Positions 1 through 54,492 of a stretch of DNA of 54,492 nt are shown piece after piece. A program made the position numbers and the translations under genes. The DNA is from an uncultured Dokdonia sp. (GTDB lineage Bacteria; Bacteroidota; Bacteroidia; Flavobacteriales; Flavobacteriaceae), in the NCBI RefSeq assembly GCF_947492535.1, contig NZ_CANLNH010000021.1, positions 1-54,492 of the forward strand, written 5' to 3'. The notes below the pieces were generated by a model. That model made no database searches. It was not told where the DNA came from and saw nothing but the letters and a program-made list of their open reading frames with translations. The stretch's first letter is position 1; the number at the start of each line of letters is the position of its first letter.

Positions 1-16
1 ACAATGATATCATTGT
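1..16. repeat. 16-bp perfect palindrome at window edge
   Basis: ACAATGATATCATTGT is its own reverse complement. It could be an operator or part of a terminator of a gene outside the window; the truncated context does not allow a choice. Confidence 0.4.
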
Positions 17-120
17 TCAGCTTTAATTAATAAATTTAATCCGTTAATAATCTGTATCGATTAGTTAGGACTAGACATAGGAGTGTTATTTTTTATGAAA
101 GTACCTATATAAATATCAAT

Positions 121-128
121 TAAATTTG
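121..128 (+). promoter_or_regulatory. Bacteroidota -7 box for the aminotransferase gene
   Basis: TAAATTTG matches the Bacteroidota housekeeping -7 consensus TAnnTTTG. It lies 30 bases before the ATG at 158, which supports that start. A short inverted repeat (TTGCATT/AATGCAA) overlaps the region just downstream and might be an operator. Confidence 0.5.
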
Positions 129-157
129 CATTTTTGTAATGCAAAAATAAAATTACT

Positions 158-1348
158 ATGCCAGCAATTTCTATGAAAGGGCAAATCATGCCTCAATCTC
201 CTATACGTAAGTTAGTACCTTATGCAGAAGCTGCAAAAGCCCGTGGAGTACAAATACACCATCTTAATATAGGACAACCTGATATAAAAACACCTCAAGT
301 AGCACTAGATGCTATAAAGAGTAATACTATAGACGTATTAGCATATTCACATAGTGCTGGTTTTGCTTCGTATAGAGATAAACTTGCTACGTATTATAAC
401 AAGAATGGTATAGAAGTTAGTTCGGAAGATATTATTGTAACTACGGGAGGTTCGGAAGCATTGCTTTTTGCAATGGGGAGTGTAACCGACCCTGGAGATC
501 AGATTATTATTCCAGAACCTTTTTATGCAAATTATAATGGTTTTGCAACAGCAAGTGGAGTAGAAGTAGTGCCAGTAATTTCAAATATTGATTCTGGTTT
601 TGCATTGCCTCCTATTGCAGATTTTGAAAAATTAATAACATCAAAAACAAAAGCGATTGTTATTTGTAACCCTGGAAATCCAACAGGATACTTATACAGT
701 GAAGAAGAGATAAAGCAATTGGCAGTACTCGTTAAAAAACATGACTTATTTTTAATTGCAGATGAGGTATACAGAGAATTCGCATATGATGGATTAAAAC
801 ATCATTCTGTCATGACACAACGCGACATCGATGCGCATACGATTATGATAGACTCTGTGTCAAAACGTTATTCTATGTGCGGTGCTCGTATAGGATGTAT
901 TGTAAGTAGAAATAAAGAGTTAATCGGTACTGCAATGAAATTTGCACAAGCACGTTTGAGTCCGCCTACATTTGCACAGTTAGCAAGTGAAGCGGCATTA
1001 GAAACGCCAACTTCATACTTTACAGATGTGATCGATGAGTATGTTTCTAGACGTAATACACTAGTTGAAGGACTTGGAACCATTCCTGGTGTAAAAGTAG
1101 CAAAGCCTAAAGGAGCCTTTTATTGTATTGCAGAATTACCTGTTGAAAACGCAGACGCTTTTGCGCAATGGTTACTAGAGTCTTTCCAATTTAATGGCAA
1201 GACAATTATGGTAGCCCCAGCAGCAGGGTTCTATTCTAGTGATGGCGTAGGTCTTAATCAAGTGCGTATTGCATATGTACTAGAAGAAAACTTATTAAAA
1301 GAAGCGGTAGAAATTTTACGCGAAGCTTTGCAACAGTACAAACCCTAA
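158..1348 (+). CDS. PLP-dependent class I/II aminotransferase
   Basis: This is a fold-type I pyridoxal-phosphate aminotransferase of the aspartate aminotransferase family, cytosolic, 396 residues (normal length). Visible motifs are the substrate-binding NPGNPTG at about residue 171, DEVYREF from Asp202 (the Asp pairs with the PLP pyridine nitrogen), and SVSKRY with Lys236 as the Schiff-base lysine, followed by GARIG. The C-terminal QVRIAYV supplies the carboxylate-binding Arg. The substrate is probably aspartate or another small amino acid, but sequence alone does not fix it. The ATG at 158 is preferred because a -7 box lies 30 bases upstream; an internal ATG at 173 is possible. murB follows after 3 bases, so the two are probably cotranscribed. 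Confidence 0.93.
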   Translation: MPAISMKGQIMPQSPIRKLVPYAEAAKARGVQIHHLNIGQPDIKTPQVALDAIKSNTIDVLAYSHSAGFASYRDKLATYYNKNGIEVSSEDIIVTTGGSEALLFAMGSVTDPGDQIIIPEPFYANYNGFATASGVEVVPVISNIDSGFALPPIADFEKLITSKTKAIVICNPGNPTGYLYSEEEIKQLAVLVKKHDLFLIADEVYREFAYDGLKHHSVMTQRDIDAHTIMIDSVSKRYSMCGARIGCIVSRNKELIGTAMKFAQARLSPPTFAQLASEAALETPTSYFTDVIDEYVSRRNTLVEGLGTIPGVKVAKPKGAFYCIAELPVENADAFAQWLLESFQFNGKTIMVAPAAGFYSSDGVGLNQVRIAYVLEENLLKEAVEILREALQQYKP

Positions 1349-1351
1349 TCT

Positions 1352-2371
1352 ATGAGTGAGCAAAAGAAGGTTTCTCTAAAAGAATACAATACGTTTGGCA
1401 TAGATGTACAGGCAGTAGCTATTTCATCTGTGACATCAGTAGCCGATTTACAACGTATTATTCAAGAAAAAGACCCTTCTGAATTGTTTGTTATTGGAGG
1501 CGGAAGCAATATGCTTTTAACAAAGGATATTGATAAACATGTTGTGCATATCCATATGAAAGGATATACTGTTGTTGATTTGCCTTGCGGCGAAAATGAA
1601 ATCTTACTCAATGTCGCTGGCGGTGAAAACTGGCATGACTTCGTATTGTATTGCATTGATAAAGGATATGGGGGTGTTGAAAACTTATCACTTATTCCTG
1701 GGAATGTGGGCACGGCACCTATTCAAAATATAGGCGCATATGGTGTCGAACTCAAAGATGTGTTTTATGAATGTGAAGCGGTGTCGAGAGCAAATGGAGA
1801 AATAAAGACCTTTTCACTTGAAGATTGTGCCTTTGGATATAGAGATTCTGTATTTAAAACCCTATTAAAAGATCAATATGTTATTACTTCAGTAACCTTT
1901 AGACTTACCACAAAAGAACATAAAGTCAAAACAGCATATGGAGCGATTGCAGATACATTGAAAGCACAAGGAATTGTAGCGCCTACTATAAAAGATGTAT
2001 CTGACGCAGTAATTAAAATACGTCAGGCTAAACTTCCAGATCCTAAAAAAATAGGCAATAGTGGAAGTTTCTTTAAAAATCCCGTTATATCGCAAGCAAC
2101 CTTTTCAGCGTTGCGTAAACAATATCCAGAGATTCCTTATTATCCAGTTGGTTCAAATCAAATTAAAGTGCCAGCGGGATGGCTTATAGAGCAAGCAGGG
2201 TTTAAAGGAAAACGTTTTGGTGATGCTGGTGTGCACGATAAACAAGCATTAGTATTGGTAAATCATGGAAATGCTTCAGGAAGTGAAATTTGGAATCTTG
2301 CACTAAAAGTTCAAGATGCAGTAAAAGAAAAATTCGGACTTACCATCACTCCAGAAGTGAATGTTTTTTAG
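1352..2371 (+). CDS. murB: UDP-N-acetylenolpyruvoylglucosamine reductase MurB
   Basis: MurB is the FAD- and NADPH-dependent enzyme that reduces UDP-GlcNAc-enolpyruvate to UDP-MurNAc in cytosolic peptidoglycan precursor synthesis. The 339 residues match the long type I (E. coli-like) form. Motifs in order: NTFGID near the N terminus, the FAD-binding VIGGGSNML, NLSLIPGNVGTAPIQNIGAYG, the YRDSVFK loop, and GNSGSFFKNP with the proton-donor serine at about residue 239. The C-terminal PAGWLIEQAG and GVHDKQALVLVN stretches are typical of the substrate-binding domain. It starts 3 bases after the aminotransferase stop and ends before a strong bidirectional hairpin. Confidence 0.97.
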   Translation: MSEQKKVSLKEYNTFGIDVQAVAISSVTSVADLQRIIQEKDPSELFVIGGGSNMLLTKDIDKHVVHIHMKGYTVVDLPCGENEILLNVAGGENWHDFVLYCIDKGYGGVENLSLIPGNVGTAPIQNIGAYGVELKDVFYECEAVSRANGEIKTFSLEDCAFGYRDSVFKTLLKDQYVITSVTFRLTTKEHKVKTAYGAIADTLKAQGIVAPTIKDVSDAVIKIRQAKLPDPKKIGNSGSFFKNPVISQATFSALRKQYPEIPYYPVGSNQIKVPAGWLIEQAGFKGKRFGDAGVHDKQALVLVNHGNASGSEIWNLALKVQDAVKEKFGLTITPEVNVF

Positions 2372-2399
2372 GAAACGATACATACATCATAAAAACAAG

Positions 2400-2436
2400 A
2401 ATAGCTCTATCAGTAAAATCTAATAGAGCTATTTTC
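2400..2436. terminator. Bidirectional terminator between murB and the fasciclin gene
   Basis: An 11-bp perfect stem (AATAGCTCTAT / ATAGAGCTATT) with a 12-base loop is followed by TTTT on the plus strand. It lies between convergent genes and can serve both. Confidence 0.75.
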
Positions 2437-2461
2437 ATATAAAGAGTACTTACCTAACTAT

Positions 2462-2971
2462 TTATTTAGGCAGCACGACGCTGTCTATTACATGGATAAC
2501 TCCATTAGAAGCTTTTAAATCTGTTCCTGAAATAATGGATGTATTTCCATTAGCATCTACTAAGACGACGTTGTCTCCTTTTAAAGAAGCGGTAAGTGTC
2601 CCTCCATTAACGGTTTTGATGGTAAATTTACCACCTCCTTTTTTAATGGCTGCAACGACATCGGCAGCTTTAAAATTGCCAGCTACTACATGATAGGTAA
2701 GAATAGATGCCAATTTACTTTTTGACTCCGGCTTTAAAAGGGATTCTAATGTTCCTTTTGGAAGCGCATCAAAAGCTGCGTTTGTAGGAGCAAATACGGT
2801 AAAAGGACCTTTGCCTTTAAGCGTGTTTACAAGGTCTGCGGCTTTTATTGCAGCAACTAGCGTAGTATGATCTTTAGAAGATAAAGCAACATCTACGATG
2901 TCAGATTGTGCAATAGATACTGTTGAAAAACAGAATGTTAACATGGTGAAGATTAAAACGATCTTTTTCAT
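2462..2971 (-). CDS. Secreted fasciclin (FAS1) domain protein
   Basis: A 169-residue secreted protein with a Sec signal peptide (hydrophobic run to about residue 20, then SIAQS) and one FAS1 domain filling the rest. The two conserved FAS1 boxes are present: FTVFAPTNAAFDALP (H1-like) and NGVIHVIDSVVLP at the C terminus (H2-like). FAS1 domains mediate adhesion or protein-protein contacts outside the cytoplasm; no catalytic role is expected. It is divergent from an ECF sigma/RskA anti-sigma pair with only 126 bases between them. In mycobacteria the SigK/RskA pair controls the FAS1 proteins MPT70 and MPT83, so this gene is a likely target of the neighbouring sigma factor (inference). Confidence 0.93.
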   Translation of the reverse strand: MKKIVLIFTMLTFCFSTVSIAQSDIVDVALSSKDHTTLVAAIKAADLVNTLKGKGPFTVFAPTNAAFDALPKGTLESLLKPESKSKLASILTYHVVAGNFKAADVVAAIKKGGGKFTIKTVNGGTLTASLKGDNVVLVDANGNTSIISGTDLKASNGVIHVIDSVVLPK

Positions 2972-3097
2972 AATAAATTTTGAATTGTTGAGTTAATAAT
3001 TAAAAAGTTGTTTTCATTTGTAATAGATACGCCGTAACTTTAAGCAATGGATTTCTATGCATTCACAAACTTTTGTTAAATCAAAACCAACCATTTT
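2972..3097. promoter_or_regulatory. Divergent promoter region, fasciclin and ECF sigma factor
   Basis: This 126-base AT-rich gap must hold the promoters of both divergent genes. No clear TAnnTTTG box is seen in either direction, which fits control by an alternative sigma factor, possibly the one encoded here. No individual site can be assigned. Confidence 0.4.
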
Positions 3098-3649
3098 TTG
3101 AAACCATTTATAGAACAACATATTATTGAGCTTCTCAAAGCTCAAGATGAACGTGCTATAGGATTACTATATGATCACTATGCAGATGCATTATTCGGCG
3201 TTGCTATAAAAGTGACAAAAGATGAGATGTTAGCACAAGATGTATTACAAGAATCTTTTGTGAAGATTTGGAAAAATGCACATAAATATGATGCCAGTAA
3301 GGCGCGTCTTTTTACATGGCTTTTTCGCGTAGTTCAAAATACAGCCATAGATGCTGTAAGAAGTAGACAAAGAAAGACAACAAAAGAAATCCAAATAGAA
3401 GAATCTAACGTATATAGTATACCAAGCACAACGTTTGCAATAGAACATCTTGACATCGCATCGCATGCTGGAGGTCTTGAAGATAAATATAGAGTCGTAA
3501 TAGACGCACTATTTTTTCAAGGCATGACGCAGCAAGAAGCTAGTGACGAGTTAAATATCCCACTAGGAACTGTAAAATCAAGATTAAAAATAGGTTTAAG
3601 AGAATTACGCAAGCTTTTTGGTATAGTGATTGTATTTTTGACGATATGA
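3098..3649 (+). CDS. ECF RNA polymerase sigma factor, SigK-like by context
   Basis: A 183-residue extracytoplasmic-function sigma-70 factor. Region 2 spans about residues 20-85 (LLYDHYADAL, DVLQESFVKIWKNA, FTWLFRVVQNTAIDAVR). Region 4 spans about 120-175, with the helix-turn-helix MTQQEASDELNIPLGTVKSR. No ATG fits the N terminus of region 2, so the TTG at 3098 is taken as start; this is the least certain point. The stop overlaps the anti-sigma start by 4 bases (ATGA), giving translational coupling. The RskA-type partner and the divergent fasciclin gene point to a SigK-like role. The activating signal is unknown. Confidence 0.9.
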   Translation: MKPFIEQHIIELLKAQDERAIGLLYDHYADALFGVAIKVTKDEMLAQDVLQESFVKIWKNAHKYDASKARLFTWLFRVVQNTAIDAVRSRQRKTTKEIQIEESNVYSIPSTTFAIEHLDIASHAGGLEDKYRVVIDALFFQGMTQQEASDELNIPLGTVKSRLKIGLRELRKLFGIVIVFLTI

Positions 3650-4410
3650 ATGAGAGAGTAAAGATATTTTTAGATGGTGATTTGCTGGAGCGCTACTTAA
3701 TGGACGCCACTTCCCCTATGGAGTCTAAAGAGGTAGAGCATTATATAGAGAAATATCCAGAGGTAAAGAAAACCTATATAGAATTGCAAGAGAATCTAGA
3801 GGAGTATGCTACATCGTATGCAGTACCCGCACCTCTAGAACTCAAAGAAAGCATTTTAAAGCAAATCCAATCAAAACCTAAGCCTAAAGCATCAACCCCG
3901 ATACTTGCAATTACAGCATGTGCCGCGACGATTCTTTTTGGGATTATGACGTTTATGATTTGGAGACAAAACCAAGAATTACTAAACGATAGAAGGTTAA
4001 CTACAGAACTTATAGAAGACCTAAATGAAGATATTGTTTCTAATAGAGAGACTCTTCAATCTGTAGAAGAACAGTTTATGATTCTTAATAATTCGTCTAC
4101 AGAAAAATACGTGTTACGAGGAAACACGAAGGCTAGAAAACTAGAAACCGTTGCCTATGTAAATATGCTTGAGAAGAAATCATATGTACACGTAGTAGCA
4201 CTACCTGAATTACCTGACGACCAAGTATATCAAATGTGGGCAGGCGTAGATGGACATATGGTGCCCTTGGATATTCTTAAGATTACCAAAGAAAACTTAG
4301 TGGAAATTCCATATGAAGAACGTATGGCGAGTCTTAATATTACCATAGAGCCAAAAGGTGGTAGTCAAGAAGCGACTGTAGACAATTTAGTGGCTAATAT
4401 CTCCTTCTAA
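3646..4410 (+). CDS. RskA-type membrane anti-sigma factor
   Basis: A 254-residue single-pass membrane protein. Residues 1-80 are a cytosolic helical region resembling anti-sigma zinc-finger-like N termini, but without the usual Cys/His zinc ligands. A transmembrane helix follows at about 84-105 (ILAITACAATILFGIMTFMIW), then a coiled-coil stretch, then an RskA-like extracytoplasmic domain from about 150 with YVHVVALPELPDDQVYQMWAG and the C-terminal LNITIEPKGGSQEAT. It would hold the upstream sigma factor at the membrane until a signal, by analogy usually regulated proteolysis, releases it. The 4-base overlap with the sigma gene supports the pairing. Confidence 0.87.
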   Translation: MNERVKIFLDGDLLERYLMDATSPMESKEVEHYIEKYPEVKKTYIELQENLEEYATSYAVPAPLELKESILKQIQSKPKPKASTPILAITACAATILFGIMTFMIWRQNQELLNDRRLTTELIEDLNEDIVSNRETLQSVEEQFMILNNSSTEKYVLRGNTKARKLETVAYVNMLEKKSYVHVVALPELPDDQVYQMWAGVDGHMVPLDILKITKENLVEIPYEERMASLNITIEPKGGSQEATVDNLVANISF

Positions 4411-4450
4411 TTTTATGTTTTTTTAAAGGATTCGTCTTTTAGAATCTTTG

Positions 4451-4458
4451 TATATTTG
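4451..4458 (+). promoter_or_regulatory. -7 box for the 4474-9145 operon
   Basis: TATATTTG fits TAnnTTTG and lies 15 bases before the ATG at 4474. It rules out the in-frame TTG at 4456 as start, because that codon lies inside the promoter. Confidence 0.6.
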
Positions 4459-4473
4459 CATAAAATATATCCT

Positions 4474-4671
4474 ATGAAATTACTACTTCTTACATTAGGA
4501 CTTTTAAGCCTTGCCGTTGCAGGAATTGCAATAAAAATTTGGGCAAAAAAAGACGGTAAATTTGCTGGAACTTGTGCAAGCCAAAGCCCTTTCCTGAATA
4601 AAGAAGGGGAAGCATGTGGGATGTGTGGTAAATTACCTTCAGAAATGGGTGATTGCAAGAATGATCAGTAA
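4474..4671 (+). CDS. Small Cys-rich membrane or secreted protein
   Basis: A 65-residue protein with an N-terminal hydrophobic segment (about residues 2-24, LLLLTLGLLSLAVAGIAI), then a short exported tail with four cysteines (GTCASQS, EACGMCGK, GDC). The tail could form two disulfides or bind a metal. I do not recognise a characterised family; short proteins of this type are usually called membrane or secreted proteins in Flavobacteriia. The ATG at 4474 is chosen because a -7 box occupies the region of the upstream in-frame TTG. It leads an operon with a glycosyltransferase 12 bases downstream. Confidence 0.7.
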   Translation: MKLLLLTLGLLSLAVAGIAIKIWAKKDGKFAGTCASQSPFLNKEGEACGMCGKLPSEMGDCKNDQ

Positions 4672-4683
4672 TCGCTGACGCTA

Positions 4684-5799
4684 TTGGAAGTACTATTCAC
4701 GTATTTATTTTATGTTTTTATAGGAGCAGTAGCTATTAATGTATGCTACTATATATTCTTTTATGGCTTTGCTTTCGCGAAAGCAAAAAAAAACAAACCC
4801 TCATACCTTCCTCCTGTATCTGTTATTGTATGCTCAAAAAATGAAGCCGAAAATTTACGCAAGAATATACCTCATTGGTTAGCACAGAAATACTCCAATT
4901 TCGAACTTGTCTTAATTAATGATGCTTCAAGAGACGAAACAAAAGATGTGATCGAAGAATTTGCAGCACAACACCCTAATATTGTACAAGTGCATGTAGA
5001 AAATAATGAAGCCTTTTGGGGAAGTAAAAAATATGCACTTACCTTAGGTATTAAGAAGGCAAGCTATGAGCATTTGCTTTTTACAGATGCCGATTGTTAT
5101 CCAACATCAGAGTATTGGATACAGGAAATGGCAAATCACTTCACAGGAAAGAAAGAATTGATTTTAGGATATGGTGCCTATGAAAAGATAAAAGGATCTT
5201 GGCTTAATACATTAATTCGTTATGAAACGGTACTTACGGCTATGCAATATTATAGTTATGCTATTGCTGGCAGACCGTATATGGGAGTAGGTCGTAATCT
5301 CGCATACACAACGCATCTATTTTATGAGCAACGTGGGTTTATCGATCACATGAAGGTGCAAAGTGGTGATGACGATCTGTTTGTAAATCAAGCTGGAACA
5401 AAAGAAAATACAGCTATCAACTTTCATCCCGATAGTGTTACTGTATCTACTCCTAAGAAAACTTTTTCAGAATGGTATATCCAAAAACGCAGGCATGTGA
5501 GTACAGCATCCCACTATCGTTTTAGAGATAAATTCTTTTTAGGATTGTTTTATATAAGTCAGTTGTTATTTTTTGTAATGGCTATATTGATGCTGAGTAT
5601 ACAGTATAAATGGGAATGGGTTCTTGGAGCTATCGGATTACGATATCTTTTTTCATGGATTGCCATTGGAGTGAGTGCTCATAAGCTTAAAGAAAAAGAT
5701 GTCGCATTTTTATATCCGATTAACGAACTATTTTTATTATTTTTCCAATTGAGTATCTTTATCACAAACTTGATCTCAAAACCGAATCGTTGGAAATAA
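4684..5799 (+). CDS. Membrane-bound family 2 glycosyltransferase
   Basis: A 371-residue GT2 enzyme with a GT-A fold: N-terminal membrane helix (about 5-30), PPVSVIVCSKNEAENL at the start of the nucleotide-sugar domain, the LVLINDASRDET loop, FTDADCYP as the DXD-type metal site, SGDDDLFVNQ as the catalytic acidic region, and an IQKRRHVSTA motif related to the QxxRW acceptor site. Several membrane helices end the protein. It probably transfers a sugar to a lipid or cell-surface polymer at the inner membrane; the product is unknown. The start is TTG, since no in-frame ATG precedes the first helix. A palindrome of the window-wide family lies in frame near residue 30 (AFAKA). It overlaps the next gene by 10 bases. 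Confidence 0.88.
   Translation: MEVLFTYLFYVFIGAVAINVCYYIFFYGFAFAKAKKNKPSYLPPVSVIVCSKNEAENLRKNIPHWLAQKYSNFELVLINDASRDETKDVIEEFAAQHPNIVQVHVENNEAFWGSKKYALTLGIKKASYEHLLFTDADCYPTSEYWIQEMANHFTGKKELILGYGAYEKIKGSWLNTLIRYETVLTAMQYYSYAIAGRPYMGVGRNLAYTTHLFYEQRGFIDHMKVQSGDDDLFVNQAGTKENTAINFHPDSVTVSTPKKTFSEWYIQKRRHVSTASHYRFRDKFFLGLFYISQLLFFVMAILMLSIQYKWEWVLGAIGLRYLFSWIAIGVSAHKLKEKDVAFLYPINELFLLFFQLSIFITNLISKPNRWK
4771..4784. repeat. TTTCGCGAAA palindrome, copy 1 (in gene)
   Basis: GCTTTCGCGAAAGC inside the glycosyltransferase gene, read in frame as Ala-Phe-Ala-Lys-Ala at the membrane/cytosol boundary. Confidence 0.85.
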
Positions 5800-6356
5800 A
5801 ACCCAGTACAATTCTTTCTGAAATAGAAAAAGCAAAAGAAGGCAAACAAAGTGCTTATAATTTTTTGTTGAATACCTTCTGGAATGAAGTTTATAAATTT
5901 CAGTTAAAGCGTACGAATGATGAGTATGAAGCAGAAGAGATCACCATTCAGACATTTTCAAAAGCCTTTGATAAAATAGCCACCTATAAAAAACAATATA
6001 AGTTTAATACATGGCTTATTACAATTTCTAAGAATATTCATATAGATCTCTTAAGAAAACGAGAGTCTTCGATTCGATCTCAAATTACAAGAAAAGAAGA
6101 CGGAGTCTATAAAATACCTGATGAGAATCCTACTCCAGAAGATGCATTGATTAAAGAACAAAATCTGACACAGCTCTTACGTTATATAAAGATGTTAAAG
6201 CCTCATTATCAGGAAATGATCAATTTGCGATATTTTCAGGAGATGAGTTATAAAGAGATGGAAGAAACGCTTGGGGAGTCTATGAATAATGTAAAAGTAA
6301 AACTACTTAGAGCAAGGAGGCTTCTTGCAGATATTATTCAAAAAGCAGAAGGATGA
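5790..6356 (+). CDS. ECF RNA polymerase sigma factor
   Basis: A 188-residue ECF sigma factor. Region 2 covers about residues 20-90 (FLLNTFWNEVYKF, EAEEITIQTFSKAF, FNTWLITISKNIHIDLLRKR). Region 4 covers about 125-185 (MINLRYFQEMSYKEMEETL, then VKVKLLRARRLL). The TTG start lies inside the end of the glycosyltransferase gene (10-base overlap), and the stop overlaps the next start by 4 bases. It is therefore translated as part of an operon with a glycosyltransferase, an Nramp-like transporter and a rhomboid protease. No anti-sigma gene is adjacent, which is unusual. The target regulon is unknown. Confidence 0.9.
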   Translation: MEIKPSTILSEIEKAKEGKQSAYNFLLNTFWNEVYKFQLKRTNDEYEAEEITIQTFSKAFDKIATYKKQYKFNTWLITISKNIHIDLLRKRESSIRSQITRKEDGVYKIPDENPTPEDALIKEQNLTQLLRYIKMLKPHYQEMINLRYFQEMSYKEMEETLGESMNNVKVKLLRARRLLADIIQKAEG

Positions 6357-7588
6357 GTGGTATTTCTCTAAAAAAATTAGGTCCAGGACTTCTTTTTGCA
6401 GGAGCCGCTATAGGAGTTTCTCACTTAGTGCAAAGTACAAAAGCTGGGGGTTACTATGGCTTTGGTTTATTATGGGCATTAGTACTTATTAATATTATAA
6501 AATATCCTTCATTTCAGTTTGGGCCTAGATATGCAGCAGCTACTGGGAATAGTTTATTACATGGGTATTTTAAGTTAGGGAAAGGAGTTCTTATTACCTA
6601 TTTCATTTTGTCGTTACTTACCATGTTTACAATACAGACTGCAGTAACTATAGTAACTGCGGGATTAGCTGTACAACTTTTCGGACTGGATTGGGATATT
6701 GCTGTTTGGAGTGTGATGATTACCCTATTTTGTGCAGCAATTTTAGCATTAGGACGTTATAAGCTTTTAGATAATCTGATGAAAGTAATTATCTTAGTCT
6801 TAACGGTGAGTACATTGTTTGCTGTCTTATTTGCTTTTCGCGAAAGCATAGCCACAGAGGGCATGGGTTCTTCTGATGGTTTGATACAATTACTACCAAC
6901 GGATGCTGCGGGAATTGCTTTTTTAATAGCCTTTATGGGATGGATGCCCGCCCCTTTAGATATTTCGATTTTCCATTCTTTATGGACTGTAGAAAAAGGA
7001 AAAACTCAAAAAAATGATGTAAAAACATCGCTTTTTGACTTTAATGTTGGCTACCTAGGAACTGTAGTCTTAGGAATATGTTTTGTAACGCTCGGTGCAT
7101 TAGTAATGTTTGGAAGTGGTGATACATTTTCTGATAAAGGAGGTGTTTTTGCAGGACAACTTATTAGTGTGTATACGACAAGTTTAGGAGATTGGGCAAC
7201 GATTCTTATAGGTGTTGCTGCTTTTACAACAATGTTTAGTACCACCTTAACTACGCTAGATGCATCTCCTAGAGCGATGTCTACTGCTACTAACCTTTTA
7301 GGGGTAAAACGTATTTTTAAAAGCTATCTATTTTGGTTGATTTTACTGATTATAGGTACCTGTATTATTCTTTTCTTTTTCGTGAGTGAAATGGGACTAT
7401 TGATCAAAGTGGCAACGATATTATCCTTTTTGACAGCGCCATTCTATGCGATTTGTAATTATTTAGTTTTTAAAGATGCAGATGTTCCTGAAAAAGCGAG
7501 GTTGGGTCTTCCTATGAAGGTTTATAGTATTGTGAGTATTCTGCTTTTAATCGCTTTTAGTGGATGGTATGTGAGTACGTTGTTCTAG
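6353..7588 (+). CDS. Nramp-family-like transporter lacking the canonical metal motif
   Basis: A 411-residue polytopic protein with about 11 membrane helices and the overall Nramp (MntH) plan: GPGLLFAGAAIGVSH in helix 1 and FMGWMPAPLDIS in helix 6. Classical Nramps carry DPGN in helix 1 and MPH in helix 6 to bind Mn2+ or Fe2+. Here the helix 1 site reads GVSHLVQS, so the Asp and Asn ligands are absent, and helix 6 reads MPAP. Substrate and ion coupling may therefore differ, and naming it MntH would be unsafe. It overlaps the sigma gene by 4 bases and abuts the rhomboid gene. A copy of the TTTCGCGAAA palindrome is translated in frame (AFRES). Confidence 0.8.
   Translation: MSGISLKKLGPGLLFAGAAIGVSHLVQSTKAGGYYGFGLLWALVLINIIKYPSFQFGPRYAAATGNSLLHGYFKLGKGVLITYFILSLLTMFTIQTAVTIVTAGLAVQLFGLDWDIAVWSVMITLFCAAILALGRYKLLDNLMKVIILVLTVSTLFAVLFAFRESIATEGMGSSDGLIQLLPTDAAGIAFLIAFMGWMPAPLDISIFHSLWTVEKGKTQKNDVKTSLFDFNVGYLGTVVLGICFVTLGALVMFGSGDTFSDKGGVFAGQLISVYTTSLGDWATILIGVAAFTTMFSTTLTTLDASPRAMSTATNLLGVKRIFKSYLFWLILLIIGTCIILFFFVSEMGLLIKVATILSFLTAPFYAICNYLVFKDADVPEKARLGLPMKVYSIVSILLLIAFSGWYVSTLF
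6833..6847. repeat. TTTCGCGAAA palindrome, copy 2 (in gene)
   Basis: GCTTTTCGCGAAAGC inside the Nramp-like gene; core at 6836-6845, read in frame as Ala-Phe-Arg-Glu-Ser. Confidence 0.8.
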
Positions 7589-9145
7589 ATGAATACATCA
7601 ATTAAAAATCTTAAGACAAAACTATTATTAGTTTTTTTTCCTACTGTATGTGTTACGTTACTTACAGTAGTTAGCTATCATCTTTTAAGATGGATTGTAG
7701 ATTATAAATTTTCGTTGATCTCTTTAGAAGAAAATCTTTGGAATATAATATTTCCTATGATTTTTTCAGGGTTGTTTGTTTATGGTTTCTTAAAACGACG
7801 CATTCGTATACTTCGTATAGAGGCAAATAACAAGAGTATTAGAGATGTGTTTTATATGATTGCATCTATTGTAGCTATTTTTCTTATTGTTAGTACTAGT
7901 AAGTATGTTGAGATACTGAGTTTTGATACGATATCGATTCAAAATGCTAGTGATGTTATTAATCATAAAAATGAACGTTTTTTTCATATAGAAACGGTTG
8001 CTATAAACACATCAAAAGAGTATCCTTTTATCGTTTCTAGAATTGAAGGAAAAAATAACAACCAGCTTAGCTATACATTTTACAACGCATACTCTTTTGA
8101 AAACACAAACCAAACTATTTGGTATGCTGACACCCATAAACAGACCATTTCAAACAGACTTTCTGATTATGAGAAAAGAAAGAAAAAAAAGGAGTTCTTA
8201 GCAAGAGCATCAGCTATTTTTAAAACTAATTATAAAAATAAGTCGAAGATATATAAGAAGTTAGTTACTTCAGATTTTAAAGAGGGTGTTATTGCAGGAA
8301 TAGAGAGGAATAGTTATGAGTTACCTATCGATGATCTGATTATAATAACCCCATCAACCTCAAGAGAAGATAGGCTAGAAGAAATAAATTTAAAACTTCC
8401 AGTAAAGATGTTTTTAATAGGAATGTTTATACTGTTAATCATGATTTTATTTAGCAAGGTAGATCCTGAAGAATTAAAAGTATTTAAGCAACCACGAAAA
8501 TATTTTGAAGATACAAGGGCTGGTATAACATCTTTTAAAGAAAACTTTTCTTTGATGCCAGTTGCTATAGTTATAGTAATTATTAATGTAATAGTCTTTT
8601 GTGTTGGTGTATATAAAGGTGTTGATTTTATGCATCCTTCTGGAGAAGAACTCTATCATTTTGGGGCAGCAACTCGTGATTCGTTATTTAATGGTAAATA
8701 TTGGCAAATTATAACCTCCTTTTTTGTGCACAGTGGTGTAGGGCATTTGACGTATAATATGATTACACTCTTTATTTGTGCAGCATTCGTGGAAAAAAAG
8801 ATGGGATCAATTTTGTTTTTAGTGCTTTATATATTAGCCGGTATTGTAAGTGTTATTTTATCCGTATGTTTAACAGATGGCCCTATTTTATTAATAGGCG
8901 CTTCGGGAGCAATATTTGGTGTCATGGGATTGATGTTGGCATTCAATATATTTCGATTATATGGAAGAGGAGAACGCTCTATGATATGGATGACTTTAGG
9001 GCTATTTGGGGGAATTAGTCTTTTAGCAGGCTTTGCAACACCTAATGTAGGAAACATAGCACATATAAGTGGTTTGCTTTTTGGGTTTGTATTTGGTGCT
9101 GGCTATTTTATAAGTCGGAAATTATCAATTTTAAAAACTAAATAG
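7589..9145 (+). CDS. Rhomboid-family intramembrane serine protease with long N-terminal extension
   Basis: A 518-residue membrane protein. The C-terminal 190 residues are a rhomboid protease domain: FFVHSGVGHLTYNM (helix 2 HxxxN region), GASGAIFG with catalytic Ser439, and IAHISGLLFG with catalytic His492. It would cleave helices of other membrane proteins inside the bilayer. The first 330 residues add about four membrane helices (near 12-35, 48-68, 90-110 and 272-292) and an unrecognised soluble segment of about 150 residues, possibly for substrate recruitment. It starts one base after the transporter stop and ends the operon that began at 4474. The substrate is unknown; an anti-sigma or transporter partner is only speculation. 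Confidence 0.9.
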   Translation: MNTSIKNLKTKLLLVFFPTVCVTLLTVVSYHLLRWIVDYKFSLISLEENLWNIIFPMIFSGLFVYGFLKRRIRILRIEANNKSIRDVFYMIASIVAIFLIVSTSKYVEILSFDTISIQNASDVINHKNERFFHIETVAINTSKEYPFIVSRIEGKNNNQLSYTFYNAYSFENTNQTIWYADTHKQTISNRLSDYEKRKKKKEFLARASAIFKTNYKNKSKIYKKLVTSDFKEGVIAGIERNSYELPIDDLIIITPSTSREDRLEEINLKLPVKMFLIGMFILLIMILFSKVDPEELKVFKQPRKYFEDTRAGITSFKENFSLMPVAIVIVIINVIVFCVGVYKGVDFMHPSGEELYHFGAATRDSLFNGKYWQIITSFFVHSGVGHLTYNMITLFICAAFVEKKMGSILFLVLYILAGIVSVILSVCLTDGPILLIGASGAIFGVMGLMLAFNIFRLYGRGERSMIWMTLGLFGGISLLAGFATPNVGNIAHISGLLFGFVFGAGYFISRKLSILKTK

Positions 9146-9231
9146 GCTCAACTTTAATAGTAGAATATTTCTTTATCTATAAAAAGCATATGATTGATAG
9201 TGTCTAATAAATCGTGTAATTAGAAAAAAAT

Positions 9232-9266
9232 GAGACTATCTAAAAAAATAAGATAGCCTCAATTTT
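9232..9266. terminator. Terminator after the rhomboid gene
   Basis: GAGACTATCT pairs with AGATAGCCTC (one mismatch) around a 9-base A-rich loop, followed by AATTTT on the plus strand. Confidence 0.6.
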
Positions 9267-9347
9267 ATGGAAAAGTACCAGAAACTATTCTCAAATACGC
9301 AATTTTTTTTTGCGTTTATTTATTTCTGATATACCTATCATACGGTA

Positions 9348-9545
9348 TTAAAATATAACACACCTTCCATTTTCATTACCAGGAGTTGCTCCAAAGTAGC
9401 AACGATCTGTCCCTGCCGCAAGACAATCAAAGATATTAGAACATGGTATATTCGTTATAATGAAGTTGTATCCTCCGTTAATAGAAGTTTGTTCGTTTTT
9501 ACTCAATTCTTGAGCCCCGTTTAGTTTTAAAATGTTTTTTAGCAT
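9348..9545 (-). CDS. Double-glycine leader peptide precursor (bacteriocin-like)
   Basis: A 65-residue precursor whose first 25 residues form a classic double-glycine leader with the pattern LKLNGAQELSKNEQTSINGG. Such leaders are cut after Gly-Gly by peptidase-containing ABC exporters. The predicted core is 40 residues with four cysteines (PCSN, DCLA, DRCYF, GRCVIF), compatible with two disulfides or another modification. It resembles the Bacteroidota GG-type natural product precursor group. No C39 exporter, modification enzyme or immunity gene lies nearby, so it would need a transporter elsewhere. Function (bacteriocin, pheromone or secreted peptide) is not determined. Confidence 0.75.
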   Translation of the reverse strand: MLKNILKLNGAQELSKNEQTSINGGYNFIITNIPCSNIFDCLAAGTDRCYFGATPGNENGRCVIF

Positions 9546-9709
9546 AATTAAAATATATTAGATAATAAAGTACCTACTCTAGTAAAAGGTTTTCGGTTTC
9601 CCCTTCGTAAAAACTGGTTGTTAACAATACCTAGATTTTGATACTAAAGTAGTTTAGATAGAAGGGGTAGAAAAGTAATGTATCCGTATTTTAAACAAAA
9701 TACCGTGTC

Positions 9710-9736
9710 AAAAAGTACTGTAAATCAGTGCTTTTT
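9710..9736. terminator. Orphan terminator-like hairpin
   Basis: AAAAAGTACTG pairs with CAGTGCTTTTT (one G-T pair) around the 5-base loop TAAAT, flanked by A and T runs on both sides. No gene ends here, so it may end an unannotated short RNA or be a relic. Confidence 0.45.
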
Positions 9737-9859
9737 AAATAGTTTGATGCTTTTAAATATTGAATAATTATAATTATTAAAGGAACTTGTCAAATTAATC
9801 CAAACTCCCTTTAACGAGATTTTATTAAAACAGCTATAGCACAACGTATTTATAAAAAC

Positions 9860-9867
9860 TATCTTTG
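9860..9867 (+). promoter_or_regulatory. -7 box for tgt
   Basis: TATCTTTG, matching TAnnTTTG, ends 6 bases before the ATG at 9874. The transcript would have almost no leader. The box excludes the in-frame TTG at 9865 as a start. Confidence 0.6.
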
Positions 9868-9873
9868 CGCCCT

Positions 9874-11004
9874 ATGCAATTTGACCTTCTAACAACAGAT
9901 CCTGCTAGTAAAGCTAGAGCAGGGAAGCTTACAACAGATCATGGAGTGATTGAAACTCCTATTTTTATGCCTGTAGGAACGGTGGCTTCTGTAAAAGGAG
10001 TACATCAACGTGAGTTAAGAGAAGATATTAATCCAGATATTATTTTAGGGAATACCTATCATTTATACTTACGTCCTGGGACAGGAACATTACAGAAAGC
10101 AGGAGGCTTGCATAAATTCATGAACTGGGATCGACCTATTCTTACCGATAGTGGTGGTTTTCAAGTATACTCCTTATCGAATCGTAGAAAGATTAAAGAA
10201 GAAGGCGTGCGCTTTAAATCGCATGTAGATGGGTCCATGCATTTATTTACACCAGAAAATGTTATGGAGATTCAGCGTCAGATAGGTGCCGATATTATCA
10301 TGGCTTTTGATGAATGTACACCCTATCCATGTGATTATAGATACGCAAAGCGTTCTATGCATATGACGCATCGTTGGTTAGATAGATGTATTACACATTT
10401 TGAAAAAACACCAGCGCTGTATGGATATGAACAAGCATTGTTTCCTATTATACAGGGAAGTACATATAAAGATTTAAGAACACAATCTGCCGAATATATT
10501 GCAAATTCAAATGCCTTTGGAAATGCCATTGGAGGACTCTCAGTAGGGGAACCTGCAGAAGAGATGTATGCAATGACAGAAGTCGTAACTGCTGTGCTAC
10601 CCGAAGAAAAACCAAGATATTTAATGGGTGTAGGAACCCCTATTAATATTTTAGAAAATATTGCATTAGGTATTGATATGTTTGATTGTGTGATGCCTAC
10701 ACGTAATGCCCGTAACGGAATGTTATTTACAGCACATGGAACTATTAATATCAAAAACCTAAAATGGGCAGAAGATTTTTCTCCTATAGATGAAATGGGA
10801 ATTACGTGGGTAGATACCGAATATAGCAAAGCCTATCTACGTCATTTATTTAAATGTCACGAATTATTAGGTATGCAAATAGCAACCATTCATAACTTAG
10901 GATTCTATCTCTGGTTAGTAAGAGAAGCGAGAAAACAAATTCTTGCAGGCACATTTAGTACTTGGAAGGATATGATGGTAAAACAAATGGATAAACGATT
11001 ATAA
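9874..11004 (+). CDS. tgt: Queuine tRNA-ribosyltransferase (TGT)
   Basis: Exchanges guanine-34 for preQ1 in GUN-anticodon tRNAs during queuosine synthesis. It is a 376-residue TIM-barrel protein. Motifs: LTDSGGFQVYSLS with the first catalytic Asp region, IIMAFDECTPYP, IGGLSVGEP, and MGVGTPINILENIALGIDMFDCVMPTRNARNG with the nucleophilic Asp. Bacterial TGTs normally bind structural zinc through a CxCxxC...H site before the AYLRHL helix. Here that segment reads ITWVDTEYSKAYLRHL with no cysteines, so zinc binding appears lost. I believe this variation occurs in other Bacteroidota, but cannot verify it here. The ATG at 9874 is set by the promoter position. Confidence 0.95.
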   Translation: MQFDLLTTDPASKARAGKLTTDHGVIETPIFMPVGTVASVKGVHQRELREDINPDIILGNTYHLYLRPGTGTLQKAGGLHKFMNWDRPILTDSGGFQVYSLSNRRKIKEEGVRFKSHVDGSMHLFTPENVMEIQRQIGADIIMAFDECTPYPCDYRYAKRSMHMTHRWLDRCITHFEKTPALYGYEQALFPIIQGSTYKDLRTQSAEYIANSNAFGNAIGGLSVGEPAEEMYAMTEVVTAVLPEEKPRYLMGVGTPINILENIALGIDMFDCVMPTRNARNGMLFTAHGTINIKNLKWAEDFSPIDEMGITWVDTEYSKAYLRHLFKCHELLGMQIATIHNLGFYLWLVREARKQILAGTFSTWKDMMVKQMDKRL

Positions 11005-11008
11005 GTAC

Positions 11009-12094
11009 ATGAAACTTCTGGATTGGTATATCGTAAAACGCTACATCGGGACTTTTGTCACGATGCTTTTGCTGTTTATACCTATTGGAATTACCGTAAA
11101 TCTTGCAGAAAAAATTGATAAGATTTTAGCTAATGAAGTTCCTTTTGTAGAAGTTGCTATTTATTATTTGAACTTTACGGTATATTTTGCTAATCTATTG
11201 TTTCCATTATTTCTTTTCCTTTCGGTGATTTGGTTTACATCCAAACTAGCAAACAATACTGAAGTTATTGCCTTTTTAAGTAGTGGAGTTTCCTTTTGGC
11301 GTTTTTTACGTCCGTATATGATAGGAGCAACATTGGTGTGTTTTGGAGCTTTTGTGTTAGGCGCTTATCTAGCACCAAAAGCAAATAAAGGGTACAATGA
11401 ATTTATCTATGAGTACCTTAAAAGTCAACGGAAAAAAGACAAGGCACAACAAACAAAAGATGTCTATCGTCAAATAGCCGAAAATGACTATATCTATGTG
11501 AGTTCGTTTAGTACCAAAACAAAAACAGGTCGTGATTTTACATGGGAGCATTTTGAAGACAATATAATGACTTACAAAATCTCTGCGGGTAGAATAAAAT
11601 TTAACCCTAAAGATACTACGTATACACTTTTGACTTACAAAAAACGTACGGTGGGAGTAGATGGTGATATTTTAGAGAGTAGAGCAAAAGTAGATACCAC
11701 CTTTGCTTTTGATATAGATGATTTGACCCCAGTAGAGTATATTGCAGAAACATTGCCTACACCAGAGTTAAGAGAGTTTATAAAAAAAGAAGAATTAAGA
11801 GGGTCATCCTATATAAGCCGTTATAAAGTAACTCTTCAAAAGCGATATAGTCTACCTGTAGCGGCATACATCCTTACGATTATTGCCGTAGCAGTATCGG
11901 CAATGAAACGTAGAGGAGGAATGGGAGCCAACTTAGCTTTTGGAATTTTATTGGCGTTCGTTTTTATTTTCTTTGATAAAGTATTTGGGACATTGGCAGA
12001 ACAATCCGATTTTCCACCATTAATTGCAGTATGGTTTCCTAATGTCTTGTTTGCTATTTTAGCTGTATATCTATTGCGCAATGCAAAACGCTAA
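11009..12094 (+). CDS. LptF/LptG-family permease
   Basis: A 361-residue inner-membrane protein of the YjgP/YjgQ family, part of the LptB2FG ABC complex that extracts lipopolysaccharide from the inner membrane. It has three N-terminal helices (about 15-35, 55-75, 100-120), a periplasmic beta-jellyroll-type domain from about 125 to 265, and three C-terminal helices. LDWYIVKRYIGTF at the start and KRYSLPVAAYILTIIAVAVSAMKRRGG before helix 4 are typical. Whether it is the LptF or LptG partner cannot be told from this sequence. It starts 4 bases after tgt and overlaps the next gene by 14 bases, so the three are probably cotranscribed. Confidence 0.9.
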   Translation: MKLLDWYIVKRYIGTFVTMLLLFIPIGITVNLAEKIDKILANEVPFVEVAIYYLNFTVYFANLLFPLFLFLSVIWFTSKLANNTEVIAFLSSGVSFWRFLRPYMIGATLVCFGAFVLGAYLAPKANKGYNEFIYEYLKSQRKKDKAQQTKDVYRQIAENDYIYVSSFSTKTKTGRDFTWEHFEDNIMTYKISAGRIKFNPKDTTYTLLTYKKRTVGVDGDILESRAKVDTTFAFDIDDLTPVEYIAETLPTPELREFIKKEELRGSSYISRYKVTLQKRYSLPVAAYILTIIAVAVSAMKRRGGMGANLAFGILLAFVFIFFDKVFGTLAEQSDFPPLIAVWFPNVLFAILAVYLLRNAKR

Positions 12095-12983
12095 ACTACG
12101 TAGCTATCTTCATTTTCATCTCATTGTTTTTATATGGGGGTTTACCGCTGTATTAGGATCTCTTATTAGTATAGATTCTGTACCATTAGTATGGTTTAGA
12201 ATGGGAATGGCATCTATCTTTATATTCATATATATTAAATGGAAAAAAATAGATATTACGCTTTCGCGAAAAGCGTTCCTCTCATTTGCAATTGCGGGAG
12301 TTATCATCGCCGTGCACTGGCTCACGTTTTTTGGCGCGATCAAAGTATCTAATGTTTCTATTACATTGGCGATGATGAGTACAGGGGCTTTTTTTACAGC
12401 CTTATTAGAACCTATTTTTTATAAACGAAAACTCATCTGGTATGAGCTTCTATTTGGCGCCATTGTGATTGGTGCGTTGTATTTTATTTTTGAAGTACAA
12501 CCCGAATATAGGCTAGGTATTGGGCTTGCCTTACTTTCGGCATTGCTTTCGGCGATATTTACATTAGTGAATGGTAAATTTGTGCATGACCATAATCCTA
12601 CCAAGATTTCGTTTTATGAGCTGGTAGTAGGTACCCTTTTTATTACGGCGTATTTAGCTTTCGCGAAAGCGGACTCCTTCTTTTCAATAGACTTTTTTAC
12701 ACTCCCATATACAGATTGGATCTATCTCTTGATACTCGCGTCTATTTGTACAGCCTATGCATTTATTGCCTCTGTAAAGGTGATGAAACATCTCAGCCCT
12801 TATACCATTATGCTTACCATAAATTTAGAACCCGTTTATGGAATTTTATTAGCATTTATGTTATTAGGTGATAAAGAACAAATGAGTACAGAATTCTATT
12901 ATGGAGCCATTGTAATCTTATCTGTAGTGATTGCAAATGGGATTCTGAAAAATAGAAAGCTTTTACGTTCAAAAAAAGAGTAA
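12081..12983 (+). CDS. EamA/DMT-family transporter
   Basis: A 300-residue protein with ten predicted membrane helices made of two EamA repeats (about 10-140 and 150-290), typical of drug/metabolite exporters. Characteristic stretches are LIVFIWGFTAVLGSLI in helix 1, VPLVWFRM, NLEPVYGILLAFMLLGD in the second repeat, and a short basic C-terminal tail. The substrate is unknown; relatives export amino acids, nucleosides or other metabolites. The ATG lies within the end of the LptF/G-like gene (14-base overlap). Two copies of the TTTCGCGAAA palindrome are translated in frame here (LSRKA and AFAKA). Confidence 0.88.
   Translation: MQNAKLRSYLHFHLIVFIWGFTAVLGSLISIDSVPLVWFRMGMASIFIFIYIKWKKIDITLSRKAFLSFAIAGVIIAVHWLTFFGAIKVSNVSITLAMMSTGAFFTALLEPIFYKRKLIWYELLFGAIVIGALYFIFEVQPEYRLGIGLALLSALLSAIFTLVNGKFVHDHNPTKISFYELVVGTLFITAYLAFAKADSFFSIDFFTLPYTDWIYLLILASICTAYAFIASVKVMKHLSPYTIMLTINLEPVYGILLAFMLLGDKEQMSTEFYYGAIVILSVVIANGILKNRKLLRSKKE
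12259..12275. repeat. TTTCGCGAAA palindrome, copy 3 (in gene)
   Basis: CGCTTTCGCGAAAAGCG (one extra A) inside the DMT transporter gene, read as Leu-Ser-Arg-Lys-Ala. Confidence 0.8.
12657..12670. repeat. TTTCGCGAAA palindrome, copy 4 (in gene)
   Basis: GCTTTCGCGAAAGC in the same DMT gene as copy 3 but in a different reading frame, giving Ala-Phe-Ala-Lys-Ala. Confidence 0.85.
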
Positions 12984-13002
12984 GGAGTCAAATAGAAACT
13001 AT

Positions 13003-13010
13003 TATATTTG
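13003..13010 (+). promoter_or_regulatory. -7 box for accA
   Basis: TATATTTG matches TAnnTTTG, 55 bases before the accA ATG. accA therefore appears to be its own transcription unit. Confidence 0.55.
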
Positions 13011-13064
13011 TAAGATAAACCTAACAACTCATTACGAGCAATCGTAATAGGTAACAAACTGAAA

Positions 13065-14018
13065 ATGGAATATTTAGATTTCGAATTACCCATTAAGGAG
13101 CTAGAAGAACAACTAGATAAATGTGTTATTATAGGTGCTGAAAGTGATGTAGATGTAAGCCAGACCTGTAAGCAAATTGAAAAAAAGCTCGCTCAAACCA
13201 AAAAAGACATTTATAAAAATTTGACAGCATGGCAACGTGTTCAATTGTCAAGACATCCTAACCGTCCCTATACGCTTGATTATATCAATGCGATTTGTGG
13301 AGATACGTTTCTGGAACTTCACGGTGATCGTAATGTAAAAGATGATAAAGCAATGATTGGAGGTCTTGGAAAGATTGGAGATCAGAGCTATATGTTTATT
13401 GGGCAACAAAAAGGATACAATACCAAAACACGTCAATATCGTAATTTTGGAATGGCAAATCCAGAAGGATACCGTAAAGCACTTCGACTTATGAAAAGTG
13501 CCGAGAAATTTAATGTGCCTGTTGTGACCATTATAGATACACCAGGAGCATACCCGGGATTGGAAGCAGAAGAACGCGGCCAAGGCGAAGCGATCGCACG
13601 TAATATCTTAGAGATGACACGTCTTAAAGTGCCAATCATGGTTTTGATAATTGGAGAAGGAGCCAGTGGAGGAGCTTTAGGAATAGGTGTAGGTAATAAA
13701 GTAATGATGCTTGAAAATGCATGGTACTCTGTAATCTCTCCAGAAAACTGCTCTTCTATTTTATGGAGAAGTTGGGAACAAAAAGAAATTGCTGCCGAAG
13801 CCTTAAAGCTAACAGCAAAAGACAGCTTAAAATTGAAAGTAATTGACTCCATTATTAAAGAACCACTTGGTGGTGCTCATGCTAATAGAGAAGAAACTTT
13901 TAAAACCGTAAGAGAAACGATCGAGTCATCTTTTAATGATTTGAAAAACTTATCACCAGAAGAATTGGTGAATGATAGAATGAAAAAATATTCGGAAATG
14001 GGAGTCTTTAAAGGCTAG
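13065..14018 (+). CDS. accA: Acetyl-CoA carboxylase carboxyltransferase subunit alpha
   Basis: AccA and AccD together form the carboxyltransferase that moves CO2 from carboxybiotin to acetyl-CoA, the first step of fatty acid synthesis. The 317 residues are the normal size. Motifs include [75 protein letters not shown] (acyl-CoA oxyanion region) and [15 protein letters not shown]. accD is not in the window. The gene has its own -7 box and is followed by a strong terminator, so it is probably monocistronic. Confidence 0.98.
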
Positions 14019-14041
14019 TCCCTAATTTTTCACTTACTACC

Positions 14042-14075
14042 AAATCCGAAGCTATTTGAGTTTCGGATTTTTTTA
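14042..14075 (+). terminator. Terminator after accA
   Basis: AAATCCGAA / TTCGGATTT, a 9-bp stem with an 11-base loop, then a run of T. Confidence 0.85.
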
Positions 14076-14174
14076 TGACTATTAACAATAAATAAGAGTT
14101 ATTAACAGTTGAATTGTTAATGAGGTGTGGAGATTCATCACAAGAGAAGCGTCCTAACCCCTTAACAATTTGTT

Positions 14175-14182
14175 TACATTCG
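14175..14182 (+). promoter_or_regulatory. Possible -7 box for dnaB
   Basis: TACATTCG, a variant of TAnnTTTG, lies 5 bases before the ATG at 14188. The upstream in-frame TTG at 14170 would precede this box and is rejected as start. Confidence 0.4.
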
Positions 14183-14187
14183 TAGCC

Positions 14188-15720
14188 ATGGAAAAAATCA
14201 AGCCCACTCCAGCATATAATGTATCTTCAGGACAAGTAATTTCTTTGGAAAAAGGAAAAATACCTCCACAAGCAGTTGATTTAGAGACTGTTGTGATAGG
14301 GGCTTTAATGATTGATAAAAAAGGAGTCGATGAGGTGATCGATATTCTTTCACCAGATGTTTTCTATAAAGACCAACACAAACACATCTTTGAAGCCATT
14401 AGAATTCTCTTTGAAGAAGGTCAGCCCGTTGACTTATTAACGGTTTCTGAGCAATTAAAGAAAATGGCAAAATTGGATATCGTAGGAGGAGATTATTACT
14501 TGATTCAATTGACGCAAAAAGTAGCCTCTTCTGCTCATATTGAGTACCATGCGCGTATTATATTGCAGAAGTATATCCAGCGTTCGCTTATTAAAATTTC
14601 AAATGAAATTATTGAAGAAGCCTATGATGATACTACGGATGTTTTTGACTTATTAGATACGGCAGAAAGTAAACTATACGAAGTAACACAAGGGAACGTA
14701 AAACGTAGTAGTGAGTCTGCGCAAAACTTAGTAATTCAAGCGAAGAAGAAGATTGAAGAAATGTCTAATAAAGAAGGGATGTCAGGAATTCCTACTGGAT
14801 TTACGAAAGTAGATGAACTGACTTCTGGATGGCAACCGAGTGATTTGATTATTGTAGCAGCACGTCCAGGTATGGGTAAAACGGCTATGACGCTTACGAT
14901 GGCTCGTAATATGGCAGTAGATCAAAACATACCCGTAGCCTTCTTCTCACTGGAGATGTCTTCGGTACAGTTGATTACCCGTCTTATTTCTTCAGAAACA
15001 GGACTGTCTTCAGAAAAATTACGTACAGGTAAACTAGAAAAACACGAGTGGGAGCAATTAAATGTAAAAGTAAAGAGCTTAGAAAAAGCACCTTTGTTTA
15101 TAGATGACACGCCATCGCTTTCTATCTTTGATTTAAGAGCAAAGGCAAGACGTCTCGCTTCTCAATTTGGCATTAAGATCATCATGATTGACTACTTGCA
15201 GTTAATGACAGGTGGATCTGCACAAAAAGGAGGCGGAAACCGTGAACAGGAAATCTCGATGATTTCGCGTAACCTGAAAGCACTCGCAAAAGAACTTTCT
15301 ATTCCTGTAATTGCACTATCACAGTTATCACGTGCGGTAGAGACCCGTGGTGGTAGTAAGCGTCCGCTACTTTCCGACCTTCGTGAATCTGGAGCGATTG
15401 AGCAAGATGCCGATATTGTATCTTTCATCTACCGTCCAGAATATTATAAGATAGAAGAGTGGGATGATGAAGAACGCAGTCCAACCGAAGGACAAGGAGA
15501 ATTTATCGTAGCAAAACACCGTAATGGTGGGTTGGATAATATTCGATTAAAATTTATTGGTCACTTAGGTAAGTTTGATAACCTTGATGATTTCAGTACT
15601 CCGTATGAATTTGCAAGTAGTATGAATGCTGCAGCCAATGACGACACCTTCAAGCCAGATAGCCTTCCTTCACCAGACCAAGCTTTTGGTAGTGAAGAAG
15701 ATGATGGGGTTCCTTTTTAA
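14188..15720 (+). CDS. dnaB: Replicative DNA helicase DnaB
   Basis: Hexameric 5'-3' helicase that unwinds the replication fork and recruits primase. It is 510 residues: an N-terminal helical collar domain (about 25-130, starting PPQAVDLETVVIGALMID), a linker, and a RecA-type motor from about 200. Visible motor motifs are the Walker A ARPGMGKT, FSLEMSSVQL, the Walker B IIMIDYLQLM, IALSQLSRAVE, and LRESGAIEQDADIV with the arginine-finger region. The C-terminal acidic tail (ends GSEEDDGVPF) is ordinary. It is probably transcribed alone from a promoter just upstream of the ATG at 14188. Confidence 0.98.
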   Translation: MEKIKPTPAYNVSSGQVISLEKGKIPPQAVDLETVVIGALMIDKKGVDEVIDILSPDVFYKDQHKHIFEAIRILFEEGQPVDLLTVSEQLKKMAKLDIVGGDYYLIQLTQKVASSAHIEYHARIILQKYIQRSLIKISNEIIEEAYDDTTDVFDLLDTAESKLYEVTQGNVKRSSESAQNLVIQAKKKIEEMSNKEGMSGIPTGFTKVDELTSGWQPSDLIIVAARPGMGKTAMTLTMARNMAVDQNIPVAFFSLEMSSVQLITRLISSETGLSSEKLRTGKLEKHEWEQLNVKVKSLEKAPLFIDDTPSLSIFDLRAKARRLASQFGIKIIMIDYLQLMTGGSAQKGGGNREQEISMISRNLKALAKELSIPVIALSQLSRAVETRGGSKRPLLSDLRESGAIEQDADIVSFIYRPEYYKIEEWDDEERSPTEGQGEFIVAKHRNGGLDNIRLKFIGHLGKFDNLDDFSTPYEFASSMNAAANDDTFKPDSLPSPDQAFGSEEDDGVPF

Positions 15721-15761
15721 TACAGTTATAAGTTAATTGTTAATCGTTTATATAATTTTAT

Positions 15762-16241
15762 ATGAGAACTGCAGAAAGAAAACCGGAGTTGAAATATATA
15801 AGTGGTAAAATAACTTATAGGCTGTTGAGGGATATCATACTTGATGAAAGGTTGACAAATGAGGATACTATAATATTAAACCCTTCATGTTTTGATGATG
15901 TGATTTTAGAATATAGAGATACTTATGGGGAAAGTATGACATTTCCGCATTTGCTTTTAGGAGTTTTAATCAGAGAAAAAGATGATGAGCGTATTCCAAT
16001 AAGAAGAATCGGAATTTTAAGAAATGATGATATTTCAGACAGAAACATAGAAATTAATACATTTAATTACTATGATGGAGAAATTGTATATCGATGTGGA
16101 TGGTGTGGTAGTATTGTAGATAAGAACGGGATAGTACTTAATGGTTATGATAGAGAAAGGTCAATAAATTATATTCAGAATTATAAAAACTCAATAGTTC
16201 ATAATGTTCCTGGGAATTGTTGTCCTAATGGACATGATTAA
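15762..16241 (+). CDS. Uncharacterised protein with a C-terminal Cys cluster
   Basis: I do not recognise this 159-residue protein. It has no signal peptide or membrane helix. The first 100 residues are mixed alpha/beta and rich in charged residues. The C-terminal part has YRCGWCGSIV and, about 45 residues later, GNCCPNGHD, a spacing that could form a zinc ribbon (CxxC ... CCxxGH). It is more AT-rich than dnaB upstream and sits next to a repeat-rich gap, suggesting accessory or recently acquired DNA. It begins 41 bases after dnaB; whether it has its own promoter is unclear. The gene is credible from length and codon use, but the function is open. Confidence 0.6.
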   Translation: MRTAERKPELKYISGKITYRLLRDIILDERLTNEDTIILNPSCFDDVILEYRDTYGESMTFPHLLLGVLIREKDDERIPIRRIGILRNDDISDRNIEINTFNYYDGEIVYRCGWCGSIVDKNGIVLNGYDRERSINYIQNYKNSIVHNVPGNCCPNGHD

Positions 16242-16290
16242 AATATTTTACTTCTAAAGGTTTCTCAATTTTAATTACTAAAGTAATATA

Positions 16291-16331
16291 AAAATAGAGT
16301 ACTACTCTAATTTAGAGTGTTACTCTATTTT
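16291..16331. terminator. Strong hairpin downstream of 15762-16241
   Basis: AAAATAGAGTA pairs perfectly with TACTCTATTTT (11 bp), and the interior re-pairs as ACTCTAA/TTAGAGT. It ends in TTTT and can act in both directions. Confidence 0.7.
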
Positions 16332-16517
16332 CTATTGATATAAGAACTACAATTCTTCACACCTCCCTCGATCCCTCCTTTTTAGGAGGGAAGTCATTCC
16401 TCTAGAAGTAAGAGTATGAGTTTCCCCTCTAGAGATTGGAGTAAGAGATATTTAAAGCAGAATTAGGAGTACTCTATCTTACGACCTCTCATTAGTAATT
16501 AGAATACATACAAAAAG

Positions 16518-16582
16518 AGCTCCTTCCCTCGGCGAGGGAAGGTGGCTGTGTCGAGGAAACGAGACATAGACGGAAGGGAGCG
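16518..16582. repeat. Composite REP-like intergenic element
   Basis: A cruciform-capable element: GCTCCTTCCCTC, then GAGGGAAGG, a stem around GTGTCGAGGAAACGAGAC, then GGAAGGGAGC. Such dispersed elements are common between genes in Flavobacteriia; only one copy is in this window, so the family assignment is from memory. Confidence 0.5.
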
Positions 16583-16668
16583 TTATTTCGTATACTTTCA
16601 TAACTCCTTCCTATGAGGAAAGCTAATTTGTCTTGACTCCTGATTCTTAATTCTTGAAGCGTAGCGAT

Positions 16669-16688
16669 CCTGCCTACCGTCAGGCAGG
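16669..16688. repeat. CCTGCCT/AGGCAGG intergenic palindrome
   Basis: A 20-base imperfect palindrome beginning CCTGCCTACC and ending AGGCAGG, flanked by TGATTCTT copies at 16641 and 16691. It looks like a small dispersed repeat. Confidence 0.5.
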
Positions 16689-16863
16689 CCTGATTCTTTC
16701 TCACATCTCCTTCAAAAACTACTCACTACAACTATATATTGTTAACTACATACTAATCTCTTAACATGGCATCACTTTTGTCATAAGAAAACCGTATTTT
16801 TAAACGTTACATACCATACAACTATGTCGTATGTAGTATTGCTTATGAAATGAGTTTACATCA

Positions 16864-18123
16864 ATGAAAAGAATAATTGCATTATTTCTATTGGTACTAT
16901 CGTGCCATTTCGCGCAAGCGTCCTATATCTTAATTCCTATGGATGTAGAGGGGCAGCGAGAACACTTAAAAGCCTACGGAATTACCTATTGGACATTAGA
17001 TCAACAGATCAAAGTAAAATGGTTATTGAATTATAGAGGCGGTTCCTTTTTAGTACCCGATACAGAAGACATCCGAAGAGAATGTACCATACGTGGGGTT
17101 TCTTATGAAGTCCTATCTGATGGGAAAACAGAAGAACTATTGACCATGATCAGCAGTCCGTCGCAAAATATGGAGGCGGTGGTGTTAGAAAAAGCACCTA
17201 AAATTGCCGTATATACTCCGGATAGTAAAGTACCATGGGACGATGCGGTAACGATGGTATTAACCTATGCTGAGATTCCCTATGAAACCATTTATGATGA
17301 GCAAGTATTAAGCGATCAGTTAATACTCTATGATTGGTTACACTTACATCACGAAGACTTTACAGGGCAGTATGGAAAATTTTATGGAGCCTACCGAGCA
17401 GCACCTTGGTATATCGAAGAAAAGAAAGCCGCTGAGGACTTAGCTACAAAACTAGGCTATACTAAGGTATCTGAAGAAAAAAGAGATGTCTCCTTAAAAA
17501 TACGCGACTATGTAGTAGGAGGCGGATTTATGTTTGCCATGTGTAGTGCCACCGATAGCTTTGATATTGCCTTAGCTGCCGAAGGTGTAGATATTTGCGA
17601 ACCTATGTTTGATGGAGATGCATCAGATGCTAATTATCAATCTAAAATTGACTTTAGTAAAACCTTCGCATTTAAAAACTTTACACTTGAACGTTCACCT
17701 ACTATATATGAATTTTCAACCATAGATATGACACGTAAACGTCGTATTCCTTTTGAAACAGATTATTTTACATTAAAAGATTACAGTGCTAAGTGGGATC
17801 CCATTCCAACAATGTTATGTCAAAACCATACTGCCTTAGTCAAAGGATTTATGGGGCAGACAACCTCTTATGATTCAGCGTTAATTAAATCGAATGTGCT
17901 TATTATGGGAGAGAACTTAACTAATGGGGAGGCACGTTATATTCACGGAATTAAAGGAAAAGGATTTTTTACATTTTATGGCGGACATGATCCAGAAGAT
18001 TACCGTCACCGTGTAGGAGATCCAAAAACAGAATTAGAATTGCATCCTAATTCTCCAGGATATCGTTTAATATTAAACAATGTGCTTTTCCCAGCAGCGC
18101 GAAAGAAAAAACAAAAAACCTGA
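16864..18123 (+). CDS. Secreted GATase-like protein (often labelled asparagine synthetase B)
   Basis: A 419-residue exported protein with a signal peptide (about residues 1-19, LFLLVLSCHFAQAS). The middle part looks like a class I glutamine-amidotransferase-like alpha/beta fold: KIAVYTPDSKVPWDDAVTMVL, YDWLHLHHEDFTGQYGKFYG, IRDYVVGGGFMFAMCSATDSFDIAL (nucleophile-elbow-like GGGFMFAMCSA), and HGIKGKGFFTFYGGHDPEDY near the C terminus. I recall homologues carrying the name asparagine synthetase B in flavobacterial genomes, but it has no N-terminal Cys nucleophile and no ATP pyrophosphatase domain, so that name is not supported. The true function is unknown. One base separates it from a DUF922 protein, probably cotranscribed. 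Confidence 0.75.
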   Translation: MKRIIALFLLVLSCHFAQASYILIPMDVEGQREHLKAYGITYWTLDQQIKVKWLLNYRGGSFLVPDTEDIRRECTIRGVSYEVLSDGKTEELLTMISSPSQNMEAVVLEKAPKIAVYTPDSKVPWDDAVTMVLTYAEIPYETIYDEQVLSDQLILYDWLHLHHEDFTGQYGKFYGAYRAAPWYIEEKKAAEDLATKLGYTKVSEEKRDVSLKIRDYVVGGGFMFAMCSATDSFDIALAAEGVDICEPMFDGDASDANYQSKIDFSKTFAFKNFTLERSPTIYEFSTIDMTRKRRIPFETDYFTLKDYSAKWDPIPTMLCQNHTALVKGFMGQTTSYDSALIKSNVLIMGENLTNGEARYIHGIKGKGFFTFYGGHDPEDYRHRVGDPKTELELHPNSPGYRLILNNVLFPAARKKKQKT

Positions 18124-18124
18124 T

Positions 18125-18655
18125 ATGATAACACGACACTATAAAGTACTTGGAATTGCATTAGTCGTATTCTGTTCATTTACGATAGTACCAGAACGTA
18201 TTGCGTGGCAACCCAATAAAACCTTATCATGGACCGATTTTAAAGGAAGCCCTAATGGGAAAGGAAGTTTTGTAGCAAGTACTAGTAGTGGGATGAGTCA
18301 GTCGTATGTGATAGATGGTAGAGGAATGCTTGATAAAAGTGAGACAGAAGTAGTCGCTCATTTTTATCCAGAATATTCTTGGTATAGAGCTAAAGATACA
18401 ACCGCTCGATTACTAAAACATGAGCAAACGCATTTTGATATTACAGAGATTCATACCCGAATATTAAATGCACGTATTCAATCGTATAATTTTACATCAA
18501 ATTCTAAAAAAGAAGTAAAAGCATTGTATGAAGAAGTCGAAGAACAACGACGCGCTATGCAACGCGCTTTTGATGAAGAAACAAATCACTCTATAAATAG
18601 AGAAGCTGAAAAGAGATGGGAAACAAAAATTGAGAGACTTCTGTTACCTCAATAA
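18125..18655 (+). CDS. DUF922-like exported putative metalloprotease
   Basis: A 176-residue protein with an N-terminal hydrophobic segment (about residues 8-20) and a DUF922-like domain: LSWTDFKGSPNGKGSFVASTSSGM, then LLKHEQTHFDITEIHTR. The HExxxH-like HEQTHFD helix suggests a zinc site, so a periplasmic metallopeptidase role is possible but unproven. The start at 18125 lies one base after the upstream stop; an earlier in-frame ATG at 18080 would run inside the upstream gene and lacks a signal sequence. It is probably translationally coupled to the GATase-like gene. Confidence 0.75.
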   Translation: MITRHYKVLGIALVVFCSFTIVPERIAWQPNKTLSWTDFKGSPNGKGSFVASTSSGMSQSYVIDGRGMLDKSETEVVAHFYPEYSWYRAKDTTARLLKHEQTHFDITEIHTRILNARIQSYNFTSNSKKEVKALYEEVEEQRRAMQRAFDEETNHSINREAEKRWETKIERLLLPQ

Positions 18656-18764
18656 CCTTATTATCTTTAAATATTCTTCATAAAAAATAAGAACTGCGCA
18701 AAATCATTTCGTTGTGACAAGTTACTATTGTCATTTCAAAATCAATAGTAACGAAAACCAATGA

Positions 18765-19214
18765 ATGATTTATACAATAGAAAAAGCAAACTTAGTTGCA
18801 ACGCAATTAAAGAAATTTACCACAGGATATGGATATTATGTAGTAGGGCAATATGCTAATATTGACTTTTGGCTAGAAGAAGTCATTGCAGCTCAAAGAA
18901 CCATAGACGCATATAAATCTAGATTTAATAATATGCGTGATGCTCAGAAAGAATACATAACAAAACACGATGTCAGGGTATCTGATTATTGTCATATATG
19001 TGGTGGGAAATGTGAATTTAGTGATGGGAACCCACCTTCGCCATCACCACCTAAGCGTATGTCTAGTGCTGTATTAGATGCGACACAAAAAGAATTGGTA
19101 AATGCGATGTATTATTTTTTAGCCCGCTGTTATAGAATGGGATTTCTAAACGATATACAATTAAAACAAAAATGTGACAGGATAGGTACGAGTATTGATC
19201 CAAGTGATCTGTAA
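18765..19214 (+). CDS. Uncharacterised protein with a CHICGGKC motif
   Basis: An unrecognised 149-residue cytosolic protein. The N-terminal 65 residues are helical (AAQRTIDAYKSRFNNMRDAQ). A central CHICGGKC could bind a metal. A short proline-rich linker (NPPSPSPPKR) follows, then a helical C terminus. It resembles nothing I can name; a phage- or toxin-associated accessory protein is possible but nothing nearby supports this. It ends 5 bases before a strong bidirectional terminator that it shares with the convergent DUF2911 gene. Confidence 0.6.
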   Translation: MIYTIEKANLVATQLKKFTTGYGYYVVGQYANIDFWLEEVIAAQRTIDAYKSRFNNMRDAQKEYITKHDVRVSDYCHICGGKCEFSDGNPPSPSPPKRMSSAVLDATQKELVNAMYYFLARCYRMGFLNDIQLKQKCDRIGTSIDPSDL

Positions 19215-19218
19215 GCAC

Positions 19219-19249
19219 AAAAAAAGCCTTCCAATCTGGAAGGCTTTTT
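19219..19249. terminator. Bidirectional terminator
   Basis: AAAAAGCCTTCC / GGAAGGCTTTTT with the 5-base loop AATCT. It serves the gene at 18765 and the convergent DUF2911 gene. Confidence 0.92.
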
Positions 19250-19268
19250 CTATATATAAAAATATTTC

Positions 19269-19805
19269 TTAGTTGTAAAATGGTACTTCAACAAGTGTAG
19301 TATCCCATCCTAATACCATATGGTATCCTTTTTCAACAGGCTTGAATCCGATAGAAAATGCTTCTACAACTTCTTTTCCTTGTGATACAGGCACTGTGAT
19401 ACGAGCCACATCATTACTTTCTTTGTAAGCATATGCTCCCCAATCATCAAGATCAGAATTAAGAATAATTGTCCATTCTTTTTCTCCTGGAATTGTAAAT
19501 AAAGAATACGTTCCTGCTTTTACAGTTTTGTCTCCAAATTTGTAATCTTGCATTAACTTGATCTCAGTAGCTTCATCTGCACCGGTACGCCATACTTTTC
19601 CGTAAGAAACTAATCCTCCAAAAACATCACGTCCTTTTTTCTGAGGACGGCTATAAATTACTTTCATTGTTGGTTTTGCGCGACGATCTGCTTTTGCATA
19701 AGCAATATCTGTTGGACTTTTTTGAAGACCTGCAAACTGAGCGTTAACTGAAGGTGCAACCATAAAAGCCATAGCTATAAGAGCTAGTGTAAATAATTTT
19801 TTCAT
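19269..19805 (-). CDS. DUF2911 domain secreted protein
   Basis: A 178-residue exported protein with a Sec signal peptide ending near VNAQF (residues 1-22). The rest matches the DUF2911 pattern common in Bacteroidota: VIYSRPQKKGRDVFGGLVSYGKVWRTGADEAT, then TVKAGTYSLFTIPGEKEWTIILN, DWGAYAY and FSIGFKP. The biochemical role of the family is unknown; the compact beta-rich fold and secretion suggest an extracytoplasmic binding role. It is transcribed alone toward a shared terminator. A palindrome repeat lies in its upstream region at 19927. Confidence 0.9.
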   Translation of the reverse strand: MKKLFTLALIAMAFMVAPSVNAQFAGLQKSPTDIAYAKADRRAKPTMKVIYSRPQKKGRDVFGGLVSYGKVWRTGADEATEIKLMQDYKFGDKTVKAGTYSLFTIPGEKEWTIILNSDLDDWGAYAYKESNDVARITVPVSQGKEVVEAFSIGFKPVEKGYHMVLGWDTTLVEVPFYN

Positions 19806-19926
19806 TTGAGTTTAATTTTGGTTTAAAGATACAGTAGGCTATAAATTTAAGATGTTAAATAAAGCTTAAGATTTATCCCTCTAGAAACAGTCGTACTAAA
19901 GGATCAAAACTTTCAAAATTTTTCTA

Positions 19927-19950
19927 TATACGCTTTCGCGAAAGCGTATA
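19927..19950. repeat. TTTCGCGAAA palindrome, copy 5 (intergenic, 24 bp)
   Basis: A perfect 24-bp palindrome made of TATACGCTTTCG and its complement. It lies in the divergent region between the DUF2911 gene and asnB. Confidence 0.92.
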
Positions 19951-20072
19951 GCTTATGTATTGAATAGATATAAGTAATTATTGTTTCATATTGTAACTTA
20001 ATATTGTTTTTATGTTTTATTAATGAAACTATAATGAGACATTTGAACTATAAATTATAAAACAAATTAGTT

Positions 20073-21743
20073 ATGTGTGGAATTGTATGTGCCTTCGAAC
20101 TAAAACAAGATATGACAACCTTACGTCCTCAGTTATTAGAAATGTCGAAAGAAATTCGTCATAGAGGGCCAGATTGGAGCGGGATTTATGCAACTGAAAA
20201 AGTGATCTTAGCGCATGAACGTCTTGCTATTGTAGATCCAGCGTCTGGAAAACAACCGTTAATAGATGCATCAGGAAATTTAATTCTTGCAGCCAACGGA
20301 GAAATATACAATCACAAAGAACTAAAAGCAGAACTCACAACGGATTATGCATTTCAAACGGCATCAGATTGTGAGATTATCCTAGCCTTATATCAAGAAA
20401 AAGGTGTTGACTTTTTAGATGATTTAAACGGTATTTTTGGATTTGCTTTATATGATACAAAAACAGATAGCTATTTAATTGCACGTGACCATATGGGAAT
20501 TATTCCGCTATATATGGGGTGGGATGCGCATGGAACATTTTATGTAGCATCAGAGTTAAAAGCATTAGAAGGCGTTTGTTCAAAAATCGAATTATTCCCT
20601 CCAGGACATTACTTATCAAGTACAGATGGAGAATTGGTACGTTGGTATAAACGTGACTGGATGGACTATGATGCGGTAAAAGACAATGAAACGAGTATCG
20701 AAGAGTTACATGATGCACTTGCTGCTTCTGTAAAACGCCAATTAATGAGTGATGTACCTTATGGGGTATTATTATCTGGCGGCTTAGATTCTTCGATTAC
20801 CAGTGCTGTTGCAAAATTATATTCTGAAAAAAGAGTTGAATCTGGAGATGAACAAGATGCATGGTGGCCACAATTACATTCATTTAGTATTGGATTAAAA
20901 GGATCGCCAGATCTTGCTGCCGCGCAAGTAGTCGCAGATCATATTGGAACGGTGCATCATCCAATAGAATTTACCATTCAAGAAGGACTTGATGCTATCC
21001 GGGATGTGATTTATCACTTAGAAACCTATGATATCACAACCATACGTGCCAGTACACCTATGTATTTAATGGCGAGAGTAATTAAATCGATGGGGGTAAA
21101 AATGGTACTCTCTGGAGAAGGAGCTGATGAGATTTTTGGAGGCTATTTATATTTTCACAAAGCACCTAATGCAAAAGAATTCCATGAAGAAACAGTTCGT
21201 AAACTAGATAAACTTCATATGTATGATTGCTTACGTGCCAACAAATCACTGGCGGCATGGGGAATTGAAGGACGAGTTCCTTTTTTAGATAAAGAATTTA
21301 TGGATGTGGCGATGCGTTTGAACCCCATAGATAAAATGATTACCAAAGAACGTAGAGGGATGGAAAAATGGGTATTACGTAAAGCCTTTGAAAAGTACTT
21401 GCCAGAAAGTGTCGCATGGAGACAAAAAGAGCAGTTTTCTGATGGCGTTGGCTACAGTTGGATAGATACACTTAAAGAAGTGGTAGAAACCGCTGTAAGT
21501 GATCTCCAAATGGAAAATGCACACCATCGTTTTCCTATTCATACGCCTCAAAACAAAGAAGAATTTTATTATCGATCTATTTTTGAAGAGCATTTTCCAA
21601 GTGATGCCGCTGCATTATGTGTGCCTTCGGTACCCTCTGTCGCGTGTAGTACACCTATCGCATTAGAATGGGATGAAGCCTTTAAAAACATGAATGATCC
21701 GTCGGGTAGAGCCGTTGCGATGGTGCATGATGATGCGTATTAA
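20073..21743 (+). CDS. asnB: Asparagine synthase (glutamine-hydrolysing)
   Basis: Converts aspartate, ATP and glutamine to asparagine in the cytosol. It is 556 residues, like E. coli AsnB. The N-terminal glutaminase domain begins MCGIVCAFE, with Cys2 as the nucleophile once Met1 is removed; RHRGPDWSG and LILAANGEIYNH follow. The synthetase domain has the PP-loop LLSGGLDSSITSA and VLSGEGADEIFGGY, and ends with RKAFEKYLPESVAWRQKEQFSDGVG. The gene is followed by a terminator and appears to be a single unit. Confidence 0.98.
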   Translation: MCGIVCAFELKQDMTTLRPQLLEMSKEIRHRGPDWSGIYATEKVILAHERLAIVDPASGKQPLIDASGNLILAANGEIYNHKELKAELTTDYAFQTASDCEIILALYQEKGVDFLDDLNGIFGFALYDTKTDSYLIARDHMGIIPLYMGWDAHGTFYVASELKALEGVCSKIELFPPGHYLSSTDGELVRWYKRDWMDYDAVKDNETSIEELHDALAASVKRQLMSDVPYGVLLSGGLDSSITSAVAKLYSEKRVESGDEQDAWWPQLHSFSIGLKGSPDLAAAQVVADHIGTVHHPIEFTIQEGLDAIRDVIYHLETYDITTIRASTPMYLMARVIKSMGVKMVLSGEGADEIFGGYLYFHKAPNAKEFHEETVRKLDKLHMYDCLRANKSLAAWGIEGRVPFLDKEFMDVAMRLNPIDKMITKERRGMEKWVLRKAFEKYLPESVAWRQKEQFSDGVGYSWIDTLKEVVETAVSDLQMENAHHRFPIHTPQNKEEFYYRSIFEEHFPSDAAALCVPSVPSVACSTPIALEWDEAFKNMNDPSGRAVAMVHDDAY

Positions 21744-21769
21744 AATAATAATTTTATTTCCCCCTTTTA

Positions 21770-21795
21770 AACGCCGGCATTTGCTGGCGTTTTTT
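21770..21795 (+). terminator. Terminator after asnB
   Basis: AACGCCGGC / GCTGGCGTT (one G-T pair) with a 4-base loop, then TTTTT. Confidence 0.85.
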
Positions 21796-21837
21796 ACTTG
21801 ATTTTATGCCATTTACAAACAAAACAGAATTTGAATG

Positions 21838-21861
21838 TATACGCTTTCGCGAAAGCGCATA
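21838..21861. repeat. TTTCGCGAAA palindrome, copy 6 (intergenic)
   Basis: A 24-bp imperfect palindrome around CGCTTTCGCGAAAGCG (21842-21857); one mismatch in the TATA flank. It lies between asnB and gyrB. Confidence 0.88.
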
Positions 21862-21956
21862 AATACTATACTTCCCACGCTTTTACTTTTTCACAAATTG
21901 TTGATAACTTCAAGGGTTTTGGCACGCTTTTAACCAGATAGAAGGAGCCCTTTTTT

Positions 21957-21964
21957 TATATTTG
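21957..21964 (+). promoter_or_regulatory. -7 box for gyrB
   Basis: TATATTTG matches TAnnTTTG, 40 bases before the gyrB ATG. Confidence 0.5.
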
Positions 21965-21974
21965 TTAACCTTAG

Positions 21975-23948
<1,974 letters not shown>

Positions 23949-24012
23949 TCATAAAATATGAATTTATTTTATGTACTAAAATCTGATAATTAAAAGATTA
24001 CATATTATATCG

Positions 24013-24048
24013 AAAATGCGACCAGCTGAAAAAGTGGTCGCATTTTTT
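24013..24048 (+). terminator. Terminator after gyrB
   Basis: AAAATGCGACCA / TGGTCGCATTTT, 12 bp, with a 10-base loop and trailing T run. Confidence 0.9.
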
Positions 24049-24089
24049 GTTGAAATAAATCTATATAGATAACTTAATTTAAATTCCCT

Positions 24090-24097
24090 TATTTTCG
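24090..24097 (+). promoter_or_regulatory. -7 box for the barrel-like protein
   Basis: TATTTTCG, a variant of TAnnTTTG, 21 bases before the ATG at 24118. Confidence 0.45.
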
Positions 24098-24117
24098 CTC
24101 GCAAATAAACTACAATC

Positions 24118-25140
24118 ATGCGAATTAAAATCCTACTTGCACTTTCCTTTATGGGAGGTTTTACTTCATTAAATTCCCAAACGACACTTCAAGATACAGA
24201 ACTTATTTTAACAGATATGCTCCTCATTTCTGAGCGCTATGTTGCCCCTGGGGCTGATGCTGCTGCCTACCAAGCTACAAGTGGCTGGGCAAGTACTGCA
24301 AAAAGTTTGGATCTATTTCAAATAGATGTATCCGTACATATGAATGCCTTGTTTATACCTAATAGAAGAAGATCATTTACAGTACGTAATAACGATTTTA
24401 ATGCCTTGCGTATACGAGGAGGAGAGACAACAACAATCCCTACCGTATTAGGAGGCGATACAAGTACTTTTTTTGATTTTGAAATAGGTGGAGAGCCTAA
24501 TGAATTTCAGGCATTTGAAGGTATTAATGAAAATCAATTATTTCATCCTTTTATTCAAGCTTCTGTTGGGCTCTGGAAACAAACGGATTTTACCGTACGT
24601 TATTCTCCTGATATAGCAATTTCAGATGCCGAATATGGAATCTTTGGACTAGCTGTTAAACATTCGATAAGTCAGTATTTTCAAAAAGATATTGAAGAAA
24701 GTGAAGAGAAGATTAAAAACCCTTTAGAAGTAGCTGTGCAAGTTGCCTATTCAAGATTTAACTCTGGTTTATCATTTGATCCTTTTCAAATTGAGGGTCC
24801 AGATGGAGAAGAAGGCGCACCTCCTTTATTACTAGTGAATCAACTAGATGTAATGTTAAATTCATGGTCATTTCAAGCAATAGGATCAAAGCGTTATCAC
24901 AATTTTGAATTTTTTGGTGGAGTAGGAGTTGTACTAAATGATGCTCAGTTTGTTATGAATGGAGAACCTGGACTTGTATTAGCCCTTTTAAACAATCTTT
25001 TACAAGGATTAGATGCTTCTAGAACTGTAGTTAAAGGTGATATAGGAGTAAACTATCACTTAGGGGATTTTTATGTGTCTAATGCATTTACTTTTGGAGA
25101 GTTTGCAAACTATAATCTATCTGTGCATTATAAGATATAA
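24118..25140 (+). CDS. Putative outer-membrane beta-barrel protein (DUF6588-like)
   Basis: A 340-residue exported protein with a signal peptide (about 1-20, ending SLNSQ). The remainder is rich in alternating hydrophobic/aromatic strands with glycine turns (HSISQYF, FEFFGGVGVVLNDAQF, GDIGVNYHLGDFYVSNAFTF) and ends in YNLSVHYKI, as expected for an outer-membrane barrel of 10 or more strands. The closest family I can suggest is DUF6588, common in Bacteroidota and without known function; this is from memory. The gene has its own -7 box. Its last 13 bases overlap the end of a decayed lipoprotein gene on the other strand. Confidence 0.65.
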   Translation: MRIKILLALSFMGGFTSLNSQTTLQDTELILTDMLLISERYVAPGADAAAYQATSGWASTAKSLDLFQIDVSVHMNALFIPNRRRSFTVRNNDFNALRIRGGETTTIPTVLGGDTSTFFDFEIGGEPNEFQAFEGINENQLFHPFIQASVGLWKQTDFTVRYSPDIAISDAEYGIFGLAVKHSISQYFQKDIEESEEKIKNPLEVAVQVAYSRFNSGLSFDPFQIEGPDGEEGAPPLLLVNQLDVMLNSWSFQAIGSKRYHNFEFFGGVGVVLNDAQFVMNGEPGLVLALLNNLLQGLDASRTVVKGDIGVNYHLGDFYVSNAFTFGEFANYNLSVHYKI

Positions 25141-25493
25141 GTAACAGTTGCAGAAGTTTTTGTAACTGCTCTTGGAGGGATACCACTTGATAAAATAGGA
25201 TCATTATGATCTAGATCGAACATCGACAGTTCAAGTGTAAGATCTGTACATAATATATATTGTGATTAGTGACGTGAAATTGATTTCTTAAAACTTGTTT
25301 TTCTGCTTCATTAGTATCTGTCACATATTTTATGACAATTTCTCCAATAACAAATTGTGAATTCGGTGTTGTAAGTTTGTCAGTGGTAGTTTCTGTGCTA
25401 CCTTCTAAAGTGTTATCAATACTATCATCTTTTTTACATCAAGTAGTTACGTATAAGGGTAATAATACTGCTAAAAAAATAAATTTTCCATAA
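25128..25493 (-). pseudogene. Decayed lipoprotein gene
   Basis: Reading the minus strand gives a recognisable lipoprotein of about 120 residues broken three times. An ATG at 25493-25491 followed by a run of seven T (one T short) is out of frame with the hydrophobic segment LAVLLPLYVTT. That segment then runs into TGA just before CKKDDS, where a lipobox serine (TCA) would be expected. A further +/-1 shift near 25240 separates the middle (QFVIGEIVIKYVTDTNEAEK) from the end (TDLTLELSMFDLDHNDPIL), which ends at TAA 25130-25128. Three independent lesions make a sequencing error unlikely. The original function is unknown. Confidence 0.7.
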
Positions 25494-25715
25494 TTTTTAT
25501 TTTAAAATTAGTTTAGGATTTTATATAAATGACTTAAATATTAGGTGTTAATGCGTCTATATAAAGGAAAGAGGAAAATGATATGTTTTATATTACCCAC
25601 TTATTTTGTGTTATTTTCAGATGTCTTTTAACCCTTCCTTAGTAATTAAATGTTAAAGAAGCCGTATTTTTGCGACTAGTTGAAAAAACAATAACAAATT
25701 CAAAAAAATAAATTT
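25141..25715. other. Gene-free region holding the lipoprotein relic and the mdh promoter
   Basis: The left two thirds are the relic described at 25128-25493. The right third (25500-25715) is AT-rich, with no gene, and contains the mdh -7 box at 25665. Confidence 0.6.
25665..25672 (+). promoter_or_regulatory. -7 box for mdh
   Basis: TATTTTTG matches TAnnTTTG, 43 bases before the mdh ATG. Confidence 0.55.
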
Positions 25716-26642
25716 ATGAAAGTTACCGTAGTAGGTGCAGGAGCAGTAGGAGCGAGTTGTGCCGAATATATCGCTATTAAAGATTTTGCTAGTGAGGTAG
25801 TATTACTAGACATTAAAGAAGGATATGCCGAAGGAAAGGCAATGGACTTAATGCAAACAGCCTCTCTCAATGGTTTTGATACTAAAATTACTGGTTCTAC
25901 TAGTGATTATAGTAAAACAGCAGGGAGTGATATTGCGGTAATTACTTCCGGTATTCCTCGTAAGCCAGGAATGACTCGTGAAGAATTAATAGGAATTAAT
26001 GCTGGGATTGTAAAATCTGTATCCGCTAGTCTGGTAGAACATTCTCCAAATGTAATTTTAATTGTAGTTTCTAACCCTATGGATACTATGACGTATCTAA
26101 CTCATAAAGTAACGGGACTTCCTAAAAACCGCATCATTGGTATGGGAGGAGCATTAGATAGTGCGCGTTTTAAATATCGTTTAGCTGAAGCATTAGGAGC
26201 TCCTATTTCTGATGTAGATGGAATGGTAATTGGAGGACATTCTGATAAAGGAATGGTGCCTTTAACACGTCTAGCGACTCGTAATAGCGTACCAGCTTCA
26301 GAATTTTTAAGTGAAGAGCGTTTACAACAAGTATTAGAAGATACAAAAGTAGGAGGGGCAACTCTAACCAAACTTCTTGGAACATCTGCTTGGTATGCAC
26401 CAGGAGCTGCTGTATCAGGACTTGTACAAGCCATTGCTTGTGATCAAAAGAAAATATTCCCTTGTTCTACATTATTAGAAGGTGAATATGGACTTTCAGA
26501 TCTTTGTATTGGAGTACCTGTTGTTTTAGGCCGTAATGGTATTGAAAAAATCGTAGAGATTAACTTAAGTGATGCAGAAAAAGCACACTTAGAAGAAAGT
26601 GCAGCGGGAGTTAAGAAAACCAATGCTCTTTTAGATGCATAA
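25716..26642 (+). CDS. mdh: Malate dehydrogenase, LDH-like type
   Basis: NAD-dependent oxidation of malate to oxaloacetate in the TCA cycle. The 308 residues are of the LDH-like (MDH type 3) group. The Rossmann fold starts VTVVGAGAVGASCAEYI, with Asp of LLDIKEG binding the NAD ribose. ITSGIPRKPGMTREEL carries the substrate-binding arginines of the mobile loop, VVSNPMDTMTYL follows, and IGGHSDKGMVPL holds catalytic His175. It is monocistronic, with its own -7 box and a terminator downstream. Confidence 0.96.
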   Translation: MKVTVVGAGAVGASCAEYIAIKDFASEVVLLDIKEGYAEGKAMDLMQTASLNGFDTKITGSTSDYSKTAGSDIAVITSGIPRKPGMTREELIGINAGIVKSVSASLVEHSPNVILIVVSNPMDTMTYLTHKVTGLPKNRIIGMGGALDSARFKYRLAEALGAPISDVDGMVIGGHSDKGMVPLTRLATRNSVPASEFLSEERLQQVLEDTKVGGATLTKLLGTSAWYAPGAAVSGLVQAIACDQKKIFPCSTLLEGEYGLSDLCIGVPVVLGRNGIEKIVEINLSDAEKAHLEESAAGVKKTNALLDA

Positions 26643-26650
26643 ATGATAGC

Positions 26651-26678
26651 TGTGTACGCTTTCGCGAAAGCGTATACA
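26651..26678. repeat. TTTCGCGAAA palindrome, copy 7 (intergenic)
   Basis: A 28-bp palindrome with one mismatched pair, core TACGCTTTCGCGAAAGCGTA, starting 8 bases after the mdh stop. Confidence 0.9.
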
Positions 26679-26701
26679 ACAAAATAATAAATAGTATAAG
26701 G

Positions 26702-26735
26702 AAAGAGAGTGTTCTATAAGCACTCTCTTTTTGTA
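26702..26735 (+). terminator. Terminator after mdh
   Basis: AAAGAGAGTG / CACTCTCTTT with a 9-base loop, then TTTTG. Confidence 0.85.
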
Positions 26736-26790
26736 TATATGACTCTCTTTTTAATGAATATAGAATCAAATACCTAGAATAATAAAAATA

Positions 26791-26821
26791 TTGGCAAATC
26801 ATAATTGAAACCCTATATTTG
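26791..26821 (+). promoter_or_regulatory. Complete Bacteroidota promoter for the secDF module
   Basis: A -33 TTG (26791-26793), a 20-base spacer, and a -7 TATATTTG (26814-26821): the best consensus promoter in the window. It lies inside the upstream open frame of the next gene, so the real start must be downstream. Confidence 0.7.
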
Positions 26822-26888
26822 CACGTTTTGTAAAAAGATCGGTTACGGTTTATTGCACTACAAAATTCTTTATTTTTTGAAATTAGGC

Positions 26889-27491
26889 GTGAAAAACAAA
26901 TGGTACATAAGTGCTTTTATTTTTGCTCTAGCTATAATCGGTATTAGCTTAGAGCAAGTTTCTGTGCCTAATCAAGAGATTGTTATTCAATTTGCAGATG
27001 TAGAGGTTACTCCTAATGAAACTCAAAATGCAATAGCACTTGTTAAAAGTCAGTTAGAGACTATAGCAGCTGATAACATAAAGATTCAAGAATTAGGAAA
27101 TGGCACATTAAAAATCACATACTACAGTGATGTCACCGTTTCTGAAATCAAACAAATAGTCTCCGAAGGTGTTGAAATAGCCTTCAACACTGCTCTCGAA
27201 AAAGAGAATGCAGAAGTCCCTTCTAAAGAAGAACTAACGCCTTATCAACTGGATGTTTATGAAATTCAGAATGGTAATGATCTTGTTGGGTCTAGCGGAA
27301 ATGTTATAGAAGCGAAATCAGAAATTATTCGTTTTTTTACTCCAGACACGTATGCTACGCTAAGTAAACGGCATAAAGAAGAGAACAATAAGATTCAAAA
27401 AACAGCATATATATGCTATGCAAATATTGCAATCGCAATAGATACTACTACGTATAAAATTCCAGAAGTAAGAGCTGGACCTAGTGCATAA
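26889..27491 (+). CDS. Membrane-anchored protein ending in RAGPSA, candidate SecDF arrest peptide
   Basis: About 200 residues from the GTG at 26889. Earlier in-frame codons back to 26805 overlap the promoter, and a TTG at 26877 is the only other realistic start. An N-terminal hydrophobic segment (WYISAFIFALAIIGISL) exports or anchors it. The body (EIVIQFADVEVTPNETQNAI, LKITYYSDVTVSEIKQ) is soluble and extracytoplasmic. The C terminus reads KIPEVRAGPSA with Arg195-Ala-Gly-Pro198. Arg-Ala-Gly-Pro is the critical end of the SecM arrest sequence, and RAPP/RAPG variants occur in ApdA/ApdP upstream of secDF or yidC. With secDF next, this looks like a secretion-monitoring arrest peptide. Family and stalling are unproven. 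Confidence 0.6.
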   Translation: MKNKWYISAFIFALAIIGISLEQVSVPNQEIVIQFADVEVTPNETQNAIALVKSQLETIAADNIKIQELGNGTLKITYYSDVTVSEIKQIVSEGVEIAFNTALEKENAEVPSKEELTPYQLDVYEIQNGNDLVGSSGNVIEAKSEIIRFFTPDTYATLSKRHKEENNKIQKTAYICYANIAIAIDTTTYKIPEVRAGPSA

Positions 27492-27504
27492 ATATTCTAG
27501 ACAT

Positions 27505-27559
27505 AAGTGATTAAATTTATAGAGTAATCACTTTCCAAAAGGCTTATACACTATAAGCC
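27505..27559 (+). promoter_or_regulatory. Two stem-loops after the RAGP gene
   Basis: AAGTGATTA/TAATCACTT (27505-27533) begins 13 bases after the stop codon. GGCTTATA/TATAAGCC (27541-27559) follows with a 3-base loop. Neither has a trailing U run, so they look like leader structures rather than terminators. GATTAAATTTAT (27509-27520) can also pair with ATAAATTAATC (27576-27586), giving an alternative fold. Confidence 0.5.
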
Positions 27560-27586
27560 AAAACTAAATTCCATAATAAATTAATC

Positions 27587-27635
27587 ATCAAGGGTATGTT
27601 AGGAAACAACTATTCTCCTATCCATACTGCTTGAT
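27587..27635 (+). promoter_or_regulatory. Stem-loop abutting the secDF start
   Basis: ATCAAG/CTTGAT, GTATG/CATAC and AGGA/TCCT stack into one interrupted stem with an 11-base loop, ending 16 bases before the secDF ATG. It could mask the initiation region unless remodelled by a stalled ribosome upstream. Confidence 0.5.
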
Positions 27636-27651
27636 TACTAAAAACAACAAA

Positions 27652-30600
27652 ATGCAAAATAAAGGACTCATTAGATTATTTGCAATCGTTTTTGGATTGG
27701 TATGTATATATCAACTTTCATTTACGTACTTGACAAATAAGACAGAGACAGCGGCAAAAGAATTTGCCATCAGTAAAGCAGGAGATAACGCAGATGAAAG
27801 AGATAGACAAGAGCGTATTTACCTGGATAGTATCGGTAAGAATCCAATCTTTGCTGGAATCACATATGACGAAGCAAAAGAGAAAGAATTGAACAAAGGT
27901 CTTGACCTTAAAGGAGGAATTAACGTAATTCTTCAAATATCTGTTAGAGATATCTTAGGAGGATTAGCTAATGGAAAAAGAGATCCAAAGTTTGTCGCAG
28001 CACTAGATGCAGCAGACGAAATACAAAAAGATAGTCAGAATACATATCTAGATGATTTCTTGACTGCTTTTGAGGCAGAAGGAGGAGATAAAAACTTAGC
28101 TGATCCAGATATTTTTTCTAACGTTGTTCTTGGTGATAAAGTGAATAACGGAATGAGCAATGATGAAGTTGCATCTGTGCTTCGAACAGAAGTTGAAGAA
28201 ACCATTAAGTCTGCTTTTGAAACCTTACGTAATCGTATTGATAAGTTTGGGGTAACACAACCTAATATCCAAAGTCTTGGAGATAACGGTCGTATTCTTG
28301 TAGAACTTCCAGGAGCAAAAGATATTCAACGTGCTGTAAAATTTGTAACAGCAAAAGCACAATTAGAGTTTTATGAAACACATTATGGAGGAGATGCATT
28401 ACAGTATTTAGGACTTGTTGATCAAACACTAGCAGCTAAGGTTAAAAAAGAAGAAACAAAAGAAATAGAAGTAGCTCAAGATTCTACAGAAAATGCAGAT
28501 AGCGTTGTAGATGAATTACTAAAAGATGCAGACGCAGAAGAAACAGAAGATGAGGTTGCTCAAAGCAATCCGTTATTTGAAATTTTTTCTCCAAATCCAA
28601 GAGCTTTACAATATAGAGAAGATCCAGGCATCGGATATGCCGCTGTTAAGGATACTGCTACAATTAATGGATACTTAAGAACACCAGAAATTGTACGCCT
28701 ACGTCCAGCAAACTTACGTTTTGCAAAATTTGCTTGGGGAGATGTTGAAACATTGACTACTGGAGAAGGAGATACTGCAGAAGAAATTGAAAGAGTGACA
28801 TTATATGCCTTAGAATCTAACCGTTCTGGAGAACCAGCTATGAGTGGTGACGTGGTGAATGATGCACGTCAACAATATACACTAAGACAAGATGCAGCTG
28901 TAGGTCTTGATTTTGAAGGTCAAGGTGTAAGTCAGTGGGCAAAATTAACACGTACCGTAGCACAAAAAAGAAATGCTATTGCTATTGTACTTGATAATAT
29001 TGTACAATCTGCTGCGACAGCTAAACAAGAAATTAAAAATGGTAGCACAGAAATCTCAGGAAACTTTACAGTGCAATCTGCACAAGATCTTGCAACCGTA
29101 TTAAATGCGGGTAAACTTCCAGCATCTGCAGATGTCATTGAAGCAGAAGAAATTGGAGCAACCTTAGGAAAAGAAGCCATTAACAGTGGTATTATCTCAT
29201 TTATCATTGCGCTTTCTCTTGTACTTATTTGGATGGTTTTCTATTATGGAAAAGCAGGATTATTTGCAGATATCGCATTGATCGTAAACATCCTATTTAT
29301 TTTTGGAGTTCTTGCAAGTTTAGGAGCTGTGTTAACACTTCCTGGTATTGCAGGTATTGTATTAACCATAGGTATGTCGGTAGATGCAAACGTACTTATC
29401 TTTGAGCGTATTAAGGAAGAATTACGTAAAGGAAAATCTCAAAAAGACGCTATTAAAGATGGTTTCAATAATGCGTTATCATCTATTTTGGATGCAAACA
29501 TTACTACGTTCTTAACAGCATTAATCTTATTCTTATTTGGAACAGGACCTGTACAAGGATTTGCAACAACCTTAATGATCGGTATCGCAACATCTTTATT
29601 CTCTGCAATATTCATTACACGTCTTTTCATAGATAACTATGGTAAGAATGGAAAATCACTTGAGTTTGCAACAGGAATGACTAAAAACTTGTTTACAAAT
29701 ACTAAAATTGATTTCTTAGGAAAGCGTAAGATTGCCTATATCATTTCTTTAGGATTAGTTGCTGTAGGTATTTTCTCTTTAGTAAATGGAGGATTAGACC
29801 CAGGGGTTGACTTTGTAGGAGGGCGTTCTTATACTGTTCGTTTTGAAAAAGCAATAAACTCTTCAGAAGTTGGAACTTTATTAGCTGGTGAAGATGTATT
29901 TGGAAGTGCGATTGTAAAAACATATGGAGCCGATAATCAATTAAAGATTACGACAAAATATAGAATTCAAGAAAGTGGTATTGAAGTAGATGAAGCTGTA
30001 GAGCAAAAATTATTTGTAGCGCTTAAAAACTATTTACCTGCAGACTTAAGTTTTGCAGACTTTAGTAGATCATACGATGGAAAGACTATCGGTAAGATGA
30101 GTTATAACAAAGTAGGACCTACGATTGCAGATGATATTAAAAGAGGCGCATTATTGGCCGTTATTGGATCATTAATCGTCGTATTCTTATACATCTTATT
30201 ACGTTTCCGTAGATGGCAATTCTCATTAGGAGCAGTTGCGGCGGTATTCCATGATGTATTAATCGTACTTGGAATCTTTGCGATCTTCAAAAATATCATG
30301 CCATTTGATATGGAAGTAGACCAAAACTTTATAGCGGCTATCCTGACCGTAATAGGATACTCTCTGAATGATACCGTGGTTGTATTTGACCGTATTCGTG
30401 AGTACATTAAAGAACACGGATCAACACGCGGATTTGGTAAACTAATCAATCAAGCATTAAATAGTACATTAAGCCGTACATTAAATACATCTGTAACTAC
30501 ATTAATCGTGTTATTAGCTATCTTCTTCCTAGGAGCAGATTCTATTAGAGGGTTAATGTTTGCATTAATCGTGGGAGTTATTGTAGGAACATACTCTTCA

Positions 30601-30690
30601 CTATTTATCGCAACACCTGTGATGTTTGATACCGTACAGAAAAAAGCATTAAAAGAAGAAAAGAAAGAAGAAGAATCAGAAGAAGCTTAA
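27652..30690 (+). CDS. secDF: Fused protein translocase subunit SecDF
   Basis: A proton-driven motor that pulls Sec substrates across the inner membrane; SecD and SecF are fused here, as usual in Bacteroidota. It is 1012 residues from the ATG at 27652; an upstream TTG at 27631 lies inside a leader stem and is less likely. The SecD half has an N-terminal helix, GLDLKGGINVILQI, a large periplasmic P1 region with an acidic low-complexity insert near residues 275-305 (DAEETEDEV), and TMs with VLTIGMSVDANVLIFERIKEEL. The SecF half starts at about 680 with GVDFVGGRSYTVRF and VIGYSLNDTVVVFDRIREY. The tail is charged. Context suggests translational control by the upstream protein. Confidence 0.96.
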   Translation: MQNKGLIRLFAIVFGLVCIYQLSFTYLTNKTETAAKEFAISKAGDNADERDRQERIYLDSIGKNPIFAGITYDEAKEKELNKGLDLKGGINVILQISVRDILGGLANGKRDPKFVAALDAADEIQKDSQNTYLDDFLTAFEAEGGDKNLADPDIFSNVVLGDKVNNGMSNDEVASVLRTEVEETIKSAFETLRNRIDKFGVTQPNIQSLGDNGRILVELPGAKDIQRAVKFVTAKAQLEFYETHYGGDALQYLGLVDQTLAAKVKKEETKEIEVAQDSTENADSVVDELLKDADAEETEDEVAQSNPLFEIFSPNPRALQYREDPGIGYAAVKDTATINGYLRTPEIVRLRPANLRFAKFAWGDVETLTTGEGDTAEEIERVTLYALESNRSGEPAMSGDVVNDARQQYTLRQDAAVGLDFEGQGVSQWAKLTRTVAQKRNAIAIVLDNIVQSAATAKQEIKNGSTEISGNFTVQSAQDLATVLNAGKLPASADVIEAEEIGATLGKEAINSGIISFIIALSLVLIWMVFYYGKAGLFADIALIVNILFIFGVLASLGAVLTLPGIAGIVLTIGMSVDANVLIFERIKEELRKGKSQKDAIKDGFNNALSSILDANITTFLTALILFLFGTGPVQGFATTLMIGIATSLFSAIFITRLFIDNYGKNGKSLEFATGMTKNLFTNTKIDFLGKRKIAYIISLGLVAVGIFSLVNGGLDPGVDFVGGRSYTVRFEKAINSSEVGTLLAGEDVFGSAIVKTYGADNQLKITTKYRIQESGIEVDEAVEQKLFVALKNYLPADLSFADFSRSYDGKTIGKMSYNKVGPTIADDIKRGALLAVIGSLIVVFLYILLRFRRWQFSLGAVAAVFHDVLIVLGIFAIFKNIMPFDMEVDQNFIAAILTVIGYSLNDTVVVFDRIREYIKEHGSTRGFGKLINQALNSTLSRTLNTSVTTLIVLLAIFFLGADSIRGLMFALIVGVIVGTYSSLFIATPVMFDTVQKKALKEEKKEEESEEA

Positions 30691-30710
30691 TCTTTCTTTA
30701 TCAGTATACA

Positions 30711-30742
30711 AAAACCCGTTATATGTCATTATAACGGGTTTT
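30711..30742 (+). terminator. Terminator after secDF
   Basis: AAAACCCGTTATA / TATAACGGGTTTT, 13 bp, 6-base loop, then a T run. Confidence 0.92.
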
Positions 30743-30753
30743 GTTTTTTTATA

Positions 30754-30777
30754 TATACGCTTTCGCGAAAGCGTATA
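30754..30777. repeat. TTTCGCGAAA palindrome, copy 8 (intergenic, 24 bp)
   Basis: A perfect 24-bp palindrome with the same TATACGC flank as copy 5, directly after the secDF terminator. Confidence 0.92.
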
Positions 30778-30858
30778 CAGAACCTGTCAAATGAGTAGAT
30801 TATATTATAATTAAAACAGATACCGACCTGACATAATTGCATTCTCAGGAAAAGGCAT

Positions 30859-30866
30859 TATTTTTG
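30859..30866 (+). promoter_or_regulatory. -7 box for ftsY
   Basis: TATTTTTG matches TAnnTTTG, 22 bases before the ftsY ATG. Confidence 0.55.
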
Positions 30867-30888
30867 ACATTCCATCCAAAAAAGAAAC

Positions 30889-31842
30889 ATGAGTTTTTTC
30901 AAAAAAATATTCTCAAAAGAAAAAAAAGAAACCTTAGATAAAGGACTCGAAAAATCAAAGAGTAGCTTCTTTGAAAAAATGAGTAAAGCCGTTGCGGGAA
31001 AATCTAAGGTAGATGATGACGTTCTCGATAACTTAGAAGAAGTGTTGGTAACTAGTGATGTAGGCGTAAAGACCACGTTAAAAGTAATAGAACGTATCGA
31101 AGCACGTGTTGCAAAAGATAAATACCTAGGAACTGATGAACTTAATAAAATACTTCGAGAAGAAATCGCTGGCTTATTAAGTGAAACCAATACAGGAAAT
31201 GCTACCGAGTTTGAAGTTCCTGAAGGTACAAAACCACATGTCATTATGGTGGTAGGAGTCAATGGTGTGGGGAAAACAACAACCATTGGAAAACTAGCAT
31301 ATCAGTTTAAAAAACAAGGAAAAAAAGTAGTGCTCGGTGCTGCAGATACCTTTAGAGCTGCCGCAATAGATCAATTACAAGTATGGGCAGATCGAGTAGA
31401 TATCCCTATTGTAAAACAACAAATGGGAAGTGATCCAGCATCGGTTGCTTTTGACGCTTTAGAAAGTGGTGTCAATCAAAATGCAGATGTGATTATTATA
31501 GACACCGCAGGACGTTTACATAACAAAGTAAACCTAATGAACGAGCTTACCAAGGTGAAACGCGTTATGCAAAAAGTAGTTGGAGATGCTCCACACGATG
31601 TATTATTGGTATTAGATGGGTCTACAGGACAAAACGCCTTTGAACAAGCAAAACAATTTACAGCAGCGACCGAAGTAACCTCACTAGCAGTAACAAAACT
31701 AGATGGAACTGCAAAAGGAGGGGTTGTAATTGGTATTTCAGATCAATTTCAAATTCCTGTAAAGTATATTGGTGTAGGTGAAGGTATAGAAGATTTACAA
31801 GTTTTTAATAAAATAGAATTTGTAGATTCTTTCTTTAAATAA
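30889..31842 (+). CDS. ftsY: Signal recognition particle receptor FtsY
   Basis: SRP receptor GTPase that docks ribosome-SRP complexes at the membrane for cotranslational insertion. The 317 residues comprise a short basic, Lys-rich membrane-targeting A region (1-45), a helical N domain and the G domain. G motifs: GVNGVGKTTTIGKL with P-loop Lys129, DTFRAAAIDQLQVW, the IIIDTAGRL switch, and TKLDGTAKGG with closing GxGE. FtsY here lies beside secDF, grouping two export functions, but each has its own promoter and terminator. Confidence 0.97.
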   Translation: MSFFKKIFSKEKKETLDKGLEKSKSSFFEKMSKAVAGKSKVDDDVLDNLEEVLVTSDVGVKTTLKVIERIEARVAKDKYLGTDELNKILREEIAGLLSETNTGNATEFEVPEGTKPHVIMVVGVNGVGKTTTIGKLAYQFKKQGKKVVLGAADTFRAAAIDQLQVWADRVDIPIVKQQMGSDPASVAFDALESGVNQNADVIIIDTAGRLHNKVNLMNELTKVKRVMQKVVGDAPHDVLLVLDGSTGQNAFEQAKQFTAATEVTSLAVTKLDGTAKGGVVIGISDQFQIPVKYIGVGEGIEDLQVFNKIEFVDSFFK

Positions 31843-31864
31843 TTAGATCATATATAAAATATTG

Positions 31865-31899
31865 AAAGGCTTTGCATTGATATGTAAAGCCTTTTTTTA
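31865..31899 (+). terminator. Terminator after ftsY
   Basis: AAAGGCTTT / AAAGCCTTT stem with additional CAT/ATG pairing inside, then a run of seven T. Confidence 0.85.
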
Positions 31900-31931
31900 T
31901 ACCTTGAAAACAAAAAAAATATCTGCACATT

Positions 31932-33605
31932 ATGAAAAAATCGTTACTCCTGTTTTTAAGTATTAGCTATTGTCTATTCTCATGTAAACAATCACAAGAA
32001 GAAACACCTGCTATAAAAAATGAGCCTATAGTCTGGCAAACCTATGATGAGACTGAAGATCTAGCAGGCACACAACAATTAGAGAACCCTAGAATGCATC
32101 TCAAACTGGTAAATTCCAAAGTGCGAGATAAAAACGAAATTTGGAAACCCGTTCAAGGCGTTTTACAAGGTTTTTCGGTAGCACGTTATAAAGAACTCTT
32201 ACCGCAAATTTTAGAAAAAGATATTCCTACATTACAGCAACATATTAAAGATGGTGCTTTTACTTATGAAGAACTTACCTTATTCTATTTATACCGTATT
32301 GCCAGTATAGAAAGTGATAATGATCGTGCACTTAATGGGGTAATTGCATTAAATGGGAATGCAGTTGCAAAAGCACAAGAATATGATCGAATGGATAAAA
32401 ATCAAATCGATAACTATTCATTATTTGGAATGCCTATTCTTTTAAAAGATAATATAGGAACTGCCGGAATGAAAACGACTGCGGGAGCTATTGCTTTACA
32501 AGATAATAGTACTGGAAATGCATTTATCACAGAACGATTAGAAGCCGAAAATGCCATCATATTAGGAAAAGCAAATTTGAGTGAGTGGGCTTATTTTTTA
32601 TGTACAGGATGTCCGGTGGGGTATAGCGCTGTTGGTGGACAAACCATTAATCCTTATGGAAGATTAAAATTTGAGTCAGGTGGTTCTAGTTCAGGAAGTG
32701 GAGTCTCTGTAGCTGCCAACTATGCAGTTGCTGCCATCGGTACAGAAACAGCGGGGTCTATCTTATCACCGTCTAGTCAAAATTCTATAGTGGGCTTAAA
32801 ACCTACTATTGGAGCTTTGAGTAGAACAGGAATTGTTCCTATTTCTAGTACGTTAGATACACCAGGACCTATGACAAAAAACACCATAGATACTAGTATT
32901 CTTTATCAAGCATTGATGGGAAAAGATCTCGCCGACTCTAAATCTGTAACCTTGCCTACATTTGAGGCCTCAGAAGTTGCAAAAGGGACAGTGAAAGGAA
33001 AGCGATTTGGCGTTATAACATCATTTCTAGCTGATACACTATATGCAAATGCAATAGAAAAGATCAAATCAAATGGAGGTGTCGTTGTTGAAGTAGAACC
33101 AGAACAAGTTGGGCTTCCTGGTTTTCTAACGGTGTTGAATATAGACATGAAAAATGACCTTCCTGCATATTTAAAAAAACATGCAGGTTCTTTAGTAACT
33201 ATTAAAACCGTTGCAGATGCTGTAGTGTTTAACAAACAAGATACCTTACTACATGTACCTTATGGACAACAGTTATTCGAAGGTATTGTAGCCGATGAAA
33301 CTACAGAGGAAGCCTTAGAAGAAATTAAAAATAATCTTGAAAAAGTTTCGAGAGCTTTTTTTGATAAATCAATGGATGAGCACAAATTAGATGCTTTCCT
33401 TTCTATCAATAATTATCATGCAGCCTATGCTGCTATGGCAAAATATCCAGCACTTACGATTCCTATGGGATATAAGACAGATGGAGAACCAGAAGGACTA
33501 ACCTTTATTGGAAAACCGTTTACCGAAATATCTCTTCTGCAATTGGGGTATGGCTATGAGGAAATTTCTAAAGAACGTAAACTTCCTGAAGGGTATGAAA
33601 GATAA
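31932..33605 (+). CDS. Amidase-signature family lipoprotein
   Basis: A 557-residue exported lipoprotein (lipobox LFSC at about residue 18) with an amidase-signature domain. The Ser-cisSer-Lys triad elements are visible: GMPILLKDNIGTAG (Lys), SGGSSSGSGVSVAA (cis-Ser region) and GTETAGSILSPSS (nucleophile Ser). It would hydrolyse an amide bond in the periplasm or at the cell surface; the substrate is unknown. It should not be named gatA, because it is secreted and lacks gatB/gatC neighbours. About 100 residues precede the catalytic domain. It is followed by the longest palindrome of the window (33622-33657). Confidence 0.92.
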   Translation: MKKSLLLFLSISYCLFSCKQSQEETPAIKNEPIVWQTYDETEDLAGTQQLENPRMHLKLVNSKVRDKNEIWKPVQGVLQGFSVARYKELLPQILEKDIPTLQQHIKDGAFTYEELTLFYLYRIASIESDNDRALNGVIALNGNAVAKAQEYDRMDKNQIDNYSLFGMPILLKDNIGTAGMKTTAGAIALQDNSTGNAFITERLEAENAIILGKANLSEWAYFLCTGCPVGYSAVGGQTINPYGRLKFESGGSSSGSGVSVAANYAVAAIGTETAGSILSPSSQNSIVGLKPTIGALSRTGIVPISSTLDTPGPMTKNTIDTSILYQALMGKDLADSKSVTLPTFEASEVAKGTVKGKRFGVITSFLADTLYANAIEKIKSNGGVVVEVEPEQVGLPGFLTVLNIDMKNDLPAYLKKHAGSLVTIKTVADAVVFNKQDTLLHVPYGQQLFEGIVADETTEEALEEIKNNLEKVSRAFFDKSMDEHKLDAFLSINNYHAAYAAMAKYPALTIPMGYKTDGEPEGLTFIGKPFTEISLLQLGYGYEEISKERKLPEGYER

Positions 33606-33621
33606 TCATAGATTGGATTCA

Positions 33622-33657
33622 TTATTGCATACGCTTTCGCGAAAGCGTATGCAATAA
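33622..33657. repeat. TTTCGCGAAA palindrome, copy 9 (intergenic, 36 bp perfect)
   Basis: A perfect 36-bp palindrome with half-site TTATTGCATACGCTTTCG, 16 bases after the amidase stop. It is the longest member and would also form an 18-bp hairpin in RNA. Confidence 0.95.
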
Positions 33658-33703
33658 GAATTTTATTAATACATCTATATTTCGCTTACAACACTTTAGG
33701 GCG

Positions 33704-33711
33704 TATCTTTG
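33704..33711 (+). promoter_or_regulatory. -7 box for rimO
   Basis: TATCTTTG matches TAnnTTTG, 21 bases before the rimO ATG. Confidence 0.55.
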
Positions 33712-33732
33712 CATCCCGAATAAAACATAGGT

Positions 33733-35082
33733 ATGAGAACAAAAACCCTCAAAAAAAATAAGATCAATGTAGTCACACTTGGATGTTCTAAGAACGTATA
33801 TGATAGTGAAGTATTGATGGGACAATTAAAAGCCAATGGCAAAGAAGTTGCCCACGAAGAAGAAGGGAATATTGTTGTAATCAATACATGCGGTTTTATT
33901 GATAATGCCAAAGAAGAATCTGTAAATACTATTCTTGAGTATGTAAAACAGAAAGAAGAAGGAGATGTCGATAAGGTATTTGTAACGGGATGTCTTTCTG
34001 AGCGTTATAAGCCAGATTTACAAAAAGAAATTCCTGATGTAGATCAATATTTTGGTACTACAGAATTACCTGGTTTATTAAAAGCATTGGGCGCAGATTA
34101 TAAGCATGAACTTATAGGAGAACGTCTTACCACGACACCTAAAAACTATGCCTATCTTAAAATAGCCGAGGGCTGTGACCGTCCATGTTCGTTTTGTGCC
34201 ATTCCATTAATGCGTGGGAAGCATAAATCAAAACCTATAGAACACCTTGTGACGGAAGCTGAAAAATTAGCAGCAAATGGGGTTTCAGAATTAATTTTGA
34301 TCGCGCAGGATCTTACCTATTACGGACTAGATTTATATAAGAAACGAAACCTTGCTGAGCTACTAGAAGCATTGGTGAAGGTAGAAGGTATAGAGTGGAT
34401 TCGTTTGCATTATGCATTCCCGACAGGATTTCCAATGGAAGTATTGGAAGTAATGAATCGCGAGCCTAAAGTGTGTAATTATCTAGATATTCCATTACAA
34501 CATATCTCTGATTCGATTTTGAAGTCGATGCGACGTGGGACGACCATGGCAAAAACGAATGCATTGTTAGACCGCTTTCGCGAAAGCGTACCCAGCATGA
34601 CGATCCGTACGACTTTAATTGTAGGATACCCAGGAGAAACCGAAGAAGATTTTCAAACGCTGAAACAATGGGTGAAAGATCAACGTTTTGAACGTCTGGG
34701 CTGTTTTACCTATTCGCATGAAGAAAATACACATGCATTCAACTTAGAAGATGATGTGCCTGAGGAAGTGAAGATGGACCGAGCCAATCAAATTATGGAA
34801 ATTCAATCGCAAATCTCTTGGGAATTGAATCAACAAAAAATAGGAGCGGAGTTCAAAATTGTAGTCGATCGTAAAGAAGGAAATTACTTTGTAGGACGTA
34901 CCGAATTTGATAGCCCTGATGTAGATAATGAAGTGCTGATAGATGCCACAAAATTTTATTTAAAAATAGGCGGATATACTACAGTAAAAATAACAGAAGC
35001 AGAAGATTTTGACTTGTATGCAGAGCCTCTAGAGATTTTAGAAAAGCCAGTACCTATGCATGCAAAATCTAAAGCTAAATAA
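33733..35082 (+). CDS. rimO: Ribosomal protein S12 methylthiotransferase RimO
   Basis: Radical-SAM enzyme that adds a methylthio group to the conserved Asp of ribosomal protein uS12. It is 449 residues in three domains: N-terminal UPF0004 with cluster cysteines in VVTLGCSKN, VINTCGF and VTGCLSERY; radical SAM with EGCDRPCSFCAIPLMRGKHKS (CxxxCxxC); and a C-terminal TRAM domain (about 380-440, GRTEFDSPDVDNEVLID). The CAIPLMRG and DLTYYG features favour RimO over MiaB. A palindrome copy (34573-34588) is read in frame as DRFRESV within the SAM barrel. A lipoprotein gene follows after 18 bases. Confidence 0.96.
   Translation: MRTKTLKKNKINVVTLGCSKNVYDSEVLMGQLKANGKEVAHEEEGNIVVINTCGFIDNAKEESVNTILEYVKQKEEGDVDKVFVTGCLSERYKPDLQKEIPDVDQYFGTTELPGLLKALGADYKHELIGERLTTTPKNYAYLKIAEGCDRPCSFCAIPLMRGKHKSKPIEHLVTEAEKLAANGVSELILIAQDLTYYGLDLYKKRNLAELLEALVKVEGIEWIRLHYAFPTGFPMEVLEVMNREPKVCNYLDIPLQHISDSILKSMRRGTTMAKTNALLDRFRESVPSMTIRTTLIVGYPGETEEDFQTLKQWVKDQRFERLGCFTYSHEENTHAFNLEDDVPEEVKMDRANQIMEIQSQISWELNQQKIGAEFKIVVDRKEGNYFVGRTEFDSPDVDNEVLIDATKFYLKIGGYTTVKITEAEDFDLYAEPLEILEKPVPMHAKSKAK
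34573..34588. repeat. TTTCGCGAAA palindrome, copy 10 (in gene)
   Basis: CGCTTTCGCGAAAGCG inside rimO, read in frame as Arg-Phe-Arg-Glu-Ser. Confidence 0.88.
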
Positions 35083-35100
35083 TTAAGTAGTAGCTATAAA

Positions 35101-36321
35101 ATGAGATACTTTATTCTTTTATGTATCTGCGTTGTTTTTTCGTGTAAACAGAAAGAAGAAACGCCTAAAGTAGAAGCGGTACAAGAAATGGTATCAGAAT
35201 CACTACTTACAACGATAGAAAGTCCAAGTAAAGGAAAAGCACACTTGCCAAGATTGGTCGCACAAAATGGTGTGTTACATATGAGTTGGGTAGAAGAAGA
35301 AGATTCACTCGCAATACTCAAATATGCTTCATATGCTAATGAAAAATGGTCTTCGCCAAAAACAATCACATCGGGAACGAATTGGTTTGTAAATTGGGCA
35401 GATTTCCCTGCATTGGCTATAAATGGCGAAACGGTACTCACAAATATTCTTCAGAAGTCAGCACACGGAACCTATGATTATGATATAAAATTGAATCTTT
35501 TATCAAATGATGAGGTTCTAAAATCAAATTTTCTCTTAAATACAGACGGTATCTCCGCCGAACATGGTTTTGTCTCTATGAAACCCTATGATGATGGGTT
35601 TTATGTGACGTGGCTAGATGGTCGTCATACAAAGAATGAAAAGAAAGAAGATAATCGGATGACATTACGTGCAGCGATTGTAGGATTGGACGGAACTATA
35701 AGAGAAGATACAGAAATAGATGCCAGCGTCTGTGATTGTTGTAATACCGCAATTGGTATTACCTATAACGGTCCTGTCGTTGTGTATCGTGATCGATCTG
35801 AAGATGCAGAAGAAATACGTGACACCTATATTGTACGATGGGAAGATGGCACTTGGGAAACTCCTACAGCGGTTTATCAGGATCAGTGGAAATTGAATGG
35901 ATGTCCAGTGAATGGCCCAGCAATAGATACACAAGCGCAAGATGTAGTCGTCGCATGGTTTACAGCATCAAAAGAAGATCCAAGAGTTTTGGTGACATTC
36001 TCTAAAGATAATGGCGTTAGTTTTGGAGATCCTATACGTGTAGATATGGGAATGGCAATTGGGCGTGTAGATACTACCTTTTTAGACGATGGAAGTGCCT
36101 TGGTGAGTTGGCTGGAGCCTAAAGATGATGCTATTGCTTTACAGGCTATACGAGTGTATCAAGATGGGCATAAAGATGCTCCAATCACTATTACAACGAC
36201 ATCTGCCGAACGCGCGAGTGGTTTTCCTCAATTAGAAGTAATTGGAAAGACCGTTTATATAGCATGGACAGATCTTCAGGGAGAGCAATCTACGATAGAG
36301 CTCGCTTCTTTTGAGATATAA
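35101..36321 (+). CDS. Propeller-like exported lipoprotein (sialidase-like repeats)
   Basis: A 406-residue lipoprotein (lipobox VFSC at about residue 15) followed by repeated blades with Asp-box-like turns such as SKDNGVSFGD and WVEEEDSLA, suggesting a six-bladed beta-propeller like sialidases. The sialidase active-site arginines cannot be confirmed, so glycosidase activity is not claimed. A CDCC motif near residue 213 is unusual for a propeller and might bind a metal or form a vicinal disulfide. It follows rimO by 18 bases and is probably cotranscribed. It ends before a bidirectional terminator facing a small peptide gene. Confidence 0.75.
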   Translation: MRYFILLCICVVFSCKQKEETPKVEAVQEMVSESLLTTIESPSKGKAHLPRLVAQNGVLHMSWVEEEDSLAILKYASYANEKWSSPKTITSGTNWFVNWADFPALAINGETVLTNILQKSAHGTYDYDIKLNLLSNDEVLKSNFLLNTDGISAEHGFVSMKPYDDGFYVTWLDGRHTKNEKKEDNRMTLRAAIVGLDGTIREDTEIDASVCDCCNTAIGITYNGPVVVYRDRSEDAEEIRDTYIVRWEDGTWETPTAVYQDQWKLNGCPVNGPAIDTQAQDVVVAWFTASKEDPRVLVTFSKDNGVSFGDPIRVDMGMAIGRVDTTFLDDGSALVSWLEPKDDAIALQAIRVYQDGHKDAPITITTTSAERASGFPQLEVIGKTVYIAWTDLQGEQSTIELASFEI

Positions 36322-36325
36322 AAAC

Positions 36326-36371
36326 CTAATATATAGGAGTTAAAGTTTCAAAATTAACTCTTATATATTAG
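36326..36371. terminator. Bidirectional terminator between the propeller lipoprotein and the small peptide
   Basis: CTAATATATAGGAGTTAA pairs with TTAACTCTTATATATTAG (18 bp, one mismatch) around a 10-base loop. On the minus strand it is followed by GGTTTTTAT. It lies only 10 bases from the peptide stop codon, which supports that peptide gene as a real transcript end. Confidence 0.85.
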
Positions 36372-36381
36372 ATTTTAATTC

Positions 36382-36504
36382 CTAATTGTCATCTTCATCG
36401 ACTATTTCTGCTCCTCCGCTTCCAGAACTAACTGAGCCGAATTTATTGCCGCCTACAATAACTTTTAAATTTTTAATCTCGAAATCTTCAAATTGTTTTA
36501 ACAT
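36382..36504 (-). CDS. 40-residue double-glycine peptide with a motif shared with the neighbouring subtilase
   Basis: A short gene of 40 codons. Residues 1-19 (MLKQFEDFEIKNLKVIVGG) look like a double-glycine leader: hydrophobic spacing LxxIxGG and an acidic amphipathic start. The predicted core is 21 residues, NKFGSVSSGSGGAE then IVDEDDN, with an acidic tail and no cysteine. The 14-residue core segment matches NKLGSVRSGSGGAE in the pro-region of the subtilase 4 kb away (12 of 14 identical, all DNA differences at codon position 3). It is the last gene on the minus strand after the CHAT protease gene, with an A-rich leader before ATG and a terminator right after the stop. Possible roles: processed signal, protease substrate or decoy. 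Confidence 0.72.
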   Translation of the reverse strand: MLKQFEDFEIKNLKVIVGGNKFGSVSSGSGGAEIVDEDDN

Positions 36505-36639
36505 AATTTATTTTTTATAAATACAGTATCAATTTAGATAAATTACTATAAAAAAACTAAAGATTTCTTTGTAAAAGTATAATTATTTAGTCTATAATAT
36601 CATATTCGCTTTGAATAAGAAAAGATTATTAATGCGGGT

Positions 36640-39390
36640 TTATTTAAAATTGATTTTAGATAATTCTTTTTTGTAAATTCTAATCACAACAACAATAATA
36701 ATTAGAATTCCTACACTAATAAGTTTAAACAAAAATGAACTATCAGATATTTTAATTGGAGTGTTATTACCGGTAAGTGTCGTTGAAGCCCAAAAATAAG
36801 GCGAGGTCTGTTCTAATTGATGGGTGTTTAAATAGTTCTTTTTTGAAGTGTATAATGCTTTTGATTTTGTTTCGCCTTTTATAAGTTCTTCATAAAATGT
36901 ACGAAGAATTTTATTGTTGGATGTCTCATTTACATTCCAATTTGATGCAATGACACTTTGTGAGCCACTATAGAAAAACCCTCTTGATAAGCTCATGATA
37001 CCTTCTCCAGGCTCCTGATTTCCTTGTGCTCCCTTACAAGCGTCCAAAATGATAAGGTTGGTATTGTTTTCCAAATCATATAATTCGTCGAGTAGTATCT
37101 TATCATCATATAGTTGTAACCATGGGGTACTATTTTCAGTGTATCCCGCATGAGAATTAATATGAATAATAGAGGCGTTTTTCAAACTCGATATAAAAGA
37201 AGTTTTCGTCGCATTTTCTTTTAGGTGTAATTTCATAGAAATGAGCGATGCGTGTTTTTTCATTTCTTCCTCACTCTCATTCAAATTGATTAGCTTCTTA
37301 TCTTCAAATAAAGTAGGGGCAAATCCTAAGATTTCAGAGGATGCAATATTTGAAGTTTTACGAATCTGTTTAAATACAGATGCAGATTGTAGATAGGATG
37401 TCTCGGTATGATGAAGTAAGTAATCAAGTTTGTGATTCTTTGATGTGTTTGAAATAGTAAGAGCTGCGAACGGAAGATTATGAAGCTCAAAGTCAGGAAT
37501 GATAATTAACCGCTTATTTTCAATGTCTCCTATTGATTTTAGAAATGGAAATAAGGTGTTAAATACCTCAAAAGATTTTTTTTGGTATGCTTGAAAGTCT
37601 TCCGTGGTTGTGAAAGCAGCGCTTATTTCTTTTTTTAGAAATTGCACTTGTTGGACTAATTTTGGGGCATCTTTTATTTCAAAGAAATGAGTAGCTTCCT
37701 TTGAAGCGAAAATACCATATCCTTGAGACGCATTTAAGATATACTCTACAAGATAGGTGTCGTTAGTAATATGTTTTTCTATACTTTTTTGTAGTGATAA
37801 AATTTCGGGTTCATTTTTTATAGCATAATAGGTTGGGAAGGTGATTTTTAATGAATCTAAAAAACGTGTATACTGCCGATCTGCATTTACAAATTCTTCT
37901 TGTAACTGGATATCGTTTTTTGAGCTTTGAAGTTGTTGTTTTAATGCTATTCTCGTCTGAAAAAGTGCTTTTTCTTTTTCTAAAATAGTATACGGGATAT
38001 CAAGGTTTTGTTGCTCATAACGTTTGTCTAAGCGCTCTAAAAGAAGTAACGCTTTGTTCTTTTCCATAAAATAAAATGCTTCATCTGGTTGACCTAATAG
38101 ATAGCAAACTTTTACTGCAAGCATATAAGAGTCTACACCACTATTTATCCAAAATAGTTTAGATTGGTCTACTTCACTATCAAGCCGAATTAAAGAAACC
38201 AGTTGATCAACCAAATAAAGTGTTTCTTTCGCGTGCGTTAAATAGGTGCGATTTTTCTCAAGCTCATATGCTTCTATCCACGCAAGAGATGTATTAATTA
38301 AATATTCAAGTACATCGGGTTTATATATATAGTCTTTAAATGAATGAATGGAAGGCAATCTTTGAATATTAGTAGAATCGTATGTTTCTTCTAAAGCGGT
38401 GTAAATTGCTTTTTGATAGTATGTTATTTTTTCTTTTGGATCGTTGGTTTGAAGATAATAGCCTTGATTATTATAAACATCTGCTTTTTTTATAGCATCT
38501 TTATTGATCTCTATAGCTTTTGTGTAGTATGCTTGCGCTTTTTGGTGTTCATTATTTCTGGAGTGCAGAACACCTAAATTACCATATAACACACCAATAT
38601 GATCAAAATCTTTGGCTTCAATATATATAGAAAGTGCTTTGTTGTAATAATTAGTTGCTTCCTCTTTCTGGTCAGAATTTTCAAAGATAGTCCCTAAGTT
38701 GGTATACATATCAGCAATGTCTTTAGTTTGAATATAATCGTCTAAAGACTTTATTTTTTCTTTTTGTAAAATGACTTCGTCTAAATATTTAGTAGGCATA
38801 CTCATTTTACTATAAACTTCTATAGAACATAAATGTCCATAGGCAAGTGTTTTAGGATCTTCATAGATATCTCCAGATAATATGACAGGTTCTAAATATT
38901 CTAATGCTTTAAAATAATCTCCTTCATCAATACTTATAAAGGCAAGTTCAATGAGTGCTTTAAAATTAAATTTATCTGAGCCTCTATTATTTAAAATTTG
39001 CTCTAAGTAGGTTCTACCTTTATAAATATTACCTAATGTTTGATAATAGATATAAGTATTATATAGACTATTATTTAAATCTATACTAGCTGTCTTAAGC
39101 GAGTCCCTAATATGAATAGCCTTAAGTGTTTCTTGTATAGCATTCTCGTAGTGTTGTATGGAATTATATAATAACCCAAGTTTATGATAGGTGTATCCTA
39201 ATTCAGGGGTAACAGTAAGTGTATCTATTGTCGTGAGCAGTTGCTGTGTTTCTTTTATTTTATCTTCACTTGATAGATTTTCATTGCTATAAATACTATC
39301 AAATGTAGTTTTTAATGCTTCTTGCGTATATACTTGACTATGAAATAAGAAGCAAAATAGAATGCAAATAGAAAAAAAAGGTTTAAACAT
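36640..39390 (-). CDS. Periplasmic TPR-CHAT (caspase-like) protease
   Basis: A 916-residue protein: Sec signal peptide (1-22, ending VYTQEA), tetratricopeptide repeats over about residues 40-430 (for example DMYTNLGTIFENSDQKEEA and GVLYGNLGVLHSRNNEHQKA), a helical linker, a CHAT domain from about 590, and a C-terminal membrane helix (about 885-905) with a short basic tail. The catalytic dyad of the separase/caspase fold is intact: His747 in IIHINSHAG and Cys785 in IILDACKGAQG, with GIMSLSRGFFYSGSQSVIASNW typical of CHAT. It would sit in the periplasm anchored by its C terminus, with the TPRs sensing a partner. It lies between the subtilase gene and the peptide gene on the same strand. Confidence 0.92.
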   Translation of the reverse strand: MFKPFFSICILFCFLFHSQVYTQEALKTTFDSIYSNENLSSEDKIKETQQLLTTIDTLTVTPELGYTYHKLGLLYNSIQHYENAIQETLKAIHIRDSLKTASIDLNNSLYNTYIYYQTLGNIYKGRTYLEQILNNRGSDKFNFKALIELAFISIDEGDYFKALEYLEPVILSGDIYEDPKTLAYGHLCSIEVYSKMSMPTKYLDEVILQKEKIKSLDDYIQTKDIADMYTNLGTIFENSDQKEEATNYYNKALSIYIEAKDFDHIGVLYGNLGVLHSRNNEHQKAQAYYTKAIEINKDAIKKADVYNNQGYYLQTNDPKEKITYYQKAIYTALEETYDSTNIQRLPSIHSFKDYIYKPDVLEYLINTSLAWIEAYELEKNRTYLTHAKETLYLVDQLVSLIRLDSEVDQSKLFWINSGVDSYMLAVKVCYLLGQPDEAFYFMEKNKALLLLERLDKRYEQQNLDIPYTILEKEKALFQTRIALKQQLQSSKNDIQLQEEFVNADRQYTRFLDSLKITFPTYYAIKNEPEILSLQKSIEKHITNDTYLVEYILNASQGYGIFASKEATHFFEIKDAPKLVQQVQFLKKEISAAFTTTEDFQAYQKKSFEVFNTLFPFLKSIGDIENKRLIIIPDFELHNLPFAALTISNTSKNHKLDYLLHHTETSYLQSASVFKQIRKTSNIASSEILGFAPTLFEDKKLINLNESEEEMKKHASLISMKLHLKENATKTSFISSLKNASIIHINSHAGYTENSTPWLQLYDDKILLDELYDLENNTNLIILDACKGAQGNQEPGEGIMSLSRGFFYSGSQSVIASNWNVNETSNNKILRTFYEELIKGETKSKALYTSKKNYLNTHQLEQTSPYFWASTTLTGNNTPIKISDSSFLFKLISVGILIIIVVVIRIYKKELSKINFK

Positions 39391-39430
39391 GATTTTGAGT
39401 TAGTTACCTTAAAAATAAGGATAAAAAAAG

Positions 39431-39508
39431 AGGCTGTCCAAAAAGGAGTAATTTTCGTCAAACTAAAACAAGCTTAGAATGACGTATTACATTTTTTTAG
39501 ACAGCCTT
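39431..39508 (-). terminator. Terminator after the subtilase gene
   Basis: AGGCTGTCCAAAAA and TTTTTAGACAGCCT pair across a 47-base loop. On the minus strand this is followed by CTTTTTTTAT. It separates the subtilase and CHAT genes, so the CHAT gene may have its own promoter or depend on readthrough. Confidence 0.6.
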
Positions 39509-39527
39509 TTACAATAATCTTTTAGGA

Positions 39528-40808
39528 TTATTGATAGAAATGCGGAATGTACTTATCGTATTTTGTTGGCTTTGTATAATTGACAGGAATTCCTTGATAA
39601 TCTAATTGATTTTTGATCTCTAAAGGTGTGTAGGTCATACCAGAGTTATATAATATTCTAGCAGCTACTGCGGTTACCAATGGTGCTGAAAAAGAAGTGC
39701 CAGAGATCAATACGGGTTGATCCATATGATTTACAAAAGGGATATACGTCCCATTAGTTATAAAATCTACTGTATTACGTCCATAATTCGTAAAGTAGGA
39801 TGCGTCAGTGGCTTCATGGTTAGTCGCTGCAATAGCTATTACATTGTTAGTTAATGCTGAAAAATTTGAAGGATAATGTGCAATTTGACCGTCATTATCA
39901 AGATTGCTATTTCCAGCAGATGTTACCACTAAAACGTCTTCATATTCCGATAATACATCTAAAAAGATAGCAGTTGTGTATGGATTAGCACCTGCAGCAT
40001 CATACCAGCCAGCACTTATTTGAAGAATATCAGCTTTTGGTAATGCGAATAACATACCGCATAGCATATTAAAAATACTAACTTCTCCTTGGTGATTAGC
40101 AATTTTTACAGGAAGTAATTGAAAAGGAACTTCAACATTATTAAGAGATGTATGCATAAGAGAGCTTACAGCAGTTCCATGTACAAGCGTGTCATCATCA
40201 TAACAATTATTATCTCCATTTACATAATCCCACCCAGAATATACACCTGGTATACCAAGATTTGAAGCATTATATAAAAAAGGAGCACTTTCTTCTAAAG
40301 TAGGGTAGTTCGTGTCAATTCCTGAATCTAATACAGCGATAATCACTCCTTCATTATCTGGTGAGACAATTTTATCAGAATCATAACTATTACCGCTTCC
40401 TCCGTTAAGTGTAGCAACTTCTTGTTCGAATTTAAAATTAAATTCCGTTATTACATTTTGGATGCTCTCAGCCCCACCACTACCAGATCTTACAGAACCT
40501 AATTTGTTTTCTAAATCGGCTCCAGGTCCAAAATCCCATTTTTCAAGAGTACCATCACAATGCGCACATACCTCATATTCTACAGCGCCATAATAGCTTC
40601 TTAGTGCAGCCTTCCTATTTGGAGGTGTGTGTTTTTTATATTGAATAATAAGCTCTCTTTTAGAAAATTTTGGGGTGTTTCTAAATGTTGACTGTGTCGT
40701 GTAATTTGCTTCTGTTACACTATTCTCTCGCGTAATATCATCAATGTCAGAACATGAGGCTACGAATAAACATGTGACAATTAAAAAACTACCAATTATT
40801 TTTTTCAT
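39528..40808 (-). CDS. Subtilisin-like (S8) serine protease lipoprotein
   Basis: A 426-residue exported lipoprotein. The lipobox VASC (Cys19) is followed by SDIDD, acidic residues resembling the Bacteroidota surface-export signal, so it may face outward. Residues 50-95 look like an inhibitor-type prodomain (RELIIQYKKH, then YEVCAHCDGTLEKWDF). Residues 101-114 are NKLGSVRSGSGGAE, the motif shared with the small peptide. The protease domain has an intact triad: Asp161 (AVLDSGID), His210 (LVHGTAVSS) and Ser372 (ISGTSFSAP), with Asn in TSAGNSN as oxyanion residue. It is divergent from an ECF sigma gene 113 bases away. The motif placement suggests a site where the proenzyme is recognised or cut. 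Confidence 0.93.
   Translation of the reverse strand: MKKIIGSFLIVTCLFVASCSDIDDITRENSVTEANYTTQSTFRNTPKFSKRELIIQYKKHTPPNRKAALRSYYGAVEYEVCAHCDGTLEKWDFGPGADLENKLGSVRSGSGGAESIQNVITEFNFKFEQEVATLNGGSGNSYDSDKIVSPDNEGVIIAVLDSGIDTNYPTLEESAPFLYNASNLGIPGVYSGWDYVNGDNNCYDDDTLVHGTAVSSLMHTSLNNVEVPFQLLPVKIANHQGEVSIFNMLCGMLFALPKADILQISAGWYDAAGANPYTTAIFLDVLSEYEDVLVVTSAGNSNLDNDGQIAHYPSNFSALTNNVIAIAATNHEATDASYFTNYGRNTVDFITNGTYIPFVNHMDQPVLISGTSFSAPLVTAVAARILYNSGMTYTPLEIKNQLDYQGIPVNYTKPTKYDKYIPHFYQ
40467..40508 (-). other. Segment of the subtilase encoding the motif shared with the small peptide
   Basis: Codons 101-114. Compared with 36447-36406 in the peptide gene, 30 of 42 bases match and all 12 differences are third-position changes, 10 of them silent. 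The two replacements are Leu/Phe and Arg/Ser. Confidence 0.9.
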
Positions 40809-40921
40809 CTTTATGGTCTTAAAATTAATAAAAGAGTTACTCTTACTTTTAAGTAGTGGTAATTAAAAAGTATTACCCAAATTAATTTAAAAATTTATTA
40901 TAGAACCCTATAATGTGATCT
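40809..40921. promoter_or_regulatory. Divergent control region, subtilase and ECF sigma, with GGTAAT inverted repeat
   Basis: A 113-base AT-rich gap with GGTAAT-N8-ATTACC (40858-40877) placed centrally. It offers the same hexamer to both strands, about 45-65 bases from each start. No TAnnTTTG box is seen. It could be an operator or paired -35 elements for the sigma factor encoded here. Confidence 0.45.
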
Positions 40922-41479
40922 ATGGAGGAAACTGAAAAGTATTTGAATGGATTAATATACAATGATAGGAAAGTAGTTGCTGCTATTTACGATGCTTTTT
41001 TTCCGAAAGTCAAATCGTTTGTTTTGAATAATAAAGGAGAAGAAGAAGATGTTCAAGATGTATTTCATGACAGTCTCATGTATCTTATTGTAAAACATAG
41101 AGAAAGCCCCTTAAAAATAAACTCCTTCGAAGCTTATTTTTTTACCATCTGTAAAAATATTTGGAGACGAACGTTAAAGAATAAAAAAAATCGGGTAATG
41201 AATCATGATTCTACGTACTATATAGATAAAGAAACTGATTTAGGATTATTTATTCTAGAACAAGAAAGATTAGAATTTTACCAAGAGAAGTTTCAGTTGT
41301 TATCCTCAAATTGTAAAGAGATTTTAGGAAGCTATTTTAATGGAATGAGCTATGAAGATTTACTTCAGGAATATGAGTATACATCCATAAATACGGTAAG
41401 GCAACGAGTATTTAAATGTAAAGCAAAAATAATTCAGTTAATAAAAGAAGATCGTAGGTATCGTAAATTAAGAAGATGA
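40922..41479 (+). CDS. ECF RNA polymerase sigma factor of the protease island
   Basis: A 185-residue ECF-type sigma factor. Region 2 covers about 15-85 (VVAAIYDAFFPKVKSFV, EEDVQDVFHDSLMYLIV, SFEAYFFTICKNIWRRTL). Region 4 is about 120-175 (CKEILGSYFNGMSYEDLLQE, then TVRQRVFKCKAKIIQLI). The acidic and divergent sequence is unlike the other two sigma factors in the window. Its stop overlaps the next start by 4 bases, coupling it to a TPR membrane protein. The divergent subtilase and downstream CHAT genes are candidate targets. Confidence 0.88.
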   Translation: MEETEKYLNGLIYNDRKVVAAIYDAFFPKVKSFVLNNKGEEEDVQDVFHDSLMYLIVKHRESPLKINSFEAYFFTICKNIWRRTLKNKKNRVMNHDSTYYIDKETDLGLFILEQERLEFYQEKFQLLSSNCKEILGSYFNGMSYEDLLQEYEYTSINTVRQRVFKCKAKIIQLIKEDRRYRKLRR

Positions 41480-42294
41480 GTCAACTATTTGAAGATAAAA
41501 GACAGCAGGAGATAGAGGCATATATACAAGGAATAATGTCTCAAGAGCAATTGGCGATTTTTGAAGAAAAACTCGCTAATGATAAAGACTTACAAGAAGA
41601 TGTATTACTTCAAGAATCACTACGGGATTCTTTTAGAGAGGACAATTGGGCAACAGTACCCAATGATACTACAAATGAAACGTTACAAGAATTAAAAACA
41701 AAATTACGAGACGATAGTTATACCAGCATTTCTAAAACCATAAAAGAGGTAGGCGTTGACTATCAACAGAAGATGCTGAATGAGGAGAAAAAACAAGGTA
41801 AACGGTTGTATTATCGCATGGCTATTGCTGCGATGGTCATTTTATTATGTGCACTTCCATTTTTAATAAATTCGCAACTACATAGCGATTATGATCAGTA
41901 TGCCAATTGGGATTCATTACCATCTCTAAGAGAAAAAGGCGATACACAAGCAAAAATTATAGAAGGAGAATCATTATATCTCTCAGGTAACTATGAAGAA
42001 GCAATACAATATTTAAAAGCGAATATTGATACTAGCGATCCATATTATTCATATGCACTTATCTATCTTGGAGCTTCTTATTTCCAAATCGATAAGTTGG
42101 AAGAAGCACATCAAGCATATGATGCTTTAATTGCGACCAATACACTTCAAAGCTCTTATGGATATTGGTATAAGCTTTTGATGTATTTAAAAGTTGAAAA
42201 TACAGAGAAAACAAATGAAATGCTCACACTCATACTGAGTAATCCAGATCATTATAATTATACAAAGGCTAAGGAAATACAAGAAGGATTGTAA
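41476..42294 (+). CDS. Single-pass TPR membrane protein, probable anti-sigma partner
   Basis: 272 residues. The N-terminal cytosolic part (1-110) is acidic and helical, with a pattern typical of membrane regulators coupled to ECF factors (EIEAYIQGIMSQEQLAIFEEKL). One membrane helix lies at about 117-135 (MAIAAMVILLCALPFLI). The periplasmic part has two or three TPR units (GESLYLSGNYEEAIQYLKAN and LIYLGASYFQIDKLEEAHQA). The 4-base overlap with the sigma gene, plus the topology, suggests an anti-sigma factor with a TPR sensor facing the periplasm, where the CHAT protein's TPRs also lie. No zinc-binding anti-sigma motif is seen, so the assignment rests on context. Confidence 0.72.
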   Translation: MSQLFEDKRQQEIEAYIQGIMSQEQLAIFEEKLANDKDLQEDVLLQESLRDSFREDNWATVPNDTTNETLQELKTKLRDDSYTSISKTIKEVGVDYQQKMLNEEKKQGKRLYYRMAIAAMVILLCALPFLINSQLHSDYDQYANWDSLPSLREKGDTQAKIIEGESLYLSGNYEEAIQYLKANIDTSDPYYSYALIYLGASYFQIDKLEEAHQAYDALIATNTLQSSYGYWYKLLMYLKVENTEKTNEMLTLILSNPDHYNYTKAKEIQEGL

Positions 42295-42304
42295 TCAGGC
42301 TGAG

Positions 42305-42324
42305 TACGCTTTCGCGAAAGCGTA
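42305..42324. repeat. TTTCGCGAAA palindrome, copy 11 (intergenic, 20 bp)
   Basis: TACGCTTTCGCGAAAGCGTA, 10 bases after the TPR gene stop. Confidence 0.9.
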
Positions 42325-42344
42325 TATCTTAATATTACACAATC

Positions 42345-42393
42345 AAAAAATTCGCCAGAATTTGTAGTTTTTAATTTACAAATTCTGGCGAAT
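42345..42393 (-). terminator. Terminator after the M14 peptidase gene
   Basis: TTCGCCAGAATTTGTA / TACAAATTCTGGCGAA, 16 bp perfect with an 11-base loop. On the minus strand it is followed by TTTTTT. Confidence 0.9.
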
Positions 42394-42427
42394 AATCAAC
42401 TTTACGTTAGATAAAGAACGTTTCGTT

Positions 42428-44908
42428 TTAGATTCTAAATTTATTGTTATTAGTGAAGAAAATAGCATTGGCAAAAAATAACTTTCCATTATGCCAGAAA
42501 GCACGAAATAACGGGTCATCGGCCATATAAATAATACTACCACGTCCCATACGTTCTTCTCCAAAAACAAGAGATTTTGGCAATCTGTTTTTTGCAGCAT
42601 CCCCAGCATATCCAGAAACATTGGTAGGACTCTCTCCGATGTATGCTACATTAAAACCATTATCTAGATATTTATATGCACTACTTCCTAGTTTTAAACT
42701 ATAATACGTGTCTCCATACCCAAATGCCATTGGATGTGTAGCATCTACTTCCGTTTTAAAAATACTTCCCGTGATAAAATTAGTAACACTTGCTTCTTCG
42801 CGATCTGCATACGGCGTTAAATTCTCTTTACTATCTTCCTTTTTATCATCATTTGAAGGCATATTTCGCTTTAAGCTAAAACCACTTTGTCCAGCAAATG
42901 AGTTGAGTGCATTTCCCGTAGCAATCACTTTTCCACCACCACGAACAAAATCTTTTACCTTATTCATAGCACTTTCATTGAGAACACTTCCATAATACCC
43001 ATTAGGCATAATAATAACATCAAACTGATCTAGATTGACACGACCAATACGGTCTGCTTCTATAGAAGTCACTGGGTATTCTAGATTTTGCTCAAAATAA
43101 TACCAAGTAGCTCCGTAGCTTAATGATGAAGTGCCATCGCCTTTAAGTAACGCTATTTTTGGAGGATTAATTAATTTTATTTCTGGAGAACCAAAATCAG
43201 GTCCAGCTTTAGAAAAACTAGAAGTCGCAGGAATTAATTCTCTATTGTGAGTTGCTGCTACTTTATAAATGTCATTTGCAAAATTTGGATTATTCTTATT
43301 GTCACTTTTTGTAATAATCAATGTACCACGATCAAAAGTTTGTCCACTATTGGTCATAGGTTTTTCAGTAAAACGTACTTTGATTCCTGCATTTAATAAG
43401 CCAGCAAGAAATTTTGCATCGTCCATACTGTTCCATTTTGCAATGTACCCGGGTGCATCCGTACGTTGTTGGTTAACTACTTTCGTAAATGGATTACTAC
43501 TATTAGCGCTCACTTTTGTAGTGCTTGCAATGGCATTAAGACCATATGCATGTGGTAAACTCCAAGCCGTAATATCATAGGTGAGCGGTGTAGAAAGCTT
43601 TGCGTCTGGCTCAAATAATACTTTAACCATTTTCCCTTTAGGCTGATCTGTATGAATAACCATCGCAAGGTCATAATTCATACTTCCCTGTCCGTTAGAA
43701 GTATAGTTGAATCCACTTACTTTTCCATTTGTTGAAAAACCATAGGTAATTTCATGACGATCTAATAAAGCAGCTAATGCTGCAAGATTATCTTGTGTAC
43801 CTTGAAGAACGTAACTCTTATATTTTAGATTACGGTTATCAAAAAACTTGGCAAACTCACTATTAATTTTTGAAGCTGTTTTTGAAGAAATTTCTACTGT
43901 AGAAAGCCCAGTTGTTTTATGATGCGCCACACGATCAAATAAGGTAAGTTCATAGCCTTCGTCAGTATTAATTCCCAATCCAGCACGACCATGGCCTGCT
44001 TGTTCATAGGTCATTCCAATGGCTCCCATATAAGTAGGATAGGTGTCTCCATAACTAGGATAGAGTAAATCAAAACGCTCACGCGTAAAAAATAGCCATC
44101 CTTCCTGATCGAAATAACGTGCATGATTTTGTCCTATCTGTGTTTGGAAATCACGCTGCCAGTCTGATATAATTTCATGGAAAGGTTCTGCAGCAGGTGC
44201 AAAATAATAAGGCTCATTAATACCTTGCTCATGAAAGTCAACATGTACGTGTGGTAACCATTTGTTATATACTTTTAAACGCGCTCTAGATTCTACCTGT
44301 GTAGCCCATGCCCAATCACGATTTAAGTCAAATAAGTAATGATTAGGACGACCTCCTGGCCATGGCTCATTATGCTCTGCAGCTACTTGAGAAGGATCAT
44401 ACGGTGTAGATGCTACTTGGTTAAACCAGTTTGCATAACGATCACGTCCATCCGGATTAATACATGGATCTATAATCACAACCGTATTATCTAACCATGC
44501 CTTTTTTGTTGTGATAAGTTCATATAAGGTAACCATAGAGGCTTCGGTACTAGACGCTTCATTTCCATGTACATTGTATGATAACCAAACAATTGCTTTA
44601 TCTGCCGTTGATGAAGAAGAGCCTATACCCGCTTGCGCAAGATTAGCCTTTCGTATAGTTTCAAGATTCCCATGATTTGCTTGCGATGTCACTACAGCAT
44701 AGGTGAGTGGACGACGCTCATTTGTTTTACCATATTCTTGGTAGGTGACAAGATCACTGTTTTGAGCTACATGTTCAAAATAACGAACTACATCTGAATG
44801 CCTAGAAAATTGAGAGCCGATCTCATATCCTAAAAATTCTGATGGAGATTGGACTTGTGCTTGAAGTATTCCTGTGAGTAAGAATAGGAATAGTGAAAAG
44901 TGACGCAT
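42428..44908 (-). CDS. Secreted M14-family zinc carboxypeptidase
   Basis: An 826-residue exported peptidase with a signal peptide (1-18, LLTGILQAQVQ). The M14 catalytic domain spans about 30-370. Zinc ligands are His114 and Glu117 in NVHGNEAS and the later His in HVHVDFHEQG. INPDGRDRYANW carries the substrate arginine, and MTYEQAGHGRAG resembles the general-base Glu region. The C-terminal 450 residues include a GATase-like alpha/beta domain (IALLKGDGTSSLSYGATWYYF and VIATGNALNSFAGQSGF) of unknown role. It probably trims peptides in the periplasm or outside. It is monocistronic with its own terminator. Confidence 0.92.
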   Translation of the reverse strand: MRHFSLFLFLLTGILQAQVQSPSEFLGYEIGSQFSRHSDVVRYFEHVAQNSDLVTYQEYGKTNERRPLTYAVVTSQANHGNLETIRKANLAQAGIGSSSSTADKAIVWLSYNVHGNEASSTEASMVTLYELITTKKAWLDNTVVIIDPCINPDGRDRYANWFNQVASTPYDPSQVAAEHNEPWPGGRPNHYLFDLNRDWAWATQVESRARLKVYNKWLPHVHVDFHEQGINEPYYFAPAAEPFHEIISDWQRDFQTQIGQNHARYFDQEGWLFFTRERFDLLYPSYGDTYPTYMGAIGMTYEQAGHGRAGLGINTDEGYELTLFDRVAHHKTTGLSTVEISSKTASKINSEFAKFFDNRNLKYKSYVLQGTQDNLAALAALLDRHEITYGFSTNGKVSGFNYTSNGQGSMNYDLAMVIHTDQPKGKMVKVLFEPDAKLSTPLTYDITAWSLPHAYGLNAIASTTKVSANSSNPFTKVVNQQRTDAPGYIAKWNSMDDAKFLAGLLNAGIKVRFTEKPMTNSGQTFDRGTLIITKSDNKNNPNFANDIYKVAATHNRELIPATSSFSKAGPDFGSPEIKLINPPKIALLKGDGTSSLSYGATWYYFEQNLEYPVTSIEADRIGRVNLDQFDVIIMPNGYYGSVLNESAMNKVKDFVRGGGKVIATGNALNSFAGQSGFSLKRNMPSNDDKKEDSKENLTPYADREEASVTNFITGSIFKTEVDATHPMAFGYGDTYYSLKLGSSAYKYLDNGFNVAYIGESPTNVSGYAGDAAKNRLPKSLVFGEERMGRGSIIYMADDPLFRAFWHNGKLFFANAIFFTNNNKFRI

Positions 44909-45061
44909 AAAGGTTTCTTTAAGATAAAGCCTTAAATATACCTATTATGGTAAAATAAAATTGGTGTTTTTAGACAAATTTAGGTTTTATAAGTAACCTC
45001 AGTATGCTCTAAAATAAGAATGCTGATTGCAGGAAAAAAAATGAAATCGATTAAAACTGTA

Positions 45062-45469
45062 TTATCGTAAACCTACAACTGGTTCTTGAGAAATAACCGT
45101 AACTGATGAAGGTAATGTAGGTGTCTTAGTATTTGTAGCTGATGCTAATCCAGTATCTGGTGCACTGATAGAAGTATCATATACTTCCCATTGTTTCCCA
45201 TTCCAAAAATAATATCCAGATTTCAATTTCTTACTAGTTGTTTTATTATATACAAGCATACTAGGAATACGTGCATCTTTTTGTACAACCGTTGGTGCAT
45301 CGGTGATATTTTGTATCGTAACATTAGGAATATATACGCCTTGATACGCTGCAGTTACTTTATAATTTTCAGATGAATTTGGTGCAGAGGGAGCGAGTGC
45401 TACTTGACTATATGTAGTTGCTGTAATAAGAAAAACTAAAGCGATTAAAGTATGTTGTAAATGTTGCAT
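45062..45469 (-). CDS. Small secreted protein of unknown function
   Basis: 135 residues with a signal peptide (about 1-21, ALVFLITATTYSQ). The mature part is short, Ser/Thr/Pro-rich and without cysteine. A GYYFWNGKQWEVYD segment resembles short surface-protein stretches common in Flavobacteriia. No function is assigned. It stands alone between the M14 peptidase and bshC, with about 150 and 215 bases of intergenic DNA on its sides. Confidence 0.7.
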   Translation of the reverse strand: MQHLQHTLIALVFLITATTYSQVALAPSAPNSSENYKVTAAYQGVYIPNVTIQNITDAPTVVQKDARIPSMLVYNKTTSKKLKSGYYFWNGKQWEVYDTSISAPDTGLASATNTKTPTLPSSVTVISQEPVVGLR

Positions 45470-45656
45470 TTTTATAATGATTTGGGACTGCTAAACTAAG
45501 ACGTAAAAACCCAGAATCATAGAATAAATGTGACTTTTAGACGAAAAAACCAATTTTAACGACGTATGACATAGGGGTGTGTTTTTCATGGAATGAATTG
45601 TAATTTTCATCGATGTATTCAGACAGATCATATTATGTAATCATCGCCAAAAGACC

Positions 45657-45664
45657 TATTTTTG
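45657..45664 (+). promoter_or_regulatory. -7 box for bshC
   Basis: TATTTTTG matches TAnnTTTG, 21 bases before the bshC ATG. Confidence 0.55.
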
Positions 45665-45685
45665 GAAGGAAATTGTTAGACCAAA

Positions 45686-47281
45686 ATGCAAAAAGACACC
45701 ATTACGTATTCTGAAACAGGATATTTTTCAAAACTTATCTGTCAGTACCTAGATCAGAATCCACAAGTAGCTCCCTTTTATCATAGATTTCCTTCACTAG
45801 ATAATTTTGAAGCACAAATCAAAGAGAAACAAGCATGGTTTACAACGGCTTCTCGAGACGTATTAGTTTCGTCTTTGCAAAAACAGTACGCGCAAGTATC
45901 TGTTTCTGATGCTACACAATTACATATAGAAAAACTTTCAGCAAATACGACATTTACCATAACAACAGGTCACCAGTTAAATCTCTTTACTGGGCCGTTG
46001 TATTTTTTATATAAGATCATTCACACAATTACGCTTTCGCGAAAGCTAAAACAGCAACACCCCCACTATGATTTTGTGCCTATCTACTGGATGGCGACAG
46101 AAGATCACGATTTTGACGAGATCAATTACTTTCGATTTAAAGGGTCTAAAATTCAATGGAATCGAGAAGATGGTGGTGCCGTAGGAGAACTTTCAACGGA
46201 AGGACTTGATGCTGTATTGGACTTATTTAAAACTGCCTTAGGAAGTTCGAAAAATGCACAGTATTTAGCATCACTTTTTGAAGAAGCGTATTTGAAACAT
46301 ACAAATCTTGCAGATGCGACACGATACCTTGCTAATGAGCTTTTTAGCGAATACGGACTTGTCATTGTAGATGGAAATGATGTAGGATTAAAAACGCTAT
46401 TTGCTCCGTATGTAGCACGTGAATTGTTTGAAGAAGTAGCGCATAAGGAAGTAACAGCGCAGACAGCAAGTCTTACTTCGCTAGGATATCCAGAACAAGT
46501 ACATCCAAGAGAGATTAATCTCTTTTATATCATCAAAGGAATCCGTGAACGTATCATTAGAGAAGGAGATGACTTTGTAGTCAATAATACAGAAATCCGT
46601 TTTACAGAAGCCGAGATTCGTTCGGAGTTAGAAGCCCATCCAGAACGTTTTTCTCCTAATGCTTTATTGCGACCTTTATTTCAAGAAATTATTTTACCTA
46701 ATCTTACTTACATAGGTGGAGGCGGAGAGTTGGCATACTGGTTTCAGCTAAAATCTTGCTTTGAAGCGATGCAAGTACCTTTCCCAATGCTGTTACTTAG
46801 AAACTCAGCATTGATCAGAACAGAAAAACAGAAAAATAAAATAGAAGCTTTAGCGATTACCAATTCACAATTGTTTTTAAAACAAAATGAATTGGTAAAT
46901 CAGAAAATACGCGCGATTTCAAATATAGACATCGATCTATCTACACAACGTACATCTCTTAAAGAACAGTTCAAAGCGATGCATACACTTGCTGCCGAAA
47001 CGGATGCTTCTTTTTTAGGAGCGGTTAAAGCACAGGAAGTAAAACAATTAAAGGGACTTGATCATTTAGAAAAACGTTTGTTAAAAGCGCAAAAAAGAAA
47101 ACTAAAAGATCAAGTGCAACGGGTAGTGGATATTCAAAATGCCATCTTCCCATTACACAGTTTACAGGAGCGTAATACCAATTTTGCAGAATTTTATCTG
47201 GAATATGGCGCAGACTTAGTGCCTGCTTTAGTAGAAGCATTGGATCCTGTAAACAAAGAATTTACGATTGTTACTTTGTAA
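45686..47281 (+). CDS. bshC: Bacillithiol biosynthesis cysteine-adding enzyme BshC
   Basis: Adds cysteine to GlcN-malate, the final step in making bacillithiol, a low-molecular-weight thiol used by some Bacteroidota and Firmicutes. It is 531 residues, the usual size. Diagnostic stretches: FTITTGHQLNLFTGPLYFLYKI, PIYWMATEDHDFDEIN (HIGH-like region of the nucleotidyltransferase-type fold), and YIGGGGELAYWFQLK. The C-terminal third is a long coiled coil (about 380-490). bshA and bshB are not in the window. A palindrome copy is translated in frame as Leu-Ser-Arg-Lys-Leu near residue 118. Confidence 0.95.
   Translation: MQKDTITYSETGYFSKLICQYLDQNPQVAPFYHRFPSLDNFEAQIKEKQAWFTTASRDVLVSSLQKQYAQVSVSDATQLHIEKLSANTTFTITTGHQLNLFTGPLYFLYKIIHTITLSRKLKQQHPHYDFVPIYWMATEDHDFDEINYFRFKGSKIQWNREDGGAVGELSTEGLDAVLDLFKTALGSSKNAQYLASLFEEAYLKHTNLADATRYLANELFSEYGLVIVDGNDVGLKTLFAPYVARELFEEVAHKEVTAQTASLTSLGYPEQVHPREINLFYIIKGIRERIIREGDDFVVNNTEIRFTEAEIRSELEAHPERFSPNALLRPLFQEIILPNLTYIGGGGELAYWFQLKSCFEAMQVPFPMLLLRNSALIRTEKQKNKIEALAITNSQLFLKQNELVNQKIRAISNIDIDLSTQRTSLKEQFKAMHTLAAETDASFLGAVKAQEVKQLKGLDHLEKRLLKAQKRKLKDQVQRVVDIQNAIFPLHSLQERNTNFAEFYLEYGADLVPALVEALDPVNKEFTIVTL
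46033..46046. repeat. TTTCGCGAAA palindrome, copy 12 (in gene)
   Basis: GCTTTCGCGAAAGC inside bshC, read as Leu-Ser-Arg-Lys-Leu. Confidence 0.85.
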
Positions 47282-47358
47282 AGTAATAGAATAAACATCC
47301 AAAATAGAATATAGTACCGTATATCATAGTATACAAAGGTTTGTGATAACAAGCGACT

Positions 47359-47389
47359 TTGAATAACGTATTCATTTTACGTATATTTA
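47359..47389 (+). promoter_or_regulatory. Promoter for the GH9 gene
   Basis: TTG (47359-47361), 20-base spacer, TATATTTA (47382-47389): close to the Bacteroidota TTG/TAnnTTTG consensus, 21 bases before the ATG. Confidence 0.5.
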
Positions 47390-47410
47390 ACTAGAAACCA
47401 TCATATTGCT

Positions 47411-49507
47411 ATGAGATATCTTTACACGCTACTACTATTGTTTTTTTCAGTATCTGTTTTTTCTCAAGAATTAAGTAACTATATTCATGTGGATCAATTT
47501 GGGTATACGCCTGAAGCGATTAAAGTAGGGGTGCTTAGTGATCCACAAGTAGGGTATAATAGTGCTATGTCTTATACTGCCCCAGCGACTATTGAAATTC
47601 GAGATGCAGTCACAAATGCAACGGTGCTATCTGTAACTCCTGTTCTATGGAATAATGGAAATACCCATGCACAGTCAGGCGATCGAGGGTGGTGGGTAGA
47701 TTTCTCGTCACTTACAGAAGAAGGGACGTATTATTTATATGATGCCACTCTGAATGAACGATCTTCTATTTTTGTGGTTGGTCTAGCAGTGTATGACGAA
47801 GTAATGAAAACAGCAGGGCGTATGTTTTATTACAACCGCTGTAATGCTCCAAAATCAGAACCTTATGCGCAAGGATGGGCAGATGGAGATAATTTTCTTC
47901 AGGATACACAAACACGATATATTTATGATCAAGGAAATACTGCTTTAGAAAAAGAACTATCTGGCGGATGGTTTGATGCAGGCGATTATAATAAGTATGT
48001 CACGTTTGCAAGTGATGCGGTACATGATTTATTAGCAGCTTATGAAGAAAATCCACAAGCTTTTTCTGACGATTGGAATCTTCCTGAATCTGGGAATGGC
48101 ATTCCTGATGTGCTTGATGAAGTGAAATGGGAATTAGATTGGTTGCTTAAAATGAATCAAGAAGATGGGAGTACGATTATTAAAATGGGAAGCAGGAATT
48201 TTGAAGAAAATATTGAATCCCCTCCAAGTTTAAATACAGATACACGCTATTATGGTCCGACGTGTACCTCAGCGTCTATTGCTGTAGCAGGTATGTTTGC
48301 ACATGCCTCAAAAGTATTTTCAGGAGTTTCTGGGTATGGAGATTTTGCTGCGTTATTACAAGAACGTGCTATTATAGCATATGCATATGTACAACCTTTT
48401 GTAGCAAATGGAACCCTAGAAACCAATTGTGATGATGGAAGTATCATCGCTGGAGATGCCGATAGGGATGTAGAAGCACAAGAAGAAGAGTTTGTAGTAG
48501 CTTCGGCCTATCTTTTTGATTTAACTGGAGATGTTTTATATAATGAATATATTATAAATAAAGTTTCCGAATTACAAACAGTGACGTCTCCATTTTGGGG
48601 GCCATATAAAATACAAGTACACGATGCATTACTGCTGTATACAAATACTAGCGGTGCAGATGCGACAACGATAACCACTATATTAGATTCGTTTTCATCA
48701 GATGCGCAAAATAATTATAATGGATATTATGGAATGTCTGACGAAGATTTATATAGAGCATTTCAACCTAGTTTTTCATACCACTGGGGTTCTAATAATC
48801 CGAAAGCTAGTTATGCAACCGTCAATAAACTTGTGATAGATAACAATATTAACCCGTCACAAAATGACAGTTATAGAGGGTATATCGACGAAGTGATCCA
48901 TTATTTTCATGGCGTAAATCCTCAAGGGATGGTATACCTTTCCAATATGTATGATTTCGGGGCAGAACGTAGCGTTAATGAGATATACCATAGTTGGTTT
49001 TATGATGGAACTGATTATGACAATGCAGTAACAAGTCCTATAGGACCCGCACCTGGTTTTGTGACTGGTGGTCCTAATGATTCATTTAGCGTGACAACCT
49101 TAACACCTCCTTCTGGACAACCTGCTCAAAAGAGTTATTTAGATTTTAATGATGGATATCCTAATAATTCTTGGGAAATCACAGAACCTGCTATTTATTA
49201 TCAAGCTGCCTATATTAGAATGCTAGCAAATAGTGTAGCGGTAGATGACGTACTTTCGGTAGACACTAATGAACTCACAACCTTAGATTTCAAAATCTAT
49301 CCAAACCCAACATCATCGTCATTTCAAATGACTGGAGTGAAAAATAGAGGAGAATTAAAAATTTATTCAGTTTTAGGGCAGTTTGTACATTCTGAAATAG
49401 TAACAAATAATAGTATTGTAGATATTTCTAACCTTACTAGAGGAATGTATTTTGTAAAATTAAATCAAGACACTAAAACGAGTACTCAAAAATTGATTGT
49501 AAACTAA
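47411..49507 (+). CDS. Secreted GH9 glycoside hydrolase with type IX secretion sorting domain
   Basis: 698 residues: Sec signal peptide (1-18, SVSVFSQ), an N-terminal immunoglobulin-like cellulase domain (about 20-115, IHVDQFGYTPEAIKVGV), a GH9 (alpha/alpha)6 barrel (about 120-610) and a C-terminal T9SS type A sorting domain (about 625-698, KIYPNPTSSSFQM, ending VKLNQDTKTSTQKLIVN). GGWFDAGDYNKYVTF carries the catalytic base aspartates, and NSWEITEPAIYYQA holds the likely acid Glu. Expected activity is endo- or exo-hydrolysis of beta-1,4-glucan outside the cell or at its surface. No SusC/SusD pair lies nearby, so it is not in a local polysaccharide locus. Its stop overlaps the convergent trmL stop by 4 bases. 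Confidence 0.94.
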   Translation: MRYLYTLLLLFFSVSVFSQELSNYIHVDQFGYTPEAIKVGVLSDPQVGYNSAMSYTAPATIEIRDAVTNATVLSVTPVLWNNGNTHAQSGDRGWWVDFSSLTEEGTYYLYDATLNERSSIFVVGLAVYDEVMKTAGRMFYYNRCNAPKSEPYAQGWADGDNFLQDTQTRYIYDQGNTALEKELSGGWFDAGDYNKYVTFASDAVHDLLAAYEENPQAFSDDWNLPESGNGIPDVLDEVKWELDWLLKMNQEDGSTIIKMGSRNFEENIESPPSLNTDTRYYGPTCTSASIAVAGMFAHASKVFSGVSGYGDFAALLQERAIIAYAYVQPFVANGTLETNCDDGSIIAGDADRDVEAQEEEFVVASAYLFDLTGDVLYNEYIINKVSELQTVTSPFWGPYKIQVHDALLLYTNTSGADATTITTILDSFSSDAQNNYNGYYGMSDEDLYRAFQPSFSYHWGSNNPKASYATVNKLVIDNNINPSQNDSYRGYIDEVIHYFHGVNPQGMVYLSNMYDFGAERSVNEIYHSWFYDGTDYDNAVTSPIGPAPGFVTGGPNDSFSVTTLTPPSGQPAQKSYLDFNDGYPNNSWEITEPAIYYQAAYIRMLANSVAVDDVLSVDTNELTTLDFKIYPNPTSSSFQMTGVKNRGELKIYSVLGQFVHSEIVTNNSIVDISNLTRGMYFVKLNQDTKTSTQKLIVN

Positions 49508-49956
49508 CGTTGTAATTGTCGGATACCTTCATAGACGACAATACCTACTGCGTTTGCAAGATTTAAACTACGTATATGTTCACTAAATAATGGGATCTTA
49601 TAGAGTGCCTCTGGATGCTTCTCAGTAATTTCTTTAGGAAGCCCTTTCGATTCTTTTCCGAAAACTAAAAAGAGATTTTCTTCAAAAGGAATGTCATAGT
49701 GAAACTTTTTGCCATGACTAGACAGAAAGGCAAATTTCGCCTTTGTATGTTTTTCAAAAAAGTCGTCTATACTCTCATAATACGTGACTGATAGATGTTG
49801 CCAGTAATCCAGTCCAGCACGTTTAAGGCGTGTATCTGTAATTTCAAACCCTAGTGGTTTTACAAGATGTAGACGACATCCAGAACCCAATGCGAGTCTG
49901 CCAATATTTCCCGTGTTATTTGGAATTTCAGGGTGTATAAGAACGATGTTGAGCAT
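49504..49956 (-). CDS. trmL: tRNA (cytidine(34)-2'-O)-methyltransferase TrmL
   Basis: A SPOUT-fold methyltransferase of 150 residues that 2'-O-methylates the wobble base of certain leucine tRNAs. Visible knot motifs: IHPEIPNNTGNIGRLALGSG at the N terminus, LFLVFGKESKGLPKEI (SAM-binding motif 2) and IPLFSEHIRSLNLANAVGIVVYE (motif 3). The 4-base convergent overlap with the GH9 gene leaves no room for a terminator between them. The first 32 bases of the gene are repeated 160 bases upstream (50087-50118), see the relic entry. Confidence 0.95.
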   Translation of the reverse strand: MLNIVLIHPEIPNNTGNIGRLALGSGCRLHLVKPLGFEITDTRLKRAGLDYWQHLSVTYYESIDDFFEKHTKAKFAFLSSHGKKFHYDIPFEENLFLVFGKESKGLPKEITEKHPEALYKIPLFSEHIRSLNLANAVGIVVYEGIRQLQR

Positions 49957-50273
49957 TCGTAGTTATTTGAGATTTTCAAAGTAATGTAAATTTTCATTTC
50001 TCCAATCCTAAAGGGAGAGAAAATTTTTAATCAAGGCAAGATTGAGAAAAAGTCCACTCTTTAGGGTCGGGGAAAAGGCTTTTTCGATTTCGGGGTGTAT
50101 AAGAACAATGTTGAGCATAAATTATAACAGTGAATTATCGTAAGATATGATCTTGCATATGTGTTGATTTATTTTAAGATTTTTCAAATTATAGTTTAAT
50201 CTACTAAACTAAATAAATGCGATATTAAAATGAAACTATCGTGATTCTACTTTTTAAGCAAGCTTCCTTTTAT
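49957..50273. other. Gene-poor region upstream of trmL
   Basis: About 317 bases holding the trmL 5' duplicate, a GGGAGAG-rich short element, and AT-rich DNA up to the cupin gene stop. No other gene is seen. Confidence 0.55.
50008..50118 (-). pseudogene. Duplicated 5' fragment of trmL
   Basis: Bases 50087-50118 match 49925-49956 at 30 of 32 positions, including the ATG and codons MLNIVLIHPEI. After the shared part it diverges and stops at 50008 after 36 codons, so it is not a functional methyltransferase. The 130 bases between the copies look like a small inserted element with an AAAGTCCACTCTTTAGGG-type segment. A duplication on insertion, or an attempt at a second start, would fit. Confidence 0.65.
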
Positions 50274-50750
50274 TTAATTATCTCCTAGTTTCTTGGTAAC
50301 GTTATTGTAATATTCTTGCGTAACTACTTCAGTCCAGATTGTTGGTTGCCCACCACCATATAAAGCTAAATAAGTTACATCACTATTCTTGGTTGACGAG
50401 TGCCAATGTTCGATATCTTTTTCACATTTAATTACATCACCTTTTTTTAAAATGACTGGTTTTTTGCCTCTTTCTTGATAATATGCTTCTCCGTCTACAA
50501 TTATTAAGACTTGAGAAGAACTGTGTTTATGCCAATCTAAGGTTGAATTGGCTTTAAAGGTTGCTTTTGTAATATTATACCCCAATTCAGTGTCGTCATG
50601 AATGATAGCATTTAACCAAGCTTCTCCTATATAATGAGTATTTGGAGCTTTGGTTCCTTCTGTAAGATATGAGGCAACTTTATATTTAGAATCTTGGGAA
50701 AATCCAGATAATGATGCTAAAATAAACAGAGGTAAAATTAATTTTTTCAT
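50274..50750 (-). CDS. Secreted cupin-domain protein
   Basis: 158 residues with a signal peptide (about 1-18, LASLSGFSQDS). A single cupin barrel follows, with the two conserved boxes: DWHKHSSSQVLIIVDGEAYYQ (metal-type His in HxH) and DVIKCEKDIEHWHSS (second box His). A periplasmic metal- or ligand-binding role is likely; relatives range from quercetinase-like to carboxymuconolactone-associated cupins, so no activity is named. It is a single gene on the minus strand. Confidence 0.85.
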   Translation of the reverse strand: MKKLILPLFILASLSGFSQDSKYKVASYLTEGTKAPNTHYIGEAWLNAIIHDDTELGYNITKATFKANSTLDWHKHSSSQVLIIVDGEAYYQERGKKPVILKKGDVIKCEKDIEHWHSSTKNSDVTYLALYGGGQPTIWTEVVTQEYYNNVTKKLGDN

Positions 50751-50877
50751 GTTATAACTTTTTAAGTGTCAATATTTTTATGTGTTAGCATTCTAATAAT
50801 GCAATTAAGGTAGCAAAATGGCAATGTATGCTGTTGATGAATTTAGAGTAATAATTTATTGTTATGTGCAGATTTTA

Positions 50878-51495
50878 TTATTCTAATACCTTTAAGGCAA
50901 ATTCTTCGTACATGTTTTTTAATTCATTATAATTTTCTCTAGTCTTGTTCAAATAATGGATGGTACATAATCTATTATTGATATCTATAAAAAAAGTATT
51001 TTGAAATCCGATAGTATCTTTCGTATCATTGAGAAATACAAAACTTAGATATTTTCCATTGTTTTCACCATAAATTTCAGAATAGGTCTCAATTAATTGA
51101 CTCGTTACACTGTCAGAATGAATTGTTGTTTTGTATTCATTGATTAAGCAAAACTTTAATATAGAATTTTGATTTGATAAATCAGGAAGTCCAATGCCTT
51201 CGTCTGTTAAATAACAAATAACTTTATTTATTGAATCTGACTTCTCAAAAACACCAACAGCAAATTTTCCATTTATTTGGTTTAAAGTTTTATTGTTTTT
51301 AATTATTAAGCTAACGTCTTTTTTTGCTCCTAATATTCTGTATTTATTCTCGATTTTTGTCTTGGTAACTTTAATAATAGTATCATTTTGAGTGACGTTC
51401 ACGGTTATAATCCGTTCTTTTTTATTTTTAGCTTTATTACATGATACCAATAAAACTAAAAGGAGAATAGTGAATTTATAAATTTTGTTTATCAT
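50878..51495 (-). CDS. Uncharacterised lipoprotein
   Basis: 205 residues with a lipobox LVSC (Cys19) followed by NKAKNKKER. The mature part is beta-rich and contains no motif I recognise. It is AT-rich and Lys/Asn-heavy like many Bacteroidota surface lipoproteins. The gene stands alone, with 127 and 151 bases of intergenic DNA on its sides. Confidence 0.7.
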   Translation of the reverse strand: MINKIYKFTILLLVLLVSCNKAKNKKERIITVNVTQNDTIIKVTKTKIENKYRILGAKKDVSLIIKNNKTLNQINGKFAVGVFEKSDSINKVICYLTDEGIGLPDLSNQNSILKFCLINEYKTTIHSDSVTSQLIETYSEIYGENNGKYLSFVFLNDTKDTIGFQNTFFIDINNRLCTIHYLNKTRENYNELKNMYEEFALKVLE

Positions 51496-51646
51496 AAGTT
51501 AGATAGCATATAACTTTTCTTAGATGTTGTATTTGTCTTCAGAATGCGGAATATGAAATGTACAAACTGTTAGGTGCGATATATATATGATCGTTTTATT
51601 GTATGCCTTCTAACAAGAATAACCTTTAAATTTAATGTGTAGATTA

Positions 51647-52363
51647 TCAAGTCAATAAATTCCCATGTTCATCCCATTCTGCGATGTCTCCACGTTTACT
51701 TTGATCAATGCATTTGGCAATCCATTCTGGATCATAGGCAACGCCATGCTGATCGAGTACATCTTGGGGTACACCATCCCAAACATTGGGTTGATTTCCT
51801 TTATAACCTAAATCTTTGATTCCCCACTCAGAAGTGTAGTAACCTGTCATGGTAAGATTACGCATCAAACTAAACCATTGAATTTCAAACGGACGTTTAC
51901 GAGACGGAACCTCAGGATCGTAAAAAGCAATGGGATCAAGGATTTGCTTTTGTTGCGAAAGCTCTAGGGATTTGAACTCCTTATTAAATAACTCAAGCGA
52001 TTGGTTGTCAAGCCACAATAAACCACCCAATAAGGTGTTTTGCATACGAGGCATATCCTTTCCTATAAACTCAATAAATTCAGGAACACCAGCTTCTAAT
52101 GGGCCTCCTACTTCAGGTTTTGGAGGTAAAATCACTTCGCTTAAAACTGCGATAGTTTCTAACTCATGAGCTGTAAATAGTTCTTCAGCATTTAGTTTTT
52201 CTATGCGTTCTAATTCTTCTGGAGTTCGTCCAAAAAAACCATCGGCACTTTCAATGATTTGTTCTTCGAGTGCAGGTTCTCCTTCGCCCACACAACTGTG
52301 TAAACCAAGGCTTATGGCGCCTGCACCTAGTAATAGGGTTTGTATACTTTGTCTTCTATCCAT
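51647..52363 (-). CDS. Gluconate 2-dehydrogenase subunit 3-like protein
   Basis: 238 residues with a twin-arginine-like N terminus (MDRRQSIQTLLLGAGAISLGLHSC), which also resembles a lipobox. The domain matches the small subunit (subunit 3) of membrane-bound gluconate/glucose dehydrogenases: FTAHELETIAVLSEVILPPK, VPEFIEFI, then LMRNLTMTGYYTSEWGIKDLGYKG. In known complexes this subunit helps export and mature the flavin subunit. Here the GMC oxidoreductase is encoded 227 bases upstream on the same strand, which supports the pairing. No cytochrome subunit is seen. Confidence 0.9.
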   Translation of the reverse strand: MDRRQSIQTLLLGAGAISLGLHSCVGEGEPALEEQIIESADGFFGRTPEELERIEKLNAEELFTAHELETIAVLSEVILPPKPEVGGPLEAGVPEFIEFIGKDMPRMQNTLLGGLLWLDNQSLELFNKEFKSLELSQQKQILDPIAFYDPEVPSRKRPFEIQWFSLMRNLTMTGYYTSEWGIKDLGYKGNQPNVWDGVPQDVLDQHGVAYDPEWIAKCIDQSKRGDIAEWDEHGNLLT

Positions 52364-52590
52364 AGTAAATGCCCACGTAGGCGGGTATCTTTTGAAATTA
52401 AACTATATGTTCTTTTACATCCACACTTCGACGTTGCCTGTCTTGAGCCTGTCGAAAGGCCCAGCATACACTACGGATGCAATCTGATAATTATGTTTCT
52501 TTATACGCTTTAACGCTTCGCTCTCCCTTACGGTCGTGAATCTCACAAATTCGATTTCGCGAAAGCGTACATCTCTTTAATTCAATTTTA
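52364..52590. other. Repeat-containing gap between the two dehydrogenase genes
   Basis: Contains a short CTTGAGCCTGTCGAAAGG element with partial complement CTTCGACGTTGCCTG (52428-52462) of a kind dispersed in many Bacteroidota genomes, a GCTTTAACGCTTCGCT-rich stretch, and palindrome copy 13. Confidence 0.55.
52552..52567. repeat. TTTCGCGAAA palindrome, copy 13 (intergenic)
   Basis: CGATTTCGCGAAAGCG, one mismatched pair. Confidence 0.75.
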
Positions 52591-54309
52591 TCAAATATTC
52601 TGTTGTTTCAACTGCTCAATAATATAGTCTGATGCTCTCCAGGAGAGTGCCAGTATGGTCCATGTACAGTTCTTATCTGCTTGGGATACAAAAGGGCCTG
52701 CATCTACAATAAATACATTGTCTACATCGTGCAGTTGATTAAATTTATTAGTTACTGATGTTTTAGGATCATTCCCCATACGCGTAGTTCCCACTTCGTG
52801 TATGATTTCACCAGGTTTATTTAAACCGTTATCTGGTCCTCCCGGCCTGTCACCCAATACTTGACCGCCCATATTATGGATAATTTCTTCAAATGTATCT
52901 TGCATATGAGTCGCTTGTTTACGCTCTAGATCACTCCATTTATAATTAAATTTGAGTACTGGAATTCCAAATTGATCAACGGTAGTTTCATCAATTTCAC
53001 AGTAATTATCTTTACGGGCAATTCCCTCGCCACGACCAGCCATTCCAACGACTGCACCATAATATTTCTTCACATCATCTCGTAAGACATCTCCATAACC
53101 ACCTACTTTGGTTCCAAAGAATTTATTGAATTCATTGGCATTAAATCCAAAGCCATAACTAGGCATTCCCATACCTCCCCAGACTTCAATATGATATCCT
53201 CTAGGAAAATCTAGTTGAGAGTTATCACCCCACCAAGGAGAGTAAACATGCAGTCCGCCCACACCATCTTCATTATAAGAAGGTTTTCTATTCATTAACT
53301 GAGGAATAAACCCAGAACGACTAGAACCTGTAGAATCGTGTAAATATTTACCTACTACATCAGAACTATTTCCTAAGCCATTAGGATGCTGAGGACTTTT
53401 ACTATTCAATAATATACGAGCAGAACTACACGCAGAAGCTGCCAATACAACAACACGTGCTTTTAATTTATATTCTCTACGATCATCTTTACTAATGTAA
53501 GACACACCTGTTGCTTTTCCTTCTTCATTCATGGTCACTTCGCGTACCACACAATTGGTATATAAACGCACTTTTCCGCCACTTTTTTGCGCTGGAAAAA
53601 TAAGGCAGCTCCCTGAAGAAAAATCGGCATAGACAGCGCAAGAACGCGCACATTGCCCGCAGTAAAAACAAACCCCACGATCATTATTAATTCGTTTGGT
53701 AAGCATAGACATTCTACTTGGAATCACAGGAATTCCTGATTTTCTGGCGCCTTGTATATAAAAAAGTTCGTGTAATCTTGGTTTAGGAGGTGGTAAGAAA
53801 AAACCATCAGGATCATTTTCTAGTCCTTCATTAGTGCCAAAAACACCAATGAGTTTATCTACTTTATCATAATAGGGTTTGACATCGTCATAACCTATAG
53901 GCCAATCTTCTCCGTATCCATCACGTGTTTTTCCTTTAAAATCTTTAGGTCCAAAACGCAGAGAGATCCGTCCCCAGTGATTGGTACGTCCTCCCAGCAT
54001 ATGCGATCGAAACCAACGAAACTCGGTTCCTGGTTCATGTGTATACGGTTCTCCTTCTATCTCCCAACCACCATATGCCATATCAAATTCCCCAAATGGA
54101 CGATCTGTTCCCGCGCCTCTTCTAGGCGATTGATGGGGCCATTTCATTTGTGTCATGGTCTTTGGATCGGCGGGATCAAAAAAGGGACCTGCTTCTACAA
54201 CAGCAACATTAAAACCTGCGTCTGCTAATTGCTTAGTGGCCATACCACCACCAGCTCCAGAACCTACAATGATCACATCATAAATTTTGGAAGATTCTTT
54301 TATTTGCAT
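52591..54309 (-). CDS. GMC-family oxidoreductase with a Cys cluster
   Basis: 572 residues, an FAD-dependent glucose-methanol-choline oxidoreductase related to the large subunit of gluconate/FAD-glucose dehydrogenases. The N-terminal FAD site reads DVIIVGSGAGGGMATKQLA, then VEAGPFFDP; HMLGGRTNHWGRI is another FAD contact. A CFYCGQCARSC motif near residue 219 could hold an iron-sulfur cluster, as in FAD-glucose dehydrogenases that carry a 3Fe-4S site. The C terminus has HEVGTTRMGNDP (active-site His) and NVFIVDAGPFVSQADKN. There is no clear signal peptide, so export may depend on the twin-arginine partner. The substrate is unknown. Confidence 0.93.
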   Translation of the reverse strand: MQIKESSKIYDVIIVGSGAGGGMATKQLADAGFNVAVVEAGPFFDPADPKTMTQMKWPHQSPRRGAGTDRPFGEFDMAYGGWEIEGEPYTHEPGTEFRWFRSHMLGGRTNHWGRISLRFGPKDFKGKTRDGYGEDWPIGYDDVKPYYDKVDKLIGVFGTNEGLENDPDGFFLPPPKPRLHELFYIQGARKSGIPVIPSRMSMLTKRINNDRGVCFYCGQCARSCAVYADFSSGSCLIFPAQKSGGKVRLYTNCVVREVTMNEEGKATGVSYISKDDRREYKLKARVVVLAASACSSARILLNSKSPQHPNGLGNSSDVVGKYLHDSTGSSRSGFIPQLMNRKPSYNEDGVGGLHVYSPWWGDNSQLDFPRGYHIEVWGGMGMPSYGFGFNANEFNKFFGTKVGGYGDVLRDDVKKYYGAVVGMAGRGEGIARKDNYCEIDETTVDQFGIPVLKFNYKWSDLERKQATHMQDTFEEIIHNMGGQVLGDRPGGPDNGLNKPGEIIHEVGTTRMGNDPKTSVTNKFNQLHDVDNVFIVDAGPFVSQADKNCTWTILALSWRASDYIIEQLKQQNI

Positions 54310-54369
54310 AGGATTGGAATAGTTTCCCCTAAAATACTAAAAAAAGAGTCAAGAAGAATTTACTTTTTT

Positions 54370-54381
54370 GCTTTCGCGAAA
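54370..54381. repeat. TTTCGCGAAA palindrome, copy 14 (intergenic)
   Basis: GCTTTCGCGAAA with a decayed right flank, upstream of the GMC gene. Confidence 0.7.
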
Positions 54382-54415
54382 ATGTATACTGTTTGTAATG
54401 AGTTGAGGTGTTTAG

Positions 54416-54492
54416 GAGTTGATGAGTTGATGAGTTGATGAGTTGATGAGTTGATGAGTTGATGAGTTGATGAGTTGATGAGTTGATGAGTT
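54416..54492. repeat. 8-bp tandem repeat array (GATGAGTT)n
   Basis: GAGTT followed by nine exact copies of GATGAGTT (54421-54492) running into the window end, with a degenerate copy just before. The 8-base unit is not a multiple of three, so it is non-coding. It is probably variable in copy number. Confidence 0.95.

Follow-up and report, generated by a model that had tools for sequence, protein, structure and literature searches.

The genes of Csx30 and RpoE are linked to that of Csx29 in type III-E CRISPR systems. In heterocyst patterning, a small peptide and a larger protein (PatS and HetN) share the motif RGSGR, which is recognized by a third protein. Subtilases carry a prodomain whose C-terminal tail enters the active site, and the stand-alone propeptide-like inhibitors of these proteases (SUB1-ProM and the fungal POIA1) are whole domains. 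Additionally, the TPRs of kinesin light chain bind acidic linear peptides in their groove. Craspase, the Csx29-containing system, has been treated in PMC9729208, PMC10028731, and PMC11106740, and the exporters of double-glycine (GG) peptides in PMC6363468; according to the accessible part of PMC6993865, SUB1-ProM of Plasmodium is a stand-alone propeptide-like inhibitor of a subtilase. No description of a GG peptide that copies a segment of a neighboring protein beside a TPR-CHAT protein was found in the accessible portions of the open-access literature.

Such an arrangement was observed in the window, as the whole stretch of DNA analyzed (54,492 nucleotides, from an uncultured Dokdonia sp.) is called here. 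On its minus strand, a subtilase with a lipoprotein-type signal is followed by the TPR-CHAT protein and the peptide, and an ECF sigma factor and a probable anti-sigma factor are encoded divergently on the plus strand (Table 1). When 26 of the 40 window ORFs of at least 150 aa were scanned with Pfam, no match to a C39 or ABC exporter was obtained, and neither a gRAMP/Cas7-11 or other Cas gene nor a RiPP modifying enzyme was recognized. PADLOC gave generic subtilase/IetS and TPR matches. The hairpin behind the peptide gene was not listed by a consensus terminator scan (loop of 3–8, G+C-rich stem). The sequence GGGTAAT, a possible target of the ECF sigma factor, lies at 40872 (−), upstream of the subtilase start, and likewise before the subtilases of loci L043 and L254; the window contains 8 occurrences of this 7-mer. 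At 9348–9545 (−), a second GG-leader peptide is encoded, whose core contains Cys and gave no convincing partner match.

Table 1. Features of the peptide, TPR-CHAT and subtilase locus, in window coordinates.
Feature	Positions	Strand	Evidence or detail
Hairpin right after the peptide stop, possible two-way terminator	36321..36376	.	-20.4 kcal/mol, z -5.3
Double-glycine leader peptide precursor, 40 aa (leader 1-19, core 20-40)	36382..36504	-	ORF
Core motif NKFGSVSSGSGGAE, straight after Gly-Gly	36406..36447	-	Peptide residues 20-33
TPR-CHAT protein, 916 aa; TPR helices, CHAT domain, hydrophobic C-terminal helix 884-911	36640..39390	-	Pfam CHAT 1.1e-41; model mean pLDDT 80.6
CHAT domain, residues 612-875	36766..37557	-	Pfam
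S8 subtilase, probable lipoprotein, 426 aa	39528..40808	-	Pfam Peptidase_S8 4.8e-25
I9-type prodomain, residues 47-128, beta-alpha-beta-beta-alpha-beta	40425..40670	-	AlphaFold2 model, mean pLDDT 81.6
Copied segment NKLGSVRSGSGGAE in the subtilase prodomain, residues 101-114	40467..40508	-	
ECF sigma factor, divergent from subtilase	40922..41479	+	TIGR02937 43.1 bits, cutoff 42.9
Probable anti-sigma factor, C-terminal TPR	41476..42294	+	Weak TPR and NF052375 matches below cut-off

The initial annotation of this DNA had reported a motif shared by the peptide and the subtilase, and its positions were confirmed: NKFGSVSSGSGGAE follows Gly18-Gly19 of the peptide and NKLGSVRSGSGGAE occupies residues 101–114 of the subtilase. 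As had been counted, the two agree in 12 of 14 residues and 30 of 42 bases, and all 12 base differences fall at codon position 3, ten of them being silent and the remaining two giving F/L and S/R. The ungapped score of the pair was 60, which none of 3000 shuffles of the core reached (best 50); the Gumbel p of about 4e-6 is uncorrected for having sought such a pair. Codons differ at 12 of the 14 positions while the protein is kept. Ten of the 12 identical residues are differently encoded, against the 7.2 expected under independent choice (usage of 16 window genes); hence the pair is no recent copy, in accordance with the annotation. Its proposal of protein-level selection on the segment in two genes was likewise supported by the synonymous divergence and by the further pairs, of other sequences, described below. 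In a six-frame search of the whole 4.86-Mb genome (E ≤ 10), the peptide matched only itself and the window subtilase, so that SGSGG does not behave here as a generic linker of many proteins, the objection that had been foreseen. Neither Pfam nor NCBIfam gave a match to the peptide at E ≤ 1, and GG peptides searched in this way gave only sub-threshold matches and no family name. With 40 aa, a core of 21 aa and no Pfam match, the window peptide lacks a complete I9 domain.

In the subtilase, Cys19 and the residues Asp161, His210, and Ser372 were invariant among 23 aligned sequences. The AlphaFold2 model of the prodomain comprises strand 47–57, helix 63–73, strands 77–80 and 88–92, helix 99–108, and strand 119–128, and the shared motif corresponds to the second helix (99–108) and the loop toward the last strand, this loop being modeled at lower confidence. 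Among the structural matches listed, pro-subtilisins aligned from residue 50 and mature subtilases from about residue 152. Therefore, the motif does not lie at the junction of pro-region and protease. The descriptions of the segment as placed just before the catalytic domain and as an inhibitory linker that the peptide would mimic had to be abandoned, since in the model it sits inside the body of the I9 domain. The algicidal S8 protease AlpA1 of Kordia algicida was considered as a member of this subtilase family and rejected; it seems to be a different protein, since the accessible part of PMC10565126 gives it two close homologues in other Kordia, whereas the present family occurs in 11/11 genomes of the genus of G355, taken to be Kordia.

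In the TPR-CHAT protein, His743, His747, and Cys785 of the CHAT domain were invariant in nine aligned sequences. Among the matches listed by Foldseek for its model, the TPR-CHAT of Csx29/Craspase was best and separase next, with TM-scores of 0.3–0.5 (0.35–0.5 for Csx29/Craspase), and the TPR matches in the search of solved structures included designed consensus TPRs, O-GlcNAc transferases, and kinesin light chain. A signal peptide and a C-terminal membrane helix, predicted by sequence, suggest that the protein is periplasmic. Three plasmid records held CHAT proteins at 25–28% identity.

Relatives of the subtilase were found in 17 of 299 sampled genomes of the family (E ≤ 1e-20), in 32 of 397 genomes by profile search (1e-40), and in 8 of 395 genomes of an order sample (1e-50), the own genome being included in each count and four candidates per genome being scored in the last two. 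All three genomes of the genus of G195 and four of the nine of G339's also carried it; a named-genome scan using the single subtilase gave no relative. An alignment scan with one generic active-site pattern kept 80 loci, mostly ordinary subtilases, of which seven (L054–L057 and L059–L061) entered the comparison of prodomains with small ORFs, and L097 and L114 also entered the GG-core scan (see below). The analyzed set of 79 loci counts the window as one of them and contains 81 subtilase ORFs, locus L302 standing outside it; the same contigs were entered twice as L057/L184 and L060/L187, L039 and L043 overlap yet hold different subtilases, and contig ends cut L034, L211, L246, and others. Simple S8 active-site motifs were present in 74 of the 81 ORFs, partial ones counted, and a lipobox-like pattern also in 74. 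A TPR-CHAT protein was encoded downstream, on the same strand and within 1.5 kb, for 80 of the 81 (median gap 104.5 bases); the exceptional subtilase lies close to the end of its contig, and the same genome has another contig that terminates in a CHAT gene. Sigma-like ORFs (E ≤ 1e-5) were detected in 76/79 loci and anti-sigma-like ORFs in 71/79.

When each prodomain was compared with the small ORFs of its own locus, matching GG peptides were found in nine loci. These ORFs were of 20–110 aa with ATG, GTG, or TTG starts, 25–260 per locus, so that other peptides could be missed. L211, whose own prodomain is cut off, was counted as a tenth peptide-bearing locus; its core (SKLGSMEPDDDDGGVE) was therefore scored against the prodomain of L174 (72). 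The peptide thus occurs in 10 of the 79 subtilase loci, and no such peptide was seen in the fetched DNA of the other 69 (mostly about 9 kb on each side, less at contig ends); homologous loci lacking the peptide, named beforehand as counting against the shared motif, do literally exist. The peptide and prodomain segments were IVAIGISNEDNSDSE / IVAISMSSDDDSDSE in L043 and SKMGSILSEDDEG / SKLGSMDPDDDEG in L174; the Kordia loci (L180, L243, L244, L245 with two peptides, and L250) are exemplified by EKKQAAKADEEIE / EKKATAKSDEEIE, and L254 showed a weak match, PKKAVLESEIEGE / PKKGVIEEDIDDD (score 37).

The cores were quite different between lineages, yet the same place of the prodomain was copied, namely helix 2 and the next loop in the fold, which was modeled for the window only. 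In 9/9 complete subtilase pairs the copied segment, of 13–16 residues, starts straight after [DG][LI]E. A short leader ending in Gly-Gly before the core was present in 12/12 peptides, L302 included, and the copy starts straight after it in 11 of them, L254 being the exception (offset 2). Segments of different lineages had no common residue pattern. The peptide core thus reproduces, in variant form, one segment of the lipoprotein whose gene lies just upstream of that for the TPR-CHAT protein, core and segment both differ by lineage, and the copied piece is short and fast-changing. The peptide gene itself is placed after CHAT in the window and L302, between subtilase and CHAT on the opposite strand in L174, L211, and the five Kordia loci, and beyond the sigma/anti-sigma pair in L043 and L254. 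The shuffle p-values, uncorrected for the 25–260 small ORFs per locus, were 4e-6 (window), 6e-6 (L043), 2e-5 (L180), 2e-10 (L302), 3e-4 (L174), and 1e-3 (L254). Furthermore, each of 66 GG-cores (un-nested ORFs of 28–75 aa) from 85 loci was compared with all ORFs of its own locus that reach 120 aa. The top nine matches were all to the protein encoded just before CHAT, followed by an unrelated one in L061 (41), another Kordia pair (41), L254 (37), and an unrelated one in L304 (37); shuffled cores, one per core, scored at most 39.

Besides the search of the 299 family genomes, unlinked copies were sought in 11–20 genomes at a time, the queries being single peptides or one alignment of peptides. 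In the family search, the window peptide had matches in five genomes, its own included (E ≤ 0.1). One of them, L050, led to the partnered locus L302; L051 held GG peptides and no CHAT in 19.9 kb, and no GG peptide was seen in the 3-kb pieces of L052 and L053. Single peptides against 14 genomes yielded one new copy, in G299, and then none; against 20 genomes, nothing except the query itself was obtained at E below 0.5. In G339, the prodomain encoded at L175:9111-10382 (TKLGSIDSGSGDAESI) resembles that of the window; no peptide was found in this locus, nor in the genome with the peptides of L174, L180, and L254. GG peptides with other cores were also seen: two with a window-like leader (MLEKFKKFEIQ) and unrelated cores at L303:6631-7000, with no CHAT recognized near, and one with a Kordia-like leader at L266:5117-5263 (−), whose core has no match to the local prodomain.

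Locus L302 (G288) carries the sigma-like and anti-sigma-like genes and the TPR-CHAT protein, and in place of the subtilase a lipoprotein-type protein of 199 aa, which matches no Pfam family, S8 included. A GG peptide encoded after CHAT, with a window-like leader, copies the C-terminal 33 residues of this protein (STDGVDAKTAVEK... / STDGVDGKTAVEK...; score 91). Since the copied protein is no subtilase and the TPR-CHAT protein is still there, the constant partner would be TPR-CHAT, as far as a single case goes. The earlier suggestion of a recognition element tied to CHAT thus gained support, TPR-CHAT accompanying both the non-subtilase partner of L302 and 80 of the 81 subtilases.

Taken together, the matching of peptide and partner segment points to an undescribed peptide-recognition system. 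We tentatively favor, as a possible explanation and not an established one, that TPR-CHAT has two competing ligands, the segment embedded in the partner and the secreted peptide. With the groove of its TPRs, the presumably periplasmic TPR-CHAT protein would bind the partner's segment, which would serve for docking or for cleavage; recognition in the groove is suggested by analogy with other TPR families. This binding would govern the release or activity of the partner, either an I9-inhibited subtilase or another lipoprotein. The peptide is probably exported: it would be cut after Gly-Gly by a putative C39-type ABC exporter encoded elsewhere and, as the free form of the same ligand, would compete for TPR-CHAT and thereby determine the partner's state. 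Expression of the locus may respond, via the ECF sigma factor and the TPR-bearing anti-sigma factor, to peptide from the cell itself or from its neighbors. A more doubtful reading, to which we give a minor share, is that of a polymorphic recognition at the envelope, in which TPR-CHAT would read the type-specific segment of its partner and matching exported peptides would let strains act on each other's module.

It seems rather unlikely, although some observations favor it, that the peptide serves recognition or antagonism between strains, being aimed at the CHAT/subtilase module of other strains and so carrying their segment type. In the Kordia type, which spans 13 residues, the prodomain segment of G762 (taken as Kordia antarctica) is identical to the G763 peptide (13/13), and the segment of G763 to peptide 1 of G762 (13/13), with silent DNA changes only (35/39 and 31/39 bases equal), while the own pairs of these genomes, whose subtilases are 67% identical, agree in 8/13. 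No own pair was identical, and the peptides of L254, L250, and L245b (by small margins also L180 and L174, and likewise L211, its own prodomain being cut off) fitted a prodomain from another genome best. Peptide genes also decay and vary in number, the related ones of G766, G761, and G768 being interrupted, seemingly start-less, or remnants. Against this, the peptides of the window, L043, L243, and L302 fitted their own partner best, and permutation of the five Kordia genomes with intact peptides gave pairings at least as good as the real ones with frequencies of 0.38 (score) and 0.48 (identity), and at most as good with 0.65 and 0.60. Neither self-avoidance nor self-preference was thus found in Kordia; the peptide keeps to the segment type found in its lineage and does not track its own protein in detail. 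The co-variation of peptide and protease, proposed beforehand as a check, held between lineages, but within Kordia the own prodomain was tracked no better than those of relatives. Two further features were noted in this genus: upstream of the subtilase, L180:11440-14193 and L245:5324-8956 encode an additional large protein bearing a sorting tail for type IX secretion, and four tandem GG-leader peptides (L304:9966-10583, G767), with cores such as DLIRGLQKDDGSDDLD and no matching neighbor, are present in a locus in whose fetched 19.9 kb no CHAT was recognized.

We consider it unlikely that the peptide acts on the protease itself, where it would inhibit, misfold, or activate the subtilase in trans by competing with the second helix and loop of its prodomain. 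The copied piece lies in the prodomain in all nine complete subtilase pairs, by a fold modeled for the window, and stand-alone propeptide-like subtilase inhibitors do exist (PMC6993865, accessible part). However, L302 shows the same arrangement with a copied protein outside the S8 family, and just 13–16 residues are copied, neither a domain nor the tail that enters the active site. The cleavage-site idea of the initial annotation, in which a single protease, either CHAT or the subtilase, would cut the two segments, appears quite unlikely. The His and Cys residues of CHAT are kept and, by analogy, its model matches the fold of Csx29, the type of protease that cuts a protein partner according to the accessible text of the Craspase papers; nevertheless, the segments lack a common residue pattern across lineages, and so long a match would hardly be needed for cutting alone. 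The peptide gene could instead be a by-product or donor cassette, i.e., a captured piece of prodomain or a gene-conversion template diversifying it, which we regard as improbable: the crosswise identity of G762 and G763 could reflect an old exchange, but the window pair has kept its protein over almost wholly different codons and the copies stand in frame right behind a GG leader in several lineages. Chance similarity was set aside as a general explanation, with next to no weight left to it, because although a single 14-residue Gly/Ser-rich match could be luck, as the L254 match alone could be, low p-values were obtained at six loci (2e-10 to 1e-3), the matched positions in core and partner were the same in every case, and the GG-core scan needs no small-ORF correction.

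If the favored competition for TPR-CHAT is true, it would represent a signaling principle: the message would be a free peptide that replicates a piece of the protein partnering the receptor, with peptide and segment changing together. It would also give access to the non-CRISPR CHAT proteases of flavobacteria, and culturable bacteria such as Kordia would allow ligand, receptor, and specificity to be tested directly.

Compared with the known systems, the peptides share with the C39/PCAT bacteriocins and pheromones the leader of hydrophobic residues and terminal Gly-Gly; here, in contrast, the core copies a segment of a neighboring protein, and no exporter was recognized beside the window peptide among the ORFs scanned (26/40). 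The likeness to SUB1-ProM, as far as the accessible text describes it, and to POIA1 is that a portion of a subtilase prodomain has a counterpart encoded by another gene, whereas here helix 2 plus the loop only are copied, behind a double-glycine leader, and L302 copies a non-subtilase. Csx29 of Craspase has the same TPR-CHAT fold, the best among the Foldseek matches listed, and in both cases CHAT is linked to a partner protein and to a sigma factor of the RpoE/ECF type; unlike in Craspase, no Cas gene was recognized among the window ORFs scanned, the proteins carry predicted export signals, and a peptide of exported type copies part of the partner. Finally, as in PatS and HetN, a short motif is common to a small peptide and a larger protein, but the motif of that system is fixed, whereas here it changes by lineage together with the partner.
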